The notes under the pieces were generated by a model. It did not search any database. It was not told the origin of the DNA and worked only from the letters and a program-made list of their open reading frames with translations. The translations under genes were made by a program, and so were the position numbers. DNA of 46,676 bases from Deltaproteobacteria bacterium (lineage in GTDB: Bacteria; Desulfobacterota; Dissulfuribacteria; Dissulfuribacterales; QOAL01): positions 1 to 46,676 of the forward strand of contig JAJRZR010000003.1 in assembly GCA_024275145.1 (NCBI GenBank). The letters are read 5' to 3'. This document shows, piece by piece, positions 1 through 46,676 of the stretch (positions are counted from its first letter, which is position 1; each line of letters starts with the position of its first letter).

Positions 1-1057
1 AGGCGGTAAGTTCCAGCATGCCCTTCACCCAGTCGTTCCCGCTTGATTCATGTTTTTTTATCTTCTTGTTCAGCAGTTGCAGGTTCATGTATAATACATT
101 AAGTGGGGTTTTTATCTCGTGGTTGACACTGGTCGCTATCTGCCCCAAGGTTGCGATCTTTTCCATCCTGATCAATTCATCCTGGGCCTTCCGGAGTGAA
201 TCCTTGGATGCCTTCAACTCCGAGGTGCGTTCCTCGACCTTCCTTTCAAGTTCCCGGCTGAATTCTTCCCGTCTTTTTTCATGCTCCTGAAGCCTTTTGG
301 TCATGGTATTAAAGGCCTCGTAAAGGGTTCCTATCTCGGTAGCAGTGTCCGTTTTGACCCTGACCGATAGATCGCCCGCTGCTACCTTTTCCGTTGCAGA
401 TGCCAGGTCGATGATGGGCCGTACCAGGTTACGCATCAATACTATATAGCCTGCGCAAGCGGCTATTATACCCAGAAGGCAGGATGTAAGGTACATAAAA
501 AGGATGTAGTACATCTTGTTGTTTGAGTCGTTGACCTGCCTTTCTATTTTATGGAAGCTTATCGTGTTTATGGCCTGGACTTGGTTTTGTATGTTATATC
601 CATATGCTTCCAGCCGCTTAAGCACATCCCGATCCAGGGCCGCATCCCCTGAGAAGTTTTCATAGACTATTTTGAGCCTCTTGTTGATCTCCGACAGGTT
701 GTCTTCGATCTTCTGGAACAAAAGCCCAGTGCTAAGTCCAAAGCCATCTTCTGCGAAGCCTTTTTCTCCGTATAATGCGACTTGATCCATCAGGTCTTCC
801 ACTATGTAGATGGCGTAGCTCAAGGGTTCCCTGTCCCGTTTTACAAGGGCGTTCTCTGCCAGAAAGATGGCTTCCTGGGTTTTGTTGTTCAGGTCGTATA
901 TCTTTGAGACATACCGGCTTTCTGTTTTCAGACTGGCAATATCTACGGCCATGTCCTTTACCAGCAAGGTGCATATCCCGCCAATCGTCACGATAGCAAG
1001 GATATTGATGAAAAAGGCAGCTATAATATAATTTCTGAGCTTATGTCTTGATCCCAT
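1..1057 (-). CDS. Membrane sensor histidine kinase, 3'-truncated by window edge
   Basis: About 352 codons are visible and the frame runs off position 1, so the ATPase domain is outside the window. The ATG is at 1057-1055, with only a weak GGA upstream. Membrane segments lie near residues 9-32 and 182-207, flanking a mostly helical extracytoplasmic region. A HAMP-like region (about 208-260) and a charged coiled coil (about 255-300) follow. The H-box reads SVNHEIKTPLNVL, with the phospho-accepting His near residue 313. This is the normal layout of a two-component kinase that senses outside the membrane and autophosphorylates inside. The ligand cannot be told. No partner regulator is visible on this side of the edge. 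Confidence 0.88.
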   Translation of the reverse strand, partial: MGSRHKLRNYIIAAFFINILAIVTIGGICTLLVKDMAVDIASLKTESRYVSKIYDLNNKTQEAIFLAENALVKRDREPLSYAIYIVEDLMDQVALYGEKGFAEDGFGLSTGLLFQKIEDNLSEINKRLKIVYENFSGDAALDRDVLKRLEAYGYNIQNQVQAINTISFHKIERQVNDSNNKMYYILFMYLTSCLLGIIAACAGYIVLMRNLVRPIIDLASATEKVAAGDLSVRVKTDTATEIGTLYEAFNTMTKRLQEHEKRREEFSRELERKVEERTSELKASKDSLRKAQDELIRMEKIATLGQIATSVNHEIKTPLNVLYMNLQLLNKKIKKHESSGNDWVKGMLELTA

Positions 1058-1642
1058 TCCAACGTACTTGAGTGATGTTCGTGTTCCGTAATTCCTTGTG
1101 TCCTGTGAGGATTTTTTCCCTTTCCTCGATGCCTGAATCGTTCGTGGAAAAAACAAACGCTTATGCCAGCTTAATCCCGTTTCCCATCCTCTGCATACCC
1201 CACCAGCCATCTTGTTTGTTGAAATCCTCCACAAAATAGTACCATCCGTTTTTGGTTGCATTCAGGATATGTGGTGGACGTGCAATACATTAAAGACCGT
1301 GGCAGGTGGTTACAGGAGGGATATATCCATATGTTAGGCAGAAGGGCAGGCAGGCGTGCTCCCTGCCTGGCAACGCCGTATGTGCGAGCCCTGTTGTAAC
1401 TACATGCTGGCCAGGAATACTCTCCAGGCAATAATAAAAAACCTGGATCAGTTACAACCTATGGGATAATGAAGGGGGGTAAACTGGAAAGGTGCTTTCC
1501 TCAGGGGGTTCCAGGCCAGAAAAGTTGGCAAGGGCATTTGCATTTGATTGATACAAGCCTTACCCCGTGCCGGATGGATACAGGGCCGCACGGTCTCTTG
1601 GCGCGAAGCCGTTACCTTGTCGTGCATGTCACGCCCGGGAGC
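1058..1642. other. Intergenic region, no gene seen
   Basis: 585 bases between the kinase start and the end of the MOSC gene. Short open frames here have no protein-like character and no ribosome binding site. Two inverted repeats stand out: a 7-bp stem at 1345-1351/1361-1367, and a 9-bp stem at 1393-1401/1450-1458 enclosing a second 5-bp stem. It should hold the kinase promoter and the 3' end of the Fe-S operon transcript. Confidence 0.6.
1393..1458. other. Nested inverted repeat, possible structured RNA
   Basis: GTTGTAACT (1393-1401) is perfectly complementary to AGTTACAAC (1450-1458). Inside, CCAGG and CCTGG can form a second hairpin around an A/T-rich loop. There is no clear U-tract on either side, so a simple intrinsic terminator is not obvious. 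Function unknown. Confidence 0.35.
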
Positions 1643-2089
1643 TCAGGGGACACGCGGCGGTCTGGATATCTGTATAGGATCCCCCTTTGATACCGTACCG
1701 CCGCGGATTACACGGCCAAATACCCCTTCCCTCGGCATTATACAATCCCCGGCCATCTGGTATATGGCACATTTGGTATGGCATTTCTTGCCTATCTGGG
1801 TTATCTCTACCACAACCGACTCTCCTATCCTTACGATACTTCCGACGGGGACCAAGGGCCATTCGATCCCTTCTGTGGCGATATTTTCGGCAAAGTCCCC
1901 GAAGCCTATGTCATAACCCTTGCTTTTTACCCTTTCTATGGCCTCGGATGCCAGGAAACTTACCTGTCTGTGCCACGCTCCCGCATGGGCATCCCCCTTT
2001 ATGCCATGGTCTTCCAGCAATTCAACCACGTCCACCTCATGTTTGCTCATTCCCTTCTTTTCGCTGACGGCAAGTGAAACCACCTTCAT
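1643..2089 (-). CDS. MOSC domain protein
   Basis: 148 residues from the ATG at 2089, which overlaps the nifU stop in an ATGA arrangement, so translation is probably coupled. A longer frame upstream is only nifU read out of frame. The MOSC signature region is clear: a DHGIKGDAHAG segment, the WHRQVS motif, GDFAENI, ITQIGKKCHTKCAIY, and GDCIMPREGVFGRVI near the end. MOSC domains are found in molybdenum-cofactor sulfurases and related proteins and are thought to carry or transfer sulfur, often through cysteine. Here the protein is a stand-alone domain ending an Fe-S/sulfur-transfer operon. A role in sulfur relay or cofactor maturation is inference. Confidence 0.88.
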   Translation of the reverse strand: MKVVSLAVSEKKGMSKHEVDVVELLEDHGIKGDAHAGAWHRQVSFLASEAIERVKSKGYDIGFGDFAENIATEGIEWPLVPVGSIVRIGESVVVEITQIGKKCHTKCAIYQMAGDCIMPREGVFGRVIRGGTVSKGDPIQISRPPRVP

Positions 2090-2583
2090 TTTTCCTGGAG
2101 CCCCTTTCCGCACCCCATGCAGAAGTTTGCAGTTATAGGGTTTTTCATCCCACAGTTTCCGCATATCTTGTGACGTTTTGGACGCCTTGGTTTCTTTGCC
2201 TCTGTCACAGGTTTTCCGGAGACACTGGCCTCGTAGTTTTTAATGGCCTCAAGGAGGGCCTCTGCCCCCAGATTGGAGCAGTGCATCTTTTCCTTGGGCA
2301 ATCCACCAAGGGCCTCTGCCACCGCCTTTTTCGTAAGGGCCTTTGCCTCGGCGATGGATTTTCCCTTTACCATGTCGGTAACCTGGCTTGAGACCGCTAT
2401 CGCGGCCACGCAGCCAAAGGTTTGATACTTTATATCTTCTATAATACCGTCTTTTACCTTTATATAAAAGGTCATCATGTCTCCACAGACAGGATTCCCT
2501 ACCTCACCTATGCCATCCGCGTTTTCGATTACGCCCACGTTGTGCGGACTGGCAAAGTGTTCCATTACCTTTTCTGTATACAT
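2086..2583 (-). CDS. nifU: NifU/IscU-type Fe-S scaffold with C-terminal zinc ribbon
   Basis: 165 residues. The N-terminal part is a complete IscU-like scaffold with the three cluster-building cysteines at about 33 (GNPVCGD), 58 (FGCVAA) and 102 (KMHCSNLG), and the conserved aspartate after the first cysteine. After a basic linker, residues 141-158 form a CxxC...CxxC zinc ribbon (CGNC and CMGC), replacing the ferredoxin and Nfu domains of classical NifU. An AGGAG-type binding site lies just before the ATG at 2583. The scaffold would receive sulfur and iron and pass the cluster to apoproteins in the cytoplasm. It follows the IscR-like gene and overlaps the MOSC gene. Confidence 0.93.
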   Translation of the reverse strand: MYTEKVMEHFASPHNVGVIENADGIGEVGNPVCGDMMTFYIKVKDGIIEDIKYQTFGCVAAIAVSSQVTDMVKGKSIAEAKALTKKAVAEALGGLPKEKMHCSNLGAEALLEAIKNYEASVSGKPVTEAKKPRRPKRHKICGNCGMKNPITANFCMGCGKGLQEK

Positions 2584-2603
2584 ATTAATCCTCCGGATCG
2601 TCT

Positions 2604-3026
2604 TTAATTCGTCTGGTTGTTTTGTTGTTTTCGGGCTAGATCGGCCAGGGTTATGGCCGAAAGCTGTTTCTTTATGGTCTTGGTGACCATGCTCCAGACG
2701 TCCCGCGTAGGGCAGATCTCACTCCTGTCGCACCACTGCGGATTTGTCACACATGGTGTCACCCCATCTTCGCCTTCGAGGGCCGCCACGATATCCCATA
2801 CCGTGATCTCGGCAGGGGCCCTTGCGAGCAGGTGCCCGCCCCTTGGCCCCCGGATACTCTTTATGAAGCCCGCCCGTTTAAGTGGAATGATCAACTGTTC
2901 CAGGTATTTTACAGACAGGTTTTCCTTTCTTGCTATCTCTCCTATCTGGAGGGGCCCCTTGTTGAAGTGGATGGCAAGTTCGACCATCATTCTGGTTCCG
3001 TATCTGCTCCGGGTAGTGATTTTCAT
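2604..3026 (-). CDS. iscR: Rrf2-family regulator, IscR-like
   Basis: 140 residues. It has an N-terminal winged helix (KITTRSRYGTRMMVELA at the start, SVKYLEQLI recognition region, IRGPRGGHLLAR wing), then three cysteines at 92, 99 and 105, as in the [2Fe-2S]-binding loop of IscR. In the family, the apo or holo form changes DNA binding so that Fe-S status controls the isc operon. The gene starts two bases after the nifS-like stop and lies inside the operon it presumably controls. A palindrome at 4521-4537 in the upstream divergent promoter is a candidate operator. IscR identity rather than another Rrf2 member is inferred from context and the cysteine triad. Confidence 0.88.
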   Translation of the reverse strand: MKITTRSRYGTRMMVELAIHFNKGPLQIGEIARKENLSVKYLEQLIIPLKRAGFIKSIRGPRGGHLLARAPAEITVWDIVAALEGEDGVTPCVTNPQWCDRSEICPTRDVWSMVTKTIKKQLSAITLADLARKQQNNQTN

Positions 3027-3028
3027 GA

Positions 3029-4228
3029 TTAAGCCATGTTTGCTACTGGGGCACCGTTTTTCCAGATAGGGGACATCGCCCTGAGCCTTTCCACTACGGT
3101 TGGCAGATGTTTCATCACGTGATCTATATCATCGAGGGTATTGGTTTCCTCAAGGCTGAAAACCACTGATCCCTGGGCAAGGGCAGCGGGTATCCCAAGG
3201 GCAACCAGCACAGGGGATGTCTTTAGTGCCTTCGATGCACATGCAGAGCCGGTGTTTACGTAGATTCCATTTCGACTCAGCATGAATATCAATGCCTCGC
3301 CTTCTATTGCCTCTATGCAGAAGCTGGCGTGCCCTGGCAGTCGTCTTTCACGATGGCCTGTAAGGTAGGCGTGGGGTATCTTTTCAAGTACGTTGGCGAT
3401 CAAGGTGTCCCGGAGCTGCGTGAGGTGTGCAGCCCTTTTCTTCATGGACGATTTTGCCAATTCCGCTGCCTTCCCGAGTCCGACGATGCCTGGCACGTTT
3501 TCCGTGCCGCCCCTTCGTCCCCTTTCCTGTATACCGCCATGGATCAGTGGCATTAACCGGGTATTCTTCCGGAAATACAGGGCGCCGATGCCCTTGGGAG
3601 CCCCAAGTGGAGGGCCGGAAAGGCTCAAAAGATCCACGTCCATCTCATGCACGTCTATCTCGACACTGCCTATCGTGGCCACCGCGTCGGTGTGAAAAGG
3701 CACTCCGTGTTCGCGGCATACGGTGGCAAGCTCCCTTATCGGTTCAATGGTGCCTACTTCGTTATTGCCATGCATAATGGATACAAGGGCCGTGTCCTGG
3801 TCCAGTGTCTTTTTGAGCCTTTCAGGGTCCACCAGCCCGTATTTGTCTACCGGCAGGAAGGTTACTTCATAGTCCAGCCTTTCAAAAAACCTGGCTGAAT
3901 TCAGAACGGAGTGATGTTCTATGGCCGATACAATGATCCTTTTTGCCTTTTTGAACCGGGAAAAGATCGTTCCCTTGATGGCAAGGTTGTTGGCCTCTGC
4001 ACCAGATGAGGTAAAGATGATCTCTTCCGGGTCTGCCCCAATGAGTTCGGCTACCTTGGCCCGTTGTTCCTCCACCACCCTCTTGACCTGGAAGCCCAGA
4101 TCATACACGGTGGAGGGGTTGGCAAAATCACGGTCGAAATATGGTAACATGGCCTTGAGTACCGGCCCTTTTACAGGGGTGGCAGCGGCATGATCCATAT
4201 ACGCTATTTTTTTCTGGGAATCTTTCAT
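3029..4228 (-). CDS. NifS/IscS-like cysteine desulfurase homologue lacking the PLP lysine
   Basis: 399 residues, full length for the class V aminotransferase fold. The N-terminus (YMDHAAATPV), IEHHSV histidine motif (His about 105), GNNEVGT and the catalytic-loop cysteine (TGSACASK, Cys330) are kept. The lysine motif, usually SxSAHKxxGPKG, reads SLSGPPLGAPKG, so both the His and the Schiff-base Lys (position 207) are prolines. The partner glutamine of the DAVQ motif is Ala (DAVATIG, residue 184). The phosphate-cradle GAT is changed (SSGAEANN), and GGGQE is GGIQE. The gene is otherwise intact and overlaps the tusA-like stop by four bases (ATGA). An Archaeoglobus fulgidus IscS is known to lack the PLP lysine and to bind IscU. 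A similar PLP-independent or regulatory role is inference here. Confidence 0.92.
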   Translation of the reverse strand: MKDSQKKIAYMDHAAATPVKGPVLKAMLPYFDRDFANPSTVYDLGFQVKRVVEEQRAKVAELIGADPEEIIFTSSGAEANNLAIKGTIFSRFKKAKRIIVSAIEHHSVLNSARFFERLDYEVTFLPVDKYGLVDPERLKKTLDQDTALVSIMHGNNEVGTIEPIRELATVCREHGVPFHTDAVATIGSVEIDVHEMDVDLLSLSGPPLGAPKGIGALYFRKNTRLMPLIHGGIQERGRRGGTENVPGIVGLGKAAELAKSSMKKRAAHLTQLRDTLIANVLEKIPHAYLTGHRERRLPGHASFCIEAIEGEALIFMLSRNGIYVNTGSACASKALKTSPVLVALGIPAALAQGSVVFSLEETNTLDDIDHVMKHLPTVVERLRAMSPIWKNGAPVANMA

Positions 4229-4473
4229 TTTACCTTCCTTATATAGAGCTTGTAGCAGTCATTGTCTTCCTTGATCCCGATGAACTCCTGCCCGGATTTT
4301 GCACACCATGCGGGGATATCCTCGAGCGCCCCGTCATAATCGGTAAGTATCTCTAGCACCTGTCCCCTCTTGAGTCCTTCTAGTCTCTCTCCAGGTTCGA
4401 GGAGATGGATAGGACACATGCGGAATACCAGGTCGAGCGTGTCGTCCGCCTTTTGATTTTCTATAAATTTCAT
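4225..4473 (-). CDS. TusA/SirA-like sulfur carrier
   Basis: 82 residues, the length of TusA. The N-terminal active cysteine is Cys20 in the motif FRMCPIHLLEP. Classical TusA has CPxP; here it is CPxH, a subfamily variant. The second half carries DIPAWC (Cys57), typical of the fold, and a third cysteine at 73. TusA-family proteins accept persulfide sulfur from a desulfurase and hand it on for tRNA thiolation or cofactor synthesis. This is the first gene of the operon; a GGGAG binding site precedes its ATG, and it overlaps the nifS-like gene. If the NifS partner cannot desulfurate cysteine by itself, this carrier is a candidate source or acceptor of the sulfur. That is inference. Confidence 0.85.
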   Translation of the reverse strand: MKFIENQKADDTLDLVFRMCPIHLLEPGERLEGLKRGQVLEILTDYDGALEDIPAWCAKSGQEFIGIKEDNDCYKLYIRKVK

Positions 4474-4590
4474 GTTGATAGCTCCCGATTTTTTTAAAAT
4501 TAAATTTTACTCTTTTAATCTATACTAATTAAGTATATATTATGACGCATACAGATCGTGTCAAGAAAAAAATGCAGGAGACAAGCTACC
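4474..4590. promoter_or_regulatory. Divergent promoter region, Fe-S operon versus met/cys operon
   Basis: A 117-base A/T-rich spacer between the two divergent operons. It contains several TATAAT-like stretches in both directions and the palindrome described separately. The plus-strand gene has an AGGAG site at about 4576-4580, ten bases before the ATG at 4591. Confidence 0.6.
4521..4537. promoter_or_regulatory. Candidate Rrf2/IscR-type operator palindrome
   Basis: TATACT-N5-AGTATA, perfect six-base arms. It lies midway in the divergent promoter, 48 bases upstream of the tusA-like start and 54 bases before the metY start. The outer ATACT/AGTAT halves resemble the ends of known Rrf2-family sites. 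Binding by the IscR-like protein of this operon is inferred from position and symmetry only. Confidence 0.45.
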
Positions 4591-5847
4591 ATGTCCATGA
4601 AAAAGAACTGGAATTTTTACACAAGGGTCATACATGAGGCCCAAAGTCCAATGGATTGGCAAGGTTCGACCCTTCCGCCTATCTTTCAAACAGCCTCCCA
4701 TCTTCATTCCACGGCTCAAAATCTCAGTGAGACCTTTGCCGGGAAAACCGGGGACCACATCTACATGAGGCTCACCAATCCTACGAACAATGTTCTTGAA
4801 AGGAAACTGGCAGGACTGGAAGGCGGCAGGGGAGCAGTGGTGATGGCATCGGGTATGGCCGCCATAACCAATGCGTGCATGGCCCTCCTGAGGGCAGGGG
4901 ATGAATTCGTGGCAGGAAATTCACTATTCATGTCCACCTATGTACTTTTTGCGAATGTTTTCAAAAAATACGGAATAACCGTCCACTTCGTCGAATCCAC
5001 TGACCTTGGTGCCATAGGGGAGGCCATCAACGGCAGGACGAGATTCGTATACGTGGAAACCATAGGGAACCCCAAGATGGACGTCCCGGACATAGAGGCC
5101 GTTGCCGCTGTAGCCCATGAGCACGGGCTGCCCCTTCTCGTGGACAATACGCTGGCAACCCCGTATCTGTGCCGCCCCTTGGAACTCGGTGCGGATGTGG
5201 TGATCCATTCCACCACCAAGTATCTTAGCGGGCATGGGGATGCGACCGGTGGTGTGGTGATAGACAGGGGAGATTTTGACTGGTCGGGTGGTCGCTTCCC
5301 TGATCTTGCCCCATTTGTCGAGCGAAAGGAGGATCTGGCCTATCTCGACAAGGTTTGGAGGGAGCACCACATAAACTTCGGAACTACCCAGGCCCCTCTA
5401 CATTCATATCTCACCATACTGGGCCTGGACACCCTTGCTATCCGGATGGAACGTCACCTGGCAAATGCATGGAAGGTGGCCGCCTTCCTGAAAGATCAAC
5501 CAGAGGTCAGGTGGATAAATTACCCTGGCATGGCCAACCACCCCTGCAGGGAGACAGCCGACAAGCAGTTTTCAGGAAGGGGCTTCGGTGCGGTACTGAC
5601 GTTTGGCCTAAGGGACCAGGATGCCTGCTTCCGTTTTATCGACGGTCTGGAGATGATCTATCACCTGGCGAACCTGGGGGATTGCAAGAGCCTGGTCATC
5701 CACCCCTACTCCTCCCAGTACCTTTCCTTTACGGAGGAGACAAGGAGTGCGCTTTCGATCACCCCGGATCTCATAAGGTTGTCCGTGGGGATTGAGGCCG
5801 CAGAGGATATATGCGCAGATATAAGGCAGGCCCTGGACAGGTTGTAG
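4591..5847 (+). CDS. metY: O-acetylhomoserine sulfhydrylase
   Basis: 418 residues from the ATG at 4591, chosen because AGGAG lies ten bases upstream. A GTG at 4558 in frame lacks a site. This is a PLP enzyme of the Cys/Met metabolism family, with the internal aldimine lysine at about residue 210 in HSTTKYLSGHGDATGG and the conserved SGMAAI, ETIGNP and DNTLATPY blocks. With metX directly downstream, the natural reaction is O-acetylhomoserine plus sulfide to homocysteine. Related enzymes (cystathionine gamma-synthase, methionine gamma-lyase) share the fold, so the substrate assignment rests on gene context. It is the first gene of a five-gene sulfide assimilation operon. Confidence 0.88.
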   Translation: MSMKKNWNFYTRVIHEAQSPMDWQGSTLPPIFQTASHLHSTAQNLSETFAGKTGDHIYMRLTNPTNNVLERKLAGLEGGRGAVVMASGMAAITNACMALLRAGDEFVAGNSLFMSTYVLFANVFKKYGITVHFVESTDLGAIGEAINGRTRFVYVETIGNPKMDVPDIEAVAAVAHEHGLPLLVDNTLATPYLCRPLELGADVVIHSTTKYLSGHGDATGGVVIDRGDFDWSGGRFPDLAPFVERKEDLAYLDKVWREHHINFGTTQAPLHSYLTILGLDTLAIRMERHLANAWKVAAFLKDQPEVRWINYPGMANHPCRETADKQFSGRGFGAVLTFGLRDQDACFRFIDGLEMIYHLANLGDCKSLVIHPYSSQYLSFTEETRSALSITPDLIRLSVGIEAAEDICADIRQALDRL

Positions 5848-5890
5848 GGCATATTCGAAACGGTGTGGTAAGAGGGGGATATCCATCGGT

Positions 5891-7012
5891 ATGATCGTGG
5901 AAAAACAATTCTTTACCTTTGCCAGGAACAAGCCCATGGTCCTTGAATGTGGAGCCAGGTTGGGGCCTGTGACCATTGCCTATGAGACCCTGGGAAGCCT
6001 CGATGAAGAGAGGAAGAATGCCATACTGGTGCTCCATGCCCTTTCCGGCGATTCACATATGGCAGGCCGTTATTCTGAAAGGGACCCCAAACCTGGCTGG
6101 TGGGACATCATGATCGGTCCTGGAAAGGCCATTGACACGGATAGGTACTTCGTCGTCTGTTCGAACATCATAGGGGGTTGCATGGGAAGCACTGGTCCAT
6201 CGTCCACGAATCCGTCCACCAGGCGGCCCTACGGCCTTGATTTTCCTGTGGTGACCATAGGGGACATGGTAAGGGCCCAGAAGGCCCTGATCAAGCATCT
6301 TGGAATCGAGAGGCTTTTTGCGGTGATAGGCGGTTCCCTTGGGGGAATGCAGGTCCTCGAGTGGAGTCTCAGGTATCCGGGTATGGTACGTTCGGCCATT
6401 CCCCTCGCCACCACTGCCAGGCACTCTGCCCTTGCCATCGCCTTCAATGAGGTTGCCCGTCAGGCCATAATGGCGGACCCAAACTGGCAGGGAGGCAACT
6501 ACTACGGAGGTGCCAGACCGAACCTGGGCCTTGCGGTGGCTAGGATGATAGGGCATATCACCTATCTTTCAGACGAGGCCATGCGAAGGAAATTCGGACG
6601 CCGCCTCCAGGACAGGACGGATCTTTCCTTCAAGCTCGACGTGGATTTCCAGGTGGAGAGCTATCTGAGGTACCAGGGAAAGAAATTCGTGGACCGTTTC
6701 GACGCCAATTCCTTCCTCTATATTACAAAGGCCGCAGACTATTTCGACGTAGAGGAACAGCATGGCGGCGGCTCCATTGTCAAGGCATTTTCCAAGGCAA
6801 GGGCGAAGTTCCTGGTCGTCTCTTTCACCTCTGACTGGCTCTATCCTACCTATCAATCCAGAGAACTGGTCCAGGCCATGAAGAAGAACGGTTTAGACGT
6901 AAGTTTTTGCGAGATAGAGGCAGATTGGGGGCACGATGCCTTTCTATTACCTAATGAACGTCTCTCTTCCCTTATAAAAGGCTTTCTGGAGTGTGTAGGC
7001 CGTGGACTCTGA
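5891..7012 (+). CDS. metX: Homoserine O-acetyltransferase
   Basis: 373 residues, alpha/beta hydrolase fold. The nucleophile serine is about residue 149 in GGSLGGMQVLEW. The catalytic acid and base lie in the C-terminal FTSDWLYPTYQS and EADWGHDAFLL segments. The conserved GGCMGSTGPSS block near residue 96 is typical of MetX. It activates homoserine with acetyl-CoA to give the substrate of the preceding sulfhydrylase. Acetyl rather than succinyl preference is assumed from family. A GAGGGGGAT stretch precedes the ATG, and the 3' end overlaps metW by eleven bases. Confidence 0.92.
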   Translation: MIVEKQFFTFARNKPMVLECGARLGPVTIAYETLGSLDEERKNAILVLHALSGDSHMAGRYSERDPKPGWWDIMIGPGKAIDTDRYFVVCSNIIGGCMGSTGPSSTNPSTRRPYGLDFPVVTIGDMVRAQKALIKHLGIERLFAVIGGSLGGMQVLEWSLRYPGMVRSAIPLATTARHSALAIAFNEVARQAIMADPNWQGGNYYGGARPNLGLAVARMIGHITYLSDEAMRRKFGRRLQDRTDLSFKLDVDFQVESYLRYQGKKFVDRFDANSFLYITKAADYFDVEEQHGGGSIVKAFSKARAKFLVVSFTSDWLYPTYQSRELVQAMKKNGLDVSFCEIEADWGHDAFLLPNERLSSLIKGFLECVGRGL

Positions 7013-7649
7013 GAAAAGGGACATAAGGTTCGACCTGAAGATCATTGCATCCTGGATAGAACCTGGTTCCAGGGTACTGGACCTGGGATGCGGTGAGGGG
7101 ACCTTGCTCCATTACCTGAGGGAGCACAGGCAGGTCGTGGGCACTGGCATAGAACAGCACGAGGCAGAGGTGGCTGCATGTATAGCAAAGGGGCTTACCG
7201 TGCTTCAGGGGGACCTGAACCAGGAGGTGCTCGATTACCCCGACAGGGCATTCGACTACGTCATCCTGAGCCAGACCCTCCAGCAGGTTTACAGGCCCCG
7301 TGCCTTGATAACCTCTTTGATGCGTATCGGCTCCAGGGTGATCGTCAGCTTCCCGAACTTCAGCCACTGGTCCATAAGGCTCCAAGTGCTGATAAAGGGG
7401 ATGGCTCCAAAGAACCAGCAACTCCCATACGATTGGTACAATAGTCCGAATATCAGGGTCATTACACTGAAGGATTTTCGCAGGTTCGTTGGGGATTTGG
7501 GATTCAAGGTCATAGATGAGGCCCCGATCAATACCCAGAACCAGGACAGGTACGGGTCCATTGTCCGTTTCTTGCCGAATCTCAGGGCAACTTACGGGAT
7601 CTTCATGATAGGAAGGGGCGATGAGACAAAAAAATGCAAGGAAGGGTGA
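7002..7649 (+). CDS. metW: MetW-like methyltransferase-fold protein
   Basis: 215 residues from a GTG start inside the end of metX. It has a class I methyltransferase fold with the nucleotide-binding glycine motif LDLGCGEGTLL near residue 25 and the later DYVILSQTLQQV and VIVSFPNFSHW blocks that mark MetW. MetX-MetW pairs are common in Proteobacteria, and MetW is known to be needed for full MetX activity in some of them. Overlap with metX supports a shared role here. Confidence 0.9.
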   Translation: MDSEKRDIRFDLKIIASWIEPGSRVLDLGCGEGTLLHYLREHRQVVGTGIEQHEAEVAACIAKGLTVLQGDLNQEVLDYPDRAFDYVILSQTLQQVYRPRALITSLMRIGSRVIVSFPNFSHWSIRLQVLIKGMAPKNQQLPYDWYNSPNIRVITLKDFRRFVGDLGFKVIDEAPINTQNQDRYGSIVRFLPNLRATYGIFMIGRGDETKKCKEG

Positions 7650-7650
7650 G

Positions 7651-8664
7651 ATGAAACCAGAAGACGCTTACAACCCAGGTATGGATAGGCGAGGCCGGGT
7701 AAACTGGTACAGTGAGCTTCCACCGGTCGTGGAAAGGCTTGCGGCTGCATGGGAGAACAAGGGTTACTGCGATCAGGCAGGGGCCATGCCGATCCCCTCC
7801 CACGAATCCGTAGTGCGGATCATACATCACATAAGGCGTATACTCTTTCCGGGCTATTTCACCCAAACCAATATCAACACGGATAACCTGGAATACTACA
7901 TAGGACAGGAGGTAAATATCCTGTTCGAGGATCTTTCCACCCAGATTCAACTGGCCCTCAGGTACGATGCCTTGAACAACAATGCCTGCTGCGACTGCCC
8001 GGCCGAAGGGGGTGAAGAGCGGGCTGCGGCCTTCATAAAAAAATTACCAGGGATAAAGGGCGTGCTGGTCACCGATATAGAGGCTGCGATGGAAGGAGAC
8101 CCGGCTGCTAAGAGCCGGAGCGAGGTTATCTTTAGCTATCCAGGCCTTCTTGCCATCACGGTCTACCGGGTGGCAAACGAATTACACAAGCTGGGGGTCC
8201 CCTTCATACCCAGGATCATGACGGAGTATGCCCACAGCCTTACGGGCATCGATATCCACCCGGCAGCCACCATTGGAGACAGCTTTTTCATAGACCACGG
8301 CACAGGGGTAGTGGTTGGAGAAACCACGGTGATCGGCAGCCGGGTCCGTCTGTACCAGGGCGTGACCATAGGTGCTCTTTCACTTCCAAGGGATGCGGGC
8401 GAGCGCCTCCGGAACAAGAAACGCCACCCTACTATAGAAGATGACGTGATCATTTATTCCAATGCCACAATCCTTGGGGGGGAGACAGTGATAGGCGCAA
8501 GATCGGTCATAGGGGGCAATATCTGGCTTACGGAAAGTGTTCCGCCAGACACGAGGGTCATCCTGAAGAGGCCGGAACTTGTGTATTCGGACAAGGGAAG
8601 GCGGCGCCTTCAATGTGGCCAAACCAGACGATACAAGGGGAAGAGATATGAATGTACTTCTTAG
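7651..8664 (+). CDS. cysE: Serine O-acetyltransferase, EpsC/CysE type
   Basis: 337 residues from the ATG at 7651, one base after the metW stop. GGAAGGGTGAG serves as a binding site, whereas the ATG at 7621 in the same frame has none. The C-terminal half is a left-handed beta-helix of hexapeptide repeats, with [20 protein letters not shown], the [10 protein letters not shown] block and [12 protein letters not shown]. It makes O-acetylserine for the next gene. The long N-terminal domain is typical of the EpsC-like group rather than short enterobacterial CysE. It overlaps cysK by 17 bases. Confidence 0.92.
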
Positions 8665-9574
8665 CGATGTCACCATGGCGGTGGGAGGCACGCCCTTGGC
8701 CAGGCTGAACCACCTGGCCAAGGGGCTTCCAGCCGAGGTATATGCGAAACTTGAATTCCAGAACCCACTTTCCAGTGTCAAGGATCGCATAGGCCTTGCC
8801 ATGATCGAGGCCGCGGAGGCACAGGGGAAGCTGAGGAACGGGATGACAGTCATAGAGCCTACCAGCGGCAATACCGGGATTGCGCTTGCGTTCGTGTGTG
8901 CGGCAAAGGGTTACCGGCTGGTGCTTACCATGCCGGATACCATGAGCCTCGAAAGGCGTGCCCTGCTCAGGCATCTTGGCGCGGAATTGGTGCTCACCCC
9001 TGGTACCCAGGGGATGAAAGGTGCCATCGAAAGGGCAAGGGAGCTCCTGGACGAGATCGGTGACGCCTTCATGCCGAATCAGTTTGCCAACCCGGCAAAC
9101 CCGGAGGTACACAGAAGGACCACGGCGGAAGAGATCTGGCAGGATAGCGATGGCAGGGTGGACATCCTGGTGGCAGGGGTTGGGACCGGTGGGACCATCA
9201 CCGGGGTCTCGGACGTGATCAAGTCCAGGAAGCCCTCCTTCAGGGCCATAGCCGTGGAACCGGCGGATTCACCCGTGCTCTCCGGAGGTGCCCCTGGGCC
9301 GCACAAGATCCAAGGCATAGGTGCGGGTTTCATCCCTGACGTGTTGAGGGTGGACCTCATAGATGAGGTCATGACGGTTACCAATGAACAGGCCATGGAT
9401 ACCGCCAGGAGGTTGGCGAAAGAGGAAGGACTGGTTTGTGGCATATCTTCAGGAGCCGCTGCCTGGGCGGCCTTGAACGTGGCGTCCAGGGCGGAAAATG
9501 CAGGGAAGATGGTAGTATTCATCTTGCCGGACAGTGCGGAACGTTACCTTAGCACGGACCTTGTGCTCAAGTAG
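8648..9574 (+). CDS. cysK: Cysteine synthase (O-acetylserine sulfhydrylase)
   Basis: 308 residues from the ATG at 8648, which follows AAGGGGAAGAG. A frame opening at 8579 is inside cysE and lacks a site. The PLP lysine is about Lys45 in [11 protein letters not shown]. The [10 protein letters not shown] substrate loop, [10 protein letters not shown] phosphate cup and GISSGAA C-terminal motif are all present. It forms cysteine from O-acetylserine and sulfide. CysK versus CysM cannot be settled by eye. Last gene of the operon, 24 bases from the convergent signalling genes. Confidence 0.94.
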
Positions 9575-9598
9575 GGCAGGGGGCTGTCTTGACCGGTC

Positions 9599-10693
9599 TC
9601 AGATCTCCATGCATAAGGTTGCACCCTTGCCAGGGCCGTCGCTTTCGGCCCATATCCTTCCGCCGTGGGCGGTCACGATCAGCCTGGCAATAGGGAGATT
9701 CAGGCCGAATCCGTTGGGATGCCGTTTTTCAGGCTCCAGGGCAAAGGCCTTGAAGATCCTTTCCAGGTCCTCCTTCAGGATGCCGCGTCCCGTGTCCTTT
9801 ATACACACCAGGGCCTTGCCGTTACCGGTCTTGCCACAGGTGATATCCACCCTTCCTCCCTTTTCGGTATAGGTGATGGCGTTGTTTATGAGGGTCTCTA
9901 TCACCTGCCCCATATAGTTCTGGTCCACCTCGGCCACAGGGGCACCCTGGCAGGTGACATGCAGGCTGATCCCCGATTCCTCTATCCGGTCGGCAAGCCG
10001 CTCGATCACCTTTTCGATAAGCCCCTTGATGTTTACGGGGCTCTTGTCAAGCCGGAGCTCGGATCCGGCGAAACCGAAGTAGTTTAGCAGGGTCTCCACG
10101 AGTTCCTGGATCCGGTCAAGGGAGGAGTCCATCTCATGGGAGAGATAGATGAGGAAGGACATCTTGTTGTCGTCAAGCATCTTGAGCTTTTCGTAGGCCT
10201 TTATCAGTTGGGCGGTCTTGTCCTCGACCATCTTTTCCAGGTTTTCGCTGTATTTCTTGAGCTCCAGGTTCTGCCGGGCCATGGTAAGGCGCATCTTCCG
10301 GTTTTCGAGGCCCCTTTCAATGACGTTCAGTAATTGCTGCCTGTCCACTGGTTTGTACAGGAAGCTGAATATGTGTCCCTCGTTGACCGCTCTGACGATA
10401 TCGTCCTTTTCTGCCTGGCCGGACAGGACCACGTTGCAGATGTCCGGGTGCTTTCTGTGTATCCTTGCCAGCAGCTCGCTTCCCCGCATTTCCGGCATCA
10501 GCTCGTCGGAGATGACCATGTCCACCTCGTGGTGGTCCACGAAGTCTTCCACATCCTCCGGGTTGACAAAGGTGTAGATCTGATAGGTTCTTCCAAGCAG
10601 GAATCTAAGCTCCTTGAGGATGGATTGCTCGTCGTCCACGAGTACTATGGTGGCCTTTTTTTTCCTTTTTTTTCGCAGCTCTTTTTCAGCCAT
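9599..10693 (-). CDS. Receiver-histidine kinase hybrid protein
   Basis: 364 residues from the ATG at 10693, which overlaps the upstream kinase by eight bases. A longer in-frame extension reads through that kinase. The N-terminal receiver has the DDE acid pair (20-22), phospho-acceptor Asp about 63 (VISDELMPEM) and Lys about 114 (YKPVD). A coiled coil (about 135-175) leads to an H-box with His about 186, but the usual HELRTPL reads HEMDSSLDRI, with the proline lost. The ATPase has N (LINNAITYTEKGG), G1 (DTGRGI) and G2 (GFGLNL) boxes. It has no membrane segment. It could be a cytoplasmic relay taking phosphate from the neighbouring heme-motif kinase; that is inference. Confidence 0.88.
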   Translation of the reverse strand: MAEKELRKKRKKKATIVLVDDEQSILKELRFLLGRTYQIYTFVNPEDVEDFVDHHEVDMVISDELMPEMRGSELLARIHRKHPDICNVVLSGQAEKDDIVRAVNEGHIFSFLYKPVDRQQLLNVIERGLENRKMRLTMARQNLELKKYSENLEKMVEDKTAQLIKAYEKLKMLDDNKMSFLIYLSHEMDSSLDRIQELVETLLNYFGFAGSELRLDKSPVNIKGLIEKVIERLADRIEESGISLHVTCQGAPVAEVDQNYMGQVIETLINNAITYTEKGGRVDITCGKTGNGKALVCIKDTGRGILKEDLERIFKAFALEPEKRHPNGFGLNLPIARLIVTAHGGRIWAESDGPGKGATLCMEI

Positions 10694-12716
10694 TGTCTTT
10701 TCCTTTTCCTGGAAGCAACCTGGTGGTGCTGCCCCCTGGAGTATCCTTGCGGAGGAAAACCGTAAAGCATGCGCCTTCCCCGTATTTGCTCTCAACGGTT
10801 ATGTGCCCGCCGTGGGCCTCGACTATCATATGGGACAGGTTCAACCCAAGCCCTGTACCCTGTCCAACGCTCTTGGTGGTGAAGAACGGGTCGAAGATCT
10901 TGTTTATTATCTCCTGCTTTATCCCTATTCCATTGTCCTCAAAGCTTGCCTCCAGGTATTTGGTCCTGTGGTTGTAACGGGTTGTGATCTTGAGCCGTCC
11001 TTCCTTCTTGGAAAGCCCCTTTTCCTTTATGGCATCCCTTGCGTTTATTATGAAGTTGATGAAAACCTGGCCGAGTTCCTGGGCCATGCCCTGGAATGGC
11101 GGGAGATCGTTGGCAAGGTCCGTCTCGATAGTCATGTCATACTTGACCTGGCTGTGGGTAAGGGTTACCGCGTCGTTTACAATGGTATTTAGATCACACA
11201 GTATAAAGTTGTCCTCAAAGTGGGCCATACGTTTCGTACTCTTTATTATTTTATCGATACGGCCAACAGAGAGGATGTTGCGTTCGGCAATGTCATCGAG
11301 CGCTTCGAGGACAAGGTCTATATCTAGGTCCATGATCAGTTCGCGGAGATTTTCCTTGCCTTTCTTGCAGTTATCATCCCTGTCCTCGATGAACCGCTTG
11401 AGCTCGATGATGAGTTCCTTTACGAATTCCACGTTCATCTTCAGCCCTTCCATGGAGAAGCCTATGGCCTGGGCAGGGTTGTTGATCTCGTGGGCGATAC
11501 CGGCAACCATCGTCCCTAGGGACGCCAGTTTTTCCTGTTTTATGATGTGTGCTTGGCTTTCCTGAAGGGCCTTTTCCGCCCTCTTGCGCTTTGTGATATC
11601 GCGGATCATGGCGATGGAAAGCCTGTTTTCTCCGAGCTGCATCTCGCTGAGCGAGATCTCTATGGGGAAACGGGTTCCGTCCTTTCTGAGGCCAGTAAGC
11701 TCATACGGGCTGTCGGTCACCTTTACCACGCTCTTGTCCAGGCAGTTGGTTATCTTGCCCTTGGCCTTGTCCAGTCCTGGCAGATGGACAAGACCACAGA
11801 TGTTTTTGCCCTTGACCTCGTTGCGGCTATATCCGAAGAGCCTTGAAGCAGCAGGGTTGAATGATTCTATCTGTCCCCTTTCATCTATGGTTATCAGGCC
11901 GTCGAGCATGTTGTCGATGATGGATCGGGTCCTTGCCTCTGCCTTTTCCTTTTCACGAATGGATTGGGTGATCCAGTGGGTCCCCATGAAGATACCCATG
12001 AGGCCAAGGAGCCAGAAGGCAATGTAGGTTATGGAAGACGCCAGCATCTGTGACCTGGAAATTGCAAGAAGCGGTGTCATGGGGACAGAGACGCTGATGC
12101 CACCCCTGATGTCCCCTACCTGATAGCCCTGGGCCGCATGGCACTTGAGACAGCCTTTTTCCGTTATCATGGGGCGCATGAAACGAAGGTATGGCTCCCC
12201 ATCGATGGTTTCCACGGAAAAGATCTCCTTCTTTCCCTTGGCAAAGTCCTCCAGGGCCTTTTGTTCCCATGGATCGGCAGCGTTCTCGGGACGGATCGGG
12301 TCCAGGCTGGTGATGTGCTCGATAGGGCCGAAGGCCTTTGTCTGCATGTCGTAGACCTGCCTGATCATGTATTCCGGGTTGATGAGGGTCAGTTTTTTGC
12401 CGGATACGGTTACTATGTTCGATTCCGGTATGTGGGCCAGGTATGGGTTGGGCCTGGTCTTCTTGGTTACGGGTACGAAAACACCGTGATGTTCTGTGGC
12501 CCACCTGTAGTATATGAGATCCTTTTCATAGACCGTCCTGGCCTCGTTCAGCGCCACCTCGAAGGTGTTTTTTTTCTGCCGCATGATGTTCCACGCCAGT
12601 AATGATCCCATTATGATAGTGGCCATCAATGCCCATACGGCTGCGAATCCCCACACATAGGGGACCAACCTTGAAAATTCGAATTTTTGTTTCTTTGTCC
12701 TGCGTTTCGTTATCAT
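10686..12716 (-). CDS. Membrane histidine kinase with DUF3365-type c-heme motif sensor
   Basis: 676 residues. Transmembrane helices at about 21-44 and 226-248 enclose an extracytoplasmic DUF3365-like domain (Tll0287 type) that carries one CLKCH motif (189-193) followed by GYQVGDIRGGISVSVPM, the domain's signature. Next come a PAS domain (about 265-385), an H-box with His about 409 (VAGIAHEINNPAQAI) and an ATPase with DNGIGI and GTGLGLNLS boxes. The motif predicts a covalently bound heme outside the membrane, so redox state, gas or heme ligand could be the signal. The same domain occurs as a secreted protein at 23270-23950. Downstream of the sigma-54 activator by 58 bases and overlapping the receiver hybrid, it is likely co-transcribed. 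Confidence 0.92.
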   Translation of the reverse strand: MITKRRTKKQKFEFSRLVPYVWGFAAVWALMATIIMGSLLAWNIMRQKKNTFEVALNEARTVYEKDLIYYRWATEHHGVFVPVTKKTRPNPYLAHIPESNIVTVSGKKLTLINPEYMIRQVYDMQTKAFGPIEHITSLDPIRPENAADPWEQKALEDFAKGKKEIFSVETIDGEPYLRFMRPMITEKGCLKCHAAQGYQVGDIRGGISVSVPMTPLLAISRSQMLASSITYIAFWLLGLMGIFMGTHWITQSIREKEKAEARTRSIIDNMLDGLITIDERGQIESFNPAASRLFGYSRNEVKGKNICGLVHLPGLDKAKGKITNCLDKSVVKVTDSPYELTGLRKDGTRFPIEISLSEMQLGENRLSIAMIRDITKRKRAEKALQESQAHIIKQEKLASLGTMVAGIAHEINNPAQAIGFSMEGLKMNVEFVKELIIELKRFIEDRDDNCKKGKENLRELIMDLDIDLVLEALDDIAERNILSVGRIDKIIKSTKRMAHFEDNFILCDLNTIVNDAVTLTHSQVKYDMTIETDLANDLPPFQGMAQELGQVFINFIINARDAIKEKGLSKKEGRLKITTRYNHRTKYLEASFEDNGIGIKQEIINKIFDPFFTTKSVGQGTGLGLNLSHMIVEAHGGHITVESKYGEGACFTVFLRKDTPGGSTTRLLPGKGKDNG

Positions 12717-12774
12717 CTCTTTTAATTCATCTTGTATTTATCGTGAAAACGTGTCCTCCACTAAGGGGGTATCC

Positions 12775-15225
12775 TCACGGTGATTTGGCGGATACCTGGG
12801 GAACAACAATTCCATATATCTTGAGTTTCCGCCGGAGCGTATCCTTTGATATCCCAAGCTCCCTGCATGTCTTCATCTTCTTGAAATCGTTGCGGTTAAG
12901 TGCCTCAATTATGGCATTTTTCTCGATATCCTTCAATGTCTGGGCACCCTTTGGGGCTACATGTTCCTTTTGGTGCCCTGCCATCCATTCAGGCAGGTGC
13001 TGGGGCAATATGAGGCCATCGTGACACAGTATGAAGGCGTATTCTATGATATTTTCAAGTTCCCGTATGTTGCCTGGGTAGTCGTGCTTCATGAGCAGGG
13101 AAAGGGCCTCTTCCGAGATACCCCTTACGTCACGGTTGCGCTGGCGGTTGAATTTTTCCACGAAGTGTTCCACCAGAAGCGGGATGTCTTCCATTCTTTC
13201 CCTCAGGGGGGGGAGTTCGATCTTTACTACGTTAAGTCTGTAATAGAGGTCTTCCCGGAATGTCCCTCTTTTTACCATCTCCTCCAGGTTCTTGTTGGTG
13301 GCAGCTATTATCCTGACGTCCATCTTTACCGGTGTGTTAGAACCCAGGGGCTCGTAGGTTCTTGTCTGGATGACCCTCAAGAGCTTTACCTGCATGGCAA
13401 GGGAGATGTCCCCTATTTCATCGAGGAAAAGTGTGCCCTTCTCCGCTGCGGCAAACCTTCCTTTCTTGTCCCTTTTGGCGTCTGTGAAGGCCCCGGCCTT
13501 GTAACCAAAGAGCTCAGACTCCAGCAGGCTGTCCGGCAATGCCCCGCTATTTACCGCTACGAAGGGTTTGTCTTTCCGGTTGCTCAACCTGTGAATGGAT
13601 AGGGCTATGAGCTCTTTTCCTGTACCGCTTTCACCAAGGACCATTATGTTGCTGTCGCTCTTGGCAAATTCGGGCAGCACTGAAAGTATCCTTTGCATTT
13701 TGGGGCTTCTACTGAGTATGCCGGACTGCTTGCTGTCGCTTGAGAGCTTGCGCCTTAGTTCCGTAACCTCTGTCAGGTCTCTGATGGCCCCGACGCCTCC
13801 TATGACATTGCCTTCATCATCTACCAATGCAGTGGCACTCAGGCTCACCGGTATCATCCGGCCCTGTCTTCCCCTGATGGATACGTTTTGGGCAATGGTT
13901 TTGGCCTTGGTATTAAGGGCCTTCACCATTGGACAGTCAGAGCTGCATACGCTGGCCTGGAGTACCTGCCGGCAGGGCCTGCCGATGGCATTCTTGGCGG
14001 CATAGCCGGTTATCTTTTCAGCGGCCTTGTTGAAGGACGTGATGATGAAGTTTTCATCTATGGTGAACACACCATCCGCTACACTGTCCAATACGAACTG
14101 ACTCTGAAGTTCATTGGTCACGTCCCTGAAGGTCTGCACCATGCCCAGGATATTTCCCTGGGGATCGAACATGGGGACACTGCTCATTGAGACAGGGACT
14201 ACCCGGTCACCCTTGAGCTTCAAATAGATGTGCTTGTTGATCCATGGCTCAGGCCTCGAACCGTCATGGGCAAGCTGTCCCATTCTCACGCGGCATTGGT
14301 CGGAGAAGAATATGTCGTGGCAACGTTTGCCTATGGTTTCTTCCGGCCTGTAGCCGGTTATCTTTTCAGCGGCCTTGTTGAAGGACGTGATGACCCCATC
14401 CTTGTCAGTCGTGAATACGCCATCTATCACATGATCCAGGATGAGGTCCGTCTGGATCTTATCCGTGTTGTCATGGAAGTTTTCTACGCCACCAATGAGT
14501 TCCCCCCTGGCGTTGAGCAAGGGGGTGGCTCGAACGCTTACAGGAAGCAGGTTGCCATTGGCCGATTGGATATAATTGCTCTGCCTGACAACGGGCTTTT
14601 TTTCGTTGATGGCCCTGACCAGGGGCAGGTTGGCCCGCTCAGACTGGAATGGATAGAATATCTCAAAGAAGGGCCTTCCAAGTACCTCCGTCTGGCGAAA
14701 TCCTGTCAGGCCTTCGGCGGCCTTGTTGAACATGGTTATCCTGAAATCAAGATCCACCGTAAATACGCCTGAAAATACGCTGTCCAGGACAAGCTGTCGC
14801 TGGAACAGTTCTTGGATTTCCTGGAAGGACTGAACGCCGCCCACGATTTTTCCATTCTTGTCGGTAAGCAGAGAGGCGCTTACCATGACAGGGACCAGAC
14901 GGTCCTTGATCAACAGGTGCCTGGTGACCTTGGCCATCGGCTCCTTGCTATCCAGTACCTCTGCCACGATACAGAAGTCCTTTTCCCCAGTGGGGGAGTC
15001 AAAAAGCTCGGTGCAATTCTTGCCAATAGCCTCTTTTTCGGGGATGCCGGTCAGACTTTCAGCGGCCTTGTTGAAGGATGTGACTTCAAGGTCCATATCC
15101 ACGGTGAATACGGCCTCTGTCAGGTTGTCCAGGATCAGCTTGCGCTGGATGGCATCATTGAATATTGCCGAAGTGAGGCGATGCAGGGTTCCGATTACGT
15201 CGGACAGTTTGTCGTCCTTGATCAT
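12775..15225 (-). CDS. Sigma-54-dependent activator with four PAS domains
   Basis: 816 residues. Four PAS domains lie in tandem (about 28-140, 143-255, 259-370, 375-485), each with a copy of the SFNKAAE...TG signature. An AAA+ domain follows with Walker A GESGTGKE, the sigma-54 contact loop GAFTDA and Walker B LFLDEIGD, then a Fis-type helix-turn-helix at the C-terminus (about 770-815). There is no receiver domain, so it probably senses through PAS. PAS4 contains CRQVLQASVCSSDC and PAS3 and PAS1 also carry paired cysteines, a possible metal or redox site. A 43-base stretch is identical in PAS3 and PAS4. The kinase genes follow. GGTGAC lies upstream of the ATG. Confidence 0.93.
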   Translation of the reverse strand: MIKDDKLSDVIGTLHRLTSAIFNDAIQRKLILDNLTEAVFTVDMDLEVTSFNKAAESLTGIPEKEAIGKNCTELFDSPTGEKDFCIVAEVLDSKEPMAKVTRHLLIKDRLVPVMVSASLLTDKNGKIVGGVQSFQEIQELFQRQLVLDSVFSGVFTVDLDFRITMFNKAAEGLTGFRQTEVLGRPFFEIFYPFQSERANLPLVRAINEKKPVVRQSNYIQSANGNLLPVSVRATPLLNARGELIGGVENFHDNTDKIQTDLILDHVIDGVFTTDKDGVITSFNKAAEKITGYRPEETIGKRCHDIFFSDQCRVRMGQLAHDGSRPEPWINKHIYLKLKGDRVVPVSMSSVPMFDPQGNILGMVQTFRDVTNELQSQFVLDSVADGVFTIDENFIITSFNKAAEKITGYAAKNAIGRPCRQVLQASVCSSDCPMVKALNTKAKTIAQNVSIRGRQGRMIPVSLSATALVDDEGNVIGGVGAIRDLTEVTELRRKLSSDSKQSGILSRSPKMQRILSVLPEFAKSDSNIMVLGESGTGKELIALSIHRLSNRKDKPFVAVNSGALPDSLLESELFGYKAGAFTDAKRDKKGRFAAAEKGTLFLDEIGDISLAMQVKLLRVIQTRTYEPLGSNTPVKMDVRIIAATNKNLEEMVKRGTFREDLYYRLNVVKIELPPLRERMEDIPLLVEHFVEKFNRQRNRDVRGISEEALSLLMKHDYPGNIRELENIIEYAFILCHDGLILPQHLPEWMAGHQKEHVAPKGAQTLKDIEKNAIIEALNRNDFKKMKTCRELGISKDTLRRKLKIYGIVVPQVSAKSP
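14003..14045. repeat. 43-bp exact direct repeat, copy in PAS4
   Basis: Identical to 14351-14393, offset 348 bases (116 codons, one PAS unit). It encodes the FNKAAEKITGY strand of the PAS core. Identity at DNA level, with diverged flanks, suggests recent local conversion or selection on the sequence. Confidence 0.9.
14351..14393. repeat. 43-bp exact direct repeat, copy in PAS3
   Basis: Partner of 14003-14045. PAS1 (near 15058-15088) has a less similar version. Confidence 0.9.
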
Positions 15226-15578
15226 TTATTTGTCACCATTGCGTAAGGGAATTTTTATTCTTTAATATAATACTATTAAGCCCAGATGGAATACTAGGCA
15301 CCCCGGCCTTTGGGCCTATGGGAGGATATTTTACGGTGAGACCATCTCGGATCATCTATGTTTCAGGATCCTTGCCCGGGGCGTTGCATCCAGGATAGGG
15401 ACATCAGCCTTCTATTTTTTTATTTTAAGAAGGTTGTTAAATAAATCCAAGTCCCTTTAGATGGGGTGGGGTTGATATGGCTCCATGTGGCCAGTGCGTT
15501 TTATATCGTATCCATTTTCTTCTCCGGGCAAGTCCCGAAGTAGTCCGGCTGGAGGCGGGTTCTTGAATGGTTCCAAGC
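15226..15578. other. Intergenic region, no gene seen
   Basis: 353 bases between the ATPase 3' end and the sigma-54 regulator start. The stretch at about 15255-15285 is A/T-rich and read leftward contains a TATTATATTA stretch that may be the regulator's -10 region. A 69-codon frame at 15437-15646 has no protein-like features. No clear terminator was found for the ATPase gene. Confidence 0.55.
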
Positions 15579-18299
15579 CTACTGGCGGCCTGCCCTGAGC
15601 AGGGAACGTATCTTTTTTTCTGACTCAACGACAAGGTAGGTCGCAATGCCTGCGGCCATGATCCTTACCCAGGAATCAGACCCTATGGCGGTGCTTTGGA
15701 ACAGACGGTTCATAATTGGCAGATAAGTATATAGAATCTGCAATGTCAACATGGCAAGTACGCCGCCAAGGACCCAAATGTTACTTAGGATGCCAAGTTG
15801 GAATACGGATTTTTCCAACGACCTGCAGTTGAAGAGATAGAAGAGTTCCATGATGACAAAGACGTTGACAGCTACCGTCCGTGCCTGTTCCATGGATGCC
15901 CCTGCCGTCAGCTCCCATTTAAACAGACCATATGCGCCGAATAGGAGCATTGCGCCTACCAGAAAGATTCTGCCAATGAGTTCTCCGGTCAAGATGGGGG
16001 TCTTTGGGTCTCGTGGAGGGCGTTTCATGATGCCGGGCTCTTTGGGCTCGAAGGCCAGCATCAAGCCAAGGAAGCCCGCAGTGGTCATGTTGATCCACAG
16101 GATCTGAACAGGCAGGATAGGAAGCGCTGCTCCAAGGAGTACGGCCACCAGGATGACCAACCCCTCTCCGATGTTAGTGGGCAGGGTCCACACGATAAAT
16201 TTCGTCAGGTTGTCGAAGACGCCTCTGCCTTCCTCGACAGCCGCTGTTATGGAGCTGAAGTTGTCATCGGTGAGCACCATGTCGGCGGCCTCCTTGGCTA
16301 CGTCTGTACCGGTTATCCCCATGGCCACACCTATGTCTGCCTGTTTGAGGGCAGGGGCATCGTTCACACCGTCCCCGGTCATGGCCACGACATGGCCCCG
16401 CGCCTGTAGCGCCCTTACTAGCCGTATCTTTTCTTCAGGGGTTGTTCGTGCGAATACATTCGTGTCCTCGGCGACTCGAACCAGGTCCTTGTCAGACACA
16501 TTGGCCAGGTCCTTGCCAGTCAGTACCTTGACAGCCCTGTCCCCCTTGCCACGATCTTCATAAAGGCCGATCTGACCCGCGATGGCGGCAGCGGTGGCGG
16601 GATGATCCCCGGTAATCATCTTTACCTTTATGCCCGCCCGCTGGCAGGTATTGACTGCTTTAACTGCCTCTGCCCTTGGAGGGTCGATCATGCCTTGAAG
16701 GCCAAGAAATGAAAGATCATCCGCAACGTCATCGTGGGTTATCTCCCTGATATCGGCAGGCAATTCCTTCCTGGCGAAGGCAAGCACCCTCATCCCTCTT
16801 GCCGCCATGTGTTCCACGTCCCTGTATATCCTGTCTGCGTCCAATCTGGTAAGGTTGCCATTTGCATCCATCGCCTGGCTACATTTCTGGACGATTTGTT
16901 CCACCGCCCCTTTTACATAGACCAGACGCGGATAGCCTGGCCCGGCGTCGTGAAGCGTGGCCATGTAGCGGTGCTTTGATTCGAAGGGGATGGCGTCCAG
17001 TCGTGGATACCTTTTTTCCATCTCCTTCCTGTCCAGCCCTCCCTTGGCCGCCACCGCCAAGAGGGCCCCTTCGGTGGGGTCTCCTTGGATCTGCCACATG
17101 CCATCCTTTTCCAGGATCAGGCTGTCGTTGCACAGGAGCCCTGCAATCAGGCATTCGTTAAGGGCGGCTGTGCCCCCGTCTGGCTCACCATCCAGCCTGA
17201 CTATCTGTCCAAGAGGGGCGTAACCGCTGCCGCTTACCTCGTAATGGGTATAACCGGCCACGATGGCCTGGACGGTCATCTGGTTTTCTGTAAGCGTTCC
17301 GGTCTTGTCTGAGCATATGATGGTTGTACTGCCCAGGGTCTCTACTGCGGGCAGCTTACGAATAACGGCCCGGCGTCTCGCCATCCTGGAGACACCTATG
17401 GCCAGGGTTATGGTTACCGCTGCCGGCAGGCCCTCTGGGATCGCTCCAACGGCCAGCGCGACCGCGGCCATGAACATATCAAAGGGGCTCTGCCCCCTTG
17501 CCAGGCCAACTAGTACAGTAGCCCCTGCCAACGCCAGGATGGCGTACAGCAAGAGCCGGCTGAATTGTTCAATCTTACGTGTCAGTGGGGTTTCAAGCGT
17601 CTGGGCCGATGAGATCAGACTGGATATCCGGCCCACCTCTGTCCGGTCACCAGTGGCGATTACGATCCCGGTTGCCTGGCCATAGGTGACCATCGAAGAG
17701 CCATAGGTCATGTCCGTCCTTTCAGCAAGGGGCGTGTTTTCGTCGACAGGATCGATTCCCTTTTCTACCGGCACGGATTCACCGGTAAGTGCCGATTCGT
17801 CCACCTGTAAGTCCTTACACCTGACAAGACGCAGATCCGCTGGTACCTTGTCACCGGCCTGGAGCAGCACTATATCCCCCACTACCAGGTCAGTCGAAGG
17901 TATTCGTCTCTTTTCGCCATCCCTTACGACCGTCGCCTCTGCCAGCATGGTATCCGCCAGGGCGGCCAAGGCATTTTCCGCCTTGGATTCCTGGATGAAG
18001 CCGATGACGGCGTTGACTATCACGACGCCAAAGATCACGCCAGAGTCTACCCATTCCTGCAGGCCCGCCGTAACCAGGCCCGCCGCAATCAGTATGTATA
18101 TGAGTGGCTGATGGAACTGGAGCAGGAAACGAAGGAGCGGCCCCTTTCCCTTTTTGGCCGTCAGTATGTTGGCACCAAACCGTTTCAGGCGACCCTGGGC
18201 GTCCCCTGTATTGAGCCCTCTTTGAGGATCGGTCTCCAGGAAGTGGGCCACCTCTTCCACCGGCAGGGAATGCCATTTCTTGTCATGTAGTAGTTCCAT
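15579..18299 (-). CDS. P2-type cation-transporting ATPase
   Basis: 906 residues, full length. It has the cation ATPase N-terminal domain, actuator TGES (172-175), phosphorylated Asp331 in CSDKTGTLT, and the hinge motif MTGDGVNDAPALKQADIGVAMG. In M4 the PEGLP motif typical of Ca2+/Na+ type pumps is present, and in M5 the Asn and Glu ligands are kept (PTNIGEG). In M6 the usual NxxTD motif reads NMTTAG, so the calcium-coordinating Asp is replaced by Ala. The transported ion is therefore uncertain. It starts 25 bases after the amphi-Trp gene and is probably in the same transcript. Confidence 0.93.
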   Translation of the reverse strand: MELLHDKKWHSLPVEEVAHFLETDPQRGLNTGDAQGRLKRFGANILTAKKGKGPLLRFLLQFHQPLIYILIAAGLVTAGLQEWVDSGVIFGVVIVNAVIGFIQESKAENALAALADTMLAEATVVRDGEKRRIPSTDLVVGDIVLLQAGDKVPADLRLVRCKDLQVDESALTGESVPVEKGIDPVDENTPLAERTDMTYGSSMVTYGQATGIVIATGDRTEVGRISSLISSAQTLETPLTRKIEQFSRLLLYAILALAGATVLVGLARGQSPFDMFMAAVALAVGAIPEGLPAAVTITLAIGVSRMARRRAVIRKLPAVETLGSTTIICSDKTGTLTENQMTVQAIVAGYTHYEVSGSGYAPLGQIVRLDGEPDGGTAALNECLIAGLLCNDSLILEKDGMWQIQGDPTEGALLAVAAKGGLDRKEMEKRYPRLDAIPFESKHRYMATLHDAGPGYPRLVYVKGAVEQIVQKCSQAMDANGNLTRLDADRIYRDVEHMAARGMRVLAFARKELPADIREITHDDVADDLSFLGLQGMIDPPRAEAVKAVNTCQRAGIKVKMITGDHPATAAAIAGQIGLYEDRGKGDRAVKVLTGKDLANVSDKDLVRVAEDTNVFARTTPEEKIRLVRALQARGHVVAMTGDGVNDAPALKQADIGVAMGITGTDVAKEAADMVLTDDNFSSITAAVEEGRGVFDNLTKFIVWTLPTNIGEGLVILVAVLLGAALPILPVQILWINMTTAGFLGLMLAFEPKEPGIMKRPPRDPKTPILTGELIGRIFLVGAMLLFGAYGLFKWELTAGASMEQARTVAVNVFVIMELFYLFNCRSLEKSVFQLGILSNIWVLGGVLAMLTLQILYTYLPIMNRLFQSTAIGSDSWVRIMAAGIATYLVVESEKKIRSLLRAGRQ

Positions 18300-18324
18300 G
18301 GAAGTTTCCTGTATTACCCAGTAG

Positions 18325-18597
18325 TTATTCTATTACCACGCCGGTTTTGTGCCCACTGTCTCCGGGATACCATTCAAGCTCTATCTCCAATTTGAGCTGC
18401 GTACCCTTTGTCCGTTTGATTTCTTCTTCCACCTTGATTTCAATGCTCATATTATCTGGAAAATCCACAGTAACCTCGTTTTCGTCCTGGCGGAGTATCA
18501 TTTTCCCCTGTTCGATCTTGTCAGCAATATTTCTGAACATTGCTGCAATTTCGAGGCTGTTCTTTTTCTCTTCACTTTTGAATAGTATCTTTTCCAT
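18325..18597 (-). CDS. Amphi-Trp domain protein
   Basis: 90 residues, with a perfect AAGGAGGA site before the ATG. It begins with a hydrophilic helical half (EIAAMFRNIADKIEQGKM) and ends in alternating charged and hydrophobic strands (QLKLEIELEWYPGD), the signature of the amphi-Trp domain, a small family of unknown function. It is upstream of the cation ATPase and separated by 25 bases. A regulatory or accessory role for the pump is possible but unproven. Confidence 0.8.
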   Translation of the reverse strand: MEKILFKSEEKKNSLEIAAMFRNIADKIEQGKMILRQDENEVTVDFPDNMSIEIKVEEEIKRTKGTQLKLEIELEWYPGDSGHKTGVVIE

Positions 18598-18955
18598 GTC
18601 ATCCTCCTTATGCCTTTGTTCATCACGAAGATATAGCCCACCAAGAGGGCCGTGTTTTCACGCTATGGGGCGGCAATCAAGGGTACGGGCCGCAAGAGGG
18701 TTTTGTGGATGATCGTGCAGGTGACCTGCAGGTGCGATCGGTCAGGTGGCCAAGTGGGTACGTCAAGATCAACAAAAAGAATCTCTTGCAAACCGGTGTG
18801 TGGGATTGGGATGCCAGGGTACTGGCACGGTTCCGATAACACTGCAGCCTTTGGTAACCTTCATACATAGATACAGTTCCTTTGCATCCTGCCAGGGTGA
18901 AAGATAAGGGTTCAGTCGATACGGGATGCCAAGGACGAATAAATCTTCCAATCAA
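18598..18955. other. Intergenic region with palindromes, no gene seen
   Basis: 358 bases between the oxidoreductase beta gene end and the amphi-Trp gene start. Its open frames look random. It contains a compact palindromic cluster at 18711-18739 and a small hairpin GCCAG/CTGGC near 18813-18826. It should carry the promoter for the amphi-Trp/ATPase transcript. Confidence 0.55.
18711..18739. repeat. Nested palindrome
   Basis: Outer arms GATCG/CGATC enclose TGCAGGT-G-ACCTGCA, so a hairpin can form on either strand. No U-tract follows. It could be an operator or part of a transcript end. Confidence 0.4.
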
Positions 18956-19819
18956 TCAAGTATGCGCCTTCAGTACGGCTTCAAGCCTGCCGGGATTCAT
19001 CCCTACAGGTATTCGTTCTCCAAGAAGACGTTCCTCGTAGGTAGGCTTTTGTACCTGATAAAAGATGCCGGTGGCAACCCTTCCATCCATTCCGTATGAC
19101 CACTCTCTGGCCATTTCAAGGGCGGCGCCCAGGTCCTTTGGATCGTGTCCCTTGTCGAAAAGGTCGTAGACCTGTTCATTGTAGAATTTATAGGTATTGA
19201 AGAAGGTAAAACATGGCTGTAGGACTTCTATGAAGGAGAAACCATGGTGTCTGACTGCCGCCTTTATAAGGGCGGTTAGTCGTTTCATATGTGCGGTATA
19301 TCCCCTGGCCACAAAGGTTGCACCGGCCGAAAGCAGGAGCTCCAAGGGGTTGAAGGGCTCTTCAGGGCTCCCCTTCGGGGTGGATCGGCCCTTGAAACCC
19401 GTAGGGCTAGTGGGGGTGAATTGGCCAGTGGTCAACCCATAGACCCGGTTGTCGTGAACGATGAAGGTGACGTTTATGTTCCTCTTGGCAGCAAAGATCA
19501 GGTGGGCAATGCCTTCACCATATGCATCCCCATCACCTGCATGGCCGATTACGACCAACTCCGGGTTCGCAAGCTTGATTCCGGAAATCGTGGGTGCCAC
19601 ACGGCCATGAATGGAATAGAAACTGTTTACGTTTACATAGTCTACAATCTTTGCATGGCAGCCAATGCCTGATGCAAGGACAAATCGTTCCGGCTCTATT
19701 CCATCTTCTTCATTGAGGTCTTCGATCGATGCCATCAGGGCATTCAGGATACCAAAATTTCCACATCCTGGACACCAGGTATTTTCGGCGTAGGTCTTAA
19801 GATCCTTTTTTCCCATCAT
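18956..19819 (-). CDS. korB: 2-oxoacid:ferredoxin oxidoreductase, beta subunit
   Basis: 287 residues. It has the TPP-binding subunit layout: WCPGCGNFGILNAL at the start with cysteines for the proximal Fe-S cluster, and the Mg-TPP motif GDGDAYGEGIAHLI followed by NNxxYGLT-like HDNRVYGLTTGQ and PTSPTG. Together with the alpha subunit it oxidatively decarboxylates a 2-oxoacid to acyl-CoA with ferredoxin, reversible in anaerobes. 2-Oxoglutarate is the usual substrate for this two-subunit group, but substrate choice cannot be proven here. It overlaps the alpha gene stop (ATGA) and has AGGAGG just upstream. Confidence 0.92.
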   Translation of the reverse strand: MMGKKDLKTYAENTWCPGCGNFGILNALMASIEDLNEEDGIEPERFVLASGIGCHAKIVDYVNVNSFYSIHGRVAPTISGIKLANPELVVIGHAGDGDAYGEGIAHLIFAAKRNINVTFIVHDNRVYGLTTGQFTPTSPTGFKGRSTPKGSPEEPFNPLELLLSAGATFVARGYTAHMKRLTALIKAAVRHHGFSFIEVLQPCFTFFNTYKFYNEQVYDLFDKGHDPKDLGAALEMAREWSYGMDGRVATGIFYQVQKPTYEERLLGERIPVGMNPGRLEAVLKAHT

Positions 19820-21465
19820 AGAACCTCCTTAAGGTCATTTTTAAGGGAATCGATGGTGAAGGGCCGGCCGTCATAGCGGAGGACCTTCCTGTCTGCCTTT
19901 ATGCCTTTTGTTGCAAGGAGGCTGGACAGTTGACCCGTGGCATTGACCTCTACATCTATCAACGTTTTTACGCCGGAAAGGGCCTTTACCATCTCGTTCA
20001 TGGGAAAGGGCTCCAGCAGGAGTGGCTGAATTACCCGCAAATCAAGTTCCTCCGCCACCTCTATGCATGCCCCCTTGGTTGAACCCCAGCAGATCAGGGC
20101 ACGCTCTGCACGGGGATTCCCGTATACCTTGACCAGCTCTTGGCGGCCGAGTTCACTCTTCAATTTCTCCAGTTTCTTGAGGCGTTTTCCTTGCATTCTG
20201 GTGATTTCATCAGGTTCTTCCGTGGTAATGCCGTGTTCATCGTGTTCGTAAGATGTCACCTTGACCACCGCATCCCGGGTCCCTGGAAAGGCCAGGGGTG
20301 AGATACCATCTTCTGTTTGCCGATATCGTTTGTATTCGCCTGATCCGTCCCAGGATATGGGAGGTTGGGGACCGATCTCTGCCGGATCGCCCTCGAAGCT
20401 CGATGTGCTCTCGCTCAGGTGCTTATCAGACAGGATAAATGCAGGGATCTGGAATTTCCATGCCAGGTTGAGGGCAAGAGCCGTCAGATAAAATGCCTCT
20501 TCTACGTCACCTGGGGCCATGAGCACACGCAGAAATTCTCCATGCCCGGAATGGAGGACGAAGGACAGGTCAGCTTGCATGGTGTAGGTGGGAACCCCTG
20601 TGCTTGGACCGGCACGTTGGCACTCCACGAAGACCAGGGGAATCTCTGCCTGGCCTGCAAGGCTTACCGCCTCGGTCATGAGTGCAAAGCCTCCTCCGGA
20701 GGTACCAACCATAACCCTTGCCCCTGTATATGCCGCTCCAAGGGCCATGAGGGCCACTCCTATCTCGTTCTCAGGATGGATGGTGACTACGTTGAGGTCG
20801 TCTTCATGGGACGCCAGGTAATGGAGGATACTCGATGCCGGTGTCATGGGATAGGCAATGTACATGTTCAGGCCCGCCTTGACCGCCCCAATGGCAATGG
20901 CCTCGTTCCCAGTAAGCAGCGGCACGGCAGGTGCGCCTGCGCGATCGATCTTTTGCCCTGAATCCACCGTGTTTTCGAAGGCCGTCCGGGCTATCTTGAG
21001 ATTGGTCTCCTTGGATCTGGCGATGGTGTCCCTTATAACCTCTGCCACCACCTCCCAATCGATTCCCAGATGGCCAGCCAGGGCCCCTATGGCCGCTGTA
21101 TTTCGCATGATCGGGGCGCCCTGGTGCTCCCTGAGGATTTCTTTGAAAGGAAGCCCTATGCCCTGGGTCTCGACCTTGCCGGAATCGAATATTACCTCTC
21201 CGCCAGCCTTGAGCCGCCAGCGGTGACGTTTCACTGTTTCCTGATTCATGGCCAGGATCAGGTCGACATTTTCTTTGTGTGCCCGGATCTTTTTGTCCGC
21301 GGCTCGAACGATAGAGAAATTGTGCCCTCCTCGTATGAGGGAAGGGTAATCATCGTAGAAAAAGATTCGGTAACCGAGACGGTTCAAAAGTCTGGCCACG
21401 GTATTGCCGGCCTGTCGTATCCCGTCACCGGCCTGTCCGCCCATGAGAATCGAAAGCTCTTTCAT
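19816..21465 (-). CDS. korA: 2-oxoacid:ferredoxin oxidoreductase, alpha subunit with fused gamma domain
   Basis: About 549 residues from the ATG at 21465. AAGGAG lies six bases upstream, and an adjacent ATG at 21468 is the alternative. The upstream frame extension has no binding site. The N-terminal gamma domain has GGQAGDGIRQAGNTVARLL. The pyrimidine-binding alpha domain follows from about residue 180 (GNEAIAIGAVKAGL, YPMTPASS, TSGGGFALMTEAVSLAG), then a C-terminal domain. The gamma-alpha fusion with a separate beta is the KorAB arrangement. No ferredoxin-like delta gene is adjacent. Confidence 0.92.
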   Translation of the reverse strand: MKELSILMGGQAGDGIRQAGNTVARLLNRLGYRIFFYDDYPSLIRGGHNFSIVRAADKKIRAHKENVDLILAMNQETVKRHRWRLKAGGEVIFDSGKVETQGIGLPFKEILREHQGAPIMRNTAAIGALAGHLGIDWEVVAEVIRDTIARSKETNLKIARTAFENTVDSGQKIDRAGAPAVPLLTGNEAIAIGAVKAGLNMYIAYPMTPASSILHYLASHEDDLNVVTIHPENEIGVALMALGAAYTGARVMVGTSGGGFALMTEAVSLAGQAEIPLVFVECQRAGPSTGVPTYTMQADLSFVLHSGHGEFLRVLMAPGDVEEAFYLTALALNLAWKFQIPAFILSDKHLSESTSSFEGDPAEIGPQPPISWDGSGEYKRYRQTEDGISPLAFPGTRDAVVKVTSYEHDEHGITTEEPDEITRMQGKRLKKLEKLKSELGRQELVKVYGNPRAERALICWGSTKGACIEVAEELDLRVIQPLLLEPFPMNEMVKALSGVKTLIDVEVNATGQLSSLLATKGIKADRKVLRYDGRPFTIDSLKNDLKEVL

Positions 21466-21911
21466 CATCTTCTCCTTTTGCCATACATTTGCAGTGCCCA
21501 GTCGATACTTGCAGCCTTGTCCGGGAATGCAGACCGGGTTGGAGGGCCGTGTTCTTGCCCGTTTGGCTGGCACAGGTAGCCGGGCAGGCTAAAGATCCAT
21601 GTTTTTGTCCCCGCACGGGGCCTTTTTGTTCGAGAACAGTAAATATGAGGGTGCAAAAGGGTGCAGCATGCGCTAGGGCGTGAAGGCCTTTTTGCGACAG
21701 GTCACAGGGCCTATCGGGCAAAAAAGAGGTTTTTGGGGTGCACCGCTTTGTTTTTTTGTCTCAGGATTAATTAAGAAGGCTCCAAAGTGATCATGACCAT
21801 TTTTTTGAAGCTTATAGCCTGGGGATGCCAGGTGTCAAGGAAAGAAAAGGACCTGGCCAGATCCCCAAGGCAGGAAAGGGATCGTTTTCTTAGAGGTCGT
21901 AGGATGTAATC
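21466..21911. other. Intergenic region, no gene seen
   Basis: About 446 bases upstream of the oxidoreductase genes and downstream of the holin-like gene. CCCCGCACGGGG at 21612-21623 followed by CCTTTTTG could be a rightward terminator, but no rightward gene precedes it. The stretch at 21735-21810 is T/A-rich and may hold the korAB promoter. Open frames are unconvincing. Confidence 0.5.
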
Positions 21912-22157
21912 TTATTTCGCGGCAGCATTATAAATTATGGCTATCAGTAGCCCGGCTATCGCACCATCGACAAAACCCCATATTGCTCCAACGATACCGC
22001 CCAAAAGGGTTGGCTCAAATCCAATGTAGATGGACCCCATGACCTCAACGAATTTTGCAGACCATCCGAAGATGGAAGCCCAGCCGGTAAGTAGCATACA
22101 AAGTGCCCATGATGAGCCAAGGGCAATGGCCAGCGCCTTCACGTTTAACTTGTTCAT
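21912..22157 (-). CDS. Small two-helix membrane protein, holin-like family
   Basis: 81 residues, with AGGAGG upstream of the ATG. Two hydrophobic segments (about 8-28 and 50-75) flank GWSAKFVEVMGSIYIGFEPT, and the second is rich in glycine (GGIVGAIWGFVDGAIAGLLIAIIY). This resembles the family annotated as bacteriophage holin in many anaerobe genomes, although no phage genes surround it. The real function is unknown; it may be a chromosomal small membrane protein. It is a single gene bounded by repeats at 22178 onward. Confidence 0.72.
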   Translation of the reverse strand: MNKLNVKALAIALGSSWALCMLLTGWASIFGWSAKFVEVMGSIYIGFEPTLLGGIVGAIWGFVDGAIAGLLIAIIYNAAAK

Positions 22158-22259
22158 GTTATGTATGCCTCCTGTTGTCCTGGATTATGTAACTTGCCGG
22201 GCTTGTCAAAGATGCGGGATGGCAGGCAATCAAGGTCCATCGTAATATCTGCGTATAAA

Positions 22260-22516
22260 CCCGGATTATGCACTTCAAATGCTGAATAAATAGAATTGTG
22301 TTAAAAATTACAAGAGGTTACAAGCAAATCGGCATCCTCTTCGGTTCACCCAAAAGGTGCATCAACTTCTCAACGAAATCATCTAGCATTTGAAGCCACA
22401 AGGGGCTCGTAATTTTACAGAATTCGATGTCTTTTAGGGTGGTTGAAGTACCAAAGGTACGTCTGCGCGTCATCAGTCTTGCATCTCCGGCAAGTTTGCG
22501 AGCTGGATGATCCTGG
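22260..22516. mobile_element. Decayed IS-like element E1
   Basis: The left end CCGGATTATGCACTTCAAATG matches the left end of E2 (CTGGATTATGTACTTCAAWTG type). The right 63 bases match the right end of E2 with one mismatch and finish in GAGCTGGATGATCCTGG. The ends are roughly inverted copies of each other (GGATTATGCA at left, degenerate at right). The leftward open frame inside is described separately. Family not identified. Confidence 0.55.
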
Positions 22517-22536
22517 ATAAAACGCAGGGGGATACC
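22318..22536 (-). pseudogene. Open-frame remnant inside E1, possible transposase tail
   Basis: A leftward frame of 72 codons runs between in-frame stops, without a start codon or binding site. The reading contains HPARKLAGDARLMTRRRTFG and later SPLWLQMLDDFVEKLMHLLG, and ends in PICL. It looks like a real protein C-terminus but no family was recognised. Part of it is repeated in E2. It most likely derives from the mobile element. Confidence 0.35.
22443..22505. repeat. 63-bp direct repeat, copy 1
   Basis: Matches 22639-22701 with a single mismatch (T/C at the seventh base). It forms the right part of element E1. Confidence 0.92.
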
Positions 22537-22557
22537 TTATATCTTGGAACCGGTGCA

Positions 22558-22597
22558 AACTAAAAAGCCCTGCACTACGGTGCAGGGCTTTTTAGTT
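22558..22597 (-). terminator. Strong intrinsic terminator, probably of the cold-shock gene
   Basis: Perfect 18-base inverted repeat (22558-22575 and 22580-22597) with loop TACG. The stem core is GCCCTGCAC/GTGCAGGGC, flanked by A5 and T5 runs, so it can act in both directions. Read leftward it lies 127 bases after the cold-shock stop, with element E2 in between. Confidence 0.88.
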
Positions 22598-22608
22598 CGA
22601 GATATTAT

Positions 22609-22712
22609 CCTGGATTATGTACTTCAATTGTTGCACACTTGAAGCACCAAAGGTACGTCTGCGCGTCATCAGTCTTGCATCTCCGGCAAGTTTGCGAGCT
22701 GCATAATCCAGA
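22609..22712. mobile_element. Short IS-like element E2 (internally deleted E1)
   Basis: 104 bases bounded by inverted ends: CTGGATTATGTA on the left and TGCATAATCCAG on the right. It shares both ends with E1 but lacks the middle, as a MITE-like deletion derivative would. It begins 11 bases beyond the cold-shock stop codon. No clear target duplication seen. Confidence 0.5.
22639..22701. repeat. 63-bp direct repeat, copy 2
   Basis: Partner of 22443-22505, forming the right part of E2. Confidence 0.92.
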
Positions 22713-22723
22713 ATTGTAGGTTG

Positions 22724-22924
22724 TTAGAGCTGTACCACGTTATCGGCAGCAGGTCCCTTGGGCCCTTCAACTATATCAAAACTTACCCTTGCTCCCTCGT
22801 CGAGTGACTTGTAACCCTCTGACTTAATGGCAGAATAATGTACAAACACGTCGTTGCCGTTATCCTGCTCGATAAAACCAAAACCCTTTGATGCATTAAA
22901 CCACTTTACGGTACCTTCTTTCAC
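22724..22924 (-). CDS. cspA: Cold-shock domain protein
   Basis: 66 residues. The start is GTG at 22924, with AAAGGAG eight bases upstream. It is a single OB-fold with both RNA-binding motifs, KGFGFI (RNP1) and DVFVHYSAI (RNP2), and the usual [11 protein letters not shown] ending. It binds single-stranded RNA or DNA as a chaperone. The leader of about 140 bases contains two copies of TAGATTATCC on the plus strand and a 14-bp palindrome, so post-transcriptional control is possible. Monocistronic: a terminator stands upstream and another downstream. Confidence 0.96.
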
Positions 22925-23269
22925 TACTGCTACTCCTTTTGAGCGGTTTCACCTGGAAACCCTTTTAGATTATCCCTGGAAAAGTAGGTCTTTCTGGATA
23001 GATTATCCGTCAGCCCTCAGGACCCAGGGTATTTCACTGCCCTTTTAAGGGCAAAAAACAAAAAAGCCGCACCTAGAGGATGTGCGGCCGACATGACTAC
23101 CATTTTGCAAACAAGTGCTACACAACAACTTTTTTCATAATAGCCTATCTGTTGCCAAATGGCAATCATTTTTTATTATGATAATAACTGGCCTCCATTA
23201 CAGGGTCGATATCATCATGCCGCAGGAACGCGGCATCACGGGCGCGGGCCACATCCAAATTACAGCCTG
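22925..23269. promoter_or_regulatory. Cold-shock gene leader and upstream terminator region
   Basis: 345 bases without a gene. From right to left it holds a hairpin ATGCCGC/GCGGCAT (23217-23236), an intrinsic terminator (23049-23088), the palindrome GCCCTTTTAAGGGC (23039-23052), and two direct repeats TAGATTATCC (22999-23008, 22966-22975), the first being half of the dyad GGATA-GAT-TATCC. The cold-shock promoter must lie between about 22940 and 23066. Confidence 0.6.
23049..23088 (-). terminator. Intrinsic terminator
   Basis: Leftward: GCCGCAC (23088-23082), nine-base loop, GTGCGGC (23072-23066), then TTTTTTGTTTTTT. It ends the DUF3365 transcript before the cold-shock gene. Confidence 0.88.
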
Positions 23270-23950
23270 TCACCTTCTTTTTATCGTGGTCACCACTGCC
23301 CCGCGCAGGTTTCCAAGCCTGTAACCTGTAGCCCTGTCCCCTGGATATAATCTGGCTAGAGCCCTTTTCACCCCTGGTTTCATCAGTGCAACATCTCCAT
23401 GACAGTTGAGACAAACCCCCTTGTTGATAGTTATCGGTTTATAAAATTTATAGGAGTGGGGACCGGTCTTCTGGAGTATGTGACCTGGCAGGATGACCCC
23501 TGTGTCCCTTAAGAGGTGAAGGGCCTGTAGTACCTTTGCTTCATCCTCTTTCGGCGCGTCTACGGGATTACGGTACCGTAACGAGATCCTTTTGACCTTT
23601 ACACCCTCAGGCAGTTCACGGTTGACCTGGGCGGTTAGTTCCTGTGCCTTTGCTGCACAGAAACCAAGGGCACCGGCTGGTCCGCTTTCCTGTAGATGTG
23701 TTTTCATCTGCCCACCTAGCGTGCGCATCAGCCTTTCCGCTGCCATGCGGCCGAGCAGGATGGCCTCTTGGCTTTCATCATGCTTTTTCGGTGGCTGCGT
23801 TGGGAGTTCATAGCCGGCTGTCCATAGTTGATGAATTACCTCGTCCTGATCCGGCCTCTTTGAAGGGGAGTCAGTAGCCAGGACCTGGTGGGTAGCTATC
23901 AATGTTATGATCAGTAACAGTCCTGTCGCAGGGAATGAAGTCCTTTTCAA
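23270..23950 (-). CDS. Secreted DUF3365 monoheme c-type protein
   Basis: 226 residues from a TTG start at 23950, supported by GAGGTG seven bases upstream. A signal peptide covers about residues 1-25 (hydrophobic LLLIITLIATHQVLA). The mature part is a DUF3365 (Tll0287-like) domain with one CLNCHGD heme motif about 40 residues before the end and the GYRLGNLRGAVV signature close after it. Its predicted place is the periplasm, with heme attached by the cytochrome c maturation system. It is the same domain as the sensor of the kinase at 10686-12716, so both may respond to the same small molecule or redox condition. Neighbours are YfdX upstream (102 bases) and the terminator downstream. Confidence 0.85.
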   Translation of the reverse strand: MKRTSFPATGLLLIITLIATHQVLATDSPSKRPDQDEVIHQLWTAGYELPTQPPKKHDESQEAILLGRMAAERLMRTLGGQMKTHLQESGPAGALGFCAAKAQELTAQVNRELPEGVKVKRISLRYRNPVDAPKEDEAKVLQALHLLRDTGVILPGHILQKTGPHSYKFYKPITINKGVCLNCHGDVALMKPGVKRALARLYPGDRATGYRLGNLRGAVVTTIKRR

Positions 23951-24052
23951 GGTCTCTCACCTCTAATTCAACAATTCAATGAATCAATAGTAAACTTTAT
24001 AAAATTTCCCCTCCGGCCGGGGAGGGGGAGTGCAAGGAACGTGACGATTGTG

Positions 24053-24904
24053 CTATATTTTGTCCTTGAGTTTGTCAGCCAGCCTCTGGATGTCCCTTTT
24101 CAATTTCATGGCCGCATCCCTCGTATCCTTGTCCGAGCTTTTAAGCGCATGCTCCACCTCTTTCCCTGCCTTGTCAAGCTCCCTTTTCGCTGCTTTGTAT
24201 CTGCCGGCGGCATAGTCCATGGTGGCACGCCACAGGCTCCGTTTGATCTCTCCAACGGCACCAAGCAGCACCACACTGTTTTCGGCCTGTTGCAGCTCTT
24301 GGTCGGCAAACCCGGGTTCTCCCTGGAGTAGATAGCTTTCAGCCGCTAGTATGTGCCTTTGCGTGGATGAAATCGGCACATCTACCTCCATGATGATTAC
24401 GCTTTTCTCCAGCTCACTCAATGCCTTTCGGGCAGCCTTCTTGTCTCCCTTGGTAAGCCCGTTGTTTGCCTTCTTGAGATATTTTCGGGCCTTCTTTATG
24501 GGGATTATGCCCTTTAGCTCGGTAAGGTCATAGGCAATAGGTACCAAGTCGTCCTTTACCTTCTCCGTACTCTCATAATCTAGGTGTTCCTTGGCAACCC
24601 AGATATGGTCCTTTATCTTTTCAGTAGGTAGATTGGATTCTATCATCTTAAGCAGTACCTTGGCCTTAACGAGATCCTTTGAAGCCTTGTCATAATCCTC
24701 CTTGTGGATCGCACCCCTGGCGCTTGCGATCAAACGGAGTACCTTGGCCGCGGCATAGGAGAGCTTTGCGTGCATCTGGGGGCTCAGGGTCTTCAGCGGG
24801 GTTACGGTAATCTTTTCATTGAGTACCGCGGAAAAGCCGGGAGTTGCACATGGCAAGACCAGGCTGACCAGTAACAGGCTATTGATGAGCAGTTTCTTTT
24901 TCAT
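24053..24904 (-). CDS. YfdX family exported protein
   Basis: 283 residues, with GAGGAATT before the ATG. A signal peptide spans about 1-26. The remainder is almost all charged alpha-helix, with two similar halves containing HIWVAKEHLDYES-like and HILAAESYLLQGEP-like segments. Length and pattern fit the YfdX family. In enterobacteria YfdX is linked to the EvgA acid-response regulon and is periplasmic. Its position beside an H+-pumping ATPase fits an envelope or pH-stress role, but this is inference. It is probably transcribed alone or with the following heme protein. Confidence 0.75.
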   Translation of the reverse strand: MKKKLLINSLLLVSLVLPCATPGFSAVLNEKITVTPLKTLSPQMHAKLSYAAAKVLRLIASARGAIHKEDYDKASKDLVKAKVLLKMIESNLPTEKIKDHIWVAKEHLDYESTEKVKDDLVPIAYDLTELKGIIPIKKARKYLKKANNGLTKGDKKAARKALSELEKSVIIMEVDVPISSTQRHILAAESYLLQGEPGFADQELQQAENSVVLLGAVGEIKRSLWRATMDYAAGRYKAAKRELDKAGKEVEHALKSSDKDTRDAAMKLKRDIQRLADKLKDKI

Positions 24905-25292
24905 TGATCAATTCCTCCTCATGTATTTATCCGCTGGAATTTAACGTTCAATCCCCTGCAATTTTGGGATTTCAACCCGGATTATACAGCTCGCAGGCCT
25001 GCGAGCTGCTTGCAGTTTCAAATGCCAAACATTTTTGCTGTGATGACTTGTTCACTATTTGGGTGAATTCCTTCTGGCAGTATACTGACAGTAATATTCT
25101 GAAATTATAAAAGAAATTGTTTTGTCCAGCGATTGAAGTGTACAATCCAGATTCTTTTCCTCGAATAGTAACAAGGCTGGGTAAACATTCTGCTACCTGG
25201 GTAACACCGGTAGATTTTTTATGAACAGGGGCAGTGCCTGCGTGTTTCTTACTCAATATCCTTATCCTCGAAAGGATCGGAGGCCGGCCGGG
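24905..25292. other. Intergenic region with 22-bp perfect palindrome
   Basis: 388 bases between the H+-ATPase end and the YfdX start. It contains an IS-like end fragment plus palindrome (24978-25029), TTCTGCTACCTG (25188-25199) shared with the gapA upstream region, and a hairpin ATCCTT/AAGGAT near 25257-25276. No gene seen. Confidence 0.55.
24978..25029. repeat. IS-like end fragment with perfect palindrome
   Basis: GGATTATACAGCTCGCA matches the end of element E2 read in reverse, apart from one base. It runs into the 22-base perfect palindrome at 24987-25008 (CAGCTCGCAGG and its complement), followed by GTTTCAAATGC, which resembles the inner part of the other element end. It looks like two element ends joined head to head. 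Confidence 0.5.
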
Positions 25293-27842
25293 TCACCTGG
25301 ACACCCTTTGATTGTCTTCTGGCCCCTTGCTGGTCAATTTTACATGTGGGGTAATTGCCTGCTTTACCAATTTCACATAGGCGTGGTGATGGCGTGTTTT
25401 TATCTCGATTCGTTTGAATACATAGACCTTGACTATGTCCGTCACGAAGGCAGAAACAATGGAATATGCCCATATCAGGGCAACCTCCGGCCAAGTGATT
25501 GGGGTTATGAGTCCAAAACCATAGGCGGCAAGTATTGTCCCGGCTGCCTTGGTGATAACCGCCGACCATATCATGATAGGGGCAGGGAAGGGTCGTTTCC
25601 AAAAATGTTCCTTTGTCCTGGCCACAAACAGGACCAGGTGCCCGGCAACCGCCATCTTCAGGAATACGTAGGTCTGAATCTGCGGTATGGTGAGGTGCAA
25701 TAGATCCATTGCAATCAACAACATTCCAAAACTGCCACTAAGCCCCACTATACCCATGGATGTTGCCACGGTTATGACCTGGCTCATTTTCCATCTGGCG
25801 GGTTGGGGGTCTAGCCCGGTATGATCGTAGGCGATTGTCATGATGGGAAGATCGTTCAAGAACGCCAGGAGGATGATCATTATGGCGGTTATGGGATAGA
25901 AATTGAAGAATATCATGGCAAGGACCACGAAGACCATTATCCGTATGGTCTCGGAAATCCTGTAGATGGCGTAGCTATTCATCCTCTCGAAGATGCGCCT
26001 GGCCTCTTCTACCGCCCTGATAATGACCGACAGCCCTGGTGCGGTAAGAACCAGATCGGCTGCTGCCCGTGCCGCGTCGGTTGCACCCGATACCGCAATC
26101 CCCACGTTCGCTTGTTTGAGCGCCGGGGCGTCGTTGACCCCGTCCCCTGTCATGCCAACTATGTGGTTCCTACTCTGGAGCGCCTTTACTATGGCAAACT
26201 TGTGCTCAGGGAACACCTGGGCGAACCCGTCTGCCTTTTCTATCAGTTCCTCGGCCTCGGCAATCATGATTGTCTTGCCTTTGCCCTCCTTCAGGAAGGA
26301 GTCGGCAGGAAGGATGTTGGGACGAAGTCCCAGTTTGCGGGCTATCTGTTTGGCAATGGCCACGTTGTCTCCGGTAACCATCTTGACCTCTATGCCATAT
26401 TGTTGCGCCCGGCGGATGGTTTCAGCGGAATCCTCACGTGGAGGATCAAACAAGGGTAGAATCCCTAGGAATTCCCAGGTGTTTGCGTCCCTGGAGATAG
26501 CGACTCCAAGGGTGCGGTAGCCTTCTTCGGCAAATTGCTCTATTGCCTTTTGGGCCTTTGCCTGGGTGCTTTCATCCGGATGGCAAAGGGCCAGGATTAC
26601 CTGGGGTGCACCCTTGGTCACCTTTATGATTTTGCCATCAGGGGTATTGACCTCTGCCTCGGTCCTCTTGTGTACCGGGTCGAAGGGCATGAAATGGGCC
26701 TGCTTGTATCCCTTGAGTGCGTCCCTTTTCTTGAGGCCCTTGAGGATAGCGTTGTCAATGGCATCTGCATCCTCTTCCTTTGAGGCCAATGCAGCGTAGA
26801 ATATCAACTCATCCCTGTCTTTTGCCTTGAAGACCAGGGGATCGCCAAGGGTGAGTTGATTCTGGGTGAGCGTTCCCGTTTTGTCTGAGCACAGGATGTC
26901 CATACCTGCCATCTCCTCGATGGATTCAAGGCGTGAGACAATGGCCTTCATCTTGGAAAGGGCAAGGGCACCTACGGCCATCGTCACCGAAAGCACCGCT
27001 GGCATGGCCACGGGGATGGATGCAACCGTAAGGATCAGGGCAAACTGGATCAATTCAAGCCAGGGTGCACCACGGTGGAGTTGGAAAAGTATCAATGCAG
27101 CCACGAGAACCAGGCAGACATAGATGAGATAGTCGCCAATCGTGAGGACTGCCTTCTGGAAGTGTGAGACGTTCTGGGCGCTGCTCACCAGTTCGGCAGT
27201 CTTCCCAAAATAGGTGTTTGCACCGGTGGCGGTGACCACTGCCACCATCTCCCCCTGTTTGACAATAGAACCTGAATAGGCCCCATCGCCCTTTTCCTTG
27301 CTTACTGGGAGCGATTCACCAGTGAGGGCCGATTGGTCGATACTTAGATAGTCACCATCGATCAGCACCACGTCTGCCGGTACTATGTCGCCAAGCCGCA
27401 GCCGTATTATATCCCCTGGCACCAGTGTCTTGGAGTCAATCTCCTGCCACTTTCCATCCCTTAGGGCCCTGGCCTTCAGTGCAAGTTTTTTCTTGAGCGC
27501 CTCTATGGCATTGCCTGCCTTGTATTCCTGCCAGAAACCAACTACGGCGTTGAAGATCAGGAGGGCGCTGATAATGGCAAAGTCAGGCAAATGCCGCACT
27601 ATGGCAGAAAGGATTGCAGCCACCTCTATCATCCAGGGGATGGGTCCCCAGAAGTAACTGAGGAACTTGAGAAACGGGTTCACCTTCTTTTCTTCCAATG
27701 CATTCGGGCCATACTGGGTAAGCCGCTTGGTTGCTTCGCCGGACGAAAGGCCATCGGTGCTTGTTTTGAGACGGGCAAATACCTCCGCGATGGATTCCTT
27801 GTGTTTTCCTTGCGGGGCATTATGATCAGAAGTATTAGCCAT
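25293..27842 (-). CDS. P3A-type H+-transporting ATPase
   Basis: 849 residues from the ATG at 27842. GGAGG lies eight bases before it, within the codons that follow the alternative ATG at 27857. Features: TGES actuator motif, phosphorylated Asp about 320 (CSDKTGTLT), TGDGVNDAPALKQANVGIAVSGATDAARAAADLVLT, and M6 AFLNDLPIMTIAYD with the Asp that serves as proton acceptor in plant and fungal plasma-membrane pumps. Length and short loops match bacterial and archaeal PMA-type pumps. It exports protons at the cost of ATP, useful for pH control or for energising the membrane during fermentation. Divergent from the DedA gene with only 29 bases between the chosen starts. Confidence 0.94.
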   Translation of the reverse strand: MANTSDHNAPQGKHKESIAEVFARLKTSTDGLSSGEATKRLTQYGPNALEEKKVNPFLKFLSYFWGPIPWMIEVAAILSAIVRHLPDFAIISALLIFNAVVGFWQEYKAGNAIEALKKKLALKARALRDGKWQEIDSKTLVPGDIIRLRLGDIVPADVVLIDGDYLSIDQSALTGESLPVSKEKGDGAYSGSIVKQGEMVAVVTATGANTYFGKTAELVSSAQNVSHFQKAVLTIGDYLIYVCLVLVAALILFQLHRGAPWLELIQFALILTVASIPVAMPAVLSVTMAVGALALSKMKAIVSRLESIEEMAGMDILCSDKTGTLTQNQLTLGDPLVFKAKDRDELIFYAALASKEEDADAIDNAILKGLKKRDALKGYKQAHFMPFDPVHKRTEAEVNTPDGKIIKVTKGAPQVILALCHPDESTQAKAQKAIEQFAEEGYRTLGVAISRDANTWEFLGILPLFDPPREDSAETIRRAQQYGIEVKMVTGDNVAIAKQIARKLGLRPNILPADSFLKEGKGKTIMIAEAEELIEKADGFAQVFPEHKFAIVKALQSRNHIVGMTGDGVNDAPALKQANVGIAVSGATDAARAAADLVLTAPGLSVIIRAVEEARRIFERMNSYAIYRISETIRIMVFVVLAMIFFNFYPITAIMIILLAFLNDLPIMTIAYDHTGLDPQPARWKMSQVITVATSMGIVGLSGSFGMLLIAMDLLHLTIPQIQTYVFLKMAVAGHLVLFVARTKEHFWKRPFPAPIMIWSAVITKAAGTILAAYGFGLITPITWPEVALIWAYSIVSAFVTDIVKVYVFKRIEIKTRHHHAYVKLVKQAITPHVKLTSKGPEDNQRVSR

Positions 27843-27871
27843 TTTCGATTCCTCCATGATTGATATCTCTC

Positions 27872-28471
27872 ATGTTAACTAACCTAGCGCTTGAATGGAT
27901 AAGCCGGTACGGAGCCCCGGCCCTTTGTGGCCTTCTCATGTTGGGCATAGTTGGCCTTCCGGTGCCTGACGAGACACTTTTGTGCTTTGCCGGATTTCTG
28001 GTCGGAAGGGGTGTGCTTGAATTTTTGCCCACATTGCTTTCGGCCTTTACGGGAAGCAGCATCGGTATAACCTTGAGTTTCCTCCTGGGCCACCTGTTTG
28101 GAACGGCATTGCTTGGAAAATATGGCCATGTCTTTCACGTCTCAGACAAAGAGATCCTGATTGTAAATAACTGGTTCAATCGTTGGGGAAAATGGAGCCT
28201 TACAGCAGGCTACTTTCTTCCAGGCATAAGGCACCTGGTTGCCTTCATCGCAGGTGCTTCGCGGCTTCAGCCAACTATTTTCGCAATGTTTGCGTATTCC
28301 GGTGCGGCCCTATGGACCGCCTCTTTCTTGTCCCTTGGCTATTATGTGGGAGAGGACTGGGCAGTAATCCTGTCTGCCGTACACAGGCATCTTCTCGTTG
28401 TAACTGTTGCCAGCACCACGGTTCTTGCGGGCTATCTGGCAATTAATGTCTTGAAAAAGATCATTCGATAA
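27872..28471 (+). CDS. DedA/VTT family membrane protein
   Basis: 199 residues from the ATG at 27872; a TTG at 27860 is in frame. No good ribosome binding site is visible for either, so the start is unsure. Hydrophobic segments at about 15-30, 45-70, 135-165 and 175-195 enclose the family's motifs: GLPVPDETLL (acidic residue in the reentrant loop) and FLPGIRHLVAFIAGAS, the basic FxRxxPxxR-like motif. DedA proteins act in lipid carrier flipping and depend on or affect proton motive force. It sits head-to-head with the proton pump. Confidence 0.88.
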   Translation: MLTNLALEWISRYGAPALCGLLMLGIVGLPVPDETLLCFAGFLVGRGVLEFLPTLLSAFTGSSIGITLSFLLGHLFGTALLGKYGHVFHVSDKEILIVNNWFNRWGKWSLTAGYFLPGIRHLVAFIAGASRLQPTIFAMFAYSGAALWTASFLSLGYYVGEDWAVILSAVHRHLLVVTVASTTVLAGYLAINVLKKIIR

Positions 28472-28510
28472 CCCGGCGGCGTTCCGGTTTCATGAAGGTG
28501 CGCCGCCGGG
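28472..28510. terminator. Bidirectional hairpin between convergent genes
   Basis: CCCGGCGGCG (28472-28481) and CGCCGCCGGG (28501-28510) form a perfect ten-base GC stem with a 19-base loop. No strong T-run follows. It lies directly after the DedA stop and before the octaheme cytochrome stop. Confidence 0.65.
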
Positions 28511-28526
28511 ATTGAATTTGCGGGGA

Positions 28527-29777
28527 TCAGGTACCCTGCCCGGCCTTTGACCGCATGTCTCTGGCAAGTGCCTTCATCTCTACCAGGGTTTCCTTCATCT
28601 TTGCGTAGCCGTACCAGGTTGTGTAGTCCGGCATTATGTGAAATGCCGCCTGATAGGTCTTCATACGGTAGTCCATGAACATCTCGTAGAGTTTTTCCTC
28701 TATGGGGGTGTTTACCTCGTAGAAGGTGAGCAGGTCAGGGTAGGGGAAGGTAGCCTGATTTGTTGACATCTTTATCACCCCGTCCCTGTAAAGGCCTGTA
28801 ACCAGCTCAATGGCCTGGGCTAATATCTTGTCGGATGCCTTGATCATGAGGTCGGCATTCTTGAGATTTTCCCTGGCGAAGGTTGCAGAGTGACATCTCT
28901 GGCACACGGCCTCCATCTTGGCCCTCTGTGTGTCCCAGTCTGCCTTGGTGAGCCGGACCATATTGGCTTTCTTTACTATGTCAAGCCGCTTGGTGGGTTT
29001 CCCTTTGGCATCCAGGACCCCAAGGGCCTTGAGTATGGTGACCCTATAGCCCATCCATTCTTTGTCGGCCTCCGGCAGCCTCAGGGCCAGGAATCCCCAT
29101 GCGGTCATGACACCGTGGTCACCCCCTGGCATGTGGCAGTCCTGGCAGGTGGGACCCCTGTGGGCCTTGCGGTCGGTAACGTAGGCAGCGCCATGTTTTG
29201 AGTGGAACCACATCTCCCACTGTGCATGGTCGAACCCGGTGTGGCAACTGTTACAGGCCTCGGGCTGGAGTGCCTCCTGCTTTGAGAAGGCATGGCGGGT
29301 ATGGCAGTTCTGGCAATCCATGCCGTACTTGTAGTACTTTCTAACCTCGTTTTGCCTTACCTTTTGATCGGTGACACCCAGGTTATGACAGCCGTTACAG
29401 CCCTTCTGGCCAGCAATAAATGCCCTGGGCTGCTGGTGTGCAAAGCCTGGAAAGGCCATGACTGGCAGCAGTCCAAGTGCATGTTTGCCGCCCATGTATT
29501 GTTTTACCTGGTCTGGATGGCATTTCCTGCAGGTGTTTATGGTGGGCAGCTTTGCCTTGGCTACGTCCGATTCGTTTATATGGCTTTTGCCATGGCAATC
29601 CATGCAGGTTAACACCTCTGCCATCTTACCCCTGTTGAAATCCTCCACTATGCCCGGTGTGATCTTGGCATGGCAGGTCTCGCAAGTAGAAGGCCTGGCC
29701 AGTGCCGAGGCCAGCCCGATGACCATAAGATAAGCAAAACACATCAAAAAAGACCAACAGACCTCTTTCACCCTCAT
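28527..29777 (-). CDS. Octaheme c-type cytochrome, hydroxylamine oxidoreductase-like
   Basis: 416 residues, with GGAGGTGA before the ATG. A signal peptide (about 1-28) is followed by eight CxxCH motifs, in order CETCH, CMDCH, CRKCH, CNGCH, CQNCH, CNSCH, CQDCH, CQRCH. Spacing and the GVMTAWGF region fit the HAO family of octaheme cytochromes. The protein is shorter than nitrifier HAO, like HAO relatives in anaerobes that reduce nitrite or hydroxylamine. The C-terminal PDYTTWYGYAKM contains tyrosines in the region where HAO has its heme-crosslinking tyrosine; whether a crosslink forms cannot be told. It is a single gene with no adjacent quinol dehydrogenase. Predicted periplasmic. Confidence 0.88.
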   Translation of the reverse strand: MRVKEVCWSFLMCFAYLMVIGLASALARPSTCETCHAKITPGIVEDFNRGKMAEVLTCMDCHGKSHINESDVAKAKLPTINTCRKCHPDQVKQYMGGKHALGLLPVMAFPGFAHQQPRAFIAGQKGCNGCHNLGVTDQKVRQNEVRKYYKYGMDCQNCHTRHAFSKQEALQPEACNSCHTGFDHAQWEMWFHSKHGAAYVTDRKAHRGPTCQDCHMPGGDHGVMTAWGFLALRLPEADKEWMGYRVTILKALGVLDAKGKPTKRLDIVKKANMVRLTKADWDTQRAKMEAVCQRCHSATFARENLKNADLMIKASDKILAQAIELVTGLYRDGVIKMSTNQATFPYPDLLTFYEVNTPIEEKLYEMFMDYRMKTYQAAFHIMPDYTTWYGYAKMKETLVEMKALARDMRSKAGQGT

Positions 29778-29806
29778 GATTCACCTCCAATTTTGTGTTA
29801 TGTTGC

Positions 29807-31105
29807 TCAAAATGATCTCACTGGCCTGGAAAACCCCTTCTTACCCGCGTAGGTAGCGGCCCTTCCCAGCCTTTCTTCGATCCTTATGAGCTGGTTGTAC
29901 TTTTCCACGCGTTCTCCCCTGGCAGGCGCCCCTGTCTTAAGGTGGCCAGTATCCAGGGCCACGGTCATGTCGGCTATGAACGAATCCACGGTCTCCCCGC
30001 TCCGGTGCGATACCATGGCTCCCCAGCCTGCCAGTCGCGCCATGCGTACTGCTGCCATGGTCTCTGTAAGGGTGCCTATCTGGTTGAGTTTTATGAGGAC
30101 ACCGTTTGCCACATCCAGATCGATGCCCTTCTTTATACGTTCCACGTTGGTAACGAATATATCGTCACCCACCAGTTCGATGGTATCGCCGAGCCGGTTA
30201 TTGAGGATCTTCCATCCGTCCCAGTCGTCTTCGGCAAGGCCGTCTTCGAGCACTATGTACGGGTATTTTTCAACCAGGGCCGCATGGTATTCCACCATCT
30301 CCTCTGATGAAAGCTTACGGTCTTCCGTGCGGAGCACGTATTTCCCATCATGATAGAATTCGGATGATGCCGGATCTATCGCAATACCGACATCGTTTCC
30401 AGGGCTGAGTCCCACGTGTGAGATCGCCTCCATGATATATTCGATGGGTTCCTCATTCGAGCCCACCTTGGGCGCAAACCCTCCTTCATCACCTACCCCT
30501 ACGCTGTGCCCCTTGGATTTCAGGATGCCCTTGAGTGCGTGGTAGATCTCGGCACCCCATTCGATGGCCTGGCATACGTTTTCAGCGCCATAGGGTACAA
30601 TCATGTATTCCTGGAAATCCGCCCCCTGCCAGTTGGCGTGTACCCCGCCGTTCAATATGTTCATCATGGGTACTGGAAGGCGGGTGGCATTGGTTCCACC
30701 CAGGTACTGAAATAGCGCAAGCCCGCTTGCCTCTGCGGCTGCCCTTGCGACTGCAAGGGAGACCCCCAGTATGGCGTTGGCCCCGAGCCTTCCCTTGTTT
30801 GGCGTCCCGTCCAGGTCGATCATAGCATGATCGATAGTCCCCTGGTCGAAAACGTCCATGCCGGCAATGTTCGGGGATATGGTATCGTTTACGTTTGAAA
30901 CCGCCTTCAAAACCCCTTTGCCTTCGAAGTGTTTCCTGTCTCCATCCCTCAACTCTACCGCCTCGTGTGTGCCGGTGGATGCGCCTGATGGAACCGCTGC
31001 CCTCGATCTTATGCCGCATTCAAGGATACAATCCACCTCTACGGTTGGGTTGCCCCTGGAATCAAGTATCTGCCGCGCAAAAACGGATTTTATCCGGGTG
31101 TCCAT
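29807..31105 (-). CDS. eno: Enolase
   Basis: 432 residues, full length. It starts at [22 protein letters not shown]. Catalytic and metal elements are present: [19 protein letters not shown], the catalytic lysine in IKLNQIGT and SHRSGET. It interconverts 2-phosphoglycerate and phosphoenolpyruvate, directly serving the ppsA and pyk products nearby. GGAGGAAGG precedes the ATG. It lies 190 bases after ppsA with a terminator between, so it probably has its own promoter. Confidence 0.97.
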
Positions 31106-31231
31106 GTTATCCTTCCTCCTCTTCTGTTTTAACTAAACCTCCTCCTACGGCCTGTACGACCGATGCCGCGCACCTGGACATGAAAATGCGACCCTGGGGT
31201 CCGGATGTGTTGCCACAGCGCACATGCCGAT

Positions 31232-31283
31232 GAAAGTAAAGGCCCTTGGCTCATCCGTATCGTTCAGGAATCGAACAAGGGCC
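31232..31283 (-). terminator. Probable ppsA terminator
   Basis: Leftward: GGCCCTTG (31283-31276) pairs with CAAGGGCC (31248-31241), and an inner GTTC/GAAC stem is possible. TTTACTTTC follows. It lies 14 bases past the ppsA stop. Confidence 0.6.
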
Positions 31284-31296
31284 GCTGGGATCCTTT

Positions 31297-33717
31297 TCAA
31301 GATGTTTGTGAATCGAGATCCCTTTCCACCTCCAGGATGTGAAGGGTTGTCTTCAATACAGTATCCGGATTAAGGCTTATGGAGTCAATACCCAATCTTA
31401 CCAAATATTCTGCAACCTCTGGATAATCGGAGGGAGCCTGGCCGCATATGCCAGAGTGGCGGCCATTACGTTTACACCCTTCCACAGCCAGGCGGATCAT
31501 TTCCTTGACCCCGGGGTCCCTCTCATCAAAATCGAAGGCCACGATCTCCGAATCCCTGTCAACGCCCAGCACCAACTGGGTCAGGTCGTTGGAGCCGATG
31601 GAAAAACCGTCGAAGTGCCTGGAGAATGCATCCATTTGGATGACATCGTTGGGAATCTCACACATCACGTAGATCTTGAGGCCATTTTCTCCACGTTTCA
31701 ACCCCAGTTCCTCCATACGTTGGACCACCCTTTTGCCTTCCTCTACCCTGCGGCAAAACGGGATCATGAGCCTTACGTTTACAAGGCCCATCTCGTCCCT
31801 GACCCTTTTCATGGCAGCGCATTCGAGGGCAAAACCCTCGGCATAGGCAGGATGGGTGTAGCGGGATGCCCCCCTGAAGCCTATCATGGGATTGTCCTCC
31901 TTGGGTTCAAACCAGCGCCCGCCAAGCAGGCTTGCATATTCGTTGGACTTGAAATCCGACATCCTGACTACCACGGGCTTCGGATAGAACGCCGCGGCAA
32001 TGGTGCCTACTCCCTCGGACAATTTTTCAATGAAGAAGTCCGATGGATGTCCATAGCCACTGGCCATGTCCAGTACCTGGCTACGTGCCTCCTCGTCCTC
32101 TATCTTCTCGGGATGGAGTAGGGCCATGGGATGGACCTTGATGTATTCATTTATTATGAATTCCATCCTGGCCAATCCCACGCCATCGTTGGGCAGGAAG
32201 CTCAGCTTGAAGGCAAGTTCAGGATTGCCCAGGTTCATCATGATCTCCGTGGAGGGGTGCTTTATAGTTGTCAGATCCGTTCTTTCCACCTCGAAGGGTA
32301 TCTTCCCCTCGTATACCCTTCCTATATCCCCTTCGGCACAGGAAACCGTAATATCCTCCCTATTTGGTATGAGCGAGGTCCCGTCATCCGTACCTACCAC
32401 GGCAGGTATGCCAAGCTCTCTCGAGATGATGGCCGCATGGCAGGTGCGCCCACCCCGGTTGGTAACGATGGCCGCCGCGGTTTTCATGATAGGTTCCCAG
32501 TCCGGGGTTGTGGTGTCAGCCACAAGGACCTCACCGGCCTTGAATTCCTTGAGTTTGCTTACGTCATCTATGACGTGGGCCCGTCCGGTAGCCACCCTGG
32601 TGCCCACTGCCCTGCCGGTGACGATGACCTTGCCCGTGCCTTTTATGCGGTATTCCTCAAGTACGTTGCCCTTCTTTTGCGACGCCACGGTTTCGGGCCT
32701 TGCCTGTACCATGTAGAGATTGCCGTCTATTCCATCCTTTGCCCATTCCATGTCCATGGGCTTGGGGTGCCCGGCCTTTTCGCTGTAGTGTTTTTCCACC
32801 TTGATGGCGTAATCTGCAAGTACCATGACCTCATCATCGCATATACAGAATTTCTCCCTGTCCTTCTTTGGGGTGGATACGTTTCTGGTCGCCTCGGTGG
32901 TGCCACCCTGGGAATAGATCATCTTGATCTCTTTGGAGCCAAGGGTCCTTCTTAGCACCTCCTTGAATCCCTTTTCAAAGGTGGGTTTGAATACATAGAA
33001 TTCGTCCGGGTCCACCGCGCCCTGCACCACATTCTCACCAAGGCCATAGGAGCCGGTGATAAAGACCACGTTTCTGAATCCCGTTTCGGTGTCCAGTGAG
33101 AACATGACTCCGCTTGCAGCCAGGTCTGAGCGTACCATCTTCATGATTCCAATGGACAGGGCCACCTTGAAGTGGTCGAATCCCTTGTCAACCCGGTAAT
33201 GGATGGCCCGGTCGGTAAACAGGCTGGCAAAGCAGCGGCTACAGGCGTCCAGCAGGGCGGTATCCCCGCTTATGTTCAGGTAGGTGTCCTGCTGCCCTGC
33301 AAAGCTCGCATCGGGCAGGTCCTCTGCCGTTGCAGAACTTCTGACCGCGACACTGAGTTCAAGCCCGTATTCCACCTGGAGCTTGTGGTATGCATCCAGT
33401 ATCTCCGCCTTCAGGTCGTCCGGGAGCCCTGCGCCGTATACGATTTGCCTGGCCTTGGCACCACGCCTGGCCAGGTCTTCCATGTTGCCTGGCTCAAGAC
33501 CCTCCAGGGCATCGTGGAGTGCCTTTTCTGCCCCGGCCTTCCTCAGTACGTGCCAGTACGCATCGGATGTCACGGCAAAGCCGTTTGGCACCCTCACCCC
33601 TTTTGAAGAAAGTTCCCTGTACATCTCGCCAAGGGATGCGTTTTTGCCCCCAACGAGTGGAACGTCTTCGATACCTATCTCATTAAAGAAACGGATGAAT
33701 CTTGGTTGCTGGCTCAT
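31297..33717 (-). CDS. ppsA: Phosphoenolpyruvate synthase (pyruvate, water dikinase)
   Basis: 806 residues. The N-terminal ATP-grasp domain (VGGKNASLGEMYREL start, RSSATAEDLPDASFAGQQDTYL) is followed by the swivelling phosphohistidine domain (GGRTCHAAIISRELGIPAVVG) and the PEP/pyruvate barrel ending in SIGSNDLTQLVLGVDRDS and NGRHSGICGQAPSD. It makes PEP from pyruvate and ATP, the first committed step of gluconeogenesis from pyruvate or acetyl-CoA via the ferredoxin oxidoreductase. AAGGAG lies before the ATG. A 215-base gap separates it from the upstream Crp-like gene, so it likely has its own promoter. Confidence 0.96.
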   Translation of the reverse strand: MSQQPRFIRFFNEIGIEDVPLVGGKNASLGEMYRELSSKGVRVPNGFAVTSDAYWHVLRKAGAEKALHDALEGLEPGNMEDLARRGAKARQIVYGAGLPDDLKAEILDAYHKLQVEYGLELSVAVRSSATAEDLPDASFAGQQDTYLNISGDTALLDACSRCFASLFTDRAIHYRVDKGFDHFKVALSIGIMKMVRSDLAASGVMFSLDTETGFRNVVFITGSYGLGENVVQGAVDPDEFYVFKPTFEKGFKEVLRRTLGSKEIKMIYSQGGTTEATRNVSTPKKDREKFCICDDEVMVLADYAIKVEKHYSEKAGHPKPMDMEWAKDGIDGNLYMVQARPETVASQKKGNVLEEYRIKGTGKVIVTGRAVGTRVATGRAHVIDDVSKLKEFKAGEVLVADTTTPDWEPIMKTAAAIVTNRGGRTCHAAIISRELGIPAVVGTDDGTSLIPNREDITVSCAEGDIGRVYEGKIPFEVERTDLTTIKHPSTEIMMNLGNPELAFKLSFLPNDGVGLARMEFIINEYIKVHPMALLHPEKIEDEEARSQVLDMASGYGHPSDFFIEKLSEGVGTIAAAFYPKPVVVRMSDFKSNEYASLLGGRWFEPKEDNPMIGFRGASRYTHPAYAEGFALECAAMKRVRDEMGLVNVRLMIPFCRRVEEGKRVVQRMEELGLKRGENGLKIYVMCEIPNDVIQMDAFSRHFDGFSIGSNDLTQLVLGVDRDSEIVAFDFDERDPGVKEMIRLAVEGCKRNGRHSGICGQAPSDYPEVAEYLVRLGIDSISLNPDTVLKTTLHILEVERDLDSQTS

Positions 33718-33932
33718 TTGGGCTCCTTTTTGTGTGTTTGAATTTTCATGTGGCCATTGCCTTTACGACTGGAGCCCCACCTCCAGGGTGTGAAGTTGCC
33801 GTTAAAATACATCCTGTTTTTGATATGGGCGCTAGGGGTAAAGGCTCCATGAAGGCTCAGCAGGAAGGCTGGTAAGCCCACCTCCGGTTTTGTTTTCTAT
33901 CACGATTCCACCTTGATTCTCTGCAACATAGG

Positions 33933-34691
33933 TTACAAATGTCCTTCGTGCCTGCTCCCACGATATTTGGTTCCGCCTGGCAGATCCTTGCACCATGCAG
34001 CCAGTGCCTCCAGGTCCTTGACCACCAGGTTGCCGCGTTGATAATCGATTATGCTGTGTTTTTTCCAGTGTTGCAGGTGCCGGTTTATTACTACCCTTAC
34101 AGAACCGACCATCCTTGCCAGAGCCTCATGTGGCAAGTCGTTGATCAGTTTCAGGGCATGGGGGTTGTCCTTGGCCATTGGATGTTCAGGATCAACGTGA
34201 CGGAGGATCAGTCTGGCCAGTCGAGTCATCGTGTCGTGAATGGCAAGGTCGGCTGCGAAGTTTTCGATATGGCGGAATCGCTCCCCAATGTAGGGGAGAA
34301 GATTCCTGCCGAATCTAGGGTATGTATTTATCCATTGCCTTGCCATTGGCAGAGAGGTGAAAAGGATCTTAGCGTCCTCTAGCGCTACCGGAATTACGCC
34401 ATGGGGCCTTCCATCAAGTAGTGTAACTATGTCGAATACATCTCCAGGCCCTAATAGCCAGAGGGTAACGCTGCGGCCCGTATCAGGATGTGTCCTGGTG
34501 ATCTCCAGTCTGCCGGACACCAGGACATGGAACCGTTTGGTAGTGTCTTTCAACAGGCCACATATTCCCTTTTTCCAGGTTTCGGCCCTGAAGGCCTTGA
34601 GCATATCCTTCAGCACGTTGTCATCCAGGCCCGAAAAGACGGGAGAGCATTTCAGGGACTTTTCGTATCTAGTTGAAGATGACAGTGTCAT
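33933..34691 (-). CDS. Crp/Fnr-family transcriptional regulator
   Basis: 252 residues. A cyclic-nucleotide-binding-type beta barrel covers about 15-130 (LVSGRLEITRTHPDTGRSVTLWLLGPGDVFD), followed by a long dimerisation helix and a winged helix-turn-helix (LPHEALARMVGSVRVVINRHLQHWKK). There is no N-terminal cysteine cluster, so it is not an Fnr-type oxygen sensor, and the effector is unknown. It lies inside the glycolytic block, 27 bases after the aldolase gene, and is a good candidate to control that block or ppsA next to it. Confidence 0.88.
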   Translation of the reverse strand: MTLSSSTRYEKSLKCSPVFSGLDDNVLKDMLKAFRAETWKKGICGLLKDTTKRFHVLVSGRLEITRTHPDTGRSVTLWLLGPGDVFDIVTLLDGRPHGVIPVALEDAKILFTSLPMARQWINTYPRFGRNLLPYIGERFRHIENFAADLAIHDTMTRLARLILRHVDPEHPMAKDNPHALKLINDLPHEALARMVGSVRVVINRHLQHWKKHSIIDYQRGNLVVKDLEALAAWCKDLPGGTKYRGSRHEGHL

Positions 34692-34718
34692 TTTTTTATT
34701 CCATTGTATCTAGCCGGT

Positions 34719-35639
34719 TCACGGTGTGCTCGACCCTACCTGGAATATCTCCATTGCCTCTGTCACGTTGGCCCCGTTTACCGTAACCGCAAAGATGGCG
34801 TTACAAAGCCGTACGGCTTCATCAAAGGGGCGCTGATGTATGTTTCTACCGGTGGCATTGCCGGATGCACCCGAGACGTGGATCTGCTCGTACAGCCGGG
34901 TGAGGAATTTCCTTACCTCCGCGTGTTTTCCACCCGCGCATATGACGCCTGTCCTGCCAGCGGCCTTCACTGCCTCCTTGAACAATTCGGCAGCATCCTC
35001 TGAGCCTGGCTTGGGAAAGTTTACCTTCACGAAATCGGCACCAAGGCATGCGGCTAGGCCGGTAGCACCCGCTATCAGGTGGCTATCCTTTTCGTCCTTC
35101 ACGGCCCTGCCCCTTGGATATGCCCATATTACGGCTACAAGCCCCAGCCTGTGGGCCTCAAATACGATGCGGGCTGCCTCTGTGAGCATGAGATGCTCAA
35201 ATTCACTTCCAGGGTATATGGTATATCCTACTCCCAATATCTTGAGACCGGATTCCTTCATGAACCTCTTTATCTGTTTCATTTCCCACATGGCCGTGCT
35301 GAGCGGGTCTCTCTGGCTGGTCGGTATGAGATTGGTCTTGCTATTGATCTTGATGAGGTAGGGCACCTTCGGGTAGTCCATGCCGTATCTGGCGACAAGG
35401 CCCATCTGGGTAGCGAATACCCCTATGTCGCCCTTGTCTGCTATACGGAACATGTGTTCGGGATCGGCATCCTCAGGTGCTATGCCCGGGCCGTAGAAGT
35501 CCTCATTCAGGTGCTCGATCTTCTGGTCACCGGCCATTAGCATTAACCTTCCGGTACCATGTGTTATGGCCTCGAAATTTTCCGCAAATGTGCTCCACGC
35601 CTCCTTTGGCACATCCAAAGGGATCTTGATGTCCTTCAT
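34719..35639 (-). CDS. Class I fructose-bisphosphate aldolase, DhnA/archaeal type
   Basis: 306 residues. It has a TIM barrel of the DeoC/LacD/DhnA superfamily, with the early MAGDQKIEHLN, AVIWAYPRGRAV and the Schiff-base lysine in ADFVKVNFPKPG, then CAGGKHAE and GASGNATGRNIHQRP as the phosphate site. This class is common in archaea and deep-branching anaerobes and serves glycolysis and gluconeogenesis. GGAGC lies before the ATG, 12 bases after gpmA, in one operon with pyk and gpmA. Confidence 0.9.
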   Translation of the reverse strand: MKDIKIPLDVPKEAWSTFAENFEAITHGTGRLMLMAGDQKIEHLNEDFYGPGIAPEDADPEHMFRIADKGDIGVFATQMGLVARYGMDYPKVPYLIKINSKTNLIPTSQRDPLSTAMWEMKQIKRFMKESGLKILGVGYTIYPGSEFEHLMLTEAARIVFEAHRLGLVAVIWAYPRGRAVKDEKDSHLIAGATGLAACLGADFVKVNFPKPGSEDAAELFKEAVKAAGRTGVICAGGKHAEVRKFLTRLYEQIHVSGASGNATGRNIHQRPFDEAVRLCNAIFAVTVNGANVTEAMEIFQVGSSTP

Positions 35640-35651
35640 CGCTGGCTCCTT

Positions 35652-36389
35652 TTAAACCTGGTTTGCCACCCCGGAAATCGCCTCCCTCACCCTTTCAGGG
35701 TTTCCAAGGTAACGAACCGAGATGGTGCTCATGTCTTCATTCAACGTATATACCCTAGGTATGCCGGTCGGGATGTTTATACCGCTTATCTCTTCATCGG
35801 ATATCCCTTCGATATGTTTCAGCAAGGCCCTTAGCGAGTTTCCGTGGGCGGCGATCAATACGGTACGGCCGCATTGTAGCGTGGGATAGATCCGGTCATG
35901 CCAATAGGGCAGGACCCTTTTTAAGGTATCCTCGAGCGATTCGGTTCCTGGAAGGATATCCCGCGGGAGTGACTGATAGCATGGATCATGGCGCGGATGC
36001 CTTGGGTCGTTATCATCAAGGGCAGGTGGACGTATGTTATAGCTCCTTCGCCATGTATGGATCTGTTCCTTGCCGAATTTTTGGGCCATTTCCCTCTTGT
36101 TTTTCCCCTGGAGCGCGCCATAATGCCGTTCGTTGAGCCTCCACGTGCGTTCAACAGGAATCCACATGAGGTCCATTTCGTCCATTACTATCCAGAGGGT
36201 CCTTATGGCCCTCTTGAGGGCCGATGTAAAGGCTACGTCGAACCTCAGGCCTTCATCGACCATGAGCCTGGCCGCGTCTGCCGCCTCCCTTTTCCCCTTG
36301 TCCGACAGATCTACGTCGGTCCATCCGGTAAATCTGTTCTCCATGTTCCAGAGGCTCTGTCCATGCCGCAAAAGAATCAGTTTTGTCAT
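35652..36389 (-). CDS. gpmA: 2,3-bisphosphoglycerate-dependent phosphoglycerate mutase
   Basis: 245 residues. Phosphohistidine His9 lies in [12 protein letters not shown], followed by [27 protein letters not shown] and the second histidine in [18 protein letters not shown]. It interconverts 3- and 2-phosphoglycerate. Its ATG overlaps the pyk stop (ATGA), and the pyk tail supplies AGGGAG as binding site. Confidence 0.96.
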
Positions 36390-37867
36390 GGCTGCTCCCT
36401 TTCGAGATCAATAAGCTCTATCCTGTGCCTGGCATCCTCATGCGCAGGTGATGGTCCTTCAACCATGAGGGCCATGCCACGTGTAATGCCCTTTCGCCTT
36501 AGAAATTTAACTGCCATGGATATCCAATCACCCCGTGTATCCTTGACATGCACCGGCAAGACACCGTAGGTGAATGACAACTCCTGGCATGTCTCCCTGG
36601 AGCCGCTGAATGCAAGGATCCAGACAGGCATGTGGAATCGTGCTATCCTCCTGGCGGTGGCACCGGTCCTGGTGGGTACGATCACTGCCTTGGGGTGCAG
36701 GTAGCGCACGGTATTGAATACATCCAGTGCAATTACGTCCTTTATGTCAGCCTGGCCAAGGGAAAGGGTGCGGGTAATCACCCTCCTTACAGGGTGTCCC
36801 TCCCTGTTTTCCTCTGTGACCCTGGCGATGGACGCCATCATTTCCACTGTCTCGACCGGGTAGGATCCTATTGCGGTCTCTTCAGAGAGCATCAGGCAGT
36901 CGGTGCCATCCAGTATGGCGTTTGCCACATCCGTAACCTCTGCCCGGGTGGGCCTGCGGTTCGTGGTCATGGATTCCAGCATCTGGGTGGCGGTGATGAC
37001 CGGCTTGCCCACGATATTGGCCGTCTTGATGAGTCTTTTCTGGGCAATGGCGATTTCCTCTATGGGGATTTCAACCCCAAGGTCACCTCTAGCCACCATT
37101 ATGCCATCCGCCTCCTCCAGGATATGGTCCAGGGCCTTTAGTGCCAGGGATCGCTCTATCTTTGCTATCAGAAAGGGGGAAGAATGACCCAGGGAGGATG
37201 CGAACCGCCTAGCCATGCGTATATCTTCTGGACCTTGTACAAAGGAGATGCTTATTGCATCAATCCCTTCCCTGAGGGCGAAGGCCATTATCCGCCTGTC
37301 TTTCTCCGTCAGGGCGCTTATTCCAAGATCCACCCCCGGAAGGTTGACACCTTTGTGGGAAAGAAGCTGTCCATCTGTAAGGGCCTTGACCATGACAACG
37401 TTTCCAGCAATCTCCTTTACCTCTAACTGTACTGTTCCATCGTTTATGAAAATTACGTGTCCTGGGCGGACCACCTCAGGCAGTCTTCTGAACATGACAG
37501 GGATGTTGTCATGGCCTTGAGATTTTTGACCTGCCACAAGCCTCAGGTTCAGCCCCCTCTTTATCTCCAGGGGTTCCTTTGGCAGCCTTCCAAGGCGGAT
37601 CTTGGGCCCTGGAAGGTCTGCCAATATCGCCACCCTCTTGCCGCAGGCCCTGGCCGCCTGCTTGAGCCGCCTGATGGCCTTGCCTTGGTCTTCAAGGTTG
37701 CCGTGGGCAAAGTTGAAGCGTGCTACGGACATCCCTGCACGGACCATCTGCTGCATAACATGGCGGTCCAGGGACGCAGGGCCGATGGTGGCCACGATCT
37801 TTGATTTGTGTAGATTCTTCTGGGAGATTGATTGAAACAGGCCAGTCTGGTCTTGCTCAATTTTCAT
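36386..37867 (-). CDS. pyk: Pyruvate kinase
   Basis: 493 residues. [15 protein letters not shown], the catalytic lysine block [29 protein letters not shown] and the ATQMLESM signature are followed by a C-terminal allosteric domain ([17 protein letters not shown]). It makes pyruvate and ATP from PEP. Its binding site is weak; it starts seven bases after the dehydrogenase stop, so translational coupling is likely. Presence beside ppsA means both directions of the PEP/pyruvate step are encoded close together. Confidence 0.96.
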
Positions 37868-37874
37868 GGCGGTA

Positions 37875-38891
37875 TCATGCCTGCCTGATGACCTCTTTTG
37901 CTACCAAGAGGTTTTCATTGGTCCTGTCGGCCAGGAAATCGGCCACATTTCTTATGGTCGTGTCGGCTATGTGGGTTAGCGCCTCCCGGGTGAAATATGC
38001 CTGGTGTCCCGTAACTACTACGTTGGGGAATGTGAGCAACAGGAGGAACACCTCGTCCTCGATGATCTGTTCCGAGAGGTTCTTGTAGAATATGTCACCT
38101 TCCTCCTCGTAAACATCCAGCCCGGCAGCCCCCAGGTGGCGCTTCCGTAGGCTTTCAATCAATGCCTTGGTATCGATGATGGCACCCCTGCTGGTATTTA
38201 TCAGCATGGCGCCCTCTTTCATCATGGAAAGCATCTTTTCATCGATCAAATGATGGGTGTCCGGGGTCAACGGAAGGTGCAGAGTGACTATATCCGAATT
38301 TTTCAACAGTTCTTCTACGGGCACGTAGATCCCGCCATATTCCTTGACAGTTGGGTTTTCCCTAACATCATATGCCAGGACCTTCATGCCAAAGCCCTGT
38401 GACAGGATCCTCCCGACGATAGCGCCTATCTTTCCCGTGCCAAGGATACCCACGGTTTTCCCTTTCATATCAAAACCCATGAGGCCATCCAGCAGAAAGT
38501 TTTCCTCCCTGACCCGGTTGTAGGCCCTGTGGATCTTCCGGTTCAACGTGAGCATGAGGCCCACGGCAAATTCCGCCACGGCATAGGGAGAGTACTTGGC
38601 CACGCGCATCACAGTAATCCCAAGGCGTTCAGCCGCTTCCAGGTCCACGTTGTTGAAACCTGTGCACCGTAGCAGCACGAGTTTTATTCCCTCAGTGGCC
38701 AGATTGTCCAGGACCTCGGCCCCCAGGTCGTCGTTTACGAAACAACAGACCGCTTCGAAACCGCTGGCCATGATGGAGGTGTCTTTCTTGAGGCTTGCCT
38801 CGGTAAAATGAAACGTGCATATACCCTCACGATTTGCTTCTCCTAGGAATTTGTGGTCGTAGGAACGTGCGCTGAAAACCATTACTTTCAT
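37875..38891 (-). CDS. ldhA: D-lactate dehydrogenase type 2-hydroxyacid dehydrogenase
   Basis: 338 residues. It has a split catalytic domain and a central NAD domain (VGILGTGKIGAIVGRIL). Substrate arginine is in LLRCTGFNNVDL; a second arginine is in INTSRGAIIDT, and the acid/base histidine is in VTGHQAYFT. The pattern is that of D-LDH. It reduces pyruvate to D-lactate or runs in reverse. It is next to pyruvate kinase. Confidence 0.9.
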   Translation of the reverse strand: MKVMVFSARSYDHKFLGEANREGICTFHFTEASLKKDTSIMASGFEAVCCFVNDDLGAEVLDNLATEGIKLVLLRCTGFNNVDLEAAERLGITVMRVAKYSPYAVAEFAVGLMLTLNRKIHRAYNRVREENFLLDGLMGFDMKGKTVGILGTGKIGAIVGRILSQGFGMKVLAYDVRENPTVKEYGGIYVPVEELLKNSDIVTLHLPLTPDTHHLIDEKMLSMMKEGAMLINTSRGAIIDTKALIESLRKRHLGAAGLDVYEEEGDIFYKNLSEQIIEDEVFLLLLTFPNVVVTGHQAYFTREALTHIADTTIRNVADFLADRTNENLLVAKEVIRQA

Positions 38892-39004
38892 AAGTCTCTA
38901 CCCCATGTTTTTACGGAATGGATCGATAGGCCCAAAGAGGACAACGACTAAAAGCAGCCCTCAATCCTGGTATCCATGGCTGTATGATCCGGGATGATGA
39001 GGAT

Positions 39005-40006
39005 TCAGATAGAAAGGGTTTCTATGAGATCCAGCAGGCGCTTTGAATAGCCGTATTCGTTGTCATACCACACCTGGAGCTTCACCATATCTTCCTGGAT
39101 TACCCGGGTGGAAAGCGCATTGACTATTCCGGAATGGGTATCGTTGATGATGTCTATGGAGACGATTTCTTCTTCGCTATACCCGAGTATGCCCTTGAGC
39201 GGACCCTCGGATGCGGCCTTGAGTGCCTCGTTTACCGTCTCTTCAGTGACCTTGCTCTTCAGGACCGCACTGATGTCCGTGAGGGCTCCATCCGGGATCG
39301 GTACCCTGACCGCCATGGCCCGGAGCCTGCCTTCGAGTTCCGGGAGCACCCTCGTGGTGGCGATATCGCTTCCGGTGCTGGTTGGGATCAGTGAGACGGC
39401 GGCCGCCCTTCCGCGTATCTTTTTTTTGGCAGGCCGGTCTACAAGCCCCTGGGTGGCCGTATAGGCATGGATGGTTGTGACGAGGGCCTTTTCAACGCCG
39501 AAGGTGTCACAAAGTACTTTGAGGGGAGGGGCGAGGGAGTTGGTAGTACACGATGCATTTGAGATCACAAGATGTCTTTCAGGGTCGAAGGCTTCCTGGT
39601 TGACCCCGAGGACTACCATGAAATCCGCATCCTTTGAAGGGGCGCTTATGATCACACGCCGTGCACCTGCCTCAAGGTGCTTGGCGGCAAGGTCCCTTTT
39701 CGTGAATCGCCCGGTACACTCTATTACCGCATCCACATCCAATTCGCCCCATGGGAGGTTTGCAGGGTCTCGTTCAGAGAAGATCTTTATCCTTTTGTCA
39801 CCCAACTGAACATAGTCCTCTCCATAGGTGACCTGATAGGGGGCCGTAGCGTGGACGGAATCGTACTTGATTAGATAGGCCAGGTCTTCCGGGGGCACCA
39901 AGTCGTTTGCCCCTACGATTTCGAATTCGCCAGGTTCAGAGGCCATGTAATGCCTGAGAACTAGCCTTCCGATCCTGCCAAGGCCGTTGATAGCGATTCT
40001 TTTCAT
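39005..40006 (-). CDS. gapA: Glyceraldehyde-3-phosphate dehydrogenase, type I
   Basis: 333 residues. NAD fold INGLGRIGRLVLR, the GANDL segment, nucleophile Cys153 in SNASCTTNSLAP, and the NDTHSGIVNALS and WYDNEYGYSKRLLDL endings. AGGAGGAG lies before the ATG. It is the first gene of the glycolytic block, with a 113-base gap to the dehydrogenase. The 271-base upstream spacer has an AATCA-N8-TGATT dyad at about 40126-40143, a possible site for the Crp-like regulator. Confidence 0.96.
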   Translation of the reverse strand: MKRIAINGLGRIGRLVLRHYMASEPGEFEIVGANDLVPPEDLAYLIKYDSVHATAPYQVTYGEDYVQLGDKRIKIFSERDPANLPWGELDVDAVIECTGRFTKRDLAAKHLEAGARRVIISAPSKDADFMVVLGVNQEAFDPERHLVISNASCTTNSLAPPLKVLCDTFGVEKALVTTIHAYTATQGLVDRPAKKKIRGRAAAVSLIPTSTGSDIATTRVLPELEGRLRAMAVRVPIPDGALTDISAVLKSKVTEETVNEALKAASEGPLKGILGYSEEEIVSIDIINDTHSGIVNALSTRVIQEDMVKLQVWYDNEYGYSKRLLDLIETLSI

Positions 40007-40125
40007 CTTTCTCCTCCTTCCTTCATGGGTTTTTTGTAAGGTCCTTTAGGTTGGTACAGTGGTTTCCATGGATCCGGAAATGCTTGCCCAACTGTCTTAC
40101 ATGGGACAATCCACCGATATGCTTA

Positions 40126-40143
40126 AATCATGATAGGGTGATT
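40126..40143. promoter_or_regulatory. Candidate dyad upstream of gapA
   Basis: AATCA, eight-base spacer, TGATT, about 120 bases before the gapA ATG. The spacing resembles Crp/Fnr-type sites, but the arms do not match the classic consensus. Assignment to the regulator at 33933-34691 is speculative. Confidence 0.25.
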
Positions 40144-40277
40144 GAAAGGACTTGAAGAACCTCTTTACCACATCTCAAGGCCAAAGTTCTGCTACCTGAG
40201 TTACCAGATTGGCCCTGTCTGTCCCCGGGTGACCTGAATGTATCTAACGCTATGTATTGGTCCTGGTGGTGTCAAGC

Positions 40278-41168
40278 TCAGGGAATCTGCCATCCTGTGC
40301 CCATACGTCTATGGGGTATGAAAAGGACAGGGAGAGGGGCGTGGCGGGCGATAGCATTGGCCGTGCTTCCAAGGAATATCTCGGGTATGTATCCCCGTCC
40401 TTGGGCACCCAGTATTATCAGGCTGTACTCCCCGCTCCTCGCAAGTTTCAATATCCTCTGGGCAGGGATCCCGTATGAGACTTGTACGGAGCAAGGTCCT
40501 GAGCCGTTGGCCTCTAGGTGCCGTTTTAACCGTTCCAGCCTTGCCCGGTCTTTCCTGTCGAACTCGGGTAGCCGGTCCCGAAGGTAGGGATCTATCCTGG
40601 CCTGGTCGTGAACATGGAAAAGGGTTACCGCCGCCCCGGTCACGGTGGCGATGCGTTCGAGAAAAACGAAGGCGTTTTCAGCCGTATCTGAAAAATCCGT
40701 AGGGAAGAGTATATGCCTGGTACATAGGCTCTCCTCACCAGGTTGTGGTGGCGCAGGGGTGTTCTTTTCAGACAGCCGGAACAACAGGGTTGGACGTGCC
40801 ATTTCGTGGAGCACGCTGTAGCTGACACTTCCTATAAGGGAACCCCTGAAGCTGCCCCGGTGATGCGAACCACAGACGACGAGGGAGACGTCGTGTTTTT
40901 CAGCAAGCTCGAGTATGGCCCTCCCAGGGACACCAACCACAAGCTCTTCCTTGCACTTGAAGCCCTTTTCCTTTAGCAACTTGCCCCTGGCCCACAGCTT
41001 TGCCTTGAAGTTTTCAAGCAGTTCCTGGCCGGTACTGAAGCCCTGGGGTGCGTTCAGTACGTGTACCAGGACCACGGCCTTTACCCCAAGCTTTTCAGTG
41101 GGTAGGCAACTGATCATGAGGTCAGGTGGAGTGGTGAGGTCGTCTGCGATCAATATTTTTTCAAACAT
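40278..41168 (-). CDS. Universal stress protein, two UspA domains
   Basis: 296 residues. Two tandem UspA domains (about 1-145 and 150-290). The second has the ATP-binding pattern G-2x-G-9x-G(S/T) in GAQGRGYIPEIFLGS. In the first (GSHHRGSFRGSLIGS) the middle glycine is histidine, so nucleotide binding there may be weak. No good binding site precedes the ATG at 41168. Monocistronic, divergent from the Na/Pi gene. Signal unknown. Confidence 0.9.
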   Translation of the reverse strand: MFEKILIADDLTTPPDLMISCLPTEKLGVKAVVLVHVLNAPQGFSTGQELLENFKAKLWARGKLLKEKGFKCKEELVVGVPGRAILELAEKHDVSLVVCGSHHRGSFRGSLIGSVSYSVLHEMARPTLLFRLSEKNTPAPPQPGEESLCTRHILFPTDFSDTAENAFVFLERIATVTGAAVTLFHVHDQARIDPYLRDRLPEFDRKDRARLERLKRHLEANGSGPCSVQVSYGIPAQRILKLARSGEYSLIILGAQGRGYIPEIFLGSTANAIARHAPLPVLFIPHRRMGTGWQIP

Positions 41169-41228
41169 GGCATGGGAATATCTGGTATTATCTACCGTAA
41201 AAGATAAAAGCGTATACTGCCACCGGCT

Positions 41229-41279
41229 CTTCCTTTGTGCCCCGGGGCCGTGGCACCAAGTGCCCAGGCCGGTTGGAAG
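41229..41279 (+). other. Candidate RNA switch element, copy A
   Basis: TTCC and GGAA frame the element. Inside, segment 1 GTGCCCC (41237-41243) can pair with segment 2 GGCAC (41252-41256), and segment 2 can also pair with segment 3 GTGCCC (41260-41265) across the triloop CAA, so the two hairpins exclude each other. Copy B has the same order with sequence differences. Confidence 0.4.
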
Positions 41280-41479
41280 TCCATTGTGGAAATGTATACC
41301 CCCTCCGGGCAGTATTTCCGTGCCCGGAACGCAGCACGAAAATTTAGGCCATTACTTATCATGAATATTTCCTAGTATATATGTATGCTAAGGTGATCTT
41401 ATTTGTCAAATTCGAAAGGCATTCCCCACCTCACTACCGCTACGGATCAGGTGCAACGATACCGATCCGAGCGGGGCTG

Positions 41480-41530
41480 TTTCCTTGTGCCCAGGGTCTG
41501 TGGGCACTAGGTGTCCATGTCGCCTGGAAG
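41480..41530 (+). other. Candidate RNA switch element, copy B, in the Na/Pi leader
   Basis: Segment 1 GTGCCCA (41487-41493), segment 2 TGGGCAC (41501-41507), segment 3 GTGTCCA (41511-41517), flanked by TTTCC and GGAAG. Segment 2 can pair with 1 (seven bases) or with 3 (six bases, one G-T). It ends about 20 bases before the transporter start and ten bases before its AAGGAG, so folding could affect translation. Confidence 0.42.
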
Positions 41531-41551
41531 ATTGGGATATAAGGAGTGGGT

Positions 41552-43210
41552 TTGATAGGCAGGGCAATGATGTCCTTTGCAGGCCTTGGCCTTTTCCTCT
41601 TCGGCATGACCCTGTTGGAGCTTGCCCTGAAGGATGCAGCCGGCCGGGGCTTCAAGGAGATCATCAAGAAGAGCACGAATACGGTCCCAAAGGCCATATT
41701 CTCAGGCGCTTTTGCCACGGCCATCCTCCAGAGCAGTTCGGTGGTTTCCCTTATAGTGCTCTCCCTGGTAGGGGCCGGGATTATTGCGCTTAAGAGCGGG
41801 ATAGGGGTCGTTTTTGGGGCCAACATCGGCACAACCGCCACTGCGTGGATTGTAGCCTACCTTGGTTTCGAGATGGATATAGAGGCCTTCGTGTTGCCAG
41901 CAGTAGGGATAGGGGGCCTTATGGTGGCCTTCTTCAGGGACTCCCCCGGCCTAAAGGCGGCGGGCAAGATAGTGATGGGTTTTGGGCTCCTCTTTCTTGG
42001 GCTTGGTTACATGAAAAGCGGTATGAGCGGATTTTCCAAGGTGGACATAGGCACATACTCCAGCCATGGAACCTTGATATTCGTTCTTGTCGGGATGGCG
42101 ATTACGGCAGTGATCCAGTCAAGCTCGGCTACTACGGCCATAGCCCTTACGGCACTTGGCACGGGGCTTATTGATTTTACCATGGCAGCGGCAATGGTAA
42201 TCGGTGCAAACGTTGGAACAACGGTTACTGCCATGCTCGGTGCTCTCGGCGGAACACCGGACAAGAAGAGGGTGGCTGCCGCACACTTTCTATTTAACAT
42301 GACAACCGGGATCATTGCGTTGATCCTACTCAGGTATCTCACAACGTTCCTGTTGACCGGGCTTGGCCTTGAAAGGGATGAAGTGATCGGCCTGGCTGCA
42401 TTCCATACCCTTTTCAATGTCATGGGTGTGTTGATGCTTTCGCCATTCATCCCTGGTCTTACCAGGCTGCTAAGTGCACGTTTCAAGCGGAAGGAGAAGT
42501 CCATTGCGCATTTCATAGACAAGGTGACCACGGAAATCCCTGAGGCCGCCATAATGGCGCTCAGGAACGAGGTCCTTCATCTCTTCAGGATGGCCATGCA
42601 ATTTTCCCTGCTGGTTATAAACGTCAGGCCATCTGACGTGCTCAAGCACAGGATGCATACGGACCAGGTGCTCAGGAGGAACCATGGGATCCTGAACGTG
42701 CCATACGAAGAAGTTTACCGTGAAATGAAACGTCTGGATGCCAGGATAATAACCTTTGCCACATCCATCTCAGCGGAGGAACTGGCCACTGCCGAGGTCA
42801 AGCAGGTGGACAATGCCCTCAGGGCCACCAGGAAGATCGCCGAGGGGGCGAAGACCATGAAGGATATCCGCCAGGACATGGATGATTTCGTGGTAGATGA
42901 CACCCCCTTTGTAATCCGCGCATACAGACATTTCAGGGAGCGTATGATAAGGTTGGTGAGAAACATCGGCCGCTTGGTGGATGGAGAGGATGCGCAGGCA
43001 GCCACCATAGAGAGGATATTTCTGGATATAGAGAGGGACAATGATTCTGCCATCTATTCGTTGGCCAAGGCGCTAAAGCGCGGAGAGATAGACGACACCT
43101 CTGCCGCCACCCTAATCAATGTGAATCACTCCCTCTACCGGACCTCCAGGCTGTTTTTAGAGGTCGTTCGGTTGTTGTTGGGCTATAGGATAGTTAAACC
43201 CAGGACTTGA
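41552..43210 (+). CDS. Na+/phosphate cotransporter family protein with PhoU-like tail
   Basis: About 552 residues from a TTG at 41552, five bases after AAGGAG. A GTG at 41546 overlaps the binding site, and the ATG pair at 41567 is the other choice. The membrane part has the two inverted NptA-type repeats, with ILQSSSVVSLIVLSL and IQSSSATTAIALTAL and the matching GANIGTTATAWIV and GANVGTTVTAML. The last about 200 residues are a helical PhoU-like domain. Sodium-driven phosphate uptake or efflux is expected. Leader with switch-like elements; terminator after the stop. Confidence 0.9.
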   Translation: MIGRAMMSFAGLGLFLFGMTLLELALKDAAGRGFKEIIKKSTNTVPKAIFSGAFATAILQSSSVVSLIVLSLVGAGIIALKSGIGVVFGANIGTTATAWIVAYLGFEMDIEAFVLPAVGIGGLMVAFFRDSPGLKAAGKIVMGFGLLFLGLGYMKSGMSGFSKVDIGTYSSHGTLIFVLVGMAITAVIQSSSATTAIALTALGTGLIDFTMAAAMVIGANVGTTVTAMLGALGGTPDKKRVAAAHFLFNMTTGIIALILLRYLTTFLLTGLGLERDEVIGLAAFHTLFNVMGVLMLSPFIPGLTRLLSARFKRKEKSIAHFIDKVTTEIPEAAIMALRNEVLHLFRMAMQFSLLVINVRPSDVLKHRMHTDQVLRRNHGILNVPYEEVYREMKRLDARIITFATSISAEELATAEVKQVDNALRATRKIAEGAKTMKDIRQDMDDFVVDDTPFVIRAYRHFRERMIRLVRNIGRLVDGEDAQAATIERIFLDIERDNDSAIYSLAKALKRGEIDDTSAATLINVNHSLYRTSRLFLEVVRLLLGYRIVKPRT

Positions 43211-43300
43211 TGCGGCCCGTACCCTTGATGCCGCATCCCAGTGCGTGAAAACACGGTCCAAGGGCATGGCGTGTTCTCATGGTAAACTTGTAAGCCCCTT

Positions 43301-43330
43301 GCGGTTTCAAGTACGGAACCGCTTTATTCT
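43301..43330 (+). terminator. Probable terminator of the Na/Pi gene
   Basis: GCGGTTTC, loop AAGTAC, GGAACCGC, then TTTATTCTTCT. An eight-pair stem with one G-T. It overlaps the end of the convergent PfpI gene. Confidence 0.65.
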
Positions 43331-43839
43331 TCTCCCTGCTCGTGAAGGGCCTCTATCACCTTTTTCATGAATTCAGGCAGGTCCACCGGTTCCCGGGACG
43401 TAATAAGGTTTTCGTCCACTACTACCGGGCTGTCTTCGTATCTCGCCCCTGCCTGTTCGATTGCCCCGGCCACCTTCCAGTAGCAGGTAGCCCTGCGCCC
43501 CTTGAGCAGCCCTGCCGATGCCAGTATCAGCGGGCCATGGCAGATAGCCGCAATGGGCCTTTTGTCCCGATCGAAGGCGCGTACTATATCCAGCACCTCT
43601 GGTACGGTCCTGAGCCTGTCAGGGGCCTTGCCGCCTGGCAGGAACAACATGCGGAAGCCCGAGGGCTCGACCTCGTCCAGTGCAAGGTTCGCGCTTACCG
43701 GGTACCCCCTTTTCCCCTTGACCTCTCCCCAGTCCGGGGCCGCGATATCCACCTGGCATCCTTCCTCCTTGAACCTGTACATAGGACACAGTAATTCCGT
43801 GTCCTCAAAACCGTCCGCGGTGATAAACAAGATCCTCAT
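43324..43839 (-). CDS. DJ-1/PfpI family protein
   Basis: 171 residues from the ATG at 43839, preceded by AGGAGG. A longer frame to 43899 lacks a site. It has a flavodoxin-like fold with nucleophile Cys100 in AAICHGPLILASAGLL, LPGGKAPDRLR and VVVDENLITSREP. Members are proteases, deglycases or chaperones that protect proteins; the exact activity is not predictable. It is a single gene. Confidence 0.9.
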   Translation of the reverse strand: MRILFITADGFEDTELLCPMYRFKEEGCQVDIAAPDWGEVKGKRGYPVSANLALDEVEPSGFRMLFLPGGKAPDRLRTVPEVLDIVRAFDRDKRPIAAICHGPLILASAGLLKGRRATCYWKVAGAIEQAGARYEDSPVVVDENLITSREPVDLPEFMKKVIEALHEQGEE

Positions 43840-43925
43840 TCCTCTTTTCCTCCTATCAGCTTGATTGGCCGACAAAACATCGGCTTCCTGGTTGGTCATG
43901 CAAGGACTCTATAAAAGATAAGGAA

Positions 43926-44688
43926 TCACGGGGGAAAAGAAAGGGGGCGTTTCAATTTATGATACGACTTTACGAACAGGCCATGAGCTCCAGGATACGC
44001 CTGCAGGTCCTCCACCTGGTGGTCGTAGGTCAGGATGATTTCCATTTGGTCCCCTTGTACCGTTACCTCCATGCGCTTTACGTTGGGGGAAGTCTGGTTC
44101 CCCTGCCCCGGTTACCGGATCAGCTATATCTACATAAATGGCATTGTTCCCAGGCCGTCTCACCACTATATTCCCCGTGTCGGTTGCAAATGCGCCGGTA
44201 TCAGGGGTCCTGTCGAAGTCGGTTGTTGCCAACGGAGCATGGCTTACCGCTGATGGTAAAGGAGGGTTGCCCCTGAGTTGTTTGCCCGCTGATCATCCGG
44301 CAGAAGCCCGTAAGGATCTATGATGACCCCCAGATATGAAGGTGGGTTCATGTCCTGGAAGGCCGGTATACTAACCTGTCTGCCAACCATTATTTCCTGA
44401 CCTTGATACAGGATGGCCGAGGATGTCTCTACAGGGGGTCAGGGCCATGTCCTCTGACGTGATGGAGGGATCTTCCGAAAGGAACCACTGTAACTGTATG
44501 GCGAAGGCCGTGCCTGGCCCGTTGTTTCCGACCCGTGTCTGGATTGTAACCTAGTCGCCAGGGTTTCCAGACACGGGCATGACCGTGACTTGGCCTACAT
44601 AGAGATCCTGTGACAGGGCAAGCGTGGCGATGATGCCGTGACCCAGGATAAACAAGATGGTCAGGATGGCGTTGGCTTTTGGTGTCAA
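43926..44688 (-). pseudogene. Decayed secreted protein with CARDB domain
   Basis: Leftward from a TTG (44688-44686) with AGAGAGG upstream, a signal peptide (AILTILFILGHGIIATLALS) leads to QDLYVGQVTVMPVSGNPGD, then an in-frame TAG at 44553-44551. Beyond it the same frame continues VTIQTRVGNNGPGTAFAIQL, the start of a CARDB domain. The next part, GQEIMVGRQVSIPAFQDM and YLGVIIDPYGLLPDDQRANN, the domain's end, is in another frame. A later block (DTGNIVVRRPGNNAIYVDI), then NVKRMEVTVQGDQMEIILTY, requires further shifts. At least one stop and two or three frameshifts show a dead gene. The original was presumably exported or surface-bound, like its PEP-CTERM neighbours. Confidence 0.75.
44532..44577. 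repeat. 12-bp inverted repeat around the premature stop
   Basis: CCCGTGTCTGGA (44532-44543) and TCCAGACACGGG (44566-44577) are perfect complements separated by 22 bases that contain the premature TAG of the pseudogene. Confidence 0.85.
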
Positions 44689-44831
44689 ATTGCCTCTCTG
44701 TTCGTCCTGGTTAAGATTCGACAAAAAATATTTTATTTGTTTAATGTTAGATTTCTAACGATCTTGATACCAAAAAATTTACGATTTTTTTACGGCCACT
44801 TATATGGCTTAAGATACAATTTTTTTCTTCC

Positions 44832-44848
44832 ATACTGCCTGGCAGTAT
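44832..44848. repeat. 17-bp palindrome
   Basis: ATACTGCC-T-GGCAGTAT. It lies between the dead CARDB gene and the PEP-CTERM gene stop, in a 197-base spacer that is otherwise A/T-rich. It may help end the leftward transcript or be an operator for the pseudogene's old promoter. Confidence 0.4.
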
Positions 44849-44885
44849 AAGGAGATACCCCTAGCAGCATGATTTTTTACTTTTT

Positions 44886-45434
44886 CTACCCCCCCTGATT
44901 TTTCTTGCCTTTGAAGCCTATCAAACCTAGCAGGCCAGACCCCAATAGCAACAGGCTTGCCGGAACAGGGACAGGTTTGGCATCCACTTGTTGTAATGAA
45001 ATATCCTGTGGCCAGAGAAGTACATATTGACCGTAACTTACCTTAAAAAAATCTGTATTCCCGATCCACGTGTTGTTAGGGCCTTGCAGGGCAACCTTGA
45101 AGTTATAGGAATCGCTCAAGGTCATCGTATTTCCGGTCTTTGTACTCGTAAGATCCCAGTCGTTTCCGTTCTGCTTGAAATTGATGGTATCGCCAGCAAT
45201 AGTGGTATTTGGAATGGGGGTGTAGTTGAGGATAAGGTGGGGATCCGAGTCGACAAGGGAGGATTGGTCATCGAAGATGGCAAAGACATGATCAGGGGCC
45301 CCGGTATACAGGTAGTTTACGTCTATTTCGCCAGAGTCCGTTGGATACCAAGTGGTCGCAGCCCTCACCGTGGCGACCCCAAAAATCAACAGAAATAGAC
45401 CAAGTAGGGATGATCTTAAGATTGCTTTTAACAT
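44886..45434 (-). CDS. PEP-CTERM sorting domain protein
   Basis: 182 residues. A signal peptide (about 1-26) is followed by a beta-rich mature domain of no recognised family (YPTDSGEIDVNYLYTG at its start). The C-terminus is a sorting tail: VPVPASLLLLGSGLLGLIGF followed by basic KGKK. Such tails are processed by an exosortase and direct proteins to the outer surface or matrix; no exosortase gene is in the window. GGAGGAAGG precedes the ATG. It belongs to a run of surface proteins. Confidence 0.88.
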   Translation of the reverse strand: MLKAILRSSLLGLFLLIFGVATVRAATTWYPTDSGEIDVNYLYTGAPDHVFAIFDDQSSLVDSDPHLILNYTPIPNTTIAGDTINFKQNGNDWDLTSTKTGNTMTLSDSYNFKVALQGPNNTWIGNTDFFKVSYGQYVLLWPQDISLQQVDAKPVPVPASLLLLGSGLLGLIGFKGKKNQGG

Positions 45435-45486
45435 GACGACCTTCCTCCACCATCAGGTGAGTCAAGGTTTTTGGAAAGGTATACAC

Positions 45487-45507
45487 GGGAGGGCATTGCG
45501 CCCTCCC
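45487..45507. other. Hairpin between PEP-CTERM genes
   Basis: GGGAGGGC, loop ATTGC, GCCCTCCC: a perfect eight-base GC stem in the 157-base spacer. No T-run on either side, so it is either a Rho-assisted end or a leader hairpin of the following gene. A TTGACA (45566-45571, read leftward) upstream may be a -35 box. Confidence 0.45.
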
Positions 45508-45591
45508 TGATTTCGGTAGAATCAATTCATCTCTATAAATAGCTTTTAGCCCTGTCATGATTAATTGTCAAGTTTATTGTTTGTACCCAAT

Positions 45592-46161
45592 CTATCTCAG
45601 AATTCTCTTCCTCCCCAGGCCGATAAGCCCCACAAGGCCGGACGCCATTAGCAACAGGCTTGGGGGGACAGGAACGGCACTACATTCTACCATCGTGTCG
45701 CCATTTGAAAGTTGTTCCTGGGTTATGGAAAACGGCTTCCGATATTTTCCCTCACTATCATTATTATCAGCTAAAATTAAGTTGCTTAATTCAAAGGAAT
45801 CATTAGCTTCTAGAGATAAGACCAGACCACCTTGTAGAGGATAAGAATTCCCGCCATTATTATATGCATATACTCCAGGCGTTCTAGTGAGCTGAATATC
45901 CCAGGGAAAAGTTGCCACCGATTGATCAGGGACAGCCCCATTCCCGCCACCAACAATCGCTGGTACTGAGTCAGATTGATGGTATACAGTCAATGTTAAA
46001 TCTGATTCATCGACTCCAGTAATATCAAACTGGAAGCCACTCAAATGAGAAAGATCCATAGAATCGTCAAAACCAAAATACATAGTGTAAGCCTGCGAAA
46101 TTCCGGTATCGATAACAAGCATAAATAACAAAACGATTAAACACGAAACAAGCCTTTTCAT
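45592..46161 (-). CDS. PEP-CTERM sorting domain protein
   Basis: 189 residues. A signal peptide (about 1-24) and a beta-rich domain (TMYFGFDDSMDLSHLSGF at the start of the mature part) resembling generic PEP-CTERM cargo, with tail VPVPPSLLLMASGLVGLIGL and RKR. Different mature sequence from the neighbour, same tail, so they share sorting rather than function. A GAGGAGGA site lies before the ATG. Lower GC in the mature domain than in the housekeeping genes. Confidence 0.88.
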   Translation of the reverse strand: MKRLVSCLIVLLFMLVIDTGISQAYTMYFGFDDSMDLSHLSGFQFDITGVDESDLTLTVYHQSDSVPAIVGGGNGAVPDQSVATFPWDIQLTRTPGVYAYNNGGNSYPLQGGLVLSLEANDSFELSNLILADNNDSEGKYRKPFSITQEQLSNGDTMVECSAVPVPPSLLLMASGLVGLIGLGRKRILR

Positions 46162-46189
46162 AAAATCGTCCTCCTCTGTTTATCAAAAT

Positions 46190-46676
46190 TTAATCAGTAC
46201 CTACTATTTTGTTTTTGATACAGCTCATATCTTGGACATTGATGGAGCTATCATTATTGCAATCCTTCCATGGCTGATCCAATCCGCCATTTACGATATA
46301 GTTTCGTACTGTACTCATGTCCTGTACATTGACGCTTCCATCTCCGTTTGCATCCCCGAATTCCCGTATCGTGACACTGCCAAATGTCACGGCGCTGTCC
46401 CTTTGGGTTCCATCGGTGTCCACGAAGTTGGCGTAAGGGGCAGGCTTTCCCAGCTCCAGGCTTATTCCGAAATACGATTCCTGGTTCGGATACGCTGGGG
46501 TGCCGTCATCAATGCGGTTGAAGACGATCTTTCCCAGAAGCACCCTGTCCCCGGTGACGCCGGCCGTTGGGGCATTGGTATCCAGCTTGCCGCGCAGGAT
46601 GATCACGTCATTGTCCTGGATTATGGGGTCGGTATATGGGTTGTTGTTCGTGCCATCGCCCATATACCAGGTGCTG
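46190..46676 (-). CDS. Dockerin-repeat surface protein, 5'-truncated by window edge
   Basis: The frame is open to the window end; about 162 codons are visible and the true start is outside. The visible part has a cohesin-like or beta-sandwich segment (DNDVIILRGKLDTNAPTAG, VLLGKIVFNRI), then two calcium-loop repeats typical of a type I dockerin: GDANGDGSVNVQDMSTVRNYI and DCNNDSSINVQDMSCIKNKI. Dockerins bind cohesins to build extracellular complexes, and in non-cellulolytic bacteria they occur on assorted secreted proteins. The stop is 28 bases before the next PEP-CTERM start. Confidence 0.85.
   Translation of the reverse strand, partial: STWYMGDGTNNNPYTDPIIQDNDVIILRGKLDTNAPTAGVTGDRVLLGKIVFNRIDDGTPAYPNQESYFGISLELGKPAPYANFVDTDGTQRDSAVTFGSVTIREFGDANGDGSVNVQDMSTVRNYIVNGGLDQPWKDCNNDSSINVQDMSCIKNKIVGTD

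Follow-up and report, generated by a model that had tools for sequence, protein, structure and literature searches.

The genome of a sulfate-reducing Deltaproteobacteria bacterium (Desulfobacterota; Dissulfuribacterales; QOAL01) encodes, together with a TusA-like protein and a NifU scaffold, a NifS-like protein that, judging from its residues, is very probably not a normal PLP desulfurase. Comparison across its homologues demonstrates, at the level of sequence, that the PLP chemistry was lost in a coordinated manner and the mobile-loop cysteine Cys330 retained, that the gene is under purifying selection, and that it is linked to those for TusA and NifU. The explanation that we favor, with some reservation, is that this protein acts as a non-desulfurase partner of NifU, in which Cys330 would relay persulfide or ligate a cluster and TusA or sulfide would be the source of sulfur. 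A lysine-less IscS is already known from Archaeoglobus fulgidus and has been reported for Methanosarcina acetivorans IscS1; what appears to be new is that a large family in bacteria has been kept under selection after a coordinated loss of its active site and has a TusA of its own. Our literature search, which covered open-licence papers and does not prove absence, turned up no account of a lysine-less NifS that occurs with TusA in bacteria. Throughout, the window is the whole stretch of DNA that was analyzed, 46,676 nt of contig JAJRZR010000003.1 (GCA_024275145.1).

Active-site changes in an intact gene

The NifS-like gene lies on the minus strand at 3029..4228 and reads as a 399-amino-acid frame with an ATG start and no internal stop, as a sequence-only reading of the window had described. 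Its product matches Pfam Aminotran_5 (aminotransferase class V) with 261 bits and scores 496.8 bits against the NCBIfam NifS model TIGR03402, below the equivalog cut-off of 530.75. Superposition of the AF2 model (mean pLDDT 93.4) and the A. fulgidus IscS structure 4HVK gives a TM of 0.97 and an rmsd of 1.2. Among the features that define class I desulfurases, the fold type I/aminotransferase class V architecture and a persulfide-forming loop cysteine (C330) are present, and the Schiff-base lysine, the partner glutamine Gln183, and the substrate arginine R354 are absent.

These assignments come from alignment with E. coli IscS (from MG1655) and A. fulgidus IscS2 (PDB 4EB5), in which the window's SLSGPPLGAPKG lies opposite SFSGHKIYGPKG of E. 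coli IscS. The Schiff-base motif, SGHKIYGPKG in E. coli, reads SGPPLGAPKG in the window protein (residues 204-213; 3590..3619, minus strand), and the Schiff-base lysine K206 is replaced by P207. Further changes, in E. coli numbering, are H205P, Q183A, T76A (GAT to SGA), and R354V. Loss of R354, which we take to be the substrate cysteine-carboxylate arginine of this enzyme class, was missing from the earlier list and makes the case for lost PLP chemistry stronger. Residues that are kept (E. coli numbering first) include C328 (C330; codon at 3239..3241, minus strand, equivalent to A. fulgidus C321), H104 (H105), D180 (Asp181), N155, and S203. The two alignments thus bear out the sequence-only reading in that both His and Lys of the motif have become Pro in GPPLGAPKG, that the partner Gln is Ala, and that GAT is altered, and they confirm, together with the AF2 superposition, that Cys330, His105, and the overall fold have been retained. 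The same reading had named Lys212 in the PLP site as the observation that would speak against it; K212 aligns with E. coli K211 of the GPKG motif, not with K206. This column holds K in 51 of 52 lysine-bearing homologues and R in the other one, and since lysine-bearing enzymes carry this residue too, K212 is an ordinary GPKG lysine rather than a stand-in for the Schiff-base lysine.

A selected family of lysine-less proteins

Homologues were collected from named MAGs, from relatives of the window, and from 395 Desulfobacterota genomes, giving 115 rows in total; because the rows were picked for their resemblance to the window protein, and a few of them are fragments or near-duplicates, the family counts do not measure prevalence in the phylum. 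K206 is absent from 63 of these rows and present in 52. The lysine-less rows have lost Q183 without exception (63/63) and R354 wherever the row covers it, and all 60 that cover the loop cysteine C328 have kept it, while Q183, R354, and C328 are all kept in 52/52 lysine-bearing rows. A separate genome (L009/G001) encodes a NifS-like protein that is 91% identical to the window protein at the amino acid level and reads the same SGPPLGAPKG, which answers the concern about a sequencing error. The dN/dS value for this pair of genes is 0.071, and values across ten family pairs, this one and nine others, range from 0.04 to 0.18. The lysine-less nifS is under purifying selection and is neither a dying gene nor an error; the earlier view that the PLP machinery was lost and the sulfur cysteine kept agrees with the family counts, in which the machinery is lost as a set, and with the dN/dS values, which place the cysteine and fold under strong selection.

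In a tree built with the active-site columns blanked, the bacterial lysine-less rows (n = 57) form a single clade with support of 98/94, and the window's own sub-clade, here called the core (n = 32), has support of 100/100. Multiple independent bacterial losses of the lysine were considered and are unneeded, as one change suffices on this tree. When A. fulgidus IscS2 is added, the best tree again contains one lysine-less clade, with support of only 60/91, and a single origin that includes the archaeal protein is found in 58% of bootstrap trees. By its sequence, A. fulgidus IscS2 is probably the sister of the bacterial clade. The comparison with this protein in the sequence-only reading was apt and, in the best tree, probably reflects true kinship; given the 60/91 support of the joint clade, a separate archaeal loss may nevertheless have occurred.

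Features fixed specifically in the core include C304, P339, and two lysines next to the Cys loop (SACASKALKTSPVL), K333 and K336. The core sub-clade comparison marks C304 (codon at 3317-3319 in the minus-strand gene) as a second cysteine fixed in all 32 core rows, a position at which lysine-bearing enzymes mostly have Ser. In one genome (G088), two distinct copies of a lysine-less NifS are present (L066, L128); TusA and NifU accompany one of them, and only NifU accompanies the other.

Operon partners and their linkage to nifS

The minus-strand genes run in the order TusA-like, NifS-like, Rrf2, NifU, MOSC. The TusA-like gene (4225..4473, minus strand) lies directly upstream of the nifS-like gene with a 4-base overlap and encodes 82 amino acids that match Pfam TusA with 58.7 bits (cut-off 28.6). 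Its sulfur-carrying Cys20, the equivalent of E. coli TusA C19 by alignment (codon at 4414..4416, minus strand), is conserved, and the protein departs from the norm in having CPIH in place of CPxP and Tyr in place of the buried Asp45. Across the clade, the TusA-like stretch LTDYDGALEDIPxWC is nearly invariant.

Downstream are an Rrf2-family regulator (IscR/CymR-like; 2604..3026, minus strand), which has three Cys where a cluster would bind, and the NifU scaffold (2086..2583, minus strand), whose C33, D35, C58, and C102 align with C37, D39, C63, and C106 of E. coli IscU. NifU also keeps the Lys of LPxxK, the counterpart of E. coli IscU K103; in E. coli, IscU with the charge-reversing change K103E no longer binds IscS (PMC2854127). 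The C-terminal four-Cys zinc-ribbon-like tail of NifU (CGNCG...CMGCG) occurs in some relatives and is absent from others. The last gene of the run encodes a MOSC-domain protein (1643..2164, minus strand), and a MOSC gene also stands by the module in four further loci (L009, L012, L014, and L023); molybdenum-cofactor sulfurases combine a NifS-like and a MOSC domain in one fused protein.

On the plus strand of the window, a divergent run at 4558-9574 encodes MetY, MetX, MetW, serine acetyltransferase, and cysteine synthase and forms a block for the assimilation of sulfide, and MetYXW genes lie just upstream of tusA in L012, L014, L017, L021, and L025. NadA (quinolinate synthase), itself a cluster enzyme, is encoded downstream of nifU in L012, L014, L017, L020, L021, L023, and L025. 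Genes of methionine and NAD metabolism also cluster with M. acetivorans iscSU2, which is lysine-bearing (PMC7585200). Two large genes elsewhere in the window (15579-18299 and 25293-27857) read like cation-transporting P-type ATPases.

The coupling of nifS to tusA-like, iscR-like, and nifU genes that the sequence-only reading noted in the window holds as described, and the tie to TusA and NifU extends far beyond this genome. A NifU gene is a neighbor in 53 of the 63 lysine-less loci, and a TusA gene in 44 of 63, compared with 0 of 52 lysine-bearing loci. No TusA neighbor is seen in about a third of the lysine-less loci, in some of them through the end of a contig or of the fetched stretch, and the A. 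fulgidus IscS2 locus presumably lacks one as well. CPxH-type TusA proteins, defined by an identity of 54% or more (the next matches in the same genomes reach 43% or less), were found in 19 of the 395 Desulfobacterota genomes, and all 19 directly adjoin a lysine-less nifS; the only genome with a core nifS that lacks a CPxH TusA (G230) has its nifS at a contig end. In the sister group, one locus (L036) has the gene order nifS-nifU-DsrE2-TusA with an ordinary CPxP TusA, and DsrE2 is present also in L038, L076, L077, and L083.

As the lysine-less group is one clade, the linkage of TusA to nifS represents two or three linked arrangements rather than dozens of independent events, and since there are few independent branches on which lysine loss goes together with this linkage, the association is not many-fold independent evidence. 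A phylogenetically independent comparison of lysine loss and TusA yielded one independent pair only and has no statistical power.

Sulfur metabolism in the rest of the genome

The genome, estimated to be 100% complete, contains one NifU_N gene, which is the one in the operon of the lysine-less nifS. One other NifS-type homologue, on contig C113, has the Lys, Gln, Arg, and Cys all present. From these sequences, the cell can probably split cysteine, and its only NifU is encoded with a NifS-like protein that probably cannot. It had been suggested that the lysine-less protein would save cysteine in a sulfide-rich cell; this idea is weakened by the apparently intact lysine-bearing homologue that a search of the genome for a canonical desulfurase brought up, while the sulfide-rich setting itself is plausible because the genome encodes DsrA. 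Contig C9 carries a SufC/SufB-like (SmsCB-like) gene pair, and a second, ordinary CPxP TusA is encoded on C27 by a membrane protein that we take, on reading its sequence, to be YeeE-like.

Possible roles of the NifS-like protein

Our results lead us to suggest that normal PLP-dependent splitting of cysteine would have been lost with the Schiff-base Lys, partner Gln, and substrate Arg, and that the mobile-loop Cys330 would be presented to the NifU assembly site by a protein that docks NifU as IscS docks IscU. At this site, Cys330 could be a persulfide relay point, a transient cluster ligand, or both, and the source of the sulfur would be the dedicated TusA-like protein (TusA plus DsrE2 in the sister group) or free sulfide, not a cysteine held by the NifS-like protein. 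In the simplest reading, Cys330 would ligate the cluster as A. fulgidus Cys321 does, and in the window's sub-clade it may first take sulfane sulfur from TusA.

We are more tentative about the full relay from TusA through Cys330 to NifU, which is a plausible suggestion from these sequences and one that we would not count on. Geometry for a cysteine exchange between TusA and IscS exists, since the two cysteines approach to about 4 angstroms in the E. coli IscS-TusA structure (PMC2854127). Against a relay, the direction from TusA to the NifS-like protein is one that we infer, whereas sulfur in E. coli flows from IscS to TusA, which competes with IscU for IscS (PMC11302665). In addition, the TusA-like protein does not conserve R27 and R31, with which E. 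coli TusA docks, and has replaced the CPxP Pro and Asp45; docking through the E. coli interface residues was considered and is unsupported. With equal caution, we propose that Desulfobacterota might possess a dedicated Fe-S line without its own desulfurase step, in which a specialized TusA (or DsrE2 plus TusA) would pass sulfane sulfur from inorganic sulfur to the loop Cys of a lysine-less NifS and on to NifU, the family having arisen once in bacteria, probably with the archaeal lysine-less IscS, and having since been kept under selection.

It is unlikely, though worth serious consideration, that the protein is a scaffold and ligand only, docking NifU while Cys330 binds the [2Fe-2S] cluster as it forms and gives it shape or protection, with free sulfide as the source and TusA serving elsewhere, for example in regulation or another sulfur branch. 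The crystal structure of the A. fulgidus (IscS-IscU)2 complex offers a precedent in a lysine-less relative (PMC7585200, PMC9769115), many lysine-less relatives have no TusA neighbor, and SMS-type assembly with sulfide has been demonstrated elsewhere (PMC12192291), with SmsCB-like genes present in this genome. However, a role of this kind leaves unexplained why the special TusA stands always and only by lysine-less nifS in 19/19 genomes, and why the sister group has its DsrE2-TusA pair.

A flow in the reverse direction, in which the lysine-less protein would take persulfide from the C113 homologue or from NifU-linked chemistry and load TusA for thiolation rather than for clusters, seems improbable to us. 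It would follow the direction established in E. coli (PMC2854127, PMC11302665), and a lysine-bearing homologue exists to supply it, but the usual partner of the lysine-less protein is NifU, NadA is encoded nearby in several loci, and the C27 locus already provides an ordinary TusA. Even less probable is an unusual desulfurase whose active site has a different residue in the role of the lysine or is completed in trans by a partner protein. The PLP contacts Asp181, His105, and the Ser203 equivalent are kept, and the lysine-less 4EB5 structure is drawn with PLP (PMC9769115), so that PLP may, by analogy, be bound non-covalently to the NifS-like protein. A replacement lysine was nevertheless rejected on the alignment, where no near-site Lys is newly conserved and the core-specific K333 and K336 sit on the Cys loop; moreover, none of the lysine-less rows that cover the substrate Arg has kept it, and the A. 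fulgidus IscS shows no activity (PMC7585200). A decaying pseudogene or a sequencing error, to which the lost catalytic residues might point, is ruled out by the intact frame, a dN/dS of 0.07, the motif repeated in an independent genome, the 63 lysine-less homologues, and the strict operon linkage.

The favored reading, a non-desulfurase partner of NifU, would bear on the sulfur source of cluster assembly more generally, as the lysine-less family suggests that a cell can build Fe-S clusters from sulfur that was not cut from cysteine by the NifS-like protein. So far, the inactive A. fulgidus IscS has passed for an oddity of archaea; should a whole family in bacteria have abandoned the desulfurase step and retained the sulfur cysteine, the NifU partner, and a private TusA, cysteine desulfurase would not be the fixed sulfur entry of ISC/NIF-type assembly, at least not in anaerobes that produce sulfide. 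These genes would probably still be labeled cysteine desulfurases by automated annotation. The NifS-like, TusA-like, and NifU proteins offer a defined three-protein set for the question of sulfide versus cysteine as the sulfur source.

Comparison with known systems

The closest parallel is A. fulgidus IscS2 (PDB 4EB5, 4EB7, and 4HVK; D199K mutant 4R5F), in which the PLP lysine is also replaced (motif ISSNDIYGPKG). As in the window protein, the equivalents of H205, Q183, and R354 are lost, the loop Cys is kept, and the fold is the same, and its IscU partner, like the window NifU, has three Cys plus Asp; the window module thus shares lysine loss, loop cysteine, and partner type with the archaeal pair. 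The [2Fe-2S] cluster on IscU in the A. fulgidus complex has, as one of its ligands, loop Cys321 from the inactive IscS (PMC9769115, PMC7585200). The two proteins are 43-45% identical and differ in that IscS2 keeps T76 and the GGGQE motif, whereas the window protein has lost the T76 equivalent, carries its own Cys loop (SACASKALKTSPVL), and has a dedicated CPxH TusA directly upstream. M. acetivorans IscS1 (MA0808), an archaeal protein encoded with IscU1, is likewise reported to have no catalytic lysine, and a mode of action like that of A. fulgidus IscS has been suggested for it (PMC7585200); its likeness to the window protein is drawn from this published description rather than from an alignment.

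In gene content, the window resembles the minimal nifS-nifU operon of the MIS type, to which the Helicobacter pylori NifS/NifU pair, renamed MisS/MisU (PMC10653786), belongs, a class described with an active cysteine desulfurase, whereas the window protein lacks the desulfurase residues. E. coli TusA belongs to the same Pfam family as the window TusA-like protein, which keeps the equivalents of Cys19, Asp51, and Cys56 and differs in its CPxH motif, its Tyr for Asp45, and its missing docking arginines. The sulfur relay through DsrE and TusA has its likeness in the DsrE2-TusA pair of the sister-group operon. Finally, the SMS system (SmsCB) of Methanocaldococcus jannaschii assembles Fe-S clusters from sulfide without a cysteine desulfurase (PMC12192291), and the window genome also encodes a SufC/SufB-like pair; the SMS system differs from the window module in using another scaffold family and no IscS fold.
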